This document shows positions 1 to 58,282 of a DNA stretch of 58,282 nucleotides, piece by piece. The position numbers and the translations under genes are program-made. Location of the stretch: positions 1 to 58,282 of the forward strand of contig JADGQS010000004.1 in NCBI GenBank assembly GCA_017881585.1, in the 5' to 3' direction. The first letter of the stretch is position 1; each line of letters begins with the position of its first letter. A model generated the notes under the pieces. That model made no database searches. It was not told where the DNA came from and saw nothing but the letters and a program-made list of their open reading frames with translations. The stretch is from Gemmatimonadaceae bacterium (GTDB taxonomy: Bacteria > Gemmatimonadota > Gemmatimonadetes > Gemmatimonadales > Gemmatimonadaceae).

Positions 1-681
1 CAGGATCGATTCGAGCGACCCCCACTTTTCGATGAGCGCGTGTGCCGTCTTTTCGCCGATTCCCTTCACGCCCGGAACGTTGTCCGACGTGTCGCCGAGC
101 AGGGCGAGATAGTCCACCACCCGTTCCGGCGGCACGCCGAGGCGTTCGGACGCATTGTCGAGGTCGTACCATTTTTCCGTGGTGAACCCGGGACGCCCAT
201 GATACGGATTGAGGATCCAGATGCCCTTGTCGATCAGCTGCACGAAGTCCTTGTCGCCGGAGACGATCACGGCGTTCACACCCTTCGCGGCAGCCTGCTT
301 CGCGAGCGTGCCGATGACATCGTCGGCTTCGTAGCCCTCGAGCGAGAGTACCGGGATCTTGAACGCCTCGAGGATCTGCGTGATGCGTTCGACCCCGGTG
401 TCGAAATCGGCCTGCATCGCCGGTTCTAGGCGCTCGCGCGTCGCCTTGTACGCAGGATATCGCTCGTGCCTGAAGGACAATCCGGCATCGTGCACCCAGC
501 CGAGGTATTCGGGCTTGTGCTTTTCGATGAGCCGCTTGAGGAAATCGTGCGCGCCGCGCGCGATCGAGGTGTTCTCTCCCCTGCTGTTGATGAGAGGCTG
601 GGCGCCGTACGCGAAAAAGGCGCGATAAATCAGCGCGTAGCCATCAACCAGGAAGAGCCGCGGACTCGGAGCGGGAGGCAT
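1..681 (-). CDS. polA: DNA polymerase I, N-terminal 5'-3' exonuclease part (partial)
   Basis: Only the first 227 codons are present; the gene runs off the left edge. The start is the ATG at 681 (MPPAPSPRLFLVDGYALIYR). The DGYALIYRAFFA motif holds the first metal-binding Asp. Further on are EGYEADDVIGTLA and VSGDKDFVQLID, the acidic clusters of the FEN/PIN fold, then YLALLGDTSDNVPGVKGIGEKTA, the H3TH DNA-binding motif. These are the standard 5' nuclease signatures of bacterial Pol I. The polymerase domain would lie outside the window, so a stand-alone 5'-3' exonuclease cannot be excluded. Its role would be Okazaki-fragment primer removal and repair synthesis. Confidence 0.9.
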   Translation of the reverse strand, partial: MPPAPSPRLFLVDGYALIYRAFFAYGAQPLINSRGENTSIARGAHDFLKRLIEKHKPEYLGWVHDAGLSFRHERYPAYKATRERLEPAMQADFDTGVERITQILEAFKIPVLSLEGYEADDVIGTLAKQAAAKGVNAVIVSGDKDFVQLIDKGIWILNPYHGRPGFTTEKWYDLDNASERLGVPPERVVDYLALLGDTSDNVPGVKGIGEKTAHALIEKWGSLESIL

Positions 682-767
682 GGCGGGAAGTTAATGCGCC
701 GCGGGCCCGGCCATGTGTCTCGGTCGGGCCCGTGACGATCGGCTGTCGAGTGGAGTGTGACGGGGCG

Positions 768-968
768 TCAGGCCTTCATGACGCTGTTGGCCGCGAGCCC
801 CTTTTCTCCCGTCTTTAGCTCGAACTCCACCGGTTCACCTTCCGAGAGAGTCTTGAATCCGTCCATCTGGATCACTGAAAAATGGACGAACACGTCCTCG
901 CCCTGCTCCTGTTCAATGAAACCGTACCCCTTGGTGTCATTGAACCACTTCACCTTTCCCTTCGGCAT
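768..968 (-). CDS. Cold-shock domain protein (CspA family)
   Basis: A 66-residue single OB-fold protein beginning [18 protein letters not shown]. It has the RNP1 motif (KGYGFI) and RNP2 motif (VFVHFS) that bind single-stranded RNA or DNA. An AGGAGG Shine-Dalgarno lies 6 nt before the ATG at 968 and only 3 nt before the ATG at 971, which favours the second start; the longer upstream reading frame (to 1007) is not family-like. A good promoter about 100 nt upstream predicts a leader of roughly 70 nt, as is usual for cold-shock mRNAs. Such proteins act as RNA chaperones. Confidence 0.93.
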
Positions 969-1046
969 CATTCGCCTCCTGCGGCACTCCTTCGGTGCGA
1001 CTTTCATTCGCGTCGACGCGGCGGCTAGCGTCTCGTCCGCACCTAT

Positions 1047-1076
1047 TTCTTACGATTTCCGGGCACTGGTTGTCAA
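1047..1076 (-). promoter_or_regulatory. Sigma70-type promoter of the cold-shock gene
   Basis: Read on the minus strand there is a perfect TTGACA (1076-1071), an 18-nt spacer and TAAGAA (1052-1047). The -35 box overlaps the stop codon of the upstream kinase-like gene (stop at 1073-1075). Transcription would start near 1040, giving a leader of about 70 nt before the csp start. Confidence 0.55.
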
Positions 1077-1696
1077 GCGAGAAGTTGCGCGATCGCGCCC
1101 GCGACACTTGTCACGCGGACGTTGTCGTCGATTCGCGTCGGCATCGCCTCGGCGACCGCTGCGCCGGCAGCGATCACCGCGGCTGTCGCCGGTGAGTACC
1201 CAGCCAGCATCCACACGCCGACAAAGGAGGCCGCCGCGCACGCGAGCGAGCCCATCATGGTCTTCCCGCCCTTCTCCCCGGACTTCGCCGCACCACTTGT
1301 CGACCATACCCGGCCTGCGATCGTGGCGACTGGATCACCGACGGCCGCGCACCAGAGTGCGGCGATCGCGGCGTTGCGGGACAACACCACCACAGCAACG
1401 AGACACGAAACGGCCAGCCAAGTAGCACCGGTGATCGAACGCCTCTCGTGCTGGCGTATCAGAGAGCCGAATGCGCGTTCGAACGCTGCGCCTACCGTCG
1501 CGTTCGCGCGACGCAGTGCTTCAGTCAGGATCGCGAACGCGCTGATGATGGCCAGAAACATCTCGAGCGTGTTGCGCTGCGCGCCAAGGGAATACGCAAT
1601 CGGAAACACAGCCGCCGAGAGATGCAGCGCCTTTCGAACGAATTCATGCCGCAGAGAGAGCGGCGGCGAGGTCAGCGTGTGATGCGACGGCGCCAC
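1073..1696 (-). CDS. Dolichol/phytol kinase-like (SEC59/VTE5-type) membrane protein
   Basis: 207 residues with about six hydrophobic segments. The sequence RKALHLSAAVFPIAYSL near the N-terminus and ALWCAAVGDPVATIAGR in the middle match the CTP-dependent dolichol/phytol kinase and CDP-diglyceride synthetase-like fold (GDxxAxxxGR). KTMMGSLACAAASFVG corresponds to the downstream KTxEGS-type motif. The substrate is probably a polyprenol, phytol or diacylglycerol, but it cannot be read from sequence. It overlaps the end of the preceding GWxTD gene by 25 nt, so the two are likely co-transcribed, and csp follows with its own promoter. Confidence 0.7.
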   Translation of the reverse strand: MAPSHHTLTSPPLSLRHEFVRKALHLSAAVFPIAYSLGAQRNTLEMFLAIISAFAILTEALRRANATVGAAFERAFGSLIRQHERRSITGATWLAVSCLVAVVVLSRNAAIAALWCAAVGDPVATIAGRVWSTSGAAKSGEKGGKTMMGSLACAAASFVGVWMLAGYSPATAAVIAAGAAVAEAMPTRIDDNVRVTSVAGAIAQLLA

Positions 1697-3108
1697 GCGA
1701 CCTCGAACGCGATCGCGCTGCTGTTCGTGAGACGCCAGTGTCCGAATTCCTGCTGTTCGGTGAACACGAGTTGCTGCTGGATGTTGCGATATTCCCAGAT
1801 CTGCGAGCGAAGCCTGTTCGTGGGGTCCGCAGCGGTACCCTGCTCGTAAACCTGGTCCGGCTCGCCGAGCCCGAGCAGCACCTTGCCGCGATCGGTCATC
1901 CAGCCGGGAACACCCTCTTCACGAAAGCGGGTATTCGCCTCGTTCAACCGCAGGAAATAGTCGCGCAGTGCTTCCGTGCCGCCGGTCAACGTGGCGTTCT
2001 CCTTCACGAAGTCTGCCCAGGCCGCGGGGCGGAATTCCGGCGCGGTGTCACGGAGTGCCTTGATCCTCAACGGCGCGGCAAACCACTTGAGATAGTTGAG
2101 CATCTCGTCGTACGTCGCGACCGGCAGCTCCTCGCCGAATCCGACGAACACCGGCGCCCGTGTCGTGTCGTTCATCCCCGTCTGCCAGACCGAGATCACC
2201 ACGGGGCCGATGCCGGTGCGCGCAATCGGCACGTACAGGACGCCGCTGTACAAGTTCTGGCGACGCACGAGCGAAATCGTGTCGCTGAACAGCATGCGCC
2301 CGGTTTCCGTGCGCGCCATGACGTTCAGCGGGAGCCGCGCTCCGGCCGCGACGCCGTAGCCCTCGAGATACAGGCCAATGAGGCTGTCGCGCCCAAACGT
2401 CGCGGTCGCCGCAGGATTCGTGACCACGCGAGGGAGCGAATCGAGCGAGAGCCGCTGCGACACGCGCGCAAAAGCTACCGGCGTGCTCAGCGAACCCGCG
2501 CCAAGCGTCGGCACCAGCAATGTCACGTCGTCGGAGCCGTTCTTCGAACTGCCGTCGTCACGAACGTTCACCGAGAGGTTGTAGCGGCCGGGCTTCACGG
2601 TGAGCAGTTCCTGGTAAATCACGCTCTCGTCGAGCCGGGAGACTTCCTTGAAGCTCGCAACCAGCACGCTCTCGTGCGCTTCGATCTGCTTCACCGTCTC
2701 GGCGCCGTTGCGCAGGGTGATCGAGACGGTGTAGCCCGCGCGGAAGCGATCGGTTTCGCGGCCGAACGTGAGATTGCCGTTGGCAATCGTGATCGCGACG
2801 ACGACATGGGTCGAATCCGTCGAAGCCGACGCCATGAACGCGACGTTGCCCACAAACGGCATCGGCGTACCGCGCGCCAGCAGGCCAAGTTCGCGATACA
2901 GTTTCACGCCGTCGAACTCGGGACCAGACGCGGCGATAGGCGCCGCTCCGGGCGTCCTCCCGGGCGCCCTCCCTGGCGCCCTCCCTGGCGCTCGTGCCGG
3001 CGCCGGCGCCGGCGTTGGCGCGGCCTTGCTCCCGCCGCACGCCGCCAGGAGGAAAAGGAGCACCAGTGGAGCCATCGTTCCGGATCGCAACAGCAGTCGT
3101 CGCATCAT
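1672..3108 (-). CDS. GWxTD-domain lipoprotein
   Basis: About 478 residues from the tandem ATG at 3108/3105; an in-frame GTG at 3144 would add 12 residues. A lipoprotein signal peptide ends in LLFLLAAC. Next comes a low-complexity Pro/Ala/Gly/Arg stretch encoded by short imperfect repeats, two beta-rich regions, and a C-terminal GWxTD domain with GWMTDRGKVLLGLGEPD. GWxTD proteins occur in Gemmatimonadota, Acidobacteriota and Bacteroidetes-like bacteria; their function is not established. The gene is divergent from a Ser/Thr kinase and overlaps a kinase-like membrane protein downstream. Confidence 0.82.
   Translation of the reverse strand: MMRRLLLRSGTMAPLVLLFLLAACGGSKAAPTPAPAPARAPGRAPGRAPGRTPGAAPIAASGPEFDGVKLYRELGLLARGTPMPFVGNVAFMASASTDSTHVVVAITIANGNLTFGRETDRFRAGYTVSITLRNGAETVKQIEAHESVLVASFKEVSRLDESVIYQELLTVKPGRYNLSVNVRDDGSSKNGSDDVTLLVPTLGAGSLSTPVAFARVSQRLSLDSLPRVVTNPAATATFGRDSLIGLYLEGYGVAAGARLPLNVMARTETGRMLFSDTISLVRRQNLYSGVLYVPIARTGIGPVVISVWQTGMNDTTRAPVFVGFGEELPVATYDEMLNYLKWFAAPLRIKALRDTAPEFRPAAWADFVKENATLTGGTEALRDYFLRLNEANTRFREEGVPGWMTDRGKVLLGLGEPDQVYEQGTAADPTNRLRSQIWEYRNIQQQLVFTEQQEFGHWRLTNSSAIAFEVAWRRRITR
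2950..3020 (-). repeat. Short imperfect tandem repeat coding a Pro/Ala/Gly/Arg linker
   Basis: Inside the GWxTD gene, about 12-nt units (CCTGGCGCCCTC and variants) repeat and encode APGR-type tetrapeptides directly after the lipobox. This looks like a flexible tether between the membrane anchor and the folded domain. Such repeats can change copy number by slippage. Confidence 0.6.
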
Positions 3109-3212
3109 CACACCTGTTTTTGTGAAGCAGCTTAACATGTGCACTACTCTACACTCGCACGAGCCCTTCCGTTCGCTTGCCAGTCCCGACCGCGACCGTT
3201 AGCTTCGCCCGC

Positions 3213-4136
3213 GTGGCGCGCGACCCTCTCGTCGGGACGACGCTGTCCGGTTATACCCTCCTCGATCGCGTTGGCGAGGGAGGTACCGCGACCGTCTACC
3301 GAGCTCAGCATCCCCAACACGGCGAAGTGGCCGTGAAGGTTCTGCGTGAACGCCTGCGCCAGGACAAGACGGCGGTTGCCCGATTCCTGCGCGAAGCTTC
3401 GTTCGGCACGCGAGTGCAACATCCGAACGTAGTGCGGACTATCGAAACCGGGCAGTCCCCGGACGGCGTGCACTTCCTCTCGATCGAGTGGGCGGCCGGT
3501 GAATTGCTCGAGGGCTACGCGAAGCGCAACGCGCCGCTGCCCTATGACGAGGTCGCGACGATCGTGCTGCAGATCGCGGACGCGGTAAATGCGGCCCATG
3601 CCAGCGGAATCGTCCATCGGGACCTCAAGCCAGAAAACTTGATGTACGATCCCGAGACCCGCAACGTCAAACTCCTCGACTTCGGCATCGCGACCGCAAC
3701 AGACGTGACGCCGGATGAGCGGTTGACGCGCGCGGGGTTCTTCGTCGGCAGCCTGCTATACGTTGCGCCGGAAGCACTGTCGGGCGAAGTCGTCACGCCG
3801 CTCGCCGACCAGTACAGCCTCGCGGGCATCGCGTACTTGCTGCTGACGGGAACGCTGCCGTACACGGCGAAGGCTCCACGCGAAATGTTCACGCAGCTTC
3901 TCTCGATGCCGCCGATCGCCCTGAACAAGGCGAAGCCCGGCCTCCAGTTCCCTGCGACGGTCGAGCAGGTGATCATGCGCGCGCTCTCGAAGAATCCGAA
4001 GGACCGCTATCCCGACGTGCTCGTCTTTGCGAAGGCGCTCGCCGCCGCTCTCACCGCCGGCCAGAGTGACGCGGGCGACGGCGGATTCATGTCAAAGATG
4101 AAGGGACTTTTCCGGAGCAAGGGTACGCCGAGCTAG
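3213..4136 (+). CDS. Serine/threonine protein kinase (Hanks type)
   Basis: 307 residues from the GTG at 3213; an in-frame TTG at 3177 would add 12. The GTG is preferred because a TAGCTT hexamer (3200-3205) sits 7 nt upstream, the leaderless spacing repeated elsewhere in this window. Kinase motifs are complete: GEGGTATVY (glycine loop), VAVKVL (ATP lysine), HRDLKPEN (catalytic loop), DFG and APE. The C-terminus is a short basic tail, and no transmembrane segment or sensor domain is visible, so this is a compact cytoplasmic kinase. Its stop codon shares CTAG with the convergent histidine kinase gene. Substrates are unknown. Confidence 0.9.
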   Translation: MARDPLVGTTLSGYTLLDRVGEGGTATVYRAQHPQHGEVAVKVLRERLRQDKTAVARFLREASFGTRVQHPNVVRTIETGQSPDGVHFLSIEWAAGELLEGYAKRNAPLPYDEVATIVLQIADAVNAAHASGIVHRDLKPENLMYDPETRNVKLLDFGIATATDVTPDERLTRAGFFVGSLLYVAPEALSGEVVTPLADQYSLAGIAYLLLTGTLPYTAKAPREMFTQLLSMPPIALNKAKPGLQFPATVEQVIMRALSKNPKDRYPDVLVFAKALAAALTAGQSDAGDGGFMSKMKGLFRSKGTPS

Positions 4137-5065
4137 CCGACCGAAGGTTGAGCAGGCTCCGGGCTGTCCGCAGGAAGCCAAACGGTGAAGACCGAGCCCC
4201 GTCCTTCCACGCTCTCCACCGTGATGTCACCGTCGAGCAGCCGTGCGAGACGGCGCGAGATCGCAAGGCCGAGACCGGTACCGCGCCGCATCGAATCACC
4301 GCGTGGGCCGGCATTCACCTGCTCGAATTCCTCGAAGATCCGCTCGAGATCCTTCGCGGCGATCCCTGCGCCCGTGTCCGTCACCTGCAGCGCGACCCAC
4401 GGTCCGCCGGTGGCGAGCAGGGGACGCTGGTTCGCGGACGCCGCGAACGACGTGAGATCGCCGTCAGACACGAGCGACGCGCGCACGGTGATGCTTCCCG
4501 CCGGCGTGAACTTGATGGCGTTGCCAAGCAAGTTCACCAGAATCTGGCGCAGGTGTGTCGGGTCCGTCGCGATCCGCGGAAGCGTGGCGGGCACGGTGAT
4601 CGAGAACGCGAGTTTCCTTTCGTTCACGAGCGGCTCGACTTCAGAAGCGACGTCGATCACGAACGGACGCAATTTGATGAGTTCGGTATGCACCTCGAGC
4701 CGGCCGGCGGCCATTTTCGCGAGGTCGAGCACCTGTTCGACGAGCTCGCGCAAATGGTTAGCGGACGACTCGATGCGTTCAACGGGACCGATCTGTCGCG
4801 GTGTGAGCTCGCCGTACGCACCCTCGCGCAACAAGTCCACGAAGCCTACGATCGCCGCGAGCGGCGTGCGCAATTCATGCGACACGTTCGCGAGGAACTC
4901 GCTCTTCGCGCGATTAGCGCGATAGAGCTCGGCGGATAGCTGCTCCAGTTCGGCGGAACGCTCGGCAAGACTGCGAGCCTGGCGCCGCTGTCGAGCGAGT
5001 CCTGCGAAAATCGCCGTCACGGCGACGACGGCGACAACCCAGAGTGCAACCGCCGTCACCGGCAA
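4133..5065 (-). CDS. Sensor histidine kinase, membrane-anchored, without obvious sensor domain
   Basis: 310 residues. One N-terminal transmembrane helix (about residues 5-22) leads straight into a short coiled coil, then HisKA with SHELRTPLAAIVGF (phospho-accepting His) and HATPase_c with NLLGNAIKFT (N box), DTGAGIA (G1) and GTGLGLAI (G2). No PAS or periplasmic sensing domain is present and no response regulator gene is adjacent, so it is an orphan kinase here. The start is a TTG (5065); the GTG two codons on is an alternative. It converges on the Ser/Thr kinase. Confidence 0.88.
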   Translation of the reverse strand: MPVTAVALWVVAVVAVTAIFAGLARQRRQARSLAERSAELEQLSAELYRANRAKSEFLANVSHELRTPLAAIVGFVDLLREGAYGELTPRQIGPVERIESSANHLRELVEQVLDLAKMAAGRLEVHTELIKLRPFVIDVASEVEPLVNERKLAFSITVPATLPRIATDPTHLRQILVNLLGNAIKFTPAGSITVRASLVSDGDLTSFAASANQRPLLATGGPWVALQVTDTGAGIAAKDLERIFEEFEQVNAGPRGDSMRRGTGLGLAISRRLARLLDGDITVESVEGRGSVFTVWLPADSPEPAQPSVG

Positions 5066-5130
5066 GCCACGAAGAGCAAATCATCACCGAGCATTGACGC
5101 TCGCATCACCGTTCCCTAACCTCCGCAGTC

Positions 5131-5694
5131 ATGACGCCACACGAACGATTGCTCGACATGCTCGCGACACGGTCCGCGCGCACGGGATCCTTCACGCTCG
5201 CCTCGGGCCGGCACTCCAGCCTGTACATCGACGCGCGCCTGACGACAATGAGCCCCGACGGTCTCGCGACGATCGGTCCCCTCGCGCTGGCCGCGCTTCG
5301 CGAATCCGGCTGGAACCCGGATGCCGTGGGCGGTCTTACGCTCGGCGCGGATCCGGTATCCTTCGCGATCGCACACGCCAGCGCGCTCGCCGGAACGCCG
5401 ATTCGTGCCTTCACCGTGAGGAAGGAAGCGAAGTCGCACGGAACAGGCAAGCTGATCGAGGGACCGTTTCACGCCGGTGATCGCACCGTCGTCATCGAAG
5501 ACGTGATCACGACGGGCGCGTCGGCACTGCGCGCCGTCGAAGCCGTGCGCGCGGCCGGCGGCGTGGTGCAGGGCATCCTCGCCGTGGTGGACCGCGAAGA
5601 GGGCGGGCGGGAAGCACTGAACGCAGCGGGGTTCTCTGTCATCGCGCTCGCGCGTGCGACGGACATCCTCGCGCGCATGCCGCACCAGGCGTAG
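5131..5694 (+). CDS. pyrE: Orotate phosphoribosyltransferase
   Basis: 187 residues. It catalyses orotate + PRPP to OMP in de novo pyrimidine synthesis. The PRPP-binding motif is VVIEDVITTGAS, and SGRHSSLYIDAR and FTVRKEAKSHGTG are the family N-terminal and flexible-loop motifs. Length is slightly below the usual 200-215 residues. A TAACCT hexamer (5117-5122) lies 8 nt before the ATG and there is no Shine-Dalgarno, so transcription may start close to the start codon. It stands alone rather than in a pyr operon. Confidence 0.92.
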   Translation: MTPHERLLDMLATRSARTGSFTLASGRHSSLYIDARLTTMSPDGLATIGPLALAALRESGWNPDAVGGLTLGADPVSFAIAHASALAGTPIRAFTVRKEAKSHGTGKLIEGPFHAGDRTVVIEDVITTGASALRAVEAVRAAGGVVQGILAVVDREEGGREALNAAGFSVIALARATDILARMPHQA

Positions 5695-5698
5695 CGCG

Positions 5699-6598
5699 CT
5701 ACCGCATCGAAGCCGCCACGGCGTGCGGCAACGGCACGAGGCGCATCCCGGGCCGCACGGCGAGTGGCCGGAGCTCTCGAAGCAAGCCGACGTTCGGCAG
5801 GATGAGCTCGCGGCGGAACCGCTCGAGCATGCGCTCACCGTCGTACGTGCAGCGGAATTCACCAGCCGTGATACGCAGCAGCGTACGCACGTGCCGGCCG
5901 AAGCTCTGCGGCGATGAGTAGTCGAGGTGGTTCGCCACATCTGAAATCGAGAGTCCGGGATTCTCGAAGAGCCGCGCGGCGCGAATCAGGCGCGCAAATG
6001 CGAGATATCGCTTCGGTGCCGGCACGCGCGCACGGAAGAAGCGGCTCATCAGCGTGCTCGGCAGCACGTTCAATCGCCGCGCGAGCTGCCGCACGGTGGA
6101 CACGCGAAACTCAGGCGAGAACAGCGCCTCGAAAAACCGCCAGCAGTCGTCGGGAACGCCGCGAAGATCCTCGCACAGCGCCGCCATCACGACGCGATCC
6201 ACGTCCTTCGTCGCTTCGCGCCCGAGCAGCGCCCGCAGACGGCTCCATCCTTCGGGCTCGCGCACGTCGATAAGGGTGCGGATGCCGCAGTTGCCGAGCG
6301 CGAGCACCGCCTCGGCATTTGTGTCGCCGGCACTCGAGAGCAGCGCGAGGGTTGGAATTCTCGGAAACGCGCGCACCACCGCGGCAATCTGTGACCGTTC
6401 TTCACGCACACACCGCCCCACCGATACGATGACGGCGCTTATGCGCCGCTCCTTGAGGTCGCGCAGCACCTCGCTGATGCAGTCGCGATGAATCGTTCGG
6501 TACAACCCGATCCCCGCCGCGTCCACGCGCTGGCGTTCTACCGGTTCGATCATCGTGGACACTGGAGCAATGCGCCGGGCGCTGGACGTCGTCGTCAT
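5699..6598 (-). CDS. AraC-type helix-turn-helix regulator with receiver-like N-terminus
   Basis: 299 residues. The C-terminal part (about residues 165-255) is an AraC-like double HTH: STVRQLARRLNVLPSTLMSRFF, then LSISDVANHLDYSSPQSFGRHV. The N-terminal 120 residues alternate hydrophobic strands and helices (ISAVIVSVGR, PTLALLSSA) like a response-regulator receiver, but no clear phospho-acceptor aspartate context is visible. A GAGG Shine-Dalgarno precedes the ATG at 6598. It converges on pyrE with only 4 nt between stop codons. Target genes are not evident. Confidence 0.75.
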   Translation of the reverse strand: MTTTSSARRIAPVSTMIEPVERQRVDAAGIGLYRTIHRDCISEVLRDLKERRISAVIVSVGRCVREERSQIAAVVRAFPRIPTLALLSSAGDTNAEAVLALGNCGIRTLIDVREPEGWSRLRALLGREATKDVDRVVMAALCEDLRGVPDDCWRFFEALFSPEFRVSTVRQLARRLNVLPSTLMSRFFRARVPAPKRYLAFARLIRAARLFENPGLSISDVANHLDYSSPQSFGRHVRTLLRITAGEFRCTYDGERMLERFRRELILPNVGLLRELRPLAVRPGMRLVPLPHAVAASMR

Positions 6599-6737
6599 GG
6601 TCGCCTCATAGGAGGGTGTGCCTTTGGAACCTCGGTGCGATCTTTCGCGCCGGTCGTCACGGCGTCGTCACCCTCGCCTTTCAGGCGTGAAGCGGGCTGT
6701 CACCTCCTGCGAAGCGGCTCGTTCACGAGTACTATTC

Positions 6738-7128
6738 GGGAGGGGAGTTCCCTCGGCCGGACGGTCGCGACGCAGTAGCTGGATTTCTGCTTCGAGGAAA
6801 GTCCGGGCTCCATGGACAGGCTGCCAGGTAACGCCTGGGCACCGTTAATTCGGTGACGGACAGTGCCACAGAAAACAAACCGCCCTCGCGGAAGCGTGGG
6901 TAAGGGTGAAAAGGTGGGGTAAGAGCCCACCGCGTTCGTGGCGACACGGACGGCACGGTAAACCCCAGCTGGAGCAAGGCCGAATAGGCGGCGAGAAGCA
7001 GTCCTCTTCGACAGAGACGCCGCGGGTAGGCCGCTAGAGAGTGCGGGCGACCGCATTCCGAGAGAAATGACCGTCCGAAGTTCTTACTTCGACAGAACCC
7101 GGCTTACAGGCCGAGGGAATCCCCTCCC
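6738..7128 (+). ncRNA. rnpB: RNase P RNA (bacterial type A)
   Basis: Diagnostic blocks appear in order: GAGGAAAGTCCGGGCTCC near the 5' end, ACAGAAAACAAACCGCC, GGTAAGGGTGAAAAGGTG, CAGCTGGAGCAAGGCCGAAT and, at the 3' end, CAGAACCCGGCTTACAGGCC. The ends were set by the P1 helix: 6738-6758 pairs with 7109-7128 over about 20 bp with one bulged G, unusually long. A TACTAT -10 element lies at 6730-6735. This is the catalytic RNA that matures tRNA 5' ends; its protein partner rnpA is 4 kb away. Confidence 0.95.
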
Positions 7129-7134
7129 CTCACG

Positions 7135-8007
7135 ATGCGACCGATGTTGCGAAGTTCCGCCCTCGCAGCTGCAGCGAGCTGCTCACTGCTCGCCGCATGT
7201 CATGGCGGAACCGTTCCGAACCAGGTCCTCACCAAGCCCGCGGCGGTGAGCGCCCCCACACCGATCACGCGCGCGAACGGGCCGTGGTCGTACCGGCCGT
7301 CGACGCAACGGCAGAGCTTTATCGTCGACCAGCGGGCGGTGATCGCGATTCGCCTCGACACAGCCACCCGGATTGACACCGTTTCTTCTCACGCCGAGGT
7401 GGCGTTCACCGTCGCGCCGCTGACAAGCGGCGTCACCGGCAGCGTCGGTGCGTTTCTCGTTCAAAGTGCGGGACGTGCCGCGGCGACACCCGTGGGCCTC
7501 GTGACACCCTTCCCCCTTCGCGCCGAGTACTCGGTGCGCGGGCTGCAGCTCGATTTCACCGCTCCGCGCGACGCCGTTCCCTGCGCGTCGACTGCACTGG
7601 CCGTGGCGCAATCGCTGCGGGATCTCTGGTTCAGGCCGCCCGACACCCTGCGCGTCGGAACCACATGGGAAGACTCGTCCTCGTACGTGGTGTGTCGCGA
7701 CGGCATACCGCTGCGCGCGACGATTCACCGTGCTTACCGCATCTCCGGAATTTCAGAACGGGAAGGTCGCGCGTTGCTCGCGGTTTCACGCACATCTCGC
7801 ACGGTGATCGAGGGAACCGGAGCGCAATTCAGCGAGGCTGTCGCGGTGAGCGGCACAGGAAGCGGCCAGCTCGTCTACGACCTCGACCCCACGAGCGGCG
7901 AGATCATGTCCGCGAACGGGACTGCGACGCTGGACCTTTCGCTGCGAAGCCGCGTGCGCACCCAGATCGTGCGCCAGGCCGTGGAGATTCGAATCAGCCG
8001 GAGCTAG
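7135..8007 (+). CDS. Predicted lipoprotein of unknown function
   Basis: 290 residues. The signal peptide ends in a lipobox (SLLAAC, Cys22), predicting a lipid-anchored envelope protein. The remainder is beta-rich, with no recognised catalytic motif. The general build (a centre with CRDGIPLRATIHRAYRI and a C-terminal DLDPTSGEIMSANGTATLDL) resembles small all-beta lipoproteins of unknown role. The ATG lies only 6 nt after the 3' end of RNase P RNA, so the gene either shares the rnpB transcript or has a promoter inside rnpB. Its TAG stop shares CTAG with dnaN. Confidence 0.7.
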   Translation: MRPMLRSSALAAAASCSLLAACHGGTVPNQVLTKPAAVSAPTPITRANGPWSYRPSTQRQSFIVDQRAVIAIRLDTATRIDTVSSHAEVAFTVAPLTSGVTGSVGAFLVQSAGRAAATPVGLVTPFPLRAEYSVRGLQLDFTAPRDAVPCASTALAVAQSLRDLWFRPPDTLRVGTTWEDSSSYVVCRDGIPLRATIHRAYRISGISEREGRALLAVSRTSRTVIEGTGAQFSEAVAVSGTGSGQLVYDLDPTSGEIMSANGTATLDLSLRSRVRTQIVRQAVEIRISRS

Positions 8008-9116
8008 TCGACCAACCGCAGCGGCATCAAGAGGCACAGATACTTCGCGGAATCCGACCAGCCTTCGGGTTCGATCGTCGCCGCGCGCTCGGGCGCCTTG
8101 AACGTCAGGCGAATCTCTTCCGTCGGCATGTAGCGCAGGATCTCCAGCAGATACGCCGCGTTGAATCCGATGTCGAGCGGATCGCCGTTGTAGCGCACCG
8201 GAAGCTCATCCTGCGCTTCGCCGAGATCGGGCGTGCTGACGCTGAACTTCAACATTCCCGAGTTGAACGAGAGCCGAATGCGGTGCGTCTGGTCGGACGC
8301 GACGACGGACATGCGCTTGAGCGCGCCGGTGAATGCGACCTTGTCGATGATCGCGTATTTGTCGTTGTCTCGCGGGATCACCTGGTCGTAACTCGGATAC
8401 GGCCCCTCTATCAGTCGCGTGTACACCGCGGTGAACGGAGAGCGGAAGCCGAGATGGTTCTCACCCTGAGCAACCTCGAGTTCCTCCTCGGCGGGAAAGA
8501 GCCGACGGATTTGCTCGAGTGCTTTCGGCGGAATGATCAGGTCACTCGACGGCGCAGACGCCATCTTCACCGGAACATCCATCTTCGCAAGGCGGTGGCC
8601 GTTCGTCGCGACCATGCGCATGTGCTCGGGCCGCAGTTCCCAGAGCACGCCATTGAGAATTGGACGGCTTTCTTCTGTCGACGCCGCGAATGCGGTATGC
8701 GAAATGAGTTTTTGCAGGTCGCCCGAAGGAATTCGCAGCGCTTTCTCGAACTTCACCGCTGGAAAACTCGGGAACTCACTCTTTGGCAATCCGAGGAGCT
8801 TGAACTTCGAGCGTCCGCACTCGAGCGTGATTCGCTGATCACCAGCTGCGGAGATCTTTACGGGTGCGGGCGGGAGCTCGCGCGCAATTTCTGAAAGTTT
8901 TCGCGCCGGTATCGTGATCGCGCCGGCAGCCTCGACGTCTGCCGTGACTTCGGTACTGACCGCGATATCGAGGTCGGTGCCGGAGATGCGGATTCCCTTC
9001 TCCGTGGTCTGGACAAGAAGGTTTGCCAATACGGGGAGGGTTGTCTTGGACGGAACCGCCGAAGCGACTGCCGCCAAGCCCTCCTGCAGTTTTTCACGCG
9101 AGATGGTGAAACGCAT
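8004..9116 (-). CDS. dnaN: DNA polymerase III beta subunit (sliding clamp)
   Basis: 370 residues, the normal size for the three-domain clamp. It starts MRFTISREKLQEGLAAVASAV and ends AKYLCLLMPLRLVD, matching the conserved C-terminal (V/L)MPL(R/M)L signature of the peptide-binding pocket. The clamp tethers replicative and repair polymerases to DNA. It lies downstream of dnaA in the same direction, separated by 237 nt. It converges on the lipoprotein gene with a shared CTAG. Confidence 0.97.
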   Translation of the reverse strand: MRFTISREKLQEGLAAVASAVPSKTTLPVLANLLVQTTEKGIRISGTDLDIAVSTEVTADVEAAGAITIPARKLSEIARELPPAPVKISAAGDQRITLECGRSKFKLLGLPKSEFPSFPAVKFEKALRIPSGDLQKLISHTAFAASTEESRPILNGVLWELRPEHMRMVATNGHRLAKMDVPVKMASAPSSDLIIPPKALEQIRRLFPAEEELEVAQGENHLGFRSPFTAVYTRLIEGPYPSYDQVIPRDNDKYAIIDKVAFTGALKRMSVVASDQTHRIRLSFNSGMLKFSVSTPDLGEAQDELPVRYNGDPLDIGFNAAYLLEILRYMPTEEIRLTFKAPERAATIEPEGWSDSAKYLCLLMPLRLVD

Positions 9117-9353
9117 TCCCTACCCGAGTCCAGGATGAGGAGGATGTGGATCCCGCGCCTTCTCTAGCACTTACTGGAATTGAATATCAATTCCGCAGTA
9201 GAAGTAGTAAGGCGTGGAAAGAGGAAAAGCAATACAAGTGGTTCTGCTGCTTGGACTTCTCGGCGGTCACTTGATGTGGAGCCGATGTGGGAACCGGGGG
9301 AGTGGCCGTGTACAGGTCCGGCTTTGGATCTACCGATGCGGATAACTGGGGGA
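9117..9353. other. dnaA-dnaN spacer with DnaA-box-like sites and a palindrome
   Basis: 237 nt, locally richer in A/T than the flanks around 9170-9240. A near-consensus DnaA box TGCGGATAA (one mismatch to TGTGGATAA) is at 9337-9345 and a weaker TGTGGATCC at 9145-9153. A perfect 8-bp inverted repeat, GGAATTGA-ATA-TCAATTCC, is at 9176-9194. No convincing ORF is present. It could be part of a split origin, or it could carry a dnaN promoter/operator. Confidence 0.4.
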
Positions 9354-10742
9354 TCAGGGTTCGTGTCGGAGACTTTCCCTCACTTTCTCCACACGGGAAC
9401 GAAACGCGGAATCTTCCTTCATCATCTCTGAAACACGCTCGAGGCTGTGAATGACGGTCGAATGATCTCGGCCACCGAATCCCTGGCCGATCTCGACGAG
9501 CTGCAGGCCGAGGAGCTCACGCGAGAGGAACATCGCCACTTGTCGCGGGACGGTGAGCATCTTCGTTCGCGTCTTGGACTGGAGTCCCTCGACCGACACT
9601 GCCCATTCGTGCGCGACACGCTGCTGAATGAATCGCATACGATCCTGTCGCGATGATCGCGGCGGAGCAACATCGTTCGCCTTCAGTTTGTCGCGAAGCG
9701 CCTCGCGCGCGAGGTCTACTGTAATGACACGGTGCTTCAGTGAGGCGAAAGCGAGCAGTTTGATGATGGAGCCCTCGAGCTCGCGCACGTTGGCCTGCAC
9801 ATGGTCGGCGATGAAGTGCAAGACATCATCGGGAATCGTGTGTTCGAGGTGATCGACCTGCGACTTCTGCCGGAGAATCGCGATGCGGTGCTCGAGGTCG
9901 GGCTGCGAGACGTCGGCGACCATCCCCCACTCGAAGCGACTGACGAGGCGGGCCTCGAGGCGGGGAATTTCTGAGGGTGAGCGATCGCTGGTGAGGACAA
10001 TCTGCCGGCCCGCTTCGTACACGGCGTTGAAGGTGTGAAAGAACTCTTCTTGTGTCGTTTCCTTGCCGCCGAGGAAGTGGACGTCGTCGACGAGGAGCAG
10101 GTCCGTCTCGCGGTAGCGGCGACGGAAATCGTGCATCGCGCGACGGGCAATCGACGTGATGACATCGTTCGTGAACTGCTCGGTGCTGATGTACATCACC
10201 CGGCAGGTGGGATTGCGGCGCAGGATTTCGTGCGCGATGGCCTGCATGAGGTGGGTTTTGCCTAGTCCGGTGGCGCCATAGATGAAGAGTGGGTTGTAGG
10301 TCTTGCCCGGCGCCTGTGAGACGGCGGTAGCTGCTGCAGTAGCGAGTTCATTTGATCGTCCAACCACAAACTGGTCGAAAACATATCGATCGTTCAGAAT
10401 GCTCAAAATGACGCTATTATCACGTCTTGCTGGCGTTATGCTGGCTCCATTTTGAGGCACAAAGAGATCCATTTGTGACCTCGAGAGTCGCTCGAGTTGG
10501 ACCTTTATTGCAATTTTGATCGGGTGGCCAAGGCACGGAGGGCCAAAACTCTCAAGTAGCGCGCTGTGTTTGTTCTCGTTCCATTCTACCGACCACTGGT
10601 CTGGAGCAGTGAGGGTCAGTTCGTTTCCCGAGAACTCCGCCGGCGAGAGCGGAACCAGCCAGGTATCAACAACGTGTTCGGGAAGCTCGGTTCTCGCGCG
10701 ATCGAGAAGGCGAGACCAAGCTTCGGCTGCTGTGAGGGTCAT
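9354..10742 (-). CDS. dnaA: Chromosomal replication initiator protein
   Basis: 462 residues with the four-domain layout: domain I (about 1-85), a short linker, the AAA+ domain with Walker A GATGLGKTH and Walker B LLLVDDVHFLGGK, and the C-terminal DNA-binding domain with PRQVAMFLSRELLG and the DnaA signature GGRDHSTVIHS. It binds DnaA boxes and opens the origin. It is divergent from rpmH, the classic bacterial origin arrangement. The start is the ATG at 10742; a perfect DnaA box lies 16 nt upstream, consistent with autoregulation. Confidence 0.98.
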   Translation of the reverse strand: MTLTAAEAWSRLLDRARTELPEHVVDTWLVPLSPAEFSGNELTLTAPDQWSVEWNENKHSALLESFGPPCLGHPIKIAIKVQLERLSRSQMDLFVPQNGASITPARRDNSVILSILNDRYVFDQFVVGRSNELATAAATAVSQAPGKTYNPLFIYGATGLGKTHLMQAIAHEILRRNPTCRVMYISTEQFTNDVITSIARRAMHDFRRRYRETDLLLVDDVHFLGGKETTQEEFFHTFNAVYEAGRQIVLTSDRSPSEIPRLEARLVSRFEWGMVADVSQPDLEHRIAILRQKSQVDHLEHTIPDDVLHFIADHVQANVRELEGSIIKLLAFASLKHRVITVDLAREALRDKLKANDVAPPRSSRQDRMRFIQQRVAHEWAVSVEGLQSKTRTKMLTVPRQVAMFLSRELLGLQLVEIGQGFGGRDHSTVIHSLERVSEMMKEDSAFRSRVEKVRESLRHEP

Positions 10743-10915
10743 TTCGTGCCGAACAGGTGTGGATAAAGGCGGGGGCCGATACTACCTGTCGGATGTGGAC
10801 AAGTCAACACTCGCGAGAGCAAACCAGTGATGCCGGGACTTGTTCTATCTCCAACCCTCGACTACGTTTAGCGTTCTGTCGTACCACGCGTTGACAAGCA
10901 TTTTTTGGAGCTGAA
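10743..10915. other. Candidate replication origin / dnaA-rpmH divergent control region
   Basis: Between the divergent dnaA and rpmH genes lie a perfect DnaA box, TGTGGATAA, at 10758-10766 (TTATCCACA on the minus strand) and a close variant, TGTGGACAA, at 10794-10802. A TTGACA at 10891-10896 could be a -35 element toward rpmH. Only 173 nt long with modest A/T content (ATTTTTT near 10900), it may be only part of oriC, with further sites in the dnaA-dnaN spacer. Confidence 0.5.
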
Positions 10916-11080
10916 ATGGGGAAGCCAACTTACCGTCCGCGGAACAAGCGTCGCATCGCAACGCATGGGTTTCGTGCCCGGATGGAGACGAAGTGGGGAA
11001 GAGAGACGCTGAGCCGCCGTCGCAAGAAGGGGCGCAAGCGCCTGACCGTCAAGCTGCCGTCGAAGTACGCGGGCATCTGA
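10916..11080 (+). CDS. rpmH: Ribosomal protein bL34
   Basis: 54 residues: [20 protein letters not shown] at the N-terminus, then a highly basic core with [37 protein letters not shown] and [10 protein letters not shown] are the bL34 signatures. It is about ten residues longer than the E. coli protein because of a C-terminal tail ending KYAGI. A GGAG Shine-Dalgarno precedes the ATG. It heads the rpmH-rnpA-yidD-yidC-mnmE cluster. Confidence 0.96.
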
Positions 11081-11090
11081 CCATCGCCGC

Positions 11091-11426
11091 TTCCCGCGCG
11101 CCTATCGGCTGACGCGGGAGGGCGCGCTCAACGCGGTCCGCCTGCAAGGGAAGCGAGTCCGAACCGCGCACCTCGAGGTTCGCTACATCGCTTCCCTTCT
11201 GCGTCATCCCAGGGCAGGCATCATCGTGCCGCGATATTCGCACTCCGCCGTCGATCGCAATCGTGTGAAACGCCGGCTTCGCGAAATCGTACGGCTCGAT
11301 GTGCTCCCTGCCCTGCCGAATGTTGACCTGGTCGTGCGAGCTCTTCCATCGGCGTACGCGGCTGGTGTCGCGGAACTCCGTGAGCAATGCATTCGCGCGT
11401 GCGGTCGCATTCAGGGGGCAACGTGA
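11091..11426 (+). CDS. rnpA: RNase P protein component (start codon unclear)
   Basis: Family similarity runs from [11 protein letters not shown] at 11091 through the RNR motif [14 protein letters not shown] to the stop at 11424-11426, about 111 residues and full length for RnpA. The frame is closed upstream by TGA at 11043. No ATG, GTG or TTG occurs before the GTG at 11226, which would delete the N-terminal half. Translation must therefore use a rare codon (CTG 11109, ACG 11067) or enter from rpmH, whose end ATC-TGA-C resembles a +1 shift site. The coordinates give the homologous region. The stop overlaps the yidD ATG by one base. Confidence 0.85.
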
Positions 11427-11635
11427 TGCGCCGGATCCTTGTTCTGTTCGTTCGCGCATACCAGGGCGGCATCTCGCCGCTGCTTCCACCTTCGTGCCGC
11501 TATTATCCATCCTGCTCCGCGTACGCGATCGAGGCGCTGGAGAAGCACGGCGCGTTGCGTGGCGGGTGGCTGGCGATTCGCCGTGTTTCCCGGTGTCATC
11601 CTTTTCGGCCTGGCGGATTTGATCCTGTTCCCTAA
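11426..11635 (+). CDS. yidD: Membrane protein insertion efficiency factor YidD
   Basis: 69 residues from the ATG at 11426, which overlaps the rnpA stop (TGATG). The signature [20 protein letters not shown] is complete, including both CR/YPSCS cysteines, and the end [15 protein letters not shown] is canonical. YidD is a small membrane-associated protein that assists YidC-dependent insertion, and yidC follows 18 nt later. Confidence 0.95.
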
Positions 11636-11653
11636 CTCTCGCGCACCTCGCTG

Positions 11654-13291
11654 ATGGATAAGCGCCTTCCGCTCGCCGCGGCACTGATCGTCCTCGTGCT
11701 CTTTGGTGTGCCGCTGCTCTTCCCGAGGCCGCCGGTTCCGCCGCCGCGCGTCACTGTGGATTCGGTCGGCAAGCCACCGGCGCCGGATGCCGCGGTCGCC
11801 CATACCGTTCCGGCGGTGCAAGCGAATACCGTGCGCACGGACACACTGCCTGTTGCGAAGGCCGACACGATCGTGGCGCGCACGGCTGTGACCACGACGT
11901 GGTTCAGCTCGATTGGCGCCGCGCCGCTCGCGATACAGGCCGACAGTTATCCCGCGCTGAACGGCAAAGGCGGACTGGTCGTGCTCAAGCACGCGCAGGA
12001 ACCGCTGCTTCGGTTCCGCGTGATCACGCCGACGGATACCATCGCGCTCGACAGGATGGCGTTCTCGTCCGCAAGGAGCAGTGGAGCGAACGGTGGAAGC
12101 GTGGTCACGTTCACCGGATCGAACGGAAGGCAGCTGGCGACCGTTCGTTACGATCTCGTGAACGACAACTATCTCACGACGATCACGGTGAACGTGACGG
12201 GAGCGGCGAGCCCCGCGTTCCTGCTCGTGGACCTGCCCGGCGGGTTCGACACGCAGGAAGCAGACACGCTCGGCGACATGCGCGCGCTTGCGTATTCGGT
12301 GAAACCGGTGACGCAGAGCGCGCGCGGGACGCCGTTCACCAAGCTCGACTCCGGCGAGAAGAAGCTCGAGCCCGGACCGCTCACGTGGGTGGTGGCAAAG
12401 AGCAAGTATTTCCTCGTGGGATTGCTGCAGCCGGTGGGCGGGAAGCCGTTTGCCGAAGCGCACCTCGAGGGCGGCGTGCGCACGAGAAAGCAGGCGACGA
12501 ACGGCTTCGCCACGGCGGTGATGCCGCTCGACAGCGGGCGCGTGACGTTCGAGATGTATGCAGGCCCGCAGTCGTGGAGGCGGCTTCACGACCTCGGCAG
12601 GGAGTTCGAAACGGCGAACCCGTACGGCGGGTGGCTGCAGGCGGTCGTGCAGCCGTTCTCGACGATCGTCATGCGCGTCGTGCTCTGGATGAAGGCGACC
12701 ACGCACCTCAGCTACGGATGGGTGCTGGTGATCTTCGGCGTGACGGTGCGCCTGCTCATGTGGCCGCTGAACCAGGGCGCGATGCGCACGAGCCTCAAGA
12801 TGCAGCGCATCCAGCCCGAGCTCACCGAAGTGCAGAAGAAGTACAAGAGCGACCCGCAGAAGCAGCAGGCGGAGATCATGCGGGTGTACAAGGAACACGG
12901 GATGAGCCCGTTCAGCGCGTTCTCGGGGTGTCTGCCGATGCTGATCCCGATGCCCGTGTTCTTCGCGCTGTTCTTCGTGTTCCAGAACACGATCGAGTTC
13001 CGCGGCGTGCCGTTCCTCTGGCTGCACGACATCTCGCTGCACGATCCGTATTACATCCTGCCGATCGTGATGGGCGCGTCGATGCTCCTGATTTCGTGGA
13101 TCGGCATGCGTAATGCGCCGCCGAACCCGCAAGCCAAGATGATGATGTACATGATGCCGGCGATGTTCGTGCTCATCCTGTTCAACACGGCCGCGGGACT
13201 CAGCATCTACTACCTCACGCAGAACCTCGCCTCGCTGCCACAGCAGTGGCTCATCTCGAATGAGCGGGCGAAGGCCAAGAAGCCGGCCTGA
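11654..13291 (+). CDS. yidC: Membrane protein insertase YidC (Gram-negative type)
   Basis: 545 residues. An N-terminal transmembrane helix is followed by a Pro/Val-rich linker, a large periplasmic beta domain (about 60-320) and the conserved five-helix insertase core. Core motifs include KMQRIQPELTEVQKKYK in the coiled cytoplasmic loop, GCLPMLIPMPVFFALFFVF, and LILFNTAAGLSIYYLTQN near the end. The big P1 domain indicates a two-membrane cell. It inserts inner-membrane proteins with or without Sec. Its end overlaps the proposed mnmE start by 32 nt. Confidence 0.96.
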   Translation: MDKRLPLAAALIVLVLFGVPLLFPRPPVPPPRVTVDSVGKPPAPDAAVAHTVPAVQANTVRTDTLPVAKADTIVARTAVTTTWFSSIGAAPLAIQADSYPALNGKGGLVVLKHAQEPLLRFRVITPTDTIALDRMAFSSARSSGANGGSVVTFTGSNGRQLATVRYDLVNDNYLTTITVNVTGAASPAFLLVDLPGGFDTQEADTLGDMRALAYSVKPVTQSARGTPFTKLDSGEKKLEPGPLTWVVAKSKYFLVGLLQPVGGKPFAEAHLEGGVRTRKQATNGFATAVMPLDSGRVTFEMYAGPQSWRRLHDLGREFETANPYGGWLQAVVQPFSTIVMRVVLWMKATTHLSYGWVLVIFGVTVRLLMWPLNQGAMRTSLKMQRIQPELTEVQKKYKSDPQKQQAEIMRVYKEHGMSPFSAFSGCLPMLIPMPVFFALFFVFQNTIEFRGVPFLWLHDISLHDPYYILPIVMGASMLLISWIGMRNAPPNPQAKMMMYMMPAMFVLILFNTAAGLSIYYLTQNLASLPQQWLISNERAKAKKPA

Positions 13292-14681
13292 CGAGGCGCC
13301 TCGCGCGCCACGCGTGCGCGAGGACTCCATCGTGGCCGTCGCGACGGCTCCAGGGCGCGGCGCGATCGCCGTCGTGCGCGTGAGCGGCGCGGACGCGCTG
13401 CGCATCTGCTGCAGGGTGGTCCGGCCGATCGCGGGGTGGCCCGTGCACGCGCGCGAAGCAACCCGCTGCCGCATCCACGACGTCGACGATCCCGCGAGCA
13501 CGATCGACGACGGCTTGGTCACGGTCTTTCCGGCGCCGCACTCCTACACCGGCGAAACCATCGTCGAGCTCGGCGTGCACGGCGGCTCGTACGTTCCGGC
13601 GGCGGTGCTCGCCGCGATCGTGCACGCCGGCGCGCGGCCGGCGCAGCCCGGCGAGTTCACCGAGCGCGCGGTGCTGAACGGCAAGCTCGACCTGCTGCGC
13701 GCCGAGGCCATCGGCGATCTCATCGACGCGCGCTCGCGTGCCGCGCACCGGATGGCGCTGCAGCAGCTCTCCGGCGCGCTGTCGCATCGCCTCGCGTCAT
13801 TACGGGCCGGCGTCATCGAGATCGAGGCGCTGCTCGCGTACGACGTGGACTTTCCCGGCGAGGACGACGGCGCCCTGCCGCGCCAGCGCGTGCTCGGGGC
13901 GTGCGACGCGACGCTCGCGGCGCTGGACGAGCTGCTGGCGACGGTGCCCGTCGCCATACTCGGGCGCGAGGGCGCGACGGTGGTGCTTGCCGGGCCGCCG
14001 AACGCCGGAAAATCGTCGCTGCTCAACGCGCTGGTCGGCGAGTCGCGCGTCATCGTGAGCGAGACGCCGGGTACTACACGCGACGCCGTGGACGTGCTGC
14101 TCGAACACGACCCGTGGCCGCTGCGCCTGGTGGACACGGCCGGGCTCCGTGACGACGCGGATCCGGTCGAACGGCTCGGTATCGAGGTGAGCATGCGCTG
14201 GTTGGCGCAGGCACACGTGGTGGTGGCATGCGCCGAGACCGTCGAGTCGCTCGAGGCGGCGATGGCCGCGATTGGGACACTGTCGGCCGCGCCCATCGTC
14301 GGGGCTCTCACGAAACGTGATTTAGTAACAAAAAGTGAACAAATCCTGCCAATGACCTGGCCGGTCGTTCCCGTCAGCGCGACGAACGGTGCGGGGCTGG
14401 TGGCGCTCCTCGATCAGGTCACGATGGCCGTGCTTGCCACCACCGGCATCGCCGAGGCGGATACGCCGATGGTGACGCGCGCGCGGCACCGCGCGGCGCT
14501 CGAGCGCGCTCGTGGGGAATTGGCGGCGTTCCGCGAGCTGTGGAGTGCGGGCGTGCTGCCCGCACCAGTGGCCGCGGTGCACGTGCGCGAGGCGTCGCTG
14601 GCGCTTGACGAGCTGATCGGCACCGTAGACGTGAACGACGTCCTTGCGCGCGTGTTCTCGACCTTCTGTGTGGGCAAGTAG
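13260..14681 (+). CDS. mnmE: tRNA modification GTPase MnmE
   Basis: 473 residues. An N-terminal tetrahydrofolate-binding domain (IVAVATAPGRGAIAVVRVSG), a helical domain and an inserted G domain are visible: GPPNAGKSSLLNAL (G1), GTTRD (G2), DTAGLR (G3), TKRD (G4). The C-terminal FCVGK carries the essential cysteine. With MnmG it modifies the wobble uridine of several tRNAs. The ATG at 13260 lies inside yidC; the GTG at 13332, just before the conserved region, is a credible alternative start. Confidence 0.95.
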   Translation: MSGRRPRSRPDEAPRAPRVREDSIVAVATAPGRGAIAVVRVSGADALRICCRVVRPIAGWPVHAREATRCRIHDVDDPASTIDDGLVTVFPAPHSYTGETIVELGVHGGSYVPAAVLAAIVHAGARPAQPGEFTERAVLNGKLDLLRAEAIGDLIDARSRAAHRMALQQLSGALSHRLASLRAGVIEIEALLAYDVDFPGEDDGALPRQRVLGACDATLAALDELLATVPVAILGREGATVVLAGPPNAGKSSLLNALVGESRVIVSETPGTTRDAVDVLLEHDPWPLRLVDTAGLRDDADPVERLGIEVSMRWLAQAHVVVACAETVESLEAAMAAIGTLSAAPIVGALTKRDLVTKSEQILPMTWPVVPVSATNGAGLVALLDQVTMAVLATTGIAEADTPMVTRARHRAALERARGELAAFRELWSAGVLPAPVAAVHVREASLALDELIGTVDVNDVLARVFSTFCVGK

Positions 14682-14704
14682 CTTGGAACGATCTGCCTGG
14701 TGGT

Positions 14705-15643
14705 TCAGGCGGTGCGCGCGGCGGAGTCGGAGAGCGAAGTGATCTCGAGTGCGCCGGCCCGCAGTGCCCAAGGCAGGCCGCGCTCGGCGATCGTGTCCTC
14801 AACCATTCGCGCGCCCAGGAAATACCCCGCGCGCTCCGGAAGGATGTAGCGCTGGACCGTGCGCGACTCGTCGCTCATTCCACCGGAGAGATACCGGAGA
14901 CGGAGGCCGAGACCCGCGCGATCGAGGTCGTCCGCCACGGCGCGCGACAGCACGGCCTCGAGTTCGCGGATGCGAGCGTACTGCTTGCGGGCATAGCCGA
15001 AATACTCCCACGGCGCGTGCCCGGGACTGAAACGCCTCGATGCCTGGACGGCGAGTCCCTCGTTGACGAGATGTTCGCGCAAGGTCGCGCTGCGCCCGGT
15101 TTCCCAATACGAGTAATAGCCGCCGGCTTCCGCGACGAGCTGGCGCATCTCGCTGCGGCTCTGCGGCGACGTGTAGCGCACGCAATGGGCGATTTCGTGC
15201 GCGAGCCACATCGGGATCAGCTCGGGGTCGAGCCCAAGTCCGCGCGTCGTCGGGTTCGCGACGCTCGTGAAGTGTTCGACGCATACGAACGCGATGCCGC
15301 GGCCGTCGACCACCATCTCTCCCGCGTTCGCGGCGCCGACGCCGACCATGAGGACGACGTCGATGTTGCTGTCGACCTCGAACAGCAGGCCGCACTGCTC
15401 TTCCGTCGCGCGCGCGAGCGCGACGACATCGGCGCGGCCGAGCATCGCGCGCAGGTCCTCGCGATCGGCGCGCACCGTGTCACGCACGACTTCCTGGAAG
15501 TGCGGACCGGCAGGCTCGATGACGTAGTTGTGCCAGTAGGCCTCGAGCAGCGAACGATGCGCTTCGAAGTACCGGTGGTATGCGGCGGCTGGGTCCGTGC
15601 TTTGCAATACCGCGAAAAAATCGGGCAGCAGGTTGATCAGCAT
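14705..15643 (-). CDS. DUF2268-like putative zinc metalloprotease
   Basis: 312 residues from the ATG at 15643 (MLINLLPDFFAVLQ); a GTG at 15748 would add 35 residues of non-family-like sequence. The centre has LIPMWLAHEIAHCVRY, an HExxH zinc motif, followed by LVNEGLAVQASRRF, which supplies the third ligand region and matches the layout of DUF2268 predicted Zn-dependent proteases. No signal peptide is seen with the chosen start. It lies about 190 nt downstream of upp on the same strand. The substrate is unknown. Confidence 0.7.
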   Translation of the reverse strand: MLINLLPDFFAVLQSTDPAAAYHRYFEAHRSLLEAYWHNYVIEPAGPHFQEVVRDTVRADREDLRAMLGRADVVALARATEEQCGLLFEVDSNIDVVLMVGVGAANAGEMVVDGRGIAFVCVEHFTSVANPTTRGLGLDPELIPMWLAHEIAHCVRYTSPQSRSEMRQLVAEAGGYYSYWETGRSATLREHLVNEGLAVQASRRFSPGHAPWEYFGYARKQYARIRELEAVLSRAVADDLDRAGLGLRLRYLSGGMSDESRTVQRYILPERAGYFLGARMVEDTIAERGLPWALRAGALEITSLSDSAARTA

Positions 15644-15834
15644 GAAGCGGAGGCGATTCCCTGTGCGCTCGGGGTGCGACGACGGGACTGCGTGGGGCGA
15701 CGCAACCGCGCGGAATGTACAGGTGCTCGTGATTGCGAACAAGAGCACGTGTATGCAAACCAGTTCCCAGATGTACGACGCGCGCTTGCCGGGAAGGTCA
15801 CGACGCGACGGTAAGGTTTGTTACAAACGAAGCG

Positions 15835-16482
15835 TCAGCGCGTGCCGAACAGGCGGTCGCCGGCGTCGCCGAGTCCGGGCAGGATGTAGCCGCGTTCATT
15901 CAACTCGCGATCGAGTGCGGCGCACAGTATCGGAACGTCGGGATGCGCGTCGCGCACGCGCGCGACGCCGAGCGGCGACGCGACCAGGCAAAGAAAACGG
16001 ATGCGAACTGCGCCCGCCGTCTTGAGCGAATTGATCGCAGCGACGGCGCTCCCGCCGGTTGCGAGCATTGGATCGAGCAGCAGGAAGTCGCGCTCGCCGG
16101 CATCGGCCGGGATCTTGAAGTAGTAGTCGACTGGCTCGAGCGTCTCGTGGTCTCGATAGAGCCCGATGTGACCGACCCGCGCTGATGGCACGAGCTTGAG
16201 GATTCCCTCGACCATGCCGAGTCCCGCGCGCAGGATCGGCACGAGCGTGAGCTTCTTGCCGCTCACGCGCCAGCCCGTCATGCGCTCCAGCGGCGTCTCG
16301 ACCTCCACTGGTTCGAGCGCGAGATCGCTGGTGGCCTCATATGCCATGAGCATCGCGATCTCGTCGACGAGCTCCTTGAATATCTTCGTCGGCGTGCGCC
16401 GGTCGCGCAAAATGGTAAGCTTGTGCTGTACCAGCGGGTGCCGAACGATGATCAATCCGGGAAGAGCAGGGGTGGTGGTCAT
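15835..16482 (-). CDS. upp: Uracil phosphoribosyltransferase
   Basis: 215 residues. It converts uracil + PRPP to UMP (pyrimidine salvage). The PRPP loop is [24 protein letters not shown] is the typical upstream motif, and the C-terminal [22 protein letters not shown] is diagnostic. The ATG at 16482 is preferred over the longer frame because the sequence begins in register with the family and because TAGTAT (complement of 16490-16495) ends 7 nt before it. It is divergent from a small DUF4177-like gene. Confidence 0.95.
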
Positions 16483-16489
16483 GGTGCTG

Positions 16490-16502
16490 ATACTACTATT
16501 TT
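16490..16502. promoter_or_regulatory. Overlapping divergent -10 elements for upp and the DUF4177-like gene
   Basis: On the minus strand TAGTAT (16495-16490) ends 7 nt before the upp ATG. On the plus strand TATTTT (16497-16502) ends 7 nt before the ATG at 16510. Neither gene has a Shine-Dalgarno. With this spacing both transcripts would begin at or next to their start codons, and the two -10 boxes are back to back, so the genes may compete for polymerase. Confidence 0.45.
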
Positions 16503-16509
16503 CGCCCTC

Positions 16510-16686
16510 ATGAAAGAATACCAAGCAGTCATCCTGAAATTGACCCAGCGCACGCGCGAGGACGAAGACGCGCTCACCGACTTGCTGAACGAGCGCAGCC
16601 GCGGCGGCTGGGAACCGGCGATGATGTCGCAGGACACGCTGCACCTGACGGTTGTATTCTCGAGGCGCGGTGAACCTGCACGCTAG
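16510..16686 (+). CDS. Small DUF4177-like protein
   Basis: 58 residues: [13 protein letters not shown] at the start, [20 protein letters not shown] in the middle and [12 protein letters not shown] at the end. The pattern of an N-terminal Y-x-V strand, a helix, GWE and a final VxFxR strand matches DUF4177-type proteins, a small alpha/beta family of unknown function. It lies 27 nt upstream of the beta-CASP nuclease gene and is probably co-transcribed with it. Confidence 0.7.
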
Positions 16687-16712
16687 CGCCAGGCTCGCGC
16701 AGCGGTGGCCGC

Positions 16713-18110
16713 ATGACTGACATCCTCTTTCACGGCGCGGCCCGCGAGGTCACGGGCTCGTGCCATATCCTGCGCGTCAACGGCAGCACGGTCCTGCTCG
16801 ACTGCGGGCTCTTTCAGGGACATCGCGCGGACGTCCGGAAGAAGAACCAGAAGCTGCCGATGGACATCGCGAGCATCGACGCGATCGTGCTGTCGCACGC
16901 GCACATCGATCACGCCGGCCGCCTGCCGTTCCTCGCCCGCGAAGGGTACGCGAAGAAGATCTTCGCCACCACGGCGACGCTCGATCTCTGCGAGCCCATG
17001 CTCGCGGACTCCGCGCACATTCAGGAGCAAGACGCGGGGTTTCTCTCGCGTCACCACAAGGAACACTTCGATCCGCTCTACGCGGCGCGTGACGCCGTGC
17101 GCACGATGGAGCTGATGCACGGCGTTGTTTACGACCAGCCGTTCGACGTCGTGCCCGGCGTGAGGGCGACGTTCGTGGACGCAGGACACATCCTCGGTTC
17201 CGCGTCGGTGATCCTCGATTGCACGAGTGGCGGCACGACGAAGCGGCTGGTATTCAGCGGAGACATCGGGAGAAAGGGACTTCCGATCATCCGCGATCCC
17301 GTGGCGCCCCCGGGCGCGCACACGGTGATCATGGAGAGCACGTACGGCAACCGCGACCATACGAGCGTGGCGGGCGCGAAAGACGAGTTGGCGCGCGTCG
17401 TACGTGAGACGGCGGCGCGCGGCGGACGGGTGATGATTCCCGCGTTCGCGGTCGGCCGGACGCAGGAAATCGTCCTGGCGCTGCATGAGCTTGCCGATGC
17501 CGGCTCGATTCCGCGGCTGCCGGTCTACATCGACAGCCCGCTCGCGACGAAGGCGACGGCCGTGTTCGACGAGCACCGCGAGGTATACGACGATTCCGAG
17601 GCGTTCATCCACGACCACATGGGCAGCAGCGAAGCGTTGTTCCGGTTCCCGATGGTGCAATACACGCAGAGCGTCGAGGAGTCGAAGGCGCTCAACCAGA
17701 AGCACGGTCCGATGGTGATCATCGCCGCCTCCGGCATGGTGGAGTCGGGACGGATCCTGCATCACCTGCTCAATGGCGCGGCCGACCCGCGTAACACGAT
17801 TCTCGTCGTCGGATTCATGGCGGAGGGAACGCTCGGGCGGAAGATCGTCGAGAAGCAGTCGATGATCCGCGTGTACGGCGAGGATGTGCCGCTGCGGGCC
17901 CGGGTCGAGATCATCACTGGCTACAGCGCGCACGCCGACCGCACCGAGCTTCGCGCGTGGATCGACGAGGTTCGCGCGCAATCGCCGTCGCTCTCCGACG
18001 TGTGGCTCGTGCACGGCGAGCCGGATGCGCAGGACGCGTTCTCGTCGACGCTCAACGGGAACGGATACCGCGCGCACTGTCCCACCGCGGGGACGCTCAC
18101 GACGCTCTGA
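16713..18110 (+). CDS. Beta-CASP metallo-beta-lactamase-fold ribonuclease (CPSF73/YSH1-like)
   Basis: 465 residues. The metallo-beta-lactamase core carries HAHIDHAG (zinc ligands), a later GHILGSAS and FSGDIGR. The beta-CASP insert follows MESTYGN and contains [16 protein letters not shown]. The C-terminal RMMBL part has [13 protein letters not shown] with the final zinc histidine. This is the bacterial RNA-processing exonuclease/endonuclease group related to CPSF73 and TTHA0252, rather than RNase J. The enzyme would be cytoplasmic and act in RNA decay or maturation. Confidence 0.9.
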
Positions 18111-18170
18111 CACCCCCGCCTGCACCGACCCTCCACTACCGCACGCGCGCCGGTTTCGTAGCTTGCCGAC

Positions 18171-18779
18171 ATGCTGCGTCCGGAGCGTCCATTCTATTTG
18201 CGTCGTCGGGTGGTCCTTGGAACCGTCGGCGCGATCGTTGTGCTCTGGCTTGGCTCGGTCGGTGCGGTGCTGACCTGGGCGCTGCAGGACGATGCGCGAA
18301 GGGCCGACGCCATCGTGGTCATGGGCGCCGCGCAATACCAGGGAAAGCCCTCTCCCGTGCTCCGCGCGCGGCTCGATCACGCGCTCGCGCTCTGGCAGCG
18401 GGGGCTCGCCCCGAGACTGCTCCTGACCGGGGGCATCGGCGAGGGCGACACCACGTCGGAAGCCGCCGTGAGCCGCGTCTACGTGATGAACCACGGCGTC
18501 CCCGACACCGCGATCCTGCTCGAGCACGACGGACGCACGTCGGCACAATCGCTGCGTGCGGCCGTGGACCTGCTCCACGCGAGGGGGCTCGGCACCGCCG
18601 TAGTCGTGAGCGATCCGTTCCACATGCTGCGGCTCGAAATTCTGGGACGCAGATACGGCATCGATCCCTACACGTCGCCGGCACTCCCGGCGCCCGGCGC
18701 GCAGCACTTGCTGCGCCGCTGGGGGAATCTCCTCGCTGAATCGATCAAGGCGCCGCTCGCGCTGTTCGTGGACTGGTAG
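18171..18779 (+). CDS. YdcF-family (DUF218) membrane-anchored protein
   Basis: 202 residues with one N-terminal transmembrane helix (about 14-36), then a DUF218 domain: ADAIVVMGAAQYQGKPSPVL, LLLTGGIGEGDTTSEA and VVVSDPFHMLR. These match the YdcF/SanA group, implicated in envelope integrity and vancomycin sensitivity, with biochemistry largely unknown. TAGCTT (18159-18164) ends 6 nt before the ATG and there is no Shine-Dalgarno, so the transcript is probably leaderless. Confidence 0.85.
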   Translation: MLRPERPFYLRRRVVLGTVGAIVVLWLGSVGAVLTWALQDDARRADAIVVMGAAQYQGKPSPVLRARLDHALALWQRGLAPRLLLTGGIGEGDTTSEAAVSRVYVMNHGVPDTAILLEHDGRTSAQSLRAAVDLLHARGLGTAVVVSDPFHMLRLEILGRRYGIDPYTSPALPAPGAQHLLRRWGNLLAESIKAPLALFVDW

Positions 18780-18825
18780 CGGGTGCTTGAAGGTGGAACC
18801 GCGGCACGCGCTTAGATTTCCGCCG

Positions 18826-20106
18826 ATGCCGATACCCGTCGACACGTACCGCTTGCCGAATGGACTGTTCGTCACCCTCTCCGAGGATCACTCGGCGCCG
18901 ATCGTCGCGGTGAACCTCTGGTATCACGTCGGATCAGCGAACGAACGCGACGGGCGCACCGGATTCGCGCACCTGTTCGAGCACATGTTGTTTCAGGGAT
19001 CGGAGCACGTCGGCGCGAACGAGCACTTCGAGCTCATTCAGCGCGCGGGCGGCACGCTCAACGGCTCCACCTGGCTCGATCGCACGAACTATTTCGAGAC
19101 GGTGCCGTCGAACCAACTCGCGGTCGCGCTCTGGCTCGAGGCCGACCGGATGGGCGCACTGCTGCCGGCGATGACGCAGCAGAAGCTCGACACGCAGCGG
19201 GACGTGGTGAAGAACGAACGGCGTTGGTCGGTGGACAACCAACCCTACGGCACGTGGTGGGAGCGGCTGCCCGCGCTCGCGTTTCCGCCGTCGCATCCGT
19301 TCCACCACTCGCTGATCGGGTCGTTCGAAGACCTCACCGCCGCGAGCCTCGAGGACATCGAACAGTTTTTCCGGACGTTCTATACGCCGGACAACGCCGT
19401 GCTCACGATCGCCGGCGATTTCGACGCGGCGGAGGCGCGCGCGCTGGTGGAGCAATACTTCGGCGACATTCCCCGCGGCGCGGGAAAGCCGCCGCTCGCG
19501 CCCATGGCCGTGCCGGCAAGATTCGGCGGATGGCGTCGTGAGGTTGTGGAAGACGACGTGATGCTCCCGCGGCTCTTCCTCGCGTTTCGTTCGCCGACGT
19601 TCGGAACGGACGGCTACTATGCGGCGAGCGTGTGCGGCGCCGTGCTCGGCATGCGTCGCGGCAGCCGGCTGCATCGCACGCTCGTGCGCGAGCAGGAGAT
19701 TGCGTCGGAGGCGACCGCGTTCACGTTCGATCTCAGCAAAGGATCGGACCTGCTGATCATCGACGTGACGGCGCGCCCGGGCGTCAGTGTGGAACGGCTC
19801 GAGACAGCCGTGGCGGCGCAGGTCGACCAGCTTCGGCGCGAAGGCGTGACTGGCGCCGAAGTCGAACGCGCCGTGGCGCTGATCGAGACCGATTTCGTTT
19901 CTGCGATGCAATCCGCCGGCGAGCGCGCAGACAAACTCTCGCAGTTCGCGACGTACTTCAGCGACCCGGCGCTGGCGAACGTGCAGGCGGACCGCTATCG
20001 CGCAGTGACGGCCGGCGCGGTGAACGCCTTCGCCCGCGAAGCACTTGGCACGGACAACCGGATGTCGCTGGTGTATGTCCCGCGCGCGAGCGAGGCAGCC
20101 GTATGA
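18826..20106 (+). CDS. M16-family zinc peptidase, catalytic subunit, no signal peptide
   Basis: 426 residues from the ATG at 18826, chosen because TAGATT (18813-18818) ends 7 nt before it. The inverted zinc motif HLFEHMLF (HxxEH) and the downstream ERRWSVDNQPYG region with the third ligand Glu are present, so it should be active. No signal peptide is visible, unlike the second M16 pair at 33-36 kb. It overlaps the next M16 gene by ATGA, and such tandem genes normally form a heterodimer of an active and an inactive subunit. Confidence 0.9.
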   Translation: MPIPVDTYRLPNGLFVTLSEDHSAPIVAVNLWYHVGSANERDGRTGFAHLFEHMLFQGSEHVGANEHFELIQRAGGTLNGSTWLDRTNYFETVPSNQLAVALWLEADRMGALLPAMTQQKLDTQRDVVKNERRWSVDNQPYGTWWERLPALAFPPSHPFHHSLIGSFEDLTAASLEDIEQFFRTFYTPDNAVLTIAGDFDAAEARALVEQYFGDIPRGAGKPPLAPMAVPARFGGWRREVVEDDVMLPRLFLAFRSPTFGTDGYYAASVCGAVLGMRRGSRLHRTLVREQEIASEATAFTFDLSKGSDLLIIDVTARPGVSVERLETAVAAQVDQLRREGVTGAEVERAVALIETDFVSAMQSAGERADKLSQFATYFSDPALANVQADRYRAVTAGAVNAFAREALGTDNRMSLVYVPRASEAAV

Positions 20107-21476
20107 CCACCGCGCCCAGACCAACGCCGGGAAATCCGCGAGACTATTCGTTTCCGTCGATCGAGCGATCGACACTCCCGAACGGCATGCGCATCGCGGT
20201 CGCGCCGATGCCGCGCCTTCCGCTCGTCACGGTGCTGGCGCTCGTCGACGCGGGTGCGTCGTGCGACACCGCCGGCCGCGAGGGGGCGGCCTTGCTGACC
20301 ATTCGTGCACTGGCTGAGGGAACGACGCGACTCGACGGCGCGACGCTCACGGAAAAGTTCGAGTCGCTGGGCACAGGGCTGTCGAGCTCGGGTGACTGGG
20401 ACGACGCGACCGCGCACATCGCCGTCACGCCGGAACGTCTGGAGACCGCGATGGCGCTGCTCGGCGAAGTGCTCACCACTCCTGCGTTCGCGCAGAAGGA
20501 CGTGGAGCGCCTCAAGGCCGAGCGCCTGGCCGAACTGATGCAGCAGCAAGTCGAACCGCGCGGCCTCGCGGACGACAAATTTGCCGAATATCTCTTCGTG
20601 CCGGGATCGCGCTACGCGCTCCCGGAGGGCGGCAGCATGACGTCCGTGCGCGCCCTGGACGCAGGACAGCTGCGTGCGCTCCACTCCGCGAGATATGTGC
20701 CGGGAGCGACGACGCTCGTCTTCGCGGGCGACATCACCAGCGCACGGGCGGTGCAACTCGCCGAGCGCGCGTTCGGCGGGTGGCACGGCGCGATGCCGCC
20801 CGGCGCGCGCGTGGACGACCGCGCGTCTTCCGCGACGCGGCAGGTGCACATCGTGAACAAGGCGGGCGCGCCGCAGTCGGAACTGCGCGTCGGCCACGGC
20901 GGCGTTCCGCGCAGCCACGCGGACTATTTTGCGATCGTCGTGATGAATGCACTGCTGGGCGGGCTGTTCTCCTCGCGCATCAACCTCAACCTGCGCGAAC
21001 GAAACGCGTTCACCTATGGAGCGCGCTCGTCGTTCGAATGGCGTCGCGGCGCAGGCCCGTTCGTGGTGTCGACCGCCGTGAAGACGGAAGTGAGCGATGC
21101 GGCGACGCGCGAGATCCTGCTCGAGATCGGCAAGATGCGCGAGGAGAAGGTGAGCGCGGACGAACTCTCCCTCGCGACCGCGTATCTCGACGGCGTGTTT
21201 CCCATTCGCTACGAGACGACGAACGCGGTGGCGCAGGCAATCGCGATCGCGCAGGTCTATGGACTCGGCGACGACTATTACACGCGCTACCGCGAACACA
21301 TCCGCGCGGTCACCGCCGACGACGTCCTGCGTGCCGCGCAGACCTTCCTCCATCCGGAGAAGCTGCTCGTCCTCGCCGTGGGCGATGCAGCCGCTATTCG
21401 CGCGCCGATGGAACAGCTCGGAGCCGGCGCGGTGAGCGTGCACGAGGCATCGGCGGAAGACGGAGCGCCGGCGTGA
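20103..21476 (+). CDS. M16-family peptidase, non-catalytic partner
   Basis: 457 residues; the ATG is inside the stop of the preceding gene (ATGA). The M16 fold is evident: LPNGMRIAVAPMPRLPLVTV, the glycine-rich ALLGGLFSSRINLNLRERNA loop and AFTYGARSSFEWRR. The HxxEH position reads GREGAALLTIRALAEGT, so the zinc ligands are missing. The Arg/Tyr region near the C-terminal domain (RERNAFTYG), which binds substrate in partner subunits, is kept. It probably completes the closed chamber with the upstream catalytic subunit. Confidence 0.9.
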   Translation: MTTAPRPTPGNPRDYSFPSIERSTLPNGMRIAVAPMPRLPLVTVLALVDAGASCDTAGREGAALLTIRALAEGTTRLDGATLTEKFESLGTGLSSSGDWDDATAHIAVTPERLETAMALLGEVLTTPAFAQKDVERLKAERLAELMQQQVEPRGLADDKFAEYLFVPGSRYALPEGGSMTSVRALDAGQLRALHSARYVPGATTLVFAGDITSARAVQLAERAFGGWHGAMPPGARVDDRASSATRQVHIVNKAGAPQSELRVGHGGVPRSHADYFAIVVMNALLGGLFSSRINLNLRERNAFTYGARSSFEWRRGAGPFVVSTAVKTEVSDAATREILLEIGKMREEKVSADELSLATAYLDGVFPIRYETTNAVAQAIAIAQVYGLGDDYYTRYREHIRAVTADDVLRAAQTFLHPEKLLVLAVGDAAAIRAPMEQLGAGAVSVHEASAEDGAPA

Positions 21477-22024
21477 GCGACGAGGCGCGCATCAAGAGCA
21501 CGCGAGTCTACACGGGACGCGTGATCAGTCTCGATGTCGACCAGGTGCGCTTCCCGGACGGAACCACCGGCGAGCTCGAAATCATCCGGCACCCCGGGGC
21601 GAGTGCGGTCGTTCCGTTCGTGAGCGATCTCCGGGGCGCAGATCCGCAGGTGCTGCTCCTCAAGCAGTACCGCTACGCCACGGGCGGGACACTCTATGAA
21701 ATTCCGGCGGGGCGCCTCGAGCCGGGTGAACTCCCCGAGGCGTGCGCGCGACGCGAGCTGCTCGAGGAGACCGGCTGCACGGCGGAGTCAATCGTTCCGC
21801 TGACGTCGATGTTCACGACGCCGGGATTCACGGACGAGCGCATCCACCTCTTTCTGGCGACGGGCCTCACGCGAGGCGAAGCGCGCCGGGAGGCCGATGA
21901 GTTCATGGAAATCGAAACCGTCGCCCTTTCCGTGGCGCTTCAAATGGTGGAGCGCGGGGAAATCCAGGATGCGAAGACGGCGCTCGGCCTCCTCTTCGCA
22001 GCGGGCTTTCGCGTCGGGGTGTAA
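21473..22024 (+). CDS. NUDIX hydrolase, ADP-ribose pyrophosphatase type
   Basis: 183 residues from the GTG at 21473, overlapping the upstream stop (GTGA). The NUDIX box is complete: GRLEPGELPEACARRELLEE plus TGC. The preceding LLLKQYRYATGGTLYEIPAG and the following MFTTPGFTDERIHLF are typical of ADP-ribose/ADP-sugar pyrophosphatases such as NudF. It would hydrolyse ADP-ribose or related nucleotides in the cytoplasm. It is the last gene of a three-gene translationally coupled run with the M16 pair. Confidence 0.9.
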   Translation: MSDEARIKSTRVYTGRVISLDVDQVRFPDGTTGELEIIRHPGASAVVPFVSDLRGADPQVLLLKQYRYATGGTLYEIPAGRLEPGELPEACARRELLEETGCTAESIVPLTSMFTTPGFTDERIHLFLATGLTRGEARREADEFMEIETVALSVALQMVERGEIQDAKTALGLLFAAGFRVGV

Positions 22025-22077
22025 TCGCGCGCGAGACGAAGCCTCACATCAAATAGACGCAGCTTTATGTCCTGAAC

Positions 22078-22149
22078 GGAGGACACCGTCCTCCAGCCGG
22101 CAGGACGATCGGCCAAGCGATCTGTTCATCAACCCATTGTCTGACAATG
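22078..22149 (+). promoter_or_regulatory. Leader of the sigma-factor gene with two inverted repeats
   Basis: In the 220-nt gap between the NUDIX and sigma-factor genes, GGAGGAC-ACC-GTCCTCC forms a 7-bp hairpin near 22078-22094, and CATTGTC-T-GACAATG at 22135-22149 is a perfect 7-bp inverted repeat. Neither has a T tract, so they do not look like terminators; the second could be an operator. The rest of the gap shows no ORF. Confidence 0.35.
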
Positions 22150-22244
22150 AGTTATGGTGTCTGGTGGATGGACGATATTGCGGCACGACCCATGCACTCT
22201 CCTATCGCGGAATCACAGGTTCTCGCTGATCGGAGGATATGCTC

Positions 22245-22886
22245 ATGGGACGCACCGCCCTGAAAGCCGAGGTTCTCAACGCGCCGAAGTTCCGCGCACT
22301 CGCGGATCTCCGTGAGCTGGAAGACACGGCGCTGGTCAATGCGTATCTCGGCGGAGAGACCCGCACCTTCGATGTGCTGGTGGAGCGCTATCAGACGCGC
22401 CTGCTGAATTTCGTCTATCGCATCGTCGGCGACAGGGAACGCGCCGAGGATCTTGTACAGGAAGTCTTCGTTCGCGTGTACCGGCACCTCGGGCGCTTCG
22501 ATCGGTCGAAGAAGTTCTCGACCTGGATCTACACGATCGCGTCGAACCTGGCGAAGAACGAACTGCGCAATCGTTCGCGCAACCCGCTCGTGCTGTTCAC
22601 GTCGATGACGAAGGGATGGGAGGACGAGGAGCGTCCGCTCGAGTTCGAGGATCCGACATCGCGACCCGATGATCTGTTCCGGAAGCGGCACGTGCGCGAG
22701 CTGGTCGAGTCGTCGGTGGCGCAGCTGCCGACGCATCACCGGGAAGTGTTCGTGCTGCGCGAGATCGAGGGGCGCTCGTACGAAGAGATCGCCGAGATCA
22801 CGCACTGCAACCTGGGAACGGTGAAGTCGCGGCTGAACAGGGCGCGGAACTCGTTTGCGGAGATAATCGAGCCGTCGCTTCGGTAG
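22245..22886 (+). CDS. ECF-type RNA polymerase sigma factor (RpoE-like)
   Basis: 213 residues. Region 2 reads FDVLVERYQTRLLNFVYRIV then DRERAEDLVQEVFVRVYRHL, and FSTWIYTIASNLAKNELRNR is region 2.4. Region 4 has LPTHHREVFVLREIEGRSYE then IAEITHCNLGTVKSRLNRAR. The GGAGG at 22232-22236 lies 8 nt before the ATG at 22245 but only 2 nt before the ATG at 22239, so the second is used here. No region 3, as expected for ECF factors. A small zinc-finger protein that may be its anti-sigma factor follows. Confidence 0.93.
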   Translation: MGRTALKAEVLNAPKFRALADLRELEDTALVNAYLGGETRTFDVLVERYQTRLLNFVYRIVGDRERAEDLVQEVFVRVYRHLGRFDRSKKFSTWIYTIASNLAKNELRNRSRNPLVLFTSMTKGWEDEERPLEFEDPTSRPDDLFRKRHVRELVESSVAQLPTHHREVFVLREIEGRSYEEIAEITHCNLGTVKSRLNRARNSFAEIIEPSLR

Positions 22887-23012
22887 TAGTGAGGAGTGAG
22901 GGGTCGCGAAGAGCGACGGGTGAGGGGAAACATTGGGAATGGGGTGGGCGTGATGGGTGGGCGGGAACCTGACGAGGCGGGGCGGGTACCGTAGGCGTCC
23001 CACCCCGACCCG
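22887..23012 (+). other. G-rich spacer with possible quadruplex-forming tracts
   Basis: 126 nt between the sigma factor and the zinc-finger gene. The plus strand is strongly G-rich with many GGG/GGGG runs between 22908 and 22985. A short hairpin, GTCGC-GAAGA-GCGAC, is flanked by near-identical GTGAGGGG-type units. No ORF. It may be a dispersed intergenic repeat of this genome or fold into G-quadruplexes. Confidence 0.35.
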
Positions 23013-23309
23013 ATGGACTGCCGCACTTTCCGACACCAGCACCTTTTCTACACCGATTCTGCGCTGCCGCCCATCCAGGCGGCGGCGATGCGGGCGCACG
23101 CCGACGCGTGCGCCCGTTGCGCGCGCCTGCACGTCGCATTGCGCCGCGGGCTCATGATGGCGAAAAGCCTGCCGTCGATCAGGCCGTCCGCGGGGTTCGG
23201 GGCGCGTCTGCGTGCGGTATATTCCGCGCATGCCACCGTCGGCGATGCGCGCCCTCAAGTCGGCGCTCGAACAGCGGACGTTCGACCGTGTCTATCTCTT
23301 TCACGGTGA
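23013..23309 (+). CDS. Small zinc-finger (zf-HC2-like) putative anti-sigma factor
   Basis: 98 residues starting MDCRTFRHQHLFYTD, with HADACARCARLHVALRRG further on. The C-x(n)-HxxxCxxC arrangement following a short acidic/helical stretch matches the zf-HC2 anti-sigma zinc-binding domain. Position directly after the ECF sigma gene supports that role. It lacks a transmembrane helix and is short. The last 27 residues are encoded inside the start of holA (80-nt overlap) and look like out-of-frame sequence. Confidence 0.6.
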   Translation: MDCRTFRHQHLFYTDSALPPIQAAAMRAHADACARCARLHVALRRGLMMAKSLPSIRPSAGFGARLRAVYSAHATVGDARPQVGARTADVRPCLSLSR

Positions 23310-24285
23310 CGACGACTACCTGAAAGAGGAGAAGATTCGCGCGCTGATCGATCGCGCGACGGATCTTGGTACGCGCGACTTCAATCTCGAGGTGAGACGC
23401 GCGGCCGAAACCGATGCGGGATCGCTGGGTCTCGCGCTGGACTCCCTTCCGATGATGGCGGAACACCGCGTAGTGATCCTGCGCGACGTCACCGCGCTGA
23501 AAAAGGACGCACGCGCCGTGCTTGCGAAGTACCTCGGGCATCCCGCGGCGGGCACCCTGCTCGTACTGGTCGCGGGCGCGGGGACGAAACCGGACGCGGC
23601 ACTCATGGACGCCGCGACGGCGATCGATTTCCGCCCGCTGAACGACAGCGAGCTCACCAAGTGGGTTGCGCTCCACGCGTCGAAGCTCGGCGTGACGATC
23701 GAGGCACGCGCCGCGGAATTGCTGTGCAGCGCGACGGGCAACGACCTCGCGCTGCTCTCGGGCGAGATCGAGAAGCTTCGCAGCTATACGAATGGAGACG
23801 CGATCGGCGAAGCCGCGGTCGAGGCGATCGTCGGCGTCCGGCATGGCGAGACGCTCGGTGACCTGCTGGATCTCGTCGCGCAGCGGAACAGCGCGAACGC
23901 CATCGCCTTGCTCGAGCGGGTGCTCGCGCAGCCGAAAACGAGCGGCGTTTCGATCGTGATGGCGCTGACGACCCAGACGCTCGCGATCGGCTGGTTGCTG
24001 GCCGCGCGCGAACGCGGTCTCGCGCAGCACCAGTTCGAGCGCGAGTTGTTCGGACTGTTGAAGGAGAATCCGTCGTCCGTCGCCGGGCGGCCCTGGGGAG
24101 AAGCGGTGAAAGCGTGGGTGCACGCGCTGCGCCACTGGGACCACGCAGCGGTCGATCGCGCGATCTCGCTGTTGCTGGCCGCGGACGTCGCGCTGAAGGA
24201 CACGCGCATCTCGTCGGAAGAGCAGCTGCTGACGTCGCTGCTGCTCGCCATGACGGCCGGCGCCCCGCGGCGCGCGGCGGCGTGA
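23230..24285 (+). CDS. holA: DNA polymerase III delta subunit
   Basis: 351 residues from the ATG at 23230. FDRVYLFHGDDDYLKEEKIR is the typical HolA N-terminus, followed by AETDAGSLGLALDSLPMMAE, VVILRDV and a helical C-terminal collar domain. Delta opens the beta clamp within the clamp loader. TATATT (23218-23223) ends 6 nt before the ATG, so it probably has its own leaderless promoter inside the overlapping zinc-finger gene. Confidence 0.88.
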   Translation: MPPSAMRALKSALEQRTFDRVYLFHGDDDYLKEEKIRALIDRATDLGTRDFNLEVRRAAETDAGSLGLALDSLPMMAEHRVVILRDVTALKKDARAVLAKYLGHPAAGTLLVLVAGAGTKPDAALMDAATAIDFRPLNDSELTKWVALHASKLGVTIEARAAELLCSATGNDLALLSGEIEKLRSYTNGDAIGEAAVEAIVGVRHGETLGDLLDLVAQRNSANAIALLERVLAQPKTSGVSIVMALTTQTLAIGWLLAARERGLAQHQFERELFGLLKENPSSVAGRPWGEAVKAWVHALRHWDHAAVDRAISLLLAADVALKDTRISSEEQLLTSLLLAMTAGAPRRAAA

Positions 24286-24295
24286 TGGCGCGCTG

Positions 24296-25288
24296 ATGCC
24301 GCGCGTGCGCACGATGCGCGTGCTGTTCGCCGGACTGCTGCTGGCTGCCGCCGCACCGGTTGTGCGCGCACAGGGAGGCGCGACCGATTCCACGCTCGTT
24401 CGCGTGCAGCGACTGGCGAGCAATGGCAACGCTGCCGCCGGCCGCGCGCTCGCCGATTCCGTGCTTGGTACCGCGAAGGAGGGATCCCCCACATACGTGG
24501 AGGCGCTCTTCGCGCGCGCATCGATCGCGGAATCCGCGGACGCGGCGCGGAAGGACTATCTGCGGATTGCGGTGGACTATTCGATCTCACCGCGCGCGGA
24601 AGATTCGCTGCTGCGGCTCGCGCAAATGGAGATCGCGCGCGGGGATCGCGCCGCGGCGAAGCAGTACCTCGAGCGGCTCGCGCTCGAGCATCCGGGCGGA
24701 GCGTCGCGCGCGCAGGGCGCGTACTGGCTTGGCCGCGTGCTGGTCGACGAGGGTGCGCTCGTGCCGGCATGCGCGTCGCTCGCCGAGGCGAAGGCACGCG
24801 TCACGCCGTCGGACGTCGAGCTCGCGAACCAGATCACCTACTACGCGCGTCCGTGCGCGGCGGTGCAGCGCGCCGCCGATTCCGCACGGGCGGATTCGAT
24901 CGACAAGGTGATGAAAGCGGCCAGGACGGATTCCATCGCACGGGCCGGGTCGGCTGCGAAGGCTGAAAACACCGCGAAGAAGAAGGCGAAGGCTCTGCCC
25001 AAGACGAAGGCGAAGGCGCCACTCAAGAAGGAGGCGCCGAAAGCCGCGGCTCCCGAAACGAAGGGTCCCGGCTGGTCGGCGCAGGTCGCGGCGTACGACT
25101 CACCCGAGGATGCGCAGCGTCTCGCGAAGAAGTTGAGCGACCGCGGGTACGAGGCGCGGGTGACGAACGAGAAACCGTTCCGGGTCCGGATCGGACGGTA
25201 CGCGCGGCGCGCGGAGGCGGTCGACCTGGCCGCAAAGCTCAAGGACGCGAAGATCACGGCGATCGTCGTGGAGGCAGAGAAGCCGTGA
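24296..25288 (+). CDS. SPOR-domain protein with TPR-like region, exported
   Basis: 330 residues. The signal peptide ends near PVVRAQ; the ATG at 24314 would give a tighter signal start. Residues about 30-200 are helical repeats resembling TPRs (AKQYLERLALEHPGGASRAQ). An Ala/Lys-rich linker follows (KKKAKALPKTKAKAPLKKE). The C-terminal SPOR domain (about 255-330) has WSAQVAAYDSPEDAQRLAKK and FRVRIGRYARRAEA. SPOR domains bind denuded glycan strands at division sites, so a periplasmic role in cell-wall remodelling is likely. The stop overlaps the mutS GTG. Confidence 0.85.
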   Translation: MPRVRTMRVLFAGLLLAAAAPVVRAQGGATDSTLVRVQRLASNGNAAAGRALADSVLGTAKEGSPTYVEALFARASIAESADAARKDYLRIAVDYSISPRAEDSLLRLAQMEIARGDRAAAKQYLERLALEHPGGASRAQGAYWLGRVLVDEGALVPACASLAEAKARVTPSDVELANQITYYARPCAAVQRAADSARADSIDKVMKAARTDSIARAGSAAKAENTAKKKAKALPKTKAKAPLKKEAPKAAAPETKGPGWSAQVAAYDSPEDAQRLAKKLSDRGYEARVTNEKPFRVRIGRYARRAEAVDLAAKLKDAKITAIVVEAEKP

Positions 25289-27939
25289 GCCGGGACTCGG
25301 CGACACCGCTGATGCAGCAGTACCGGGACATCAAGGCGCGGCACAAGGACGCGATCCTGTTCTTCAGGATGGGCGATTTCTACGAGATGTTCTACGAGGA
25401 CGCGGAGACCGCGTCGCGAGTCCTCGGGCTGACGCTCACGTCGCGCAACAATGGCGGCGCTGCCGAAGTGCCGCTTGCCGGAGTGCCGGTCCGCGCGGTG
25501 AGCGAGTATCTGCGCCGCTTGGTGCAGCAGGGGTTCCGCGTCGCGATCTGCGAACAGGTGGAAGATCCGAAACTCGCCAAGGGAATCGTGCGGCGGGCAG
25601 TGGTCGAGACGGTGACCCCAGGCGCGGCCTTTTCGGATGATCTGCTGGACGGCACGCGAAACAACTTTCTATGTGCGGTTCAGGTCACTGGCGGCAAGAT
25701 CGGGATCGCCGCTGTCGATGTGTCCACAGGTGAATTTCGTCTATTTACAGTACATCAACAGGACATTACAGCGACACTAGCGCGACTTTCTCCGCGCGAG
25801 GTGCTTATTTCTGCTGGCCACGAAGCCGCGCAGGACCTGGTGCGCGGGCTCGACGTCCTACTGACCTTGCGCGAGGCGTGGGAGTTCGAGACGGCGACAG
25901 CCGAGGAGGCACTCGCCGAACATTTCGCGGTGCGCTCGCTCGAAGGATTCGGGATCGGCGATGGCGACGCGCCTGCGGTTGGCGCAGCCGGCGCACTGAT
26001 GCGCTATCTGCGAGAGCTGCTGCCGGCGGGAGTGCCACACCTCGCGCGACCGATCGTCGAGCGTCCGGGCGGCGTCATGCCGATCGACGAAATGACGCGC
26101 CGCAATCTCGAGCTCGTGGAATCGCTTCGCGGCGGCGACACCGCCGGCACGCTGCTCGGCGTTCTCGATCGTACGCAAACGCCGATGGGCGCGCGCCTGC
26201 TGCGACAGTGGGTGCTGGCTCCGCTCACCGATCTCGCGGCGATCAATTCGCGGCTCGATGCGGTGGATGCGCTCGTGCACGACGCGATCGCGCGCGCGGC
26301 GCTGCGCACCGCGCTCGACGGCGTGCGCGACGTGGAGCGACTTGCGGGAAAAACCGCCGCGCTGCGCGCCAACCCCCGCGACGTTCGGGCGCTCGGCGAT
26401 TCGCTGGCGCGGCTGCCGCACGTGGCAGCGGCACTGCAGCGGATGCGAGTGGCGGGCGTGCTCGCAGAGACCCAGCAATCGTGGGATTCGTGCGCCGACC
26501 TTGCGGCCGAAATCCAGCGCTCGCTCGTGGAGCGGCCACCGGTCTCGATCGGCGAGAGTGAGACGGTCGCGCACGGCGTGGACGCAGCGCTGGATGAGCT
26601 GCGTACCATCGCGACCGGCGGCAAGGACGCGATCGCGTCGCTGCAGACGGTGGAACGCGCACGCACCGGAATCGGTTCGCTGAAGGTCGGCTACAACAAG
26701 GTGTTCGGTTACTTCATCGAAGTCACGAACGCGAACAGCCACCTCGTGCCCGAGGACTATCAGCGCCGGCAGACGCTGACCGGCGCCGAGCGTTACGTGA
26801 CGCCGGCGCTGAAGGATTTCGAGGAGAAGGTGCTGCACGCGACGGAGCGCATCGACGTGCTCGAGCGGCAGCTGTTCGACGCGCTGCGCGCACGCGTCGG
26901 CGCGCAGATCGGCAGGCTGCAGCGGGTCGCGGGCACGCTCGCACAGCTCGACGTGCTGGGGACGCTCGCCGAAGTGGCGAGCCGTGAGGCATATGTGCGG
27001 CCGGAAATCGGGGAGGGATTCGACCTGGAGATCACGGCGGGCCGCCACCCGGTGGTGGAGCGGATGATGCCGCGCGACCAGTTCATCCCGAACGACGTGC
27101 GGCTCGCCGCGGACGCGCGGATGATCATCCTCACCGGGCCGAACATGGCCGGCAAGAGCACCATATTGCGACAGATCGGCCTGCTCGTGCTGATGGCACA
27201 GATGGGAAGCTTCGTCCCGGCGTCACGTGCGCGGGTCGGGATCGCCGACCGTGTGTTCACGCGCGTGGGCGCGAGCGACAACCTCGTGCGCGGCCAGAGC
27301 ACGTTCATGGTGGAGATGTCCGAGACGAGCGCCATCCTTCACACGGCGACGGCGCGGAGCCTCGTGCTGCTCGACGAGATCGGCCGCGGAACGAGCACGT
27401 GGGACGGGGTGAGCATCGCGTGGGCCGTGAGCGAACACCTGCACGAACGGATCGGCTGCAAGACGGTGTTCGCGACGCACTACCACGAGCTCACGCAGCT
27501 CGCCGACGAATTCATGTCGGTGCGCAACTACAACGTCGACGTGCGCGAGAGTGGCGACCGTATCCTGTTCCTGCACCGGCTCAAGCCCGGCGGTGCAGAC
27601 CGCTCGTACGGCATCGAGGTCGGGCGGATTGCGGGCCTTCCGCAGCCGGTGATCGCGCGGGCCCGCGCGCTGCTCAAGCTGCTCGAGGGCGAACAGATCG
27701 TCGCGGCGCTGAGCGGCAAGGCGGGCGTCGCGGCGCGCGCGCCACGCGGCACGGGCGACCAGCTCGGACTCTTCGCCAGCAACCTGCCGCATCCAGTTGT
27801 CGAGCGGTTGCGCGACATCGATGTGAACACGCTGACGCCGCTCGAGGCGCTCGCGCTCCTGGCGCAGCTGACGGCGGAAGCGCGCGCGGAGCCTGGGGCC
27901 ATCGCCCGTGCCGTCGCCCCCGCTGCGGCGCGGGCGTAG
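25285..27939 (+). CDS. mutS: DNA mismatch repair protein MutS
   Basis: 884 residues from a GTG overlapping the previous stop (GTGA). The mismatch-recognition FxE motif is in FFRMGDFYEMFYEDA. The ATPase part has GPNMAGKSTILRQIG (Walker A), then the GQSTFMVEMSE region, LVLLDEIGRGTSTWDG (Walker B) and TVFATHYHELTQL. Length is that of MutS1 rather than MutS2, and there is no Smr domain. It recognises mispairs and recruits MutL. The stop codon TAG doubles as the start of a TAGATT element for the next gene. Confidence 0.97.
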   Translation: MSRDSATPLMQQYRDIKARHKDAILFFRMGDFYEMFYEDAETASRVLGLTLTSRNNGGAAEVPLAGVPVRAVSEYLRRLVQQGFRVAICEQVEDPKLAKGIVRRAVVETVTPGAAFSDDLLDGTRNNFLCAVQVTGGKIGIAAVDVSTGEFRLFTVHQQDITATLARLSPREVLISAGHEAAQDLVRGLDVLLTLREAWEFETATAEEALAEHFAVRSLEGFGIGDGDAPAVGAAGALMRYLRELLPAGVPHLARPIVERPGGVMPIDEMTRRNLELVESLRGGDTAGTLLGVLDRTQTPMGARLLRQWVLAPLTDLAAINSRLDAVDALVHDAIARAALRTALDGVRDVERLAGKTAALRANPRDVRALGDSLARLPHVAAALQRMRVAGVLAETQQSWDSCADLAAEIQRSLVERPPVSIGESETVAHGVDAALDELRTIATGGKDAIASLQTVERARTGIGSLKVGYNKVFGYFIEVTNANSHLVPEDYQRRQTLTGAERYVTPALKDFEEKVLHATERIDVLERQLFDALRARVGAQIGRLQRVAGTLAQLDVLGTLAEVASREAYVRPEIGEGFDLEITAGRHPVVERMMPRDQFIPNDVRLAADARMIILTGPNMAGKSTILRQIGLLVLMAQMGSFVPASRARVGIADRVFTRVGASDNLVRGQSTFMVEMSETSAILHTATARSLVLLDEIGRGTSTWDGVSIAWAVSEHLHERIGCKTVFATHYHELTQLADEFMSVRNYNVDVRESGDRILFLHRLKPGGADRSYGIEVGRIAGLPQPVIARARALLKLLEGEQIVAALSGKAGVAARAPRGTGDQLGLFASNLPHPVVERLRDIDVNTLTPLEALALLAQLTAEARAEPGAIARAVAPAAARA

Positions 27940-27948
27940 ATTCCCGCG

Positions 27949-29349
27949 ATGCCAGACTCCGTGCGCGACCTCCGGGTCTACGATTCCGTCCTCGAGACAA
28001 TTGGCTGGACTCCGATGATCCGGCTGACGCGGGTCACGCGCGGCATCCGCACGCCGGTGTGGGCAAAGGCCGAGACCTTCAATCCCGGAGGCTCGGTGAA
28101 GGACCGGATCGGCATGCCGATCATCGAGCGCGCCGAACGCGACGGATCGCTCAAGCCCGGCGGCACGATCGTCGAGGGCACGAGCGGCAACACGGGCGTC
28201 GCGCTGGCGATCGCCGCCGCGCTCAAGGGCTACAAGTGCATCTTCACGATGCCGGACAAGATGTCGCAGGAAAAAGTCCGGCTCCTGAAGGCGTACGGGG
28301 CGGAAGTCGTCATCACGCCGACCGCCGTGCCTCCCGACCATCCGGACAGTTACGTGATGACGGCGAAGCGCATCGCGCATGAGACGCCGAACGCGATTCT
28401 CGCGAACCAGTTCTACAACCAGGCGAACCCGGATGCGCACTATGCGACGACTGGGCCGGAACTCTGGGAGCAGACACAGGGACGCATCACGCACCTCGTC
28501 GCCGGCGCTGGAACGGGCGGCACCATCACCGGTGCGGGGCGTTACCTCAAGGAAAAGAATCCGAAGATCCAGGTCGTCTGCGGCGACCCGGTGGGATCGA
28601 TCCTTGCCGAGTACTGGCGGAGCGGCGGCACGAACAAGATTGAAGGCGTACCGTACAAGGTCGAGGGCATCGGCCAGGACAAGATTCCGGACACGCTCGA
28701 CCTGCGCCTCATCGATGAATTTCAGACGGTCTCCGACCGCGAAGCCTTCGCGATGGCGCGCCGGCTCACGCGCGAGGAAGGATTGTTCGCGGGCGGATCG
28801 TCGGGACTGCTCGCGCACGTGGCGCTGAGCGTCGCGCGGCGCGTGAACGATCCCGATGCGTGCGTCGTGACGTTCCTGTGCGATACCGGCGAGCGCTATC
28901 TCTCGAAAGTCTACAACGACGAGTGGATGCGAGAGAACCAGATGCTCGACGTGGAGAAGGTGACGCTCGGACACCTGCTCGACGTGAAGGGCGAGCGGTC
29001 GCCCGCCGGCGTGATCAGCACGTCGCCCGGCGCAACGGTGCGGCAGGCACTGCGGCTCATGAGCCTGCACGACGTGTCGCAGCTGCCGGTGATGGACGGC
29101 CGCAACTGCGTGGGGTCGGTGAGCGAAAACGTGCTGAGTGTGCGCGGTCTCGAGGACGTGAAGGTGCTCGAGCGGACCGTCGGCGACACGATGGACTCGC
29201 CGTTCCCGGTCGTGGATGCCGATCATGCCATGGACGCCATCGTGAAGCTCCTCTCGAAATCGAACCCGGCGGTGCTCGTGCGCGAGAAAGGCGAGATCCG
29301 CGGCATCGTGACGCGCTCCGACATGCTGCACTACCTGATGGCGCGCTGA
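27949..29349 (+). CDS. Cystathionine beta-synthase (PLP domain plus CBS pair)
   Basis: 466 residues. The PLP-dependent fold II domain has NPGGSVKDRIG (Schiff-base lysine), EGTSGNTGVALA (phosphate/substrate loop) and GAGTGGTITGAGRYLKEK. The C-terminal 125 residues form two CBS domains (VISTSPGATVRQALRLMSLH and MDSPFPVVDADHAMDAIVKL). This domain pair is typical of cystathionine beta-synthase in transsulfuration, although cysteine synthase activity is possible. TAGATT (27937-27942) ends 6 nt before the ATG, suggesting a leaderless transcript starting within the mutS stop region. Confidence 0.88.
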   Translation: MPDSVRDLRVYDSVLETIGWTPMIRLTRVTRGIRTPVWAKAETFNPGGSVKDRIGMPIIERAERDGSLKPGGTIVEGTSGNTGVALAIAAALKGYKCIFTMPDKMSQEKVRLLKAYGAEVVITPTAVPPDHPDSYVMTAKRIAHETPNAILANQFYNQANPDAHYATTGPELWEQTQGRITHLVAGAGTGGTITGAGRYLKEKNPKIQVVCGDPVGSILAEYWRSGGTNKIEGVPYKVEGIGQDKIPDTLDLRLIDEFQTVSDREAFAMARRLTREEGLFAGGSSGLLAHVALSVARRVNDPDACVVTFLCDTGERYLSKVYNDEWMRENQMLDVEKVTLGHLLDVKGERSPAGVISTSPGATVRQALRLMSLHDVSQLPVMDGRNCVGSVSENVLSVRGLEDVKVLERTVGDTMDSPFPVVDADHAMDAIVKLLSKSNPAVLVREKGEIRGIVTRSDMLHYLMAR

Positions 29350-29350
29350 A

Positions 29351-30382
29351 GTGAGAATCACGGTGCTGATGGGCGGTACTTCGGCGGAGCGCGACGTGTC
29401 GCTCGCGTCGGGGCTCCGCGTCGCGGAGGCCCTGCGTTCCCGCGGGCACGCCGTCACGGTGGTCGATACGGTGCGGGGCGCACTCACCGAGGGGGAGGAG
29501 CGCGCCATGCTCGCGGGCCCAGTGATGCACGCGCTGCCGCCCGAGTCCGGAGCGCTGGCGCGCCTTTCGTCGGAGACGCTGTCGGCGACGGTCCGCGGAC
29601 TCGGCACGCATCGCGACGCCGAGGTTGTGTTCATCGGGCTGCACGGCGGGCATGGCGAGGACGGCACACTGCAGGCGCTCCTCGATCTGACCGGAGTCCC
29701 GTACACCGGCAGCGGACACCTCGCGAGCGCGCTCGCGATGGACAAGGATCTTTCCAAGCGGCTCTTTCGCGAGGCAGGCGTGCGCACGCCGGAATGGCTG
29801 ATGGCGCCGGCGAGTGACGACGACATCGTTTCGGCGCTCGGACTGCCGGTCATCGTGAAGCCGTCGAAGCAGGGCTCCACGGTCGGGCTCACGCTCGTGA
29901 AGAAGCGCGCCGACCTGCAGGCGGCGATCGAGGAGGCGCGCAACTACGATGACGAAGTGATGATCGAACAGTTCATCGCCGGACGCGAGCTCACGGTCGG
30001 GGTGCTCGGCGACGAGGCACTTCCCGTAGGGGAAATCATCCCCAAGCACGAAATCTACGACTACGAATGCAAGTACACGCCCGGCATGGCGCGTGAGGAA
30101 TTCCCGGCGAAGCTGTCGACCGCTGAAGCCAATGCTGCGCAGGAGCAGGCTCTGCTTGCGTTCAGGGCACTCAAGCTTTCAGGCTATGCGCGCATTGACT
30201 TCCGGATGACGGAAGACGGAACATTCTACTGTCTGGAAGCGAACACACTTCCGGGGATGACGAAGCTGAGCCTGATTCCCCAGGCGGCCGCGGCCGCGGG
30301 GATCACGTTCCCCGAGCTGTGCGAGCGGATCGTCAAACTGGCCAAGGGACTCGGGCCGAAGGACTCCGGAGAAACGCGATGA
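29351..30382 (+). CDS. ddl: D-alanine--D-alanine ligase
   Basis: 343 residues from the GTG at 29351, one base after the preceding stop. ATP-grasp fold: MGGTSAERDVSLASG and FIGLHGGHGEDGTLQALLDL at the N-terminus, GLPVIVKPSKQGSTVG for ATP binding, and ARIDFRMTEDGTFYCLEANT with the metal ligands. It makes the D-Ala-D-Ala dipeptide for peptidoglycan. Its stop overlaps the start of a degenerate QueE homologue (ATGA), beginning a four-gene coupled run. Confidence 0.95.
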   Translation: MRITVLMGGTSAERDVSLASGLRVAEALRSRGHAVTVVDTVRGALTEGEERAMLAGPVMHALPPESGALARLSSETLSATVRGLGTHRDAEVVFIGLHGGHGEDGTLQALLDLTGVPYTGSGHLASALAMDKDLSKRLFREAGVRTPEWLMAPASDDDIVSALGLPVIVKPSKQGSTVGLTLVKKRADLQAAIEEARNYDDEVMIEQFIAGRELTVGVLGDEALPVGEIIPKHEIYDYECKYTPGMAREEFPAKLSTAEANAAQEQALLAFRALKLSGYARIDFRMTEDGTFYCLEANTLPGMTKLSLIPQAAAAAGITFPELCERIVKLAKGLGPKDSGETR

Positions 30383-31041
30383 CGGGCACACCGATGGCAG
30401 CGGCAGCGTTGGCGGGAGTACCGGCCGGCGTCCAGGCACAGGGTGTTTGGGTTGGACGGCGGCAGCTGTTCGTGCGCTTCGCCGGCGAAGCGGAAACGGC
30501 CACGATGTACACTGCGGCGGCGCTCGTGCGCGAATTGGAGCGCCAGCTTGCACGTTCGAAATTCCATTCGATTTCCATCGGCGGACGCGATCCACTCGCG
30601 AACCAGGAGTTCCTGATCGCCGCGCTCGAGAGTGCCAAGCCGCCGATTCCCGTGATGCTCGACACCGACGGCCAGCGTCCGGAGACGCTCAAGACACTCG
30701 CTCCGTTTCTTGCGCTCACGCAGGTGACCGTCGAGTTCTGGGCACCGGATGCCACGCTCGCGCACGTGATCGAGACGATCGCCGAGGCCGCGCACGCAAG
30801 GTGCGCGCACGCCCTCGTGCTCTGCCCGCGCGACGACACGTCGGACGGACAGGTGTTGCGCGTCATCGAACAGGCGCACGGCGCGAGCGCGGACACACAG
30901 GTCGTGATTCATCCGCCGTCGCCCACGGGCGAGCATCCGATGCTCGACCGCCGCTGGGCGGCACTTCTCGATCAGGCCATGGCCACGCACGCCGACACGC
31001 GCCTCGCGCTGCGGTTGCCGCAGCCCGCCGGACTGCGATGA
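30379..31041 (+). CDS. Degenerate QueE-like protein lacking the radical-SAM cysteines
   Basis: 220 residues, start ATG overlapping the ddl stop. The layout follows 7-carboxy-7-deazaguanine synthase (QueE): VQAQGVWVGRRQLFVRFAG (residues 18-36; QueE has IQGEG..VG..FVRFAGC), HSISIGGRDPLANQEFL (63-79; SITGGEPLL), PVMLDTDGQRPETL (91-104; LETNGTLPE), QVTVEF (115-120) and IHPPSPTG (177-184). Where QueE has CxxxCxxC, this protein reads GEAETATMY (36-44). Only two Cys remain (142, 149), far from the cluster site, so it cannot hold a [4Fe-4S] cluster in the usual way. No signal peptide. Position next to queF suggests a link to deazapurine metabolism, but the function is inferred. Confidence 0.7.
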   Translation: MTGTPMAAAALAGVPAGVQAQGVWVGRRQLFVRFAGEAETATMYTAAALVRELERQLARSKFHSISIGGRDPLANQEFLIAALESAKPPIPVMLDTDGQRPETLKTLAPFLALTQVTVEFWAPDATLAHVIETIAEAAHARCAHALVLCPRDDTSDGQVLRVIEQAHGASADTQVVIHPPSPTGEHPMLDRRWAALLDQAMATHADTRLALRLPQPAGLR

Positions 31042-31967
31042 GCGAAGACGTGCCCATTTACGAAATACGCTCGCCGGAAGAACCGGCGCCGCGGCTCACG
31101 TCCGCGGTGCAGTGGCTGATCGCGATCAACGTCTTCGTCTATTTCATTCAGCTCACGGTCCTGAAGCCGAGCGATGTCCAACTCGCGCTCGGGTTCCAGA
31201 CGAAGAATCTCGGCCACCAGTGGTGGACGATCGGCACGTACATGTTCGTGCACGGCGGCTTCTGGTACCTCGCGCTGAACATGTACACGCTCTGGCTCTT
31301 CGGGCCTCGCGTGGAGCGGAAGTGGGGCGCGCGCGAGTTCCTGCGCTTCTATCTCTTCTGCGGACTGGGCGGCTGGTTCGCGCATCTCGTGTTCGTTCCC
31401 GGAGACTCGCTGCTCATTGGCGCCGCGGCGGCGGTGTTCGGCGTCATGCTCGCGTATGCGTCGCTCTGGCCGGACGAACAGCTCTTCGTCTTTGGAGTGA
31501 TTCCGACGACGGTGCGGTGGCTCGTGATCTTCGTCGGGGTGCTGAACATCGTGGGCGGCATCACCACGACGGGTGCGCAGAGCGGCGTCGCGTATCTCGC
31601 GCACGCGGGCGGACTCGCGGCCGGCTGGCTCTATCTGCGCATGACGGCAGCGGTGAATCTCGGCCGGTTGCGTCAGGGCGTGTCGCCCGTACCCGACGAG
31701 CCGGAAGACGTGCCGCCCCGCGCCGTGCCGCGCACGCTTCCGCGTTCGCGCGCACGCGAGCGCGACAACATCGACGACGTCGTCGCGCGCAGCAACGCGG
31801 TCGTCGCCAAGCGGACGACGTCGCCGCGCGCCACACGCGGACCGCAGGCGGAACTCGCCGCGCTCGACCAGGTGCTCGACAAGATTTCCGCCCATGGCCT
31901 CGGGAGCCTGACGTCCGAGGAGCGCCGGCTGCTCAGCGAGGAATCGAAGCGACGGAGAACGGAATAA
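31038..31967 (+). CDS. Rhomboid-family membrane protein lacking the catalytic serine
   Basis: 309 residues, start ATG overlapping the previous stop (ATGA). Six hydrophobic segments and the rhomboid pattern are clear: YMFVHGGFWYLALNMYTLWL (His72 and Asn81), GPRVERKWGAREFLRFYL, then YLAHAGGLAAGW with the catalytic-type His189. The nucleophile motif GxSG reads GAAAAVFG (128-135), with Ala at the Ser position. It is therefore probably a pseudoprotease like iRhoms or derlins, binding membrane clients rather than cutting them. A charged cytoplasmic tail of about 100 residues follows. It lies between the pseudo-QueE and queF. Confidence 0.85.
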   Translation: MSEDVPIYEIRSPEEPAPRLTSAVQWLIAINVFVYFIQLTVLKPSDVQLALGFQTKNLGHQWWTIGTYMFVHGGFWYLALNMYTLWLFGPRVERKWGAREFLRFYLFCGLGGWFAHLVFVPGDSLLIGAAAAVFGVMLAYASLWPDEQLFVFGVIPTTVRWLVIFVGVLNIVGGITTTGAQSGVAYLAHAGGLAAGWLYLRMTAAVNLGRLRQGVSPVPDEPEDVPPRAVPRTLPRSRARERDNIDDVVARSNAVVAKRTTSPRATRGPQAELAALDQVLDKISAHGLGSLTSEERRLLSEESKRRRTE

Positions 31968-32384
31968 GTGCCAAGCCCGGAACTGCTGGAGACATTCCCG
32001 AATCCGTACACCGACCGGGATTACGAGATCTTCATGACGTGTCCGGAGTTCACGTCGCTTTGTCCGCTCGGCGGGATCGAAAGCGACGCGGATGAACTCG
32101 CGCTGCTGAAGGGAGGCGCACCGGACTTCGCGACGATCAGCATCACGTACATTCCGGGCAAGCTGTGCGTGGAGCTCAAGAGCCTGAAGTTCTATCTCTG
32201 GAGCTTTCGCAACGACGGCATCTTCTACGAGCGCGTCGTGAACCGGATTCTCGACGACCTCGTGAAGGCCGTGAAGCCCAAGCGGATGAGCGTCGTCGGG
32301 GACTTCAATGTGCGGGGCGGCATCAAGTCGGTCATCACGGCGAACCACCTCTCCAAACCCGGCGCGAAGACGAAGCGCCGCTAG
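31968..32384 (+). CDS. queF: preQ0 reductase (NADPH-dependent 7-cyano-7-deazaguanine reductase)
   Basis: 138 residues from a GTG directly abutting the previous stop. Short (unimodular) QueF: the catalytic Cys is in CPEFTSLCP, DFATISITYIP carries the conserved Asp, CVELKSLKFYLWSFRNDG is the QueF signature (usually ESKSLK), and VVGDFNVRGGI ends the core. A loop of about ten residues (IESDADELALLKG) sits between the Cys and Asp motifs. It reduces preQ0 to preQ1 for queuosine in tRNA. No other queuosine gene except the degenerate QueE homologue is in the window. Confidence 0.93.
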   Translation: MPSPELLETFPNPYTDRDYEIFMTCPEFTSLCPLGGIESDADELALLKGGAPDFATISITYIPGKLCVELKSLKFYLWSFRNDGIFYERVVNRILDDLVKAVKPKRMSVVGDFNVRGGIKSVITANHLSKPGAKTKRR

Positions 32385-32402
32385 TCCGGGGTTCGCCGAC
32401 GG

Positions 32403-33290
32403 CTACCCGACGGCCGGGAGCTGCCCGGATGTCCAGCCAATCGATCCGCGCCGTCCCGGCGCCCACCGCGGATACGTGCCCACCAGCCGCACCTCGTGTG
32501 CGAGCACGGCGATTTCAGCCACGAGTGCGTCGGCTGCCGCGTCACCCACCTGATGGTCGAACTCCACGAAGAAGCGATAGCTCCAGGGCTCGCCCGTCGG
32601 GCGCGTCTCGATTCGACGCACGTTCACCCCGTGGCGCGCGAGCGGCGCCAGCGCCTCGAGCAGCGCACCGGGCACGTCCTTCGTCGTGAGGAGGAGCATC
32701 GTGCGCGCCGGGGTTCCGACGGTCAGCGGCAGCGGCGCGCGCGCGAATGCGAGGAAGCGTGTCTGGTTGTCGGGGCGGTCCTCAATGTCGGCGGCGACGA
32801 CGTCGAGCGAATAGCGCTTCGCGGATGCGTGGCTCGCGACCGCGGCGAATTGCGGATCGGCGAGGTTCGACACATCGACGGCTGCTCCGGCGGTGTCGTA
32901 CACGGCGTGGACGGTGAGGCGCGGATTTGCGCGAAAGAAGTTCCCGCACTGCGCGAGAGCGATCGGATGGCTGAACACGTCGCGCACCTGGCCGAACTGG
33001 GCGCCCGGGGGCCCGAGCAGGCAGTGGTGTACGGCGACGACGGTCTCGGCGATCGCATGGATGCCCTGCGTGCCGTCTATCACGTCGTGCGCCGCCTGCA
33101 CGGAGCCTACGATCGTGTTCTCGATTGGGAGCACCGCGCGATCGACGTCGCCGTGCGCGAGCGCTTCGGCGACGTCGCGGAAGTCACGGCATGGCACGGT
33201 CTCGATGTCGCCGCCCCAGAGCTGCTGGATCGCCTCTTCACTGAACACTCCAAGCTCGCCCTGGAAGGCGACGCGCAGCGCCGGGCTCAC
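32403..33290 (-). CDS. pheA: Prephenate dehydratase
   Basis: 295 residues from the GTG at 33290 (protein begins MSPALRVAFQGELGVFSEEA), 17 nt after the stop of the upstream M16 gene. The catalytic domain has PIENTIVGSV, and DNQTRFLAFA holds the TRF motif. The C-terminal ACT domain has DVPGALLEALAPLARHGVNV and RIETRPTGEPWSYRFFVEF, corresponding to the phenylalanine-binding ESRP region. It converts prephenate to phenylpyruvate and should be inhibited by Phe. No chorismate mutase domain is fused. Confidence 0.94.
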   Translation of the reverse strand: MSPALRVAFQGELGVFSEEAIQQLWGGDIETVPCRDFRDVAEALAHGDVDRAVLPIENTIVGSVQAAHDVIDGTQGIHAIAETVVAVHHCLLGPPGAQFGQVRDVFSHPIALAQCGNFFRANPRLTVHAVYDTAGAAVDVSNLADPQFAAVASHASAKRYSLDVVAADIEDRPDNQTRFLAFARAPLPLTVGTPARTMLLLTTKDVPGALLEALAPLARHGVNVRRIETRPTGEPWSYRFFVEFDHQVGDAAADALVAEIAVLAHEVRLVGTYPRWAPGRRGSIGWTSGQLPAVG

Positions 33291-33307
33291 GAGGCGTGCC
33301 GTCTCAT

Positions 33308-34762
33308 TCAGCGCGCGATCGAAGAGACATCGAGTACGGTGATCGTGCCGAGCTTCAGCGCCTCGATGCCGGCGCGCACCTTCGCGAGATCGCCTACGAC
33401 GACGAGCGTCGCCCTGTCCGCAGGGATGTACTGGCGTGCGACGCGCTGCACGTCGGCGGCCGTGACCGCGTTCACGCGCGACACGAAATCGTTCACCGAC
33501 GACAGCGGGAGGCCGTACGAACCGAGATCGACGAGCTGGCCGGCGATCGACGCGTTCGTCTCGAAACGGCCGGGCACCGCGAGCGCGACGTAGGCCTTTG
33601 CGCGCTCGAGCTCCTTCGCGTCGACCGGGGCGTCGCGAATGGAACGCAGCTCCCTGAAGATCTCGACGAGCGAGCTGTCGGTGACGTTGGTGCGGACCGA
33701 ACTCGCGATGACGAACGGACCCGGCAGCGGCGACCATACGAAGCGCGAACTGATGCCGTACGTGTAGCCCTTCGTCTCGCGAAGGTTGGTATTGAGCCGC
33801 GACGAGAATGATGCGCCGAGGATCGTGTTCATCACCGTGACCGCCGCGTAACCGGGACCGAGGCGATCGGCGCCGGGACTCCCGAGCTGGATGACGGACT
33901 GCGCGGCGCCGGGCTTGTCCACGAGGTAGAGCTTCACGCCGTCGTTCGCGACGGGTTTCACCAGGACCTTCGGAATCGCGGATGGTTCGCCCGCGCGTGT
34001 CCAAGCGCCGAAACGTTTTGCGAGCAGCGCGCGCATCTCCGGTTCGGTGACATCGCCGACCACCACGAACTTCGCGCGCTCCGGCACGAACGCGTGCGCA
34101 TAGAAGGTGCGCACGCGCCCCGAGTCGAGCGCGGCGGTCGAGGCGGAATCACCATCGGCCGGATTGTGATACGGGTGTCCTTCGGGAAAGACGATCTGGT
34201 TGAACGCGAGCGAGGCAACCTGCGTGGGCTGGTCACGGCGCTGCAGGATCGACTGGAGCCGCAGGTCGCGCTGCTGCTTCACGTTGTCGGAGCGGAACGT
34301 GGGGTGAAGCACGATGTCCGCCATCAGGTCGAGGGCCTCCGCGAGCGAGCGCTTGGCGACGTTGAGCTGCACGGTGAACGCCTCCGCGCCGGCGCCGGCA
34401 TTGAGCTGCGCGCCGAGAAAGGCGAGCTCGCTTTGGAGTGCGTTCGCGTCGCGGGTGCCCGCGCCCTCCGTGAGCATGCGGGCGGTGAATCCCGCGAGGC
34501 CCGGTTGTCCCGCCTCGAGCCGCGATCCACCGTCGATGACCAGCGTGACGTGAACCAGCGGAAGCGCGTGGTGCTCGACCACCTGCAGGGCGATGCCGTT
34601 CGGCATCGTGCCGCGTGCGACGGTGGGAAGGTTGAATTTCGTGCTGGTGCCGAGAGCGGGCGGCTTCGTGCGATCGATGGCGCCGGCGGCGTTCTGCGCA
34701 ACGGCCGCGAACGGGGCGCACGCAGCGATCGCAGCGAGGAGGGTGAGTTGTTTGCGGATCAT
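33308..34762 (-). CDS. Exported M16-family peptidase, non-catalytic partner
   Basis: 484 residues with a signal peptide (MIRKQLTLLAAIAACAPFAA, cleavage near VAQ). M16 fold: MPNGIALQVVEHHALPLVHV, ILGASFSSRLNTNLRETKGY and TYGISSRF. The HxxEH position reads GLAGFTARMLTEGAG, so zinc ligands are absent. ATGA overlap with the upstream catalytic M16 gene indicates obligate co-translation and a periplasmic heterodimer. pheA follows after a short gap. Confidence 0.9.
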   Translation of the reverse strand: MIRKQLTLLAAIAACAPFAAVAQNAAGAIDRTKPPALGTSTKFNLPTVARGTMPNGIALQVVEHHALPLVHVTLVIDGGSRLEAGQPGLAGFTARMLTEGAGTRDANALQSELAFLGAQLNAGAGAEAFTVQLNVAKRSLAEALDLMADIVLHPTFRSDNVKQQRDLRLQSILQRRDQPTQVASLAFNQIVFPEGHPYHNPADGDSASTAALDSGRVRTFYAHAFVPERAKFVVVGDVTEPEMRALLAKRFGAWTRAGEPSAIPKVLVKPVANDGVKLYLVDKPGAAQSVIQLGSPGADRLGPGYAAVTVMNTILGASFSSRLNTNLRETKGYTYGISSRFVWSPLPGPFVIASSVRTNVTDSSLVEIFRELRSIRDAPVDAKELERAKAYVALAVPGRFETNASIAGQLVDLGSYGLPLSSVNDFVSRVNAVTAADVQRVARQYIPADRATLVVVGDLAKVRAGIEALKLGTITVLDVSSIAR

Positions 34763-36120
34763 TGTGCGACTCCCTTCTTTGCCGCGAGTTCAGGCTTGCC
34801 CATCGGCACGACGGAAATCATGACGCGGTTCGTTTGGAGATACTGCTTCAGCACGCGCTGGACGTCCGCCGCGGTGACCGCGCGATAGCGGTCGAGGTCG
34901 GCCTGGAACGAGTCGGGCCTGCCAGTGATGTAGAAGTAACGGTTGAGCTGGTCCGCCGTGCCCCGCACCGTCTCGATGCGACGAAGGAACTGCGCTTCGG
35001 TGCTATTCTTCGCCTGTTGAAGTTCGCGGGCGGACGGTCCCTCGTTCGCGAGCCTTTTCATCTCGGCGTCGACGACCCTGCGCAGCGTGTCGAGCCCGAG
35101 TCCACGACGGGCGGTTGCAATCACGGAGAAATCTCCATCGAGGCGCATGCTGCCCTGGCGCGCGCGCACGGTCGTCGCGATCGGATTGTTGTAGATGAGC
35201 GCCTGCGTGAGGCGCGATGTGCGCGAGCCGGCGAGGATCGATGCCGCGATGTCGAGAGCGGCATCGTCGGGAGCCCATTCCTTGACCGTGTGCCAGGTGA
35301 GCTGCAGCTGGGGGAGCTGCACCCTGTCTTGTAGCGTTACTGCAGTGTCGTGTATGGCAAATGGCGCCGGCGATGGCCGCGTGATGGCGGGGCCGCGCGG
35401 AATCTCCGTGAAATATTTCTTCACGAGCGCGCGGACGTCGGCGTTCTTCACGTCGCCGGCGACGACGAGCGTCGCGTTGTTGGGCGCGTAATACCGGTGG
35501 AAGAAGTCCTTCACGTCTTCAACGGACGCGGCGGAGAGATCGGCCATCGAACCGATCACCGACCACGAGTACGGGTGGCCCGCGGGGTAGGCGAGCTGAG
35601 GGAGGTGATCCTCGACGAGTCCATATGGACGGTTCTCGACACTCTGGCGGCGCTCGTTCTTCACGACGTCGCGTTGGAGATCGACCTTCGGCTTGTCCAT
35701 GGTCGGCGTGAGCCAGCCCATGCGGTCGGCGTCGAGCCAGAGCATGAGTGGAAGCGCCGCCGACGGACCGCTCTCGTAGTAATCGGTGACGTCGTTGTTG
35801 GTCGAGGCGTTGTTGTTCGCGCCCGCGGCTTCAAGCAGGCGGTCGAACATCGGGTACTCGACGTGCTGCGAGCCCATGAACATCAGGTGCTCGAAGAGGT
35901 GTGCGAAGCCGGTGCGGCCCGGCTTTTCGTCGCCGGATCCGACATGGAACCAGGTGTTCACCGTGACGATCGGCACGGCGTGATCTTCGTGCACGATTAC
36001 CGTGAGGCCGTTCGGGAGCGTATCGAGCGTGTACGGAACGCTGAGTTTTGGTCCCTGCGCGGCCGCAATAGCCGGAGCCATCGCGAGCGCGCCCATCAAA
36101 AGCCGACGCACGAAGTTCAT
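34759..36120 (-). CDS. Exported M16-family zinc peptidase, catalytic subunit
   Basis: 453 residues with a signal peptide (MNFVRRLLMGALAMAPAIAA, cleavage near AAQG). HLFEHLMFMGS is the HxxEH zinc motif and KNERRQSVENRPYG carries the distal Glu. The sequence closely parallels the cytoplasmic M16 protein at 18.8 kb (LPNGL.V...DHA.PIV.VN.W.HVGS), so the two pairs look like paralogous duplications with different cellular locations. Likely degrades peptides in the periplasm. Confidence 0.92.
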   Translation of the reverse strand: MNFVRRLLMGALAMAPAIAAAQGPKLSVPYTLDTLPNGLTVIVHEDHAVPIVTVNTWFHVGSGDEKPGRTGFAHLFEHLMFMGSQHVEYPMFDRLLEAAGANNNASTNNDVTDYYESGPSAALPLMLWLDADRMGWLTPTMDKPKVDLQRDVVKNERRQSVENRPYGLVEDHLPQLAYPAGHPYSWSVIGSMADLSAASVEDVKDFFHRYYAPNNATLVVAGDVKNADVRALVKKYFTEIPRGPAITRPSPAPFAIHDTAVTLQDRVQLPQLQLTWHTVKEWAPDDAALDIAASILAGSRTSRLTQALIYNNPIATTVRARQGSMRLDGDFSVIATARRGLGLDTLRRVVDAEMKRLANEGPSARELQQAKNSTEAQFLRRIETVRGTADQLNRYFYITGRPDSFQADLDRYRAVTAADVQRVLKQYLQTNRVMISVVPMGKPELAAKKGVAQ

Positions 36121-36262
36121 TCGAGAGTCCGGGTGGTGGATTCGTTCGATTGAGCGCTACTGCCCTGCTTTGGCAAGAATACCCTCGGAGTCGGCTCGAA
36201 GCGAGCGGCGGTGCACATGGCCGGGTTGGGGGATTGGGGTTGGCCCAAGCCTGTGTGGCGGC

Positions 36263-36268
36263 TAGATT
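36263..36268 (+). promoter_or_regulatory. -10 element of tRNA-Phe
   Basis: TAGATT ends 10 nt before the mature 5' end of the tRNA. The hexamer is the same as that before the 18.8-kb M16 and the cystathionine beta-synthase genes. No clear -35 box was found. Confidence 0.4.
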
Positions 36269-36278
36269 TCGCCCCCTT

Positions 36279-36351
<73 letters not shown>

Positions 36352-36390
36352 CTGCGGTAAGGCATTGGAGTACGGGAAGATCGAAAAAAC

Positions 36391-36415
36391 AACGGCCACC
36401 CTAGCGGTGGCCGTT
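36391..36415 (+). terminator. Rho-independent-like terminator after tRNA-Phe
   Basis: AACGGCCACC (36391-36400), a 5-nt loop CTAGC and GGTGGCCGTT (36406-36415) make a perfect 10-bp hairpin, preceded by AAAAAAC and followed by TTTGCG. The upstream A run and downstream T run mean it could work in either direction. Confidence 0.65.
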
Positions 36416-36563
36416 TGCGTTGACGAGCTCGACCGTTCAGCGGAGTACTGGCAGAAACCGTTAGTCTTGTCCGGCGTTCAAGTCGCCAGGCTGCTGTATA
36501 TCAATTCGACAGTCCCCGTCTTATAGTGGGCGTTCGACGAGTCAATCGAACAGCGGAGAGCAA

Positions 36564-37898
36564 GTGGCCGAACAACAAGGGCTCCAACGCCAACTGCTCA
36601 AGCACCTTCTGCGTAGTTCTGGCGGCATCAGCGCGGGCGAGTTGCTCTTCGACCCGGTCACCGCGCTCCCGGGCCTGCCGCTGTTCGTGCGGCAGGTCGA
36701 GGAGGCGCTCCGGAGTCGCAAGACCGTCGGAATCCTCACGGTCAACATCGCGCGATTCTCGAAGCTCGAGGACGTCTACGGGTGGGAACTCTTCGACGGC
36801 ATCGTGCGCGGTGTCGCCGAGTGCCTGAGGGAGATCAAGGACGAATCGCTGCGAAAGGAGGACGCGCTCGCGGAGCTTACCGTCAACGGCAACGTGTTCA
36901 TCCTGATGCTCTCGCCGGCCCGGAGCACGAGGACGTTCAGGTTCAGCGATGTGTTGCGCATCAAGGCGCGCATCGCCGAACGGCTCGACGCCCACGTCGC
37001 CAAGACGTTGCATCCGGATCTGCTCTTCCGGTTCAACTACTTCATCGGTTCCGCGATGATGAAGAAGGACCCCACCGTCCGGCTCGAGCGACTGGTGTAT
37101 CGCACCATCGACGAAGCGCTCGCCGATGCGACGTCGGAGCAGGAAGCACTCATTCGCCGGCGAGCGCGCAAGTTGCGCGCGATTCTCACCGGCAACCGCA
37201 TCAGCACGCTGTACCAGCCCATCGTGGACCTGCACTCCGACCGCGTTCTCGGATTCGAGGCGCTGTGTCGCGGGCCGAAGGGGGAATTCGCATCGCCAGA
37301 CGTCCTCTTCCGAATCGCCTATGAGGCGGACCTGGTCGTGAAGCTCGACGCGGCGTGTCGCGAACGCGCCGTGCGCTCGATCGGCAAGCTGCGGGCCGAT
37401 CAACTCCTGTTCATCAACATGGAGCCTGGCTCCATCTTCGACCCCAGGCTGATGAAGTCCATACCGGCGCGACGCGTGCCGCAGATCGTGTTCGAGATCA
37501 CCGAACACGCCGCGATCGAGGACTTCCAGACGTTTCGGCAGGCCGTCCAGATCGTAAAGCAGTCCGGTTTCAAGTTCGCGATGGACGACGTGGGCTCCGC
37601 GTATTCGGGGTTGCGCATCATCTCGATGATCGAGCCCGACTACATCAAGCTCGACATGGAGCTCACGCGCGAAGCGCGCCACAACCGGGTGAAGCTGGAG
37701 CTCCTCAAGGCGATCGCCGGCTTCTGCACCGAGGCCGGGATCCCGATGATCGTCGAGGGGATCGAAACGAACGAGGAGCTGGACACGGTGACCCAACTCG
37801 GGGTGCACCTGGTTCAGGGATATCTGATGGGACGTCCGGCGGCGATGCCGTCGAAGGGCAAGAAACGGCCGGCCCGAGTCACACCACCGGCCGATTAG
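36564..37898 (+). CDS. EAL-domain protein with degenerate GGDEF-like N-terminus
   Basis: 444 residues from a GTG with a GGAG Shine-Dalgarno. Residues about 30-170 have a GGDEF-like fold, but the motif site reads VNGN (107-110), so no cyclase activity is expected. The EAL domain (about 205-430) keeps its key residues: FEAL (231-234), NMEP (285-288), EITEH (311-315), MDDVGS (340-345), IKLD (361-364) and VEGIE near 400. It should hydrolyse c-di-GMP or bind it as a receptor, and is cytoplasmic. A TATAGT -10-like element lies near 36520. Confidence 0.88.
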   Translation: MAEQQGLQRQLLKHLLRSSGGISAGELLFDPVTALPGLPLFVRQVEEALRSRKTVGILTVNIARFSKLEDVYGWELFDGIVRGVAECLREIKDESLRKEDALAELTVNGNVFILMLSPARSTRTFRFSDVLRIKARIAERLDAHVAKTLHPDLLFRFNYFIGSAMMKKDPTVRLERLVYRTIDEALADATSEQEALIRRRARKLRAILTGNRISTLYQPIVDLHSDRVLGFEALCRGPKGEFASPDVLFRIAYEADLVVKLDAACRERAVRSIGKLRADQLLFINMEPGSIFDPRLMKSIPARRVPQIVFEITEHAAIEDFQTFRQAVQIVKQSGFKFAMDDVGSAYSGLRIISMIEPDYIKLDMELTREARHNRVKLELLKAIAGFCTEAGIPMIVEGIETNEELDTVTQLGVHLVQGYLMGRPAAMPSKGKKRPARVTPPAD

Positions 37899-37927
37899 CC
37901 CCGCCAGAACTAACCGCCTCATCGCAA

Positions 37928-37956
37928 AGCGGGGCCGTGCTCAGCACGGCCCCGCT
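37928..37956. terminator. Strong hairpin terminator between convergent genes
   Basis: AGCGGGGCCGTGC (37928-37940), loop TCA and GCACGGCCCCGCT (37944-37956) form a perfect 13-bp GC-rich hairpin. It lies between the stop of the EAL gene (37898) and the stop of the convergent metalloprotease gene (37983). Flanking runs are only weakly T-rich (CTTAGTT), so termination in both directions is likely but not proven. Confidence 0.65.
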
Positions 37957-37982
37957 CTTAGTTCGGACCCACCAGCAGCTGC

Positions 37983-40583
37983 CTACTTCTTCGGATCCAG
38001 CGCCTCCCCAATCCGATGCTCGGCGCTCTCAAGGTGCATCTTCGTCTCGCGGTCGCCGGTCTTGGCCGTAGCGGCGTGGATCTCCGCCTTCAGGGTCACC
38101 ATCTGCCCGCGTACCTGGGATCTCGCATCTTCAGAGAGCGCGGCCGCGGCAGCCGCCGCGTTCGGGTTCGCCGGAGCACCGACAGCCGGAGCTACAGCCG
38201 GCGGCGGATTCACCTTCCTGTCCATCGTCGTGATGTAGTTGTTCTGCAACGCGCGACGATACGCATCTATCTTCACGCTCCCGCCCGAGAGCTCCGACCA
38301 CAGACCCTTCCGCAGGTCGTCGAGCATTTCGAGCAATGTGTAGGTATCACCAGCGTTCTGCGCGAGCGCCGTGCCATCGAGCATCCGGTTCATGCGCGCA
38401 TCCTGCAGCAATGCAGTGAGCACGCGATTCTGCGCGTTGCCGATGCGCGTCAGCATTCCGCCGGCCTCGATTCTCGCAGAGATATCCGGTCGAATGAGAT
38501 ACGTCGGCGTCCTGAAAACCTTCTCGTTGATGAACTTCACGGCCTCCGCCTGCCGCGCCCGCGAGAGCGGAACGTACACGGGACCCGGCTGGCTCCCCGA
38601 CTTGTACACCACCGTGCCGCCCCCAACGACGGTCACCGGATGCCCAGCCTCGGTCGCCCACTGGCTCACGGTGCGGTCGTAGAGTTCCTGAACGAGTTCG
38701 TTGTCCTCCATCGGCCGCGTGCCGGCGCCAACCACGTAGCCCATCACGCGCTCGATGTTCTTGAAGCCGAGGCCGGTGGACTTCACCGGGTCTGCATCGC
38801 CGACGGCCTCGCTCTGCGTGCCGAAGCCGCCGAACGAATTGTTCGCCGAAAAGTGATACCACGGAACGGTGTCCTGCATCCGCGTCCACTGCTCGAGCGT
38901 GGCCTTTTCGTCAGCCGGCGTGCGCGCGCCGGGAATTTCCTTGTAGCCCCACATGATCGAGTACTTGTCCCACGGCCCGATGCGAGGAAGCATGTCCTCG
39001 AGCGCGAGGTGATCCTCGGGCTGTGCCACGTAGTTCATGCGCGAGTAATCCATAATGCTGGGCGAGTGCCCCATTCTGTGCACCCAGGTTGCACTTCGCA
39101 CGCTGTCGGCCGGATACGTCGAGCTGCCGATCTGGTCGTGCTGCAGTCCGATCGTATGACCGATCTCGTGTGCGACTCCGAACTCGACCAGCCGCCCCAT
39201 CAGCGAGTCGGGGAACGGAATCGTGCGGGCGCGTGCATCAACCTGCGACGCCTGGGTGAAATACCAGGCCTGCATGAGGGCGATCAGGTTCTGAAAGATC
39301 CTCGACGAACCGTTGAGGATTTCACCCGTGCGCGGATCGCTCACGTGCGGCCCGACGGAGTTCTCGACGGTCGAGGCGAGCCAGCGCACCATGGTATGAC
39401 GGACGTCCTCGGGCGACCAGTCAGGATCGTTCTTCGGCGGGTCGGCGGCGATGATTCCGTCCTTGAATCCTGCGGCCTCGAACGCCGGCTGCCAATCCGC
39501 GATTGCCTTGCGGATCCATGGCTTCCACTGCTCGGGAGTCGCAGGGTCCACGTAATAGACGATGGGCTTCTTCGGATAGCAGAGATTGCCGTCCCGGCGG
39601 TCCGAGCACTCCAGTCGCCACCTCGTGACGAACACGTGCGTTGCGGCGCGCTGTTCGTTCGTGCCGAAATCGACGGTGCGGTTCGAGAAGAACCCGATCC
39701 GCTCGTCCGCCTTGCGCGTGCGCATCGGCTGTTCCGGCAGGCGCACGAGACTCCAGTGCGCCACGACGCTTTCCGCAAGCTGCGGGCCACCGCCCGCGGC
39801 TGCCGGAGCCGCGCCGCCACGCCCGCCGGCCGGAGCGGGAACGCCGGTTTGCGTCGCTTCGATCTCGACGTTGTCGGGGAACGCGCTCACATGCTCGATG
39901 TACGAGCGCGTGGCGTCGATGGTGCCGCGAATCGCGGCGATTTCGGGGATCGCGGTGGTGAAGAGCCGGGTGACGTCGATGACCGCCGAGCTGTCGGGGC
40001 CGTACGCGTCGATATTGAAGACGGCGATGACCGGTCCGTTGTTCGCGCCCTGCACGGCCTTATAGACCGAGAGCGAACTGTCCGCCGTGATCGCGAACGA
40101 GACCGACCGGAGAATGATACGGTTGCCGACGCGTTCCCAGTGCAGGGCGCGCTCGCCGAACTGGTCGCCGGCGTAATCGCCGAATCCGCCACCGGTGGGC
40201 GTCGGATTCGACGTCGCCGCACGCGCGAACCGGCCGACGATCAGCATATCCTTGTTGAGCTCACGGGTCGGAATCTCGAAATACGTGCGGTCGTTGAGCT
40301 GGTGCACGGCGAAAAGACCGCGGCGTGTCTTGGCCTCAGCTGTGATGACGCGATTGTACGGTCGCGGACGCGCGGGAGCCGGACCTCCGCCCGGCGCAGC
40401 CGTCGAATCGCCGGTAGCGCCGCCTCGTCCGCCGCCCTGAGGAGCGCCGGGAGCGGGCTGCGCGGGAGCCGGCGCGGCGGTCGGGGCTGGAGTGGGAGCG
40501 GGAGACACCGCGGCGGGAGCCGGTGCATGGGTGCAGCTGGCGACGAGTGCCGCGGCAACGAGAAAGCCGATTCGACGTGGCAT
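37983..40583 (-). CDS. DUF5117/DUF5118-type zinc-dependent metalloprotease, lipoprotein
   Basis: 866 residues. The signal peptide ends VAASC-like (AALVASC), followed by a Pro/Ala/Gly-rich linker of about 60 residues. The middle has the all-beta DUF5118/5117 region with [15 protein letters not shown]. The catalytic site is [16 protein letters not shown], an extended HExxHxxGLxHD metzincin motif, followed by [14 protein letters not shown] with the Met-turn. Predicted to be anchored on the outer or periplasmic membrane face. Function in the cell is unknown; the family is common in Bacteroidota and Gemmatimonadota. Confidence 0.9.
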
Positions 40584-40695
40584 ATGCTGGAAAGAGGGGA
40601 GGCAGTGAATGTGCGGTATGGTTCCTCTACGCGGGAGCCGAGGCCAGCGTTAAGAATGGGGTGATGCGGAGCCTGCGGCATAGTAAGGTTGATGA

Positions 40696-41271
40696 ATGCC
40701 AGAACTCTCGATCGACCCCAAGTCCACGGCGCTGGTCCTGATCGACCTCCAGAACGGGATCACGCGCAACTCGACGGCGCCGCACGCCTCCGGCGACGTC
40801 GTGTCCAGGGCGGTCCGGCTCGCGGACGCATTCCGCTCACGCGGCTCGACCGTGGTGCTCGTTCGGGTCGCGTACGCGGCCGATGGCAGCGACCGGCTGA
40901 AGATGCTCACCGACGCCCATCCACCCGCCCCGACTCCGTCGGCCGACTGGTCCGACCTCGTGCCCGAGCTCGGGCCAGGGAAGGGCGACATCGTGGTCAC
41001 GAAGCGGCAGTGGGGTGCGTTTTATGGAACCGACCTGGAACTCCACCTGCGCCGGCGCGGCATCAAGACGATCGTGATCGGAGGCATCTCGACGAATTTC
41101 GGCGTGGAATCCACCGCGCGGGATGCCTACGAGCGGGCCTACGCGCTGGTTTTCGTCGAGGACGCGACATCGGCCATGAATGCCGAAGGGCACGTGTTCG
41201 CGATGACGAACATCTTTCCGCGGCTCGGACTCGTGCGCTCGACGAACGAAGTGCTCGCGGCGCTAGGCTAG
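40696..41271 (+). CDS. Isochorismatase-fold hydrolase (YecD-like)
   Basis: 191 residues. ALVLIDLQNGI carries the catalytic Asp and VTKRQWGAFYGTDL the Lys. The usual Cys site reads GGISTNFGVESTARDAYERA, with Gly in place of Cys, as in the E. coli YecD subgroup; nucleophilic chemistry by Cys is therefore absent or different. TAAGGT (40684-40689) ends 6 nt before the ATG, consistent with a leaderless transcript. The substrate is unknown. Confidence 0.82.
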   Translation: MPELSIDPKSTALVLIDLQNGITRNSTAPHASGDVVSRAVRLADAFRSRGSTVVLVRVAYAADGSDRLKMLTDAHPPAPTPSADWSDLVPELGPGKGDIVVTKRQWGAFYGTDLELHLRRRGIKTIVIGGISTNFGVESTARDAYERAYALVFVEDATSAMNAEGHVFAMTNIFPRLGLVRSTNEVLAALG

Positions 41272-41359
41272 GGCAAGGAACGGCTGTGGCGCCCGCGAGT
41301 ACGAAAGAGGCGTCCCGGGATGTGGACGCAAAGGGAGCCGGACGACTAAACTCATGCGG

Positions 41360-42763
41360 ATGAATGGAATAGCCATTTCACACCCACGCCAGCGGGTGTT
41401 CTTCTTGACCGGCTTGGTCGCTATCGCGGTGTTCGCGGGCGCTGCGGTTCCCGCGCGCGCTTCCACCGGTCGCCTGTACCCGGGTTCGGCGGCACCGGAC
41501 ACCATCCGGGGCATCGTATTCGACAGCCTGCTGCACCAACCGATCCCGGACGCTACGGTGCAGGCGGATGAGGGCGCGGTATCGACGATGACCGACAGGG
41601 AAGGGCGTTTCACGCTGATCGCGCCGGAAACGATTCGTCGCGTGACGGTGTTTCACGACTTTCTGGATCGCTCCGGGCTGGGAAGTCTTCAGGCCGCGGT
41701 CACGGAGAAGACGTCGCATTCGATGATGGTGCTTTCGACGCCATCGCTCGCCACGATCTGGGCGCGGCTCTGTCCCGGCCGGACGCTCGAGAAGGGGCGC
41801 AGCGGGATCGTGTTCGGGTCGGTGCGCGCGGCGGACGCGCGAACGCGCCTGTCCGGAGCGCAGGTGCGCGTGAGCTGGGACTTCAACGCGCCGGGAACCA
41901 TCGGCGCAGCATCGCGCATGTCCGACACGAGGACCGATTCGACCGGCACGTACTTTGCCTGCGGTGCGCCGCCGAACAACAACGTGTACGTGTTCGGATA
42001 TTCCTCGATGCTACGTTCGGGCGCCGTCACCGTCCCGGGCGACACGTTGCCGCTGCGGCGGGTTGATCTCGTGCTCGGCGAGTTCGGGAAGAGTGCCACC
42101 GTCCGCGGTGTCGTGCGCGATCCGCGCAAGGTGCCGCTCGCGGGCGCGAGCATCGACGTGGATGGAGTCGACGCGACGACCAGGACGGACGCCAACGGAC
42201 GGTTTACGCTGGCCAACGTTCCGACGGGATCGCGCACCCTCGCTGTCCGGTCGCTCGGGTTCGCGCCGCTCTTTCAGCCGATCGCCGTCCTTGAGAAGCA
42301 AACCGACGAAATCCAGGTCGACATGCTGGCGGTCTCATTGCCCGGCGTGAACATCACGGGCAGGCAGAACGTGTCTTCGCTGCAGATCGACTTCGAGCAG
42401 CGCAAGCGCGAAGGATTCGGCACGTTCAAGGATTCGACGGAGATCGTGAGGCACACGTCGATCCGTTCGATCTTCCAGGGGATCCCGTCGCTGGTCATCA
42501 CTGGCGGCAACTCGACGGCTTTCTATCTGTATACGCCGGGTCAGTCGATCTCCACCACCAACGCGGCCGGCGGCTGCCCCGCCAACATCTACGTCGACGG
42601 GAAGCCATCCGACACCAGCGTGCTCATCTCGCTCTCGAAAGAGCAGATCGCCGCGATCGAGGTGTACATCCGGCAGGAGTTCGCACCGGCGAAATATCTC
42701 CTGCTCTCGAACAACTGCGGGGTCGTCCTCGTCTGGACCAAGCTGGAGTTCAAGAAGCGGTAG
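41360..42763 (+). CDS. Carboxypeptidase-regulatory-like protein with plug-like C-terminus, no barrel
   Basis: 467 residues from the ATG at 41360, chosen because TAAACT (41347-41352) ends 7 nt before it; an ATG at 41354 is also in frame. A signal peptide ends near VPARAS. Two CarboxypepD_reg-like beta-sandwich repeats follow (IRGIVFDSLLHQPIPDATVQ and VRGVVRDPRKVPLAGASIDV). The C-terminal 120 residues resemble a TonB-receptor plug (PANIYVDGKPSDTSVL, EQIAAIEVYIRQEFAPAKY, CGVVLVWTK). The protein ends there without a beta-barrel. Envelope localisation is likely; function unknown. Confidence 0.78.
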   Translation: MNGIAISHPRQRVFFLTGLVAIAVFAGAAVPARASTGRLYPGSAAPDTIRGIVFDSLLHQPIPDATVQADEGAVSTMTDREGRFTLIAPETIRRVTVFHDFLDRSGLGSLQAAVTEKTSHSMMVLSTPSLATIWARLCPGRTLEKGRSGIVFGSVRAADARTRLSGAQVRVSWDFNAPGTIGAASRMSDTRTDSTGTYFACGAPPNNNVYVFGYSSMLRSGAVTVPGDTLPLRRVDLVLGEFGKSATVRGVVRDPRKVPLAGASIDVDGVDATTRTDANGRFTLANVPTGSRTLAVRSLGFAPLFQPIAVLEKQTDEIQVDMLAVSLPGVNITGRQNVSSLQIDFEQRKREGFGTFKDSTEIVRHTSIRSIFQGIPSLVITGGNSTAFYLYTPGQSISTTNAAGGCPANIYVDGKPSDTSVLISLSKEQIAAIEVYIRQEFAPAKYLLLSNNCGVVLVWTKLEFKKR

Positions 42764-42779
42764 CGCGCCGCGGTTTCCG

Positions 42780-43796
42780 CTACTCCACGCGCTGCTGGCG
42801 CAGTCCCAGGTTGATGATTCGCTGCAGCAGCTCCGGATACGTGACTCCGCCGGCCTTCGCAGCCGACGCGAATTCCTCGCGTTCGGCGATCTCGGGATTC
42901 GGGTTGGCTTCCAGGAAATAGAATTGTCCGTCGCTCCCGAGGCGGAAATCGATGCGCGCGTAGCCGCTCAGCTCCAGAATCTTGTAGATGCGCTTGCTTA
43001 CGTGGACGAGGAACGCTTTCTGCTCCGGCGTGAGCTCGGCAGCGCGGATATCGATGCCGTGGCGCGCCTGATACTCGATGTCGTGCTTGACCTTGGCGGT
43101 CGCGATGAGGGGTGCGTTGTCGGCGAGCTTCTCGGCGACCAGCTCCCACGCGGGGAACGCGACCAGCCGCTCGTTTCCCATCACGCTCACGTACAACTCG
43201 CGCCCCTCGATGAATTGCTCCGCGATGGCGTCGGTGCCGACCCGCTCGTGGATGAAGCGCACGCGTTCGGCGAGCTTTTCGTCCGAATCGACGACCGACG
43301 CCTGTGCGATGCCCACCGACGCGTGCTCGATGAGCGACTTCACGATGAGCGGAAAGGCCAGGCGCGGCGGACGCTTCACCTTCCGCCCCATCGGGAACAC
43401 CGCGAACTCGGGAACGCGAATACGGTGATAGAGCAGGAGCTTCTTCGAGAGCGCCTTGCCTCGCGAGATGATCATGCCGCGCGGATTGCATCCCGTGTAA
43501 GGAACCTTCAGCAGCTCGAGGAGGCTCACGACGTTCTGGTCGAAGAGCACTTCGCCGTGGAACTCCTCCAGAAGATTGAACACGATGTGCGGTTTCCATT
43601 CCTCGACGGCGTCACGGATCGGGAGCAGTTCGTACTGCACGCCGAGCACACGCACCTCGTGACCGATCGCGCGAAGGTGGCTGACGACGTCGTACTCCGT
43701 CTTCCAGACGTTGATCTCCTCTTCGGTGTGCCCGTCGAGCGTGTCGGGCGGCACGAGCTGCGGATGCATCAGCGCGAGAATTCGCAGGCGCTTCAT
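42780..43796 (-). CDS. ATP-grasp ligase (D-Ala-D-Ala-ligase-like)
   Basis: 338 residues. ATP-grasp features: FNLLEEFHGEVLFDQNVVSL, VPYTGCNPRGMIISRGKALS, AFPLIVKSLIEHASVGIAQA for ATP binding and YARIDFRLGSDGQFYFLEAN with the metal ligands. It is clearly different from the bona fide ddl at 29.4 kb. Its start overlaps the stop of the zinc peptidase gene (ATGA). The pairing suggests that it forms an amide bond on a product related to the peptidase; the substrate is unknown. Confidence 0.85.
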   Translation of the reverse strand: MKRLRILALMHPQLVPPDTLDGHTEEEINVWKTEYDVVSHLRAIGHEVRVLGVQYELLPIRDAVEEWKPHIVFNLLEEFHGEVLFDQNVVSLLELLKVPYTGCNPRGMIISRGKALSKKLLLYHRIRVPEFAVFPMGRKVKRPPRLAFPLIVKSLIEHASVGIAQASVVDSDEKLAERVRFIHERVGTDAIAEQFIEGRELYVSVMGNERLVAFPAWELVAEKLADNAPLIATAKVKHDIEYQARHGIDIRAAELTPEQKAFLVHVSKRIYKILELSGYARIDFRLGSDGQFYFLEANPNPEIAEREEFASAAKAGGVTYPELLQRIINLGLRQQRVE

Positions 43797-44860
43797 ACGG
43801 CGATCCAGTCGCGGCGTCCGTGCTGCGCGATGAACTCCATCGTCCGCGCGGTGAGGAGCACCATGAAGTCGGTGAGCAACTGCCGTTCGCGGCCGCCGAC
43901 GCGAAGTTTGAGCTCGCGGCAGCGGCCGATCATGTCGCCCAGCACCGTGTCGAGCGTGAACTGGTACTCACCGGTCCATTTCGATACGACGCGACGCACG
44001 TCGGTTCGGTGGCGGCGCAGGAAACTCGCAGCGGACTCGTGCGAGCGGTGGCGCGGAGCGTGCGAGAAAAGGCGAAGCAGGTCTTCATCGTATGTGTCAG
44101 GGTACTCCACGGAGTAGAGCGCACGCCGGTAGGTGTAATGCTCGAAGAGCGTGCGCGACACGGTCCGCAGCGGATCCACACGTCGCTTGCTGCGCACGAC
44201 GGGCACGGTGCCGGCGAGCTCCTTCATGAGGCGGTCGACATAGTGCAGCTTCCTGAGCGCGGGCCAGCCCGCATAGCGCCGGCGCCAATCCGAGCGGGGC
44301 CTGAGCCACACGGCGAACGTCTCCGCGAAATCCTCGTCGGGATGGCTTTGCGCGTACCAACGGCGCAGGTGCTGCACGTATCTCTTGCTCGCGGGGTTCG
44401 GTCGGTAGGACTCGGGATACTTCGTCGAGGACTTTCCGAACAGTTTCTGCCACTCGCGGCGGCGGTTGAGCTGGTAGCCGTGTTGCACCGCATGCCCGCA
44501 CTCGTGTCGCATGATCTGCATGCACTCGGCATGCGTGCCGCCCTCGACCTCGAGCAGCTCGCGTCTCTCAAGCCGCATGAGGCGCGGGTGCGTGAGATAG
44601 AACGGCACGGCGAAGCCGGGCACGTTGCCGGGCGAGAACCACTCGTCGGACAGCCAGACGTGCGGGCGGAGCCGGATGTGCTTCTCCTCGAGCTCCGCGT
44701 AGAGTTCCGCGACGCAGTCCTCGAGCCAAGTGCCGTCGATGGTGACGCCGAGATCGCGCAGCCGGAGCTGCATGAGTCGTTCGGCGGACCAGCTGGACCA
44801 GGGAAGGCGGCGAAAGCGCGTGGGCGGCATGTTGACGGAGAACGACGGAGGCCGGAGCAT
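43793..44860 (-). CDS. Putative zinc-binding metallopeptidase (Mx-type)
   Basis: 355 residues from the ATG at 44860; later (44830) or slightly earlier (44890) ATGs are possible. IMRHECGHAVQHGYQLNRRR carries the HExxH zinc site, and HPDEDFAETFAVWLRPRSDW further on supplies the acidic third ligand region with the usual DFAE.FA pattern. No signal peptide, so cytoplasmic. Very basic and Trp/Arg-rich C-terminal half. Translationally coupled to the ATP-grasp ligase; the MFS gene is divergent 63 nt away. Confidence 0.75.
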   Translation of the reverse strand: MLRPPSFSVNMPPTRFRRLPWSSWSAERLMQLRLRDLGVTIDGTWLEDCVAELYAELEEKHIRLRPHVWLSDEWFSPGNVPGFAVPFYLTHPRLMRLERRELLEVEGGTHAECMQIMRHECGHAVQHGYQLNRRREWQKLFGKSSTKYPESYRPNPASKRYVQHLRRWYAQSHPDEDFAETFAVWLRPRSDWRRRYAGWPALRKLHYVDRLMKELAGTVPVVRSKRRVDPLRTVSRTLFEHYTYRRALYSVEYPDTYDEDLLRLFSHAPRHRSHESAASFLRRHRTDVRRVVSKWTGEYQFTLDTVLGDMIGRCRELKLRVGGRERQLLTDFMVLLTARTMEFIAQHGRRDWIAV

Positions 44861-44923
44861 GGCGCGCGCACCGCGCGGTGGCAAGGGCAATGCGCCTGGG
44901 TCCCCAAGCGGCTACGATTCGGG

Positions 44924-46177
44924 GTGCCGGAGACCTCTGCAGACCCGTATGCGTCGCTCCGCCTTCCCAACTTCCGGCTTTTCATCATCGGTCTGTTCGC
45001 CTTCACGATGGCGATCCAGATCCAGGGAACGGTAGTGGGGTGGCAGATCTACGAGCTCACCCACGACAAGCTCGCGCTTGGCCTGATCGGACTGGCCGAG
45101 GCAGTGCCGTTCATCGGGGCTGCGCTGTACGCGGGGCATGTCGCCGACCGGCACGACCGCCGGCGGGTGGTTTTGGCCGCGCTGGCGCTGCTCTTTGCCT
45201 GTGCGGTCGCGCTGCTCGTGCTTCCCATGCTGCTCCCGGCCGCCCCGGGCCTGGTCGTTCGCGCGATCTACGGCGTGATCGCCCTGACGGGGCTGTCACG
45301 AAGTTTCCTCAATCCCGCCCGGCAGGCGCTCGCCGCGGAGCTCATTCCGCGGTCGCTCTACGGGAACGCCATCACATGGCGCAGCGGCACCTGGCAGCTC
45401 GCGTCGGTCATCGGGCCGGCTGTGGGCGGAGTCCTGTACGCCGCGGGCGGGACGACGCTCACGTATGCGGTCGATGCGGGGCTCATGCTTGTCGGCGGTG
45501 GCGCGATGGTCCTGATCGCACATCGGTCGCTCATCAAGCGCGAGCACACCGAAGCCATCGCGAAGAGTCTGGCGACCGGAATACGCTTCGTCTTCAACGA
45601 ACCGATAATTCTGGGCGCGCTCACGCTGGATCTATTCTCGGTGCTGTTCGGGGGCGCGACCGCGCTGCTGCCCGTGTACGCGGTTGAAATCCTGCACGTC
45701 GGACCATCCGGCCTTGGCTTGCTGCGTGCCGCGCCGGCCATCGGCGCCGTCGCGATGAGCGCGGCGATCGCATGGATGCCGCCGTTCAGGCGTACTGGGC
45801 GCACGCTCTTCCTGGCCGTCGCCACGTTCGGACTGTGCATCATCGTCTTCGGATTCTCGACGAGCATGATTCTCTCGGTCGCCGCGCTGGTGCTGAGCGG
45901 CGTGGCCGACATGGTGAGCGTGTTCATCCGCTCCTCGCTCATCCAGCACAGGACGCCCACGCACATGCTTGGGCGTGTATCGAGTGTGAACTCCATTTTC
46001 GTCGGCTCGTCGAACGAAATCGGCGCGTTCGAATCGGGCGTGACCGCGAAGCTGTTCGGCACGGTGCCGAGCGTGGTGCTCGGCGGCGTCGCCACGCTCG
46101 TGGTAGTGGTCGTCACGGCGTGGCGGCTCCCGGCGCTGCGGAAGCTCGGGCGAATGGAAACGACGACGGTCTCCTGA
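44924..46177 (+). CDS. Major facilitator superfamily transporter
   Basis: 417 residues from the GTG at 44924; TACGAT (44913-44918) ends 5 nt before it. Twelve hydrophobic segments with the MFS loop motif GHVADRHDRRRVVLAALALL after helix 2, and NPARQALAAELIPRSLYGNA, typical of the MFS_3/enterobactin-exporter-like group. Probably exports a small molecule. Divergent from the zinc peptidase/ATP-grasp pair, which makes those products candidate substrates, though this is inference only. Confidence 0.88.
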   Translation: MPETSADPYASLRLPNFRLFIIGLFAFTMAIQIQGTVVGWQIYELTHDKLALGLIGLAEAVPFIGAALYAGHVADRHDRRRVVLAALALLFACAVALLVLPMLLPAAPGLVVRAIYGVIALTGLSRSFLNPARQALAAELIPRSLYGNAITWRSGTWQLASVIGPAVGGVLYAAGGTTLTYAVDAGLMLVGGGAMVLIAHRSLIKREHTEAIAKSLATGIRFVFNEPIILGALTLDLFSVLFGGATALLPVYAVEILHVGPSGLGLLRAAPAIGAVAMSAAIAWMPPFRRTGRTLFLAVATFGLCIIVFGFSTSMILSVAALVLSGVADMVSVFIRSSLIQHRTPTHMLGRVSSVNSIFVGSSNEIGAFESGVTAKLFGTVPSVVLGGVATLVVVVVTAWRLPALRKLGRMETTTVS

Positions 46178-46219
46178 CGGCCCGGGGTATGGCGGAACGC
46201 GTGCACCTGCACGCGCGGT

Positions 46220-48238
46220 TCAGGCGCGCGCGATCAGCGTCCGGACGCTCTCCGCGAGGCGAGCGGCCGTGAGCCCGAACTCCTCGTAGAGCTTCTGGTA
46301 CGGGGCGGATGCACCGAAGTGATCGATGCCGATGACCATGCCGTCGGTGCCCACCCAGCGGTACCACGACATCGGATGTGCGGCCTCGATCGCCACGCGA
46401 CGCACGTTCTTCGGAAGAATGCTGTCGCGATACTCCGCTGTCTGCTGCGCGAACAGTTCGTGGCAGGGCATGCTGACGACGCGCACGCCCACACGCTCCG
46501 CCGCGAGTAGCTCGCGGGCCTTGAGCGCGATCTCGACCTCGGAACCCGACGCCATGATGACGGCGCGCGGCGGACCGCTTGCGGAATCGACGAGCACGTA
46601 GGCGCCACGCGCCACGCCGTCGGCCGCGCCGGATTTCGAGCGATCGATCAAGGGCAATTTCTGCCGGGTGAGCACCAGCGCGATCGGACCAGTGCGATGC
46701 TTGATTGCGACCTTCCACGCTTCGGCCGTCTCGTTCGCGTCGGCGGGACGTATCACCAGCAGGTTCGGAATGCAGCGCAGCGCCGAGAGCTGCTCGACCG
46801 GCTGGTGCGTGGGGCCATCCTCGCCGAGGCCGATCGAGTCGTGCGTGAAGACGTAGATAGCCTGCTGCTTCATGAGCGCTGCCAGGCGAATCGCCGGGCG
46901 CATGTAGTCGGAGAAGACGAGGAACGTGCCGCCGTACGGAATCACGCCGCCGTGGAGCGCCATGCCGTTCATGACGCCGCCCATCGCGTGTTCGCGAATC
47001 CCAAAATGGACGTTTCGTCCGCCCGGCGTCTCGGCCGAGACGAACGGTGCGTCCTTCACGGTGGTGAGCGTCGATCCGGCGAGGTCGGCGGATCCGCCGA
47101 CGAGCTCCGGCACCTTCGGGGCGAAGGCGTTGATCACCGCACCGGACGCCGCGCGACTCGCGACGTTGCCATTGGTCGCGTCGAACACTGGGATGGTGCT
47201 CTCCCACCCCGACGGGAGATCGCCGTGCAGGCGGCGCCCGAGTTCCTTCGCGTCATCGGGGAACGCCTTCGCGTACGCGATGAGTTGCCGGCGCCACTCT
47301 TCCTGTGAGGTCTCACCGGTTTCGCGCACCTCGCGCCAGTGCGCAAGCGCCGCATCGGGCACGAAGAACGGATCCTGGCTTGGCCAGCCGAGTTCCTTCT
47401 TGGCGAGCAGCACCTCGTCCTTGCCGAGTGGTTCGCCGTGCGCCTTCGACGTGTCGACCCTGTTCGGGCTTCCGTATCCGATGTGCGTGCGCGTCACGAT
47501 GAGCGACGGCCGGTCGGTCTCGGCCTTCGCCAGGTCGATCGCGCGATCGATGGCGTTGAGATCGTTCACGTCGGCGATGTGCTGCACATGCCAGCCGTAT
47601 GCCTCGAACCGTTCCGCGGCGTCATCGCTGCACGAGATGTCGGTGCCACCGTCGATCGTGATGTGGTTGCTGTCGAAGAACCCGATGAGCTTGCCGAGCT
47701 TCTGGTGTCCGGCGAACGAGGCGGCTTCGTGCGAGATCCCTTCCATCAAGTCGCCGTCGCTTGCGATGAACCAGGTATGATGGTCGACGATCGCGTGTCC
47801 GGTGCGATTGAACGTCGCGGCGAGATGGCGCTCGGCGAGTGCCATGCCGACCGCGTTGGAAAGTCCCTGTCCGAGCGGGCCCGTTGTGGTCTCCACGCCC
47901 GCGGTGTGTCCCACTTCAGGATGGCCGGGCGTCTTGCTTCCCCACTGACGGAACTGCTTGATGTCGTCGAGCGACAGATCGTACCCGCACAGGAAGAGCG
48001 TCGAATAAAGCAGCATCGACGCGTGGCCGCAGGAGAGAACGACGCGATCGCGATTGGGCCAGTGCGGATCGGCGGGATTGTGCCGAACGCGGCGGTGGTA
48101 GAGCGCGTACGCGAGCGGCGCGAGCGCCATCGGTGTGCCCGGGTGCCCCGACTCCGCCTGCTGCACCGCGTCCATCGAGAGGGTGCGAACGGTGTTGATG
48201 GCGAGCAACTGTAATGCGGCGTCGGCGGGTTCGGCCAC
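46220..48238 (-). CDS. tkt: Transketolase
   Basis: 672 residues from the GTG at 48238, which has AGGA about 8 nt upstream; the frame continues to 48418 but that part is not family-like. The ThDP site contains [36 protein letters not shown] is the N-terminal signature, and [20 protein letters not shown] is the second transketolase motif. It transfers two-carbon units in the pentose phosphate pathway. A TAGCTT element on the minus strand near 48290 may be its promoter. Confidence 0.96.
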
Positions 48239-48326
48239 GTCGGTCTTCCTCAAGGGCGATGGTGCGACAAGTGCTTCGGCGCTAGGAAAGCTAGCCCGGT
48301 GTGCCTCCCGCAACCATATTGCCGCT

Positions 48327-50414
48327 ATGAGCCGCCTTACGACGGTTGGGGAGTCCTCCGCGGCGCTGTCCAAGGAACTTTCCGATTTCCTGATCGAGCT
48401 TTCGATCGGCCTGCACAAAAACGCGATCTATCCGCCGGGACATCCGCTTCTCGAGGGTGCGACGGCCGGAATTGCGCGGCGCGTCGAATCGCTGCTGCAG
48501 GCCCGTTCCTCGCTTTCGCTTGGCGTGGCTCGCCAGCAGCTGGTCATCGAAGGGGTCGCGACGGACGAGAACAATCCCGTCCTGCGGGATCTCGCCCAGC
48601 GCCTCCACCGTCACCATCTCGGTGCGATGAAATTCACGCAAGGCGTCACGGCGTCGGAGATTCAGGACGCGCTTGCGACCGTCGCGGTAGACGCGGGTCG
48701 TCGCGTGAAGCCGCTCGGACTCGAAGGCCCGGAAATCCTGCAGCAATGGCCGCATGTCCGGCTATTTCCGCTCACGTTCGAGCAGCTGCAGCTCCTCGAC
48801 GAGGCTCCCGGGGCCGAGGAAGATACGGAGAAGGCCGAGATGCGCGGCGGCGGAAGCCGTGCCGCGCAGCTCTGGATCGGGCTCGCACGCGCCGCGCTCG
48901 CCGCTGAAGCGACCGACGAGAAGCTGGATTCCGCCGAGTCGACCGATCCGGTGGTCGTCGCGAAGGCGATCGAGGAACACAAGAAGGATGCGGCGTACGA
49001 TCAGGTGGTGGTCGGCTACCTGCTGCAGATCGCCGAAGAGCTGAAGGCCAAGGGAGGCAAGGAAGCGGCGGCGCTGCAGAAGCGCATCTCGCGTCTGGTG
49101 GGGACGCTGCAGCCGCAGACGCTCGCGCGGCTGCTCGAGATGGGCGGCGACGCTCGGCAGCGCAAGAAGTTCGTGATCGATGCCGCGCAGGGCATGGCGG
49201 TGGACGCGGTCGTGGAGCTCGTGCAGGCGGCGGCAAGCACGTCGGGGCAGAACATATCGCACTCGCTCGTGCGCATGCTGTCGAAGCTCGCCGTGCACGC
49301 CGACGAAGGAAGCGCGCTGACGCGTACGAACGCCGACGGCGCGCTGCGCGACCAGGTGCAGCAGCTCATCAGCGGCTGGCAGCTCGACGACCCGAACCCC
49401 GACGGTTACCGGCTCGCGCTCGAGAAGATGTCGCGCGCGGCACCGGTGTTCCGGCAATCGGACGACGCGCTGCCATGCGAACCCGAGCGGCTGCTGCAGA
49501 TGGGAATCGAGATCCAGGTCCTCGGCGAGCCGGTGTGGCGGTCCCTCGATGCGCTCGGGACGCACAGCGACCTTGCGCCGCTTCTCGATGTGCTCGACGC
49601 GGCGCCCGAGGGTTGGATGCGCGACGCGCTCTGGCGCCACATCGCAACCGCGGACCGGCTGCACCAGCAGCTGGGACGTGAACCCGTGAACCTCACCGTC
49701 GTGCAGCGGTTGGTGGCCCAGATGGAGCTGGCCGCCGCCGACCCGTTGCTCGACGCGCTCGAGACCGCCGACGACCGCATGGCCTCCGCGTACGCCGACA
49801 TGCTGTCGGCGCTCGGCTCCGACGTGGGGCCGCTCGTCGCGTCGCGGATCGCGGGTGCGCGCTGGGGCGTGCAGCGGCTGCTGCTGGTCATCCTCGGCAA
49901 GCTCGCCGCGCTCCCCGAGGGATTTGCGCCGCGAGAGTTCGTCCGGCACCCGGACGGAACCGTGCGCCGCGAAGCATTGCGCATGCTGATCAGGCTTCCG
50001 GCAACGCGCGCCATGGCGATCGCGGCCGCGCTCGCCGACGTCGACGAGCGCATCGTGCGGCTCGCCCTCGGCGCCGCGACGATGAATTGTCCGGCCGAGG
50101 CAGCGAAGATCCTGATGGCGCGCGCGAACGACCCGCTTCTCTCGCCCGATCTGCGCGCGCTTGGCATTCGCGCGCTCTCATCGAATCGCGCTCCCGAAAC
50201 CATCGCGTTCCTCGTGCGGCGAACGCTCGGGAAGAAACGCCTGCTTCGTGTGCGCTCTCTCGCGACCAAGACTCCCGAAATGCTCGCGTCGCTCGCCGGT
50301 ATCGTCACGCACTGGCGCGACGACCCGAGCGCGAAGACGGTGCTGGCGCTCGCCGCGGAGAGCACGGATCCGGAAATCGTCGAGATCATGTCGCGCCGCG
50401 TCGGGACGCCGTGA
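48327..50414 (+). CDS. HEAT-repeat-like protein with HD-GYP-type N-terminal domain
   Basis: 695 residues. CATATT (48315-48320) ends 6 nt before the ATG. Residues about 18-75 ([20 protein letters not shown], then [16 protein letters not shown]) resemble the N-terminal domain of the next protein in the operon. From about residue 200 on, the protein is alpha-helical with HEAT-like repeats, clearest in the last 200 residues (VRRRE-type pairs such as [14 protein letters not shown]). No catalytic motif. Likely a scaffold for the following c-di-GMP enzymes. The next gene starts 8 nt later. Confidence 0.72.
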
Positions 50415-50421
50415 GGAAGGC

Positions 50422-51714
50422 ATGAGCGCCGACGCCGCGAGGTTCCTCAATGGGTTTGCGCAGGCCATCTCGACAATGGGGCTTTACGCCGAAGGGCATC
50501 CGGCGCGCGAGCGGGTGATCGATACGTCGTTCGGGCTGCTGCGGCGCCTCCAGGAAAAGGATCCGACGCCGCAGTTCTCGTTCCTCGGTCTCGACGTGAT
50601 CTACGGACAGGTCGCGCTGCGCGAACTGAAGGAGTGGGACTGGGGCCTCAGGCTCGCCGAGGCTGGCGTGCAGCGGCTCGAGTTCGCGGCCGACACCGGA
50701 CGCGACGAGTACGAAGCGTTTCTCGGAGACGTGCTGGCTCGACTGATCCCGCAGGCAATCGACTCGTCCACGCGCAGCCCGGAGCGCCGCTCCACGATCA
50801 AGTTCGGCGCGATCGGCGTGAAGGGCTCCGAGGGCGTGATGCGCCCGGAGGAATTGCTCCCGACGGCGACGATCCAGTATTCGCTCGGCGAAGAGGCCGA
50901 CACGATTCGCTGGCTTCACGAGGAGGTGCAGATCAGCGGCGAATTGCCGCTGATCGAGGCGGAGAGCGTGGTGCGGTCGCTGTCGGTGGCCATGCACGGC
51001 GATCGCGACATCGTCATTCCACTCCTGCAACTGAAGGAATTCGACCAATACACGACGACGCACTCACTGAACGTGAGTGTGCTCGCGATGGCGCTGGCGG
51101 AGTTCATCGGACTCGGGCCGAAGGACGTGCGCGGCTTCGGCGTGGCGGGACTGCTGCACGACCTCGGGAAGGTGCGCATTCCGCTCGAGGTGCTGACGAA
51201 GCCGGGCAAGCTCACGGACGAGGAATGGACGATCATGCGCCGCCATCCCGGCGACGGAGCGCGGATCATCTATGAGAGCGACCGCCAGCTCGACCTCGCG
51301 TCGGCGGTCGCGTACGAGCACCACATCATGATCAACGGCGGCGGATATCCCACGCGCCATTTCCGCCGTGACTGCCACAAGGCGAGCCGGCTCGTGCACA
51401 TTTGCGACGTATACGACGCGCTGCGCACGCGACGCCCGTATCGCGAGGCGTGGGACTCGGAGCGCGTGCTGGCGAACATCCAATCGGGCGCGGGACCGGA
51501 CTTCGATCACGAGCTTGCGACGGCGTTCATCCAGATGATGCGCCAGTGGGAGCGTCGCGTGGCCGTGGTGGACGACAAGGAGCCGCTGCCGCACATGACG
51601 CCCGATGGACTTTCGCCGCCGAACCTGGCGGAGGTCGTGCTGCCGCCGGAAGAACCCGCGCCCGCCAGTTCATCCGCCGGCGCGCCCGGCGGGTCGACGG
51701 AACCCGCGCCGTGA
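50422..51714 (+). CDS. HD-GYP domain phosphodiesterase
   Basis: 430 residues, ATG at 50422 with AGGAAGG upstream. N-terminal domain (about 5-75) has FLNGFAQAISTMGLYAEGHP and SFLGLDVIYGQ. The HD-GYP domain (about 205-385) carries THSLNVSV, LLHDLGKVRIP (His-Asp at 246-247), YEHHIMINGGGYP (GYP at 308-310), all metal and signature residues. Predicted to hydrolyse c-di-GMP or a related cyclic dinucleotide. The C-terminal tail is Pro/Ala/Ser-rich. The stop overlaps the next start (GTGA). Confidence 0.9.
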   Translation: MSADAARFLNGFAQAISTMGLYAEGHPARERVIDTSFGLLRRLQEKDPTPQFSFLGLDVIYGQVALRELKEWDWGLRLAEAGVQRLEFAADTGRDEYEAFLGDVLARLIPQAIDSSTRSPERRSTIKFGAIGVKGSEGVMRPEELLPTATIQYSLGEEADTIRWLHEEVQISGELPLIEAESVVRSLSVAMHGDRDIVIPLLQLKEFDQYTTTHSLNVSVLAMALAEFIGLGPKDVRGFGVAGLLHDLGKVRIPLEVLTKPGKLTDEEWTIMRRHPGDGARIIYESDRQLDLASAVAYEHHIMINGGGYPTRHFRRDCHKASRLVHICDVYDALRTRRPYREAWDSERVLANIQSGAGPDFDHELATAFIQMMRQWERRVAVVDDKEPLPHMTPDGLSPPNLAEVVLPPEEPAPASSSAGAPGGSTEPAP

Positions 51715-52616
51715 GCCGCCGGCGCGAGTCCGTCCCGATCCGGCGTCCGGCGCCCCAGGGGTTTTCATCGCTCAACGACACGGAGAGCTTGCGCACGCTG
51801 GTGCGCAACCTGCGCGAGGGGATCTACATCACGAACGACCGCGGGGAGATTCTCGACGCGAATCCCGCGTTCCTCGAAATGCTCGGCGTCTCGCATATCG
51901 ACGACCTCGCCTCGTATGGGTTGAGCGACATGATCGTGGATCCCGCGCGGCGCATGCAGGAGCTGGAACTGCTCGACCGCGATGGCGCAGTGCGGGAGTT
52001 CGAATTGCAGATCCTGCGCCCCGATGGTGCGATTCGGACGGTGCTCGACACCACATACACCTGCCGGGACCCGGACAGCGGCTTCGTGTTCTACCACGGC
52101 ATCCTGGTGGACATCTCGTCGCGCAAGGAACAGGAAGACGTGTTGCGCGAGCAGAGCATCCGCGACCCGCTCACCGGCTGCTACAACCGCCGACACCTGA
52201 CGGACATCGACCGCCGGCTCGCGGGCCCCGAGTCGTCATGGGCGTGCATCTTCATCGATATCGACCACTTCAAGCAGTACAACGACACGCACGGACACCA
52301 GATGGGCGATCATATGCTCATTCGCATGAGCCGCTTCCTCATGCGCCAGGTGCGTGCGGAAGAGGCCGTCGTGCGCATCGGCGGCGACGAGTTCCTGATC
52401 GTGCTCGAAGGGACGGCTGACGCGCACACGGAAATGGTGGCACGCCGCCTGCAACTGGCGGCGCTGCGCACGGCGCCGGTGCCGTTTTCGCTCGGATGGG
52501 CGACGCGCAGGCCGGGCGAATCGTTCCAGCAGACGATGCACCGCGCGGACCAGAACCTGCTGGCCGTTCGAGTCATCGAGCGCACCGCCGAGCGGGGCCG
52601 GCTGGACGAGCCGTAA
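51711..52616 (+). CDS. PAS-GGDEF diguanylate cyclase
   Basis: 301 residues from a GTG overlapping the previous stop. The PAS domain (about 25-138) has EGIYITNDRGEILDANPAFL. The GGDEF domain (about 145-290) has RDPLTGCYNRRHL, FIDIDHFKQYND, and an intact GGDEF at 224-228. The inhibitory site, usually RxxD, reads RAEE (215-218), so product inhibition may be weak. It makes c-di-GMP next to a gene for the opposing HD-GYP enzyme. Confidence 0.92.
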   Translation: MSRRRESVPIRRPAPQGFSSLNDTESLRTLVRNLREGIYITNDRGEILDANPAFLEMLGVSHIDDLASYGLSDMIVDPARRMQELELLDRDGAVREFELQILRPDGAIRTVLDTTYTCRDPDSGFVFYHGILVDISSRKEQEDVLREQSIRDPLTGCYNRRHLTDIDRRLAGPESSWACIFIDIDHFKQYNDTHGHQMGDHMLIRMSRFLMRQVRAEEAVVRIGGDEFLIVLEGTADAHTEMVARRLQLAALRTAPVPFSLGWATRRPGESFQQTMHRADQNLLAVRVIERTAERGRLDEP

Positions 52617-52775
52617 GCCCCCGGCGGCGGCATGTGCAAGTTTTTGGGGGCACCGTCGTCTCCCCGGCAACACTGCCACTGGGAGGTCCCATGTATCCGC
52701 CGATACCTGAATGCCCTGATCGTCCTGTTCCTTCCGTTCTGCGCGGCGACACGCTCGCCGCCGTGCATGGGCGCC
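52617..52775. other. Intergenic gap between convergent genes, nothing clear
   Basis: 159 nt between the diguanylate cyclase stop and the stop of the convergent UPF0104 gene. There is a GTTTTTGGGGG tract near 52640 but no stem large enough to call a terminator, and no convincing ORF. Confidence 0.3.
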
Positions 52776-53849
52776 TTACCGCGGTTCGCGTTCGATGCCC
52801 GGAGCCGTGAACGCACTCGCATCCGCGGTGGCGCCCATCACCGCGGGATCGAGTTGCATGATGCGCGACTCCTCGCGGAGTGCGCGAAGGACGGTGTTTC
52901 CGGCCGCGAGTGCGCCGAGCACGATGTACAGATAGAAGGTGTAGAACCGCCACCATACCAGTGCGCCGCCGAGCACCGACGGCGTCATCACGCCGCTGAA
53001 CGCGAACTTGAAGCCGAACTCCACCGCGCCGCCGCCACCGGGTGCCGGCGCCACCGCGCCGCCATAGAGAAACACCAACGGCCAGAGCACGAGCTTCGCG
53101 AGAGGCAGCGACGGGTTCATCGCGAGCGCGATGATCGGGAGCACAGCGAGGCGAAGCGACACGTGCAGCATCGAGGCGAAGAATGCGCCGGCCATCGGGG
53201 CAATGCGCGCGTGTTTCAGCGCCGCGATGCCCGACCGCAGCGATCGCAGCGCGCGCTGGATCACGCGCCACCGTCCCGCGTGCAGCCCGATCGACCGCGC
53301 CCAGCCCGGCGGCGGGCCGTGCGCGTTCCGGTGCGCCAGGAAGTAGCCGAACGCCCCGATCGACAGGACGATCGCGGCGTATCCGCCGATCATCGCCGTC
53401 ATCAGCGACACCACCTGGCCCGAGCCGTTGAACGCCACGGCGAGAATCGCGCACAGGAGACACAGCGATGTCATCTCGAGAAAGAGTTCGGTGAAGAGTA
53501 TCAGCAGCGTGCTGGCCGGCGGCACGCCGGCTTCCGCGAGCACGAGAAAACGCGCCGGTTCCGCTCCCGTTCGCGACGGCGTGATGGACGCGCCGAAGTC
53601 ACCGCCCAGGCATACGCGCAGCGCGGTGTTGAAGCGCAGCGGAATCCGCAACGCCGCGCAACTCCAGTGGATCTTGATCGTTCGCGTCAGGATCTCGGCG
53701 AAGACCGCGGCCAGCGCGAGCGCATGCGCGGCGAGCGGAATGGCCGGCGGCGCACCCGACTTGGCCCATCCGGACCAGAGGATGTACCCGGAAATCCCGA
53801 GAGTCGCGGCGAACGATACCGCCACGAGCAGCCATCGACGTGCGCTCAC
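52776..53849 (-). CDS. UPF0104/LPG synthase TM-like integral membrane protein
   Basis: 357 residues from a GTG overlapping the upstream stop (GTGA). About seven to eight transmembrane segments. LCLLCAILAVAFNGSG and the Gly-rich VAPAPGGGGAVEFGFKFAF (the PxPGGxGxxE signature) identify the UPF0104 (AglD/MprF flippase-like) family, related to the membrane half of lysylphosphatidylglycerol synthase. No aminoacyl-transfer domain is attached. Probably a lipid or glycolipid flippase, coupled to the phosphoesterase gene. Confidence 0.85.
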   Translation of the reverse strand: MSARRWLLVAVSFAATLGISGYILWSGWAKSGAPPAIPLAAHALALAAVFAEILTRTIKIHWSCAALRIPLRFNTALRVCLGGDFGASITPSRTGAEPARFLVLAEAGVPPASTLLILFTELFLEMTSLCLLCAILAVAFNGSGQVVSLMTAMIGGYAAIVLSIGAFGYFLAHRNAHGPPPGWARSIGLHAGRWRVIQRALRSLRSGIAALKHARIAPMAGAFFASMLHVSLRLAVLPIIALAMNPSLPLAKLVLWPLVFLYGGAVAPAPGGGGAVEFGFKFAFSGVMTPSVLGGALVWWRFYTFYLYIVLGALAAGNTVLRALREESRIMQLDPAVMGATADASAFTAPGIEREPR

Positions 53850-56329
53850 CGCGCGCGGGAGTACTCGAGTGACGACATCCGCCGCGCGCCGGGATACGGC
53901 CGCGCGTCGCCCTTGATCATCCTCCACAGGATGCGGTTGAACAGCGCCTCGTCCGCCAGGTCCTCGAAGCGCAGGTCGAGCTCCGCGGATTCGCGGGCGT
54001 CGCGCGTGCCGGATGGATTGAGCTCGGCGAGGTTCACCGACGGTGTCAGCGCTGCATACGGCCGAACGTCCGGCGCGCCGACGAAGATATCCGTCACCGG
54101 ACGGCCGAAGTGATCGAACTGCGAGAGCGATCCGAGCCCGAGGACTCGTTCGATCGTGGCAATCACGTCCGTCGTGTTGGTGAACCGGTGATACACGCCC
54201 GGACGGTTCCATGCCGAAATCAGCAGCAGCAGCGACCGGTGCGAATCCACATGATCCGATCCATTCTGCGCATCGTCCTCCACGACCACCACAAGCGTGC
54301 TTTTCCAGAACGGCGATTTCGAAAGACCCTCGACGATCCGGCCGAGCGCCAGATCGTTGTCCGCCACGTGTGCGCGGGGCGACGGCGCACCGGCTTTTCC
54401 ACCCGACGTGTGATCGTTCGGAAGCCGGATGATCTGCAGCTTCGGCATCTCCGCGCGCGCCGTGAACGAGGCGAGATCGGCGAGCCAGATGTCCGCCCGC
54501 TTCTGGTCGCGAATGTCCAGGTTGAACGGCGGGAAATCGGGGTTCGTATGCGACCGAAGGAACGGTTTGTTGCCGAGGTACCCGCGCGGCACCTGCCCGC
54601 GCCCGCCGCCGCCAATCACGAACTCGCCGTAGTTGCGGAACGAGAGACCCGCCCGCTGCGCGAGGTTCCACAGGTACCCGTTGGCGGGCTCCGCGACGTC
54701 GTCGTCATCAGCGGGAATGCCGTTGCGATTCTGGCCCTCCCAATCGTACGTGCGGCCGCGCGAAGGCTGCGAATAATTCGACGGCACCGTCTTCTGCGTG
54801 TAGTCGGTCGTATACGCCGCCATCGACCAGTTGTGGCCGTCGGGGCTCACCTCGGCGTTCACGAAAAACCGGTCGAACACGCCGAAGCGCTCGGCGAGCG
54901 CATGATGATTGGGCGATACCACCCGCGGGAAGAACACGAGCGACGTGTCACCGTCGGCCTGTGGCAGATCACCGAGCACCTGGTCGTATGTGCGATTCTC
55001 CTTGATGACGTAAATGATGTGCTCGAACGGCGGCAGCTTCGTGGCTGGCGCGACTTCGCCCCAGAGATTCGCGTGCGCCACGCGGGCGGAAAGCGCGGCG
55101 AGATCGGGACCGGCGGCGCGCGCGAGCGGCGAAGTGACGAGCGTCCCCGACGTCTGCCCGAGCGTGTACTGCCGCACGTCGAATCCCGGGTCGGCGCGCG
55201 CGCGGCCAGGGCGCTGGCCCTCCCGGTTCGGTCCGGTGCCTCGTCCCTTTCCGGTGAGGGCGAGCAGTGTGTCCCCGCGTGCGATCACCGCCGTGGGATA
55301 CCATTGCGTCGGCACGCGGCCTGCGATGTGGTCTTCGCCCGTCGCCGTCGCGATGCCTGAGGTGACTGGAGCGAGGTCGATCAGCGCGATCGCGTTGTTG
55401 TCGGACTCCGCGACCAGCAGGCGGGTGCCGTCACTCGAGAGTGCGAGCGCACTCGGGGTGCTTCCCTCGCCGGGGCCGTCGGGTGGAGAATCGAAGATCT
55501 CCGTGAGCACGCGGCGCTGCTTCGTGTCCACGACGGCGATGCGATCGGTGCTCGCCGAGGAGACGAAGAGGCGCGAATCGTCCGCGCTGAGCAGCATGGC
55601 CGACGGATGCCTGCCCACGCGAATCCGCGCTGCGGGGGCGAGCGTGCCGGAGGCCGCGGGCATCAACACCGAGACGGTGCTGCCTCCCCACGCCGAGACG
55701 TACACCGTGCCGTCCTTCGCCACCACGACGCCATATGGCCAGCGTTCAGTGGCGAGCCGCTGTACGACGCGCGCGCTCGCGAGATCGATCACCGCGAGCG
55801 AATCGGCGAGGTTCTCGGCGACGTAGAGCAGCCGTCCGTCCGGTGACGGCGCGACGCCGCCGGGATACCGCGTGCCGTTCGGTCCGCGTTTCACCGCGAG
55901 CACGAGACTGTCCGTGAGCGCCGCGCGGTCGTCACGCCACGCATAGCGATACACCACGTCCTGGTTTCCGCCGGAGGCGTAGAGCGTGCGGCCGTCCGGC
56001 GAGAACGCCATGCCGAGGAACGCCGCTGTCTGCACGAGCGTCTGGTCGACGCGGCCGGTCGCGCGATCCACGACTTGCACGCCCTGCTCCCGATAACCGT
56101 TCAGCAGTACCAGCACCTTGCGGCCGTCCGGCGAGAGCGTCATCGCGAGCGGCATCGATCCGAGGTCCGTCGACGTGCCGACCGGATCGAGCGTGCGCCC
56201 CGTGGGAAGTCGCCGTGGCGAATCGAGGGATGCGGTGCCGGGCGACGATCCGGGGCCGCCACGCTGGCACGCCGAGATCAGCGCGATCGACGCGACAGCG
56301 GCTGCGAACGAACGGGACGAGACGTACAC
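53846..56329 (-). CDS. Beta-propeller plus phosphoesterase-family lipoprotein
   Basis: 827 residues from the GTG at 56329; the frame is open to 56518 but this start gives a proper lipoprotein signal (SIALISAC). Residues about 40-390 are YVTN-type beta-propeller repeats (MTLSPDGRKVLVL, VAPSPDGRLLYVAENLADSL). The C-terminal half is an alkaline-phosphatase-fold phosphoesterase: FEHIIYVIKENRTYDQVLGD at the start, SPDGHNWSMAAYTTDY, RLPNDHTSG and VEDDAQNGSDHVDSHRS (metal ligands). This resembles phospholipase C/acid phosphatase-type enzymes. Envelope-anchored. Overlaps the UPF0104 gene. Confidence 0.87.
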   Translation of the reverse strand: MYVSSRSFAAAVASIALISACQRGGPGSSPGTASLDSPRRLPTGRTLDPVGTSTDLGSMPLAMTLSPDGRKVLVLLNGYREQGVQVVDRATGRVDQTLVQTAAFLGMAFSPDGRTLYASGGNQDVVYRYAWRDDRAALTDSLVLAVKRGPNGTRYPGGVAPSPDGRLLYVAENLADSLAVIDLASARVVQRLATERWPYGVVVAKDGTVYVSAWGGSTVSVLMPAASGTLAPAARIRVGRHPSAMLLSADDSRLFVSSASTDRIAVVDTKQRRVLTEIFDSPPDGPGEGSTPSALALSSDGTRLLVAESDNNAIALIDLAPVTSGIATATGEDHIAGRVPTQWYPTAVIARGDTLLALTGKGRGTGPNREGQRPGRARADPGFDVRQYTLGQTSGTLVTSPLARAAGPDLAALSARVAHANLWGEVAPATKLPPFEHIIYVIKENRTYDQVLGDLPQADGDTSLVFFPRVVSPNHHALAERFGVFDRFFVNAEVSPDGHNWSMAAYTTDYTQKTVPSNYSQPSRGRTYDWEGQNRNGIPADDDDVAEPANGYLWNLAQRAGLSFRNYGEFVIGGGGRGQVPRGYLGNKPFLRSHTNPDFPPFNLDIRDQKRADIWLADLASFTARAEMPKLQIIRLPNDHTSGGKAGAPSPRAHVADNDLALGRIVEGLSKSPFWKSTLVVVVEDDAQNGSDHVDSHRSLLLLISAWNRPGVYHRFTNTTDVIATIERVLGLGSLSQFDHFGRPVTDIFVGAPDVRPYAALTPSVNLAELNPSGTRDARESAELDLRFEDLADEALFNRILWRMIKGDARPYPGARRMSSLEYSRAR

Positions 56330-56532
56330 GCGAACCTCATGCGAAGAGCGGGTGTGGCGAGCGGTAGAATTCGGTCGCCTAAATGTATGGTCGCGCTCGA
56401 CGCACAACGACCGTGCGGGCTGCACTTGCGCCGGCCGCAGCGCCGGCGCATCGTCGCTGCGGTGTGGCTGCTGTGTGGTTGCTCGTCGCAGGCTCGCCCC
56501 GGCCGGAGGGTCGAACAATCGCCGTCGTCAGA

Positions 56533-57048
56533 GTGCGTGATGCAGTCGCATCCGATCACGCGGCGGTGCTGCTGCTGAACAACGCCGCCGCACCGCACGT
56601 CAACGAGCTCTCGGAGGGCGCATTCGCCTGGATCGTTTCGCACGCCGACTACTTTCGCGTGGCGGAAGACGATTCGGGAGTTGTCGGTTTCGTCATCGCG
56701 CTGAAGGCGGGGCTCGAGTACTGGAGCCTGAACTATCGATGGTTCATGGAGCGCGGCGGCGACTTCCTGTACCTCGACCGGATCGTCGTCGCCGAGAGCG
56801 CGCGCGGCACGGGAGTCGGACGGGCGCTGTACGACGACATCGACCGATTCGCGAGCGGGACGTGGCCGCGCATCACGCTCGAGGTGAACCTGCTGCCGCC
56901 GAATCCCGGATCGCTCGCGTTTCACGAACGCCTGGGATTCAGCAGGGTCGGAGTTCGCGAGGAGGAGGGCGGAGCGAAGGCCGTCGTCCTGATGGAGCGC
57001 GCTACCGCTTCTTCTTCGTCACAGGATACAGGTGATCCTGCGTCATGA
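56533..57048 (+). CDS. GNAT-family N-acetyltransferase
   Basis: 171 residues from the GTG at 56533 (VRDAVASDHAAVLLLNNAAA). The frame reaches back to an ATG at 56383, with TAGAAT at 56365-56370, but the extra 50 residues are low-complexity and not GNAT-like. Acetyl-CoA motif: LDRIVVAESARGTGVGRALYDD (R/Q-x-x-G-x-G/A), then NPGSLAFHERLGFSRVG near the C-terminus. The acceptor is unknown. It converges with and overlaps the lipoprotein gene by 47 nt. Confidence 0.8.
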   Translation: MRDAVASDHAAVLLLNNAAAPHVNELSEGAFAWIVSHADYFRVAEDDSGVVGFVIALKAGLEYWSLNYRWFMERGGDFLYLDRIVVAESARGTGVGRALYDDIDRFASGTWPRITLEVNLLPPNPGSLAFHERLGFSRVGVREEEGGAKAVVLMERATASSSSQDTGDPAS

Positions 57049-57580
57049 CCCATTCCATCGGCGGGGGATGGATCCGCCATACGGATGCGTACGCCCCATG
57101 TTCGACGGTGGAGTCTGCGCGGTCCCTCTTTCTTACGACGGTGTAGGTGCCCGAGTCGGCGACGGTCGAGTCGACGATCTTCAGCTTCGCGGACTGACGG
57201 CTGAACTCCTTCACCGATCCGTCCATGCCGAAGCTCTGGTATTCCTTCAGGATCGCCGCCTGGCCGGTGAACTTGCCGTTGGGCGTGGTGAGCTCCGCGG
57301 CCGGCGCGTACGCCGCGGCCAGCAGTTTCGGGTCGATCAAGGAGAGCCCCGCGCCGAGCAGCGCGTAGTTGCGGCTCAGCATGCTCCGGGCCGCGTCCGT
57401 CGATACGACGGGTTCGACTTCCTTCCTGGCCGTGTCGCTCGCAAGGATCGGCGGCGGAACCCTCACGACCGCTGGTGTGTTCGGATCGGCAGCCTTCGCG
57501 CGCGCGTCGGGTTTGCCGCATGCGGTGATGGCGAGACACAGGATGGGAAGAGCCATCCCGCGCCAATGGGCGGATCGCAT
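57002..57580 (-). CDS. Small lipoprotein with SnoaL/DUF4440-like domain
   Basis: 192 residues from the ATG at 57580. The lipobox is LAITAC. Residues about 65-185 have the SnoaL-like cone fold pattern: MLSRNYALLGAGLSLIDPKL, LTTPNGKFTGQAAILKEY and VEHGAYASVWRIHPPPMEWV. Such domains are often non-enzymatic ligand-binding folds. A TATTTT -10-like element lies about 50 nt upstream (minus strand, near 57630), and the fabI stop is 80 nt upstream. Confidence 0.75.
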   Translation of the reverse strand: MRSAHWRGMALPILCLAITACGKPDARAKAADPNTPAVVRVPPPILASDTARKEVEPVVSTDAARSMLSRNYALLGAGLSLIDPKLLAAAYAPAAELTTPNGKFTGQAAILKEYQSFGMDGSVKEFSRQSAKLKIVDSTVADSGTYTVVRKRDRADSTVEHGAYASVWRIHPPPMEWVMTQDHLYPVTKKKR

Positions 57581-57660
57581 AGTGACTCGTCTTCGCTGGA
57601 GTGACTGAACGGGGTGAGCAACCAAGAAAAATAGCGCGACGATCCACTGTGATGCAGTCC

Positions 57661-58282
57661 CTAAATCGTTCCCGGCGCTCCGCGGTCCACCGCCATCCCC
57701 ATGATGTGGTACCCCTTGTCCACGTAGATCGTGGTTCCCGTGATGCCGCTCGCGAGGGACGACGAGAGGAACGCGGCAGCGGTGCCGACTTCGGCGGCCG
57801 TCAGCGCCTCGGGAAGCGGCGAGTTCGTGGCGCAATACTCGACCATCGCGTTGATGATGCCGATCGCGCTTGCGGCGCGCGACGCGTACGGACCGGCGCT
57901 GATCGTGTTCACGCGCAACCCGTGCCGACGGCCGGCCTCGTACGCCAGCATCCGCGTATCGCTCTCGAGCGCGGCCTTGGCCGACGACATTCCACCGCCG
58001 TAACCGGGAACCACGCGCTCGCCCGCCATGTACGACAGCGACAGGAACGACCCCTTCGGACGCATCAGCGGCGCGAGCCGGTGCACCATGCTCACGAGGG
58101 AATAGGAGCTGACGCTCAGGGCGGCGAGGTACCCGGCGCGGCTCGTCTCCATCAGCGGCTTCTTCACCTCGGGTCCGTTCGCGAGCGAGTGGATCACGAT
58201 GTCCAGCGAGGGCGCGCCGAAGTCGGCCGTGAGCCGCTGGACCATGCCGTCGATCGAGAAGTCGCCGAGGCCCTTGTAGCGC
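57661..58282 (-). CDS. fabI: Enoyl-ACP reductase FabI (3' part)
   Basis: The C-terminal 206 residues; the start lies beyond the right edge. SDR fold: [20 protein letters not shown] (FabI variant of the NNAG-like strand), [20 protein letters not shown], then the catalytic YxxxMxxAK (YGGGMSSAK), [19 protein letters not shown], and a C-terminal [14 protein letters not shown]. It reduces trans-2-enoyl-ACP in the last step of each fatty-acid elongation cycle. This is the FabI type, not FabK or FabL. Confidence 0.93.

Follow-up and report, generated by a model that had tools for sequence, protein, structure and literature searches.

The window, the 58,282-nucleotide stretch of DNA from a Gemmatimonadaceae bacterium that was analysed, carries on its plus strand, at positions 30379–31041, a gene for a clusterless QueE-like protein of 220 amino acids (hereafter X), recognised by ORF translation and by its relatives. 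Radical-SAM proteins are defined by their iron–sulfur cluster. We tentatively propose that X descends from QueE, binds a ligand and does no radical chemistry, and that it is coupled to Ddl, the D-alanine–D-alanine ligase, and possibly acts as its partner or regulator. A selected family present in 77 species genomes, with the fold and without the cluster, would be a natural test of the other uses of the radical-SAM scaffold, and the coupling to ddl offers a direct experimental handle.

The translation of the ORF has no internal stop and confirms the original prediction that the CxxxCxxC loop has been lost: residues 36–44 (GEAETATMY, positions 30484–30510, plus strand) stand at the place of the QueE cluster loop, and X has just two cysteines, C142 and C149, which are not conserved across relatives. 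Residues 19–36 (30433–30486, plus strand) form a QueE-like N-terminal motif (Q19..G22...G26-R27...F31.R33..G36) with a spacing identical to that in the genome's own QueE, and residues 68–73 (30580–30597, plus strand) read GGRDPL where QueE has GGEPL. The cysteine-less form is common to the close relatives: CxxxCxxC, Cx14CxxC and CxxC are absent from all 75 full-length X proteins extracted, 11 of which contain no cysteine at all. The replaced loop is identical at A38-E39-T40-A41 in 75/75 sequences, G69 and D71 are found in all 75 and R70 in 71, and in the alignment the SAM-binding GGEP motif of QueE becomes GRDP in most X proteins, with GGEP not retained. These full-length proteins come from 75 of 77 genomes, leaving out G005 for its internal deletion and G052, which lies at a contig end; 56 of the 75 sequences were used in A2, and A4 comprised 52 of 62 loci in addition to the window.

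With the single protein, profile searches yielded only weak matches. Window X scored 19.5 bits against Pfam Radical_SAM (PF04055; cut-off 29.5, E = 0.0012), NCBIfam returned no model at E values up to 1 and hence no QueE model above cut-off, and BLASTP against the genome's own QueE aligned 45 residues (E = 0.001). Among 56 relatives of X, 28 gave a Radical_SAM match with E no higher than 1 (best 2.9e-7), seven matched the NCBIfam model NrdG2 (best E = 0.018), and the QueE models TIGR04508 (E = 0.071) and TIGR03365 (E = 0.19) were matched by one relative each, a balance that speaks for NrdG2 rather than QueE. In contrast, a profile built from the 75 relatives matched 38 QueE sequences significantly over X residues 17–101 (score 41.4, E = 1.8e-5, probability 78%). 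One hundred column-shuffled controls gave a mean score of 14.0 (SD 2.3, maximum 21.7), the reversed control gave 14.8, and the highest score among 11 clusters of other radical-SAM frames, drawn from three genomes, was 26.3. The set of other radical-SAM sequences covered 29 of 30 loci, each by its longest CxxxCxxC-containing frame, taken unchecked. The QueE profile combined 29 of 30 classic loci (L287 was left out by the motif filter) with nine sequences of the genome's own type; the 29 classic CxxxCxxC-type sequences all score under the TIGR03365 cut-off, and the best model for each of the ten tested was the QueE model TIGR04349, at 205–299 bits against a cut-off of 300. Smaller QueE profiles matched X more weakly, with probabilities of 25% and 17%. 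Against single sequences the groups were separated less cleanly: the X profile reached 27.1 with one radical-SAM frame, a mean of 20.5 (maximum 29.9) with classic QueE and a mean of 29.3 (maximum 34.7) with QueE of the genome's own type.

By profile comparison, X is homologous to QueE over residues 17–101. The end-to-end likeness originally predicted is significant for this part: the C-terminal half gave no significant QueE match alone, and an alignment forced over the full length reached a probability of 3.7% (E = 0.0036). Because the local match covers residues 17–101 only, likeness over the full length depends on how strands and helices are ordered, which by our reading of the model agrees with QueE. 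A search of solved structures with a 13-sequence X profile returned a methyltransferase as its best match (E = 0.26), which was taken as chance and rejected.

Structure prediction gave a confident model of X (pLDDT 91.7, pTM 0.88), and its closest folds are in line with the radical-SAM fold expected from the original prediction. In Foldseek comparisons with the PDB, the top matches were radical-SAM enzymes (NifB, SkfB, LipA and others) with TM scores to the query of 0.53–0.61, and no QueE chain was named among the 50 fold matches listed; in a viral structure library, the first ten matches included PFL-AE (0.70), NrdG (0.67) and two QueE-named entries (0.65 and 0.63). The model has the radical-SAM partial barrel, a fold that X would share with the superfamily (PF04055; PFL-activating enzyme, NrdG), whereas the cluster ligands are missing and the window protein stays below the Pfam cut-off. 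With QueE (TIGR04508, TIGR04349, TIGR03365; PDB 4njg, 6nhl), X shares its size and the N-terminal motif with its spacing, along with the strand order as we read it and, by alignment, the residues matching E. coli Q13 and R27; unlike QueE, it has no cluster loop, reads GRDP for GGEP, does not keep E15 or the Mg-binding loop, and gives no QueE-model match above cut-off.

Thirty-six columns are conserved in at least 95% of the 75 X sequences. E39, T40, D71, D97 and D156 occur in all 75, H178 and R100 in 74, and by our reading of the strand order the conserved polar residues would lie at the barrel mouth. Such residues could also serve catalysis, making X a new non-radical enzyme on the QueE scaffold whose chemistry would use the conserved D, H, E and R, and the same Foldseek list has barrel enzymes interspersed, namely KDO8P synthases and 3-dehydroquinate dehydratases, at low TM scores of 0.33–0.47. 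We consider this unlikely: no enzyme family has consistent support across X members in Pfam and NCBIfam and, neighbours aside, no substrate is suggested for X.

X is under purifying selection and is not a decaying copy, as the original prediction had argued. In 10 pairs from five genus members, dN/dS was 0.070–0.148; dS exceeded 1.5 in the four pairs that include L005, and residues 105–150 were looser (dN/dS 0.264). Open frames of 213–239 amino acids in 75 relatives, together with the low dN/dS, led us to reject a decaying pseudogene, and the relatives are neither sporadic nor decaying, one internal deletion excepted. That X is a relic on its way out, retained by chance, would agree with this deletion and with several independent losses (see below), but is extremely improbable, as the selection test, the open frames and the invariant loop contradict it.

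Relatives of X were detected in 77 of 179 Gemmatimonadaceae genomes, corresponding to 46 of 105 good genomes and 19 of 35 genera. In a draw of 395 genomes of the phylum, for which the best seven first-look candidates per genome were scored, 60 had X and all of these belonged to Gemmatimonadaceae; a scan of named genomes yielded 62 X loci, 61 labelled Gemmatimonad and one labelled 'bacterium'. Among the weak matches (E 0.01–1) in 295 genomes of the class, four places were inspected and judged to be chance, and viral contigs, phages and plasmids contained no X relatives at the limits used. In a Ddl tree with 61 X-bearing and 18 X-lacking rows (79 of 94 rows, after a length filter), the X label changes seven times, at least five of them forced, which we read as a single old origin in Gemmatimonadaceae followed by several losses. 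X is dispensable, given that ddl is present without X at 15 Gemmatimonadaceae loci, that the label changes repeatedly on the tree, and that one genome retains a remnant. Absence from G007, G016, G018, G046 and G056 is uninformative, because no close Ddl match was detected in these genomes. Between ddl and the rhomboid gene, no cysteine-bearing ancestor of X was found at the 15 X-lacking Gemmatimonadaceae loci or at four outgroup loci. The remnant is found in a genus member, G005 (L014/L030; G005:C106; L176 is the named record), where an in-frame internal deletion leaves a 91-residue open frame, made up of approximately residues 1–50 and 194–220, between ddl and the rhomboid gene.

In the window, X belongs to a series of plus-strand genes: a cystathionine beta-synthase-like gene (cbs, 27949–29349; 489 bits, cut-off 510), ddl (29351–30382; NF002378 and TIGR01205 above cut-off), X, a gene for a rhomboid-like membrane protein (31038–31967; below the NCBIfam cut-offs, with alanine at the GxSG serine position), and queF for preQ1 synthase (31968–32384; TIGR03139, 158.6 bits against 86.9). 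The translational coupling originally proposed for both ends of X was found, as an ATGA at 30379–30382 shared by the ddl stop and the X start and another at 31038–31041 shared by the X stop and the start of the rhomboid gene, both on the plus strand. Across the family, ddl lies immediately upstream of X on the same strand at 75/75 loci; downstream, the rhomboid gene is present at 71/75 (three of the four loci without it are contig ends) and queF at 66/75. The ddl stop and X start overlap at 53 of 75 loci (ATGA 31, TGATG 11, GTGA 8, TAATG 3), with the X start set at whichever start codon lay closest to the aligned N-terminus. At the control junctions, where any in-frame start in a range of 300 bases was accepted, overlap amounted to 0–16%: X–rhomboid in 11 of 71, cbs–ddl in 7 of 58, and ddl–rhomboid at loci without X in 0 of 16, where two loci had no candidate rhomboid start and were scored as non-overlapping. 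The constant place of X behind ddl and the start–stop coupling of the two genes across Gemmatimonadaceae are new observations.

We read X as a possible partner of Ddl, or as its regulator, on the grounds that it would be made in step with the D-Ala-D-Ala ligase. Gene coupling proves neither contact between Ddl and X nor regulation. No Ddl–X fusion was found at the 75 loci, and just two Ddl positions, both weak, tell apart the family rows with X (61) and those without it (14), so there is no sign of a co-evolved Ddl–X interface. The location behind ddl would also suit a non-catalytic regulator of cell division or the envelope, akin to moonlighting E. coli QueE. According to the study of that protein (PMC11142719), the division regulator has the QueE fold and a role independent of catalysis while being an active enzyme itself, and its R27A variant makes no queuosine and still blocks septation, which is also a precedent for a non-radical role of X beside Ddl. 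The same study states that the division role requires C31, C35 and the E45–W67 region; X lacks all of them, and a role of this kind appears highly improbable.

A second, intact queE, which the original prediction had raised as a point to check, is present in the genome beside queC; its product scores 335 bits with TIGR04508 (cut-off 240) and 287 bits against PDB 4njg. TIGR04508 passes its cut-off in 162 of the 179 Gemmatimonadaceae genomes (any match in 165), and we therefore rejected X as a substitute for a lost queE. By our count, TIGR04508 finds a match in 69 of the 77 X-bearing genomes and in 96 of the 102 in which X was not found; X thus does not stand in for QueE, nor does QueE depend on it. 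The earlier suggestion of a regulatory subunit is thus not upheld for a subunit that QueE requires, and X is tied to ddl instead.

The other role suggested at the outset was that of a sensor: X would sense a deazapurine or pterin of the queuosine pathway, with QueF or QueE as its partner, and the link to ddl would be inherited gene order. Q19 (73/75) and R33 (70/75, K in the other five) align with E. coli QueE Q13 and R27, two of the three substrate contacts, and the frequent presence of queF downstream fits as well. Nevertheless, QueE is matched in most genomes without X, QueF was found in 16 of 20 X-lacking Gemmatimonadaceae genomes tested, the overlap coupling is with ddl, and E15 is not kept, the aligned position 21 being variable; we therefore regard a queuosine-pathway sensor as somewhat unlikely. 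Single kept or lost residues are weak evidence in E. coli QueE, since the same study (PMC11142719), which gives Q13, E15 and R27 as substrate residues, describes little effect of Q13A and continued queuosine formation in the C31A and C35A single variants, with C38A abolishing it. Searches of the open-licence literature with narrow phrases found no account of a cluster-free QueE family.

In the reading we tentatively favour, X is an old QueE relative that lost the [4Fe-4S] loop and exchanged the SAM-binding GGEP for GRDP. It retained the partial barrel together with some of the wall that faces the substrate, and it carries a new conserved polar set (E39, T40, D71, D97, R100, D156 and H178). Such a protein might bind a small ligand in the mouth of the barrel and work with Ddl or regulate it. 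We infer that X cannot do radical SAM chemistry; considering that it is cluster-free yet under selection, it probably does something other than the radical chemistry of QueE, and formation of CDG from CPH4 with SAM is very unlikely because the cluster ligands are lost. Our best guess for the putative ligand is a pterin, deazapurine or nucleotide, on the grounds that Q19 and R33 are kept and queF is nearby. A wider scenario, in which the family as a whole converted a radical-SAM scaffold into a cluster-free Ddl partner that links a pterin or deazapurine signal to the supply of cell-wall precursors, is decidedly unlikely.

Several observations concern the neighbouring genes. The rhomboid-like protein (31038–31967) reads GAAA at the GxSG site and looks like a pseudoprotease; in the alignment the serine is missing at 18 of 69 X-bearing loci and at 0 of 16 X-lacking loci, counts that are not independent because related rows cluster. 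In three genus members (L244–L246), both X and the rhomboid gene are absent and ddl is followed directly by queF. The position of queF behind the ddl block recurs in most Gemmatimonadaceae loci and was not seen in the four outgroup loci of family f2. Further along the window, on the minus strand at 33308–36120, two adjacent genes resemble a YfmF/YfmH pair, with scores below cut-off.
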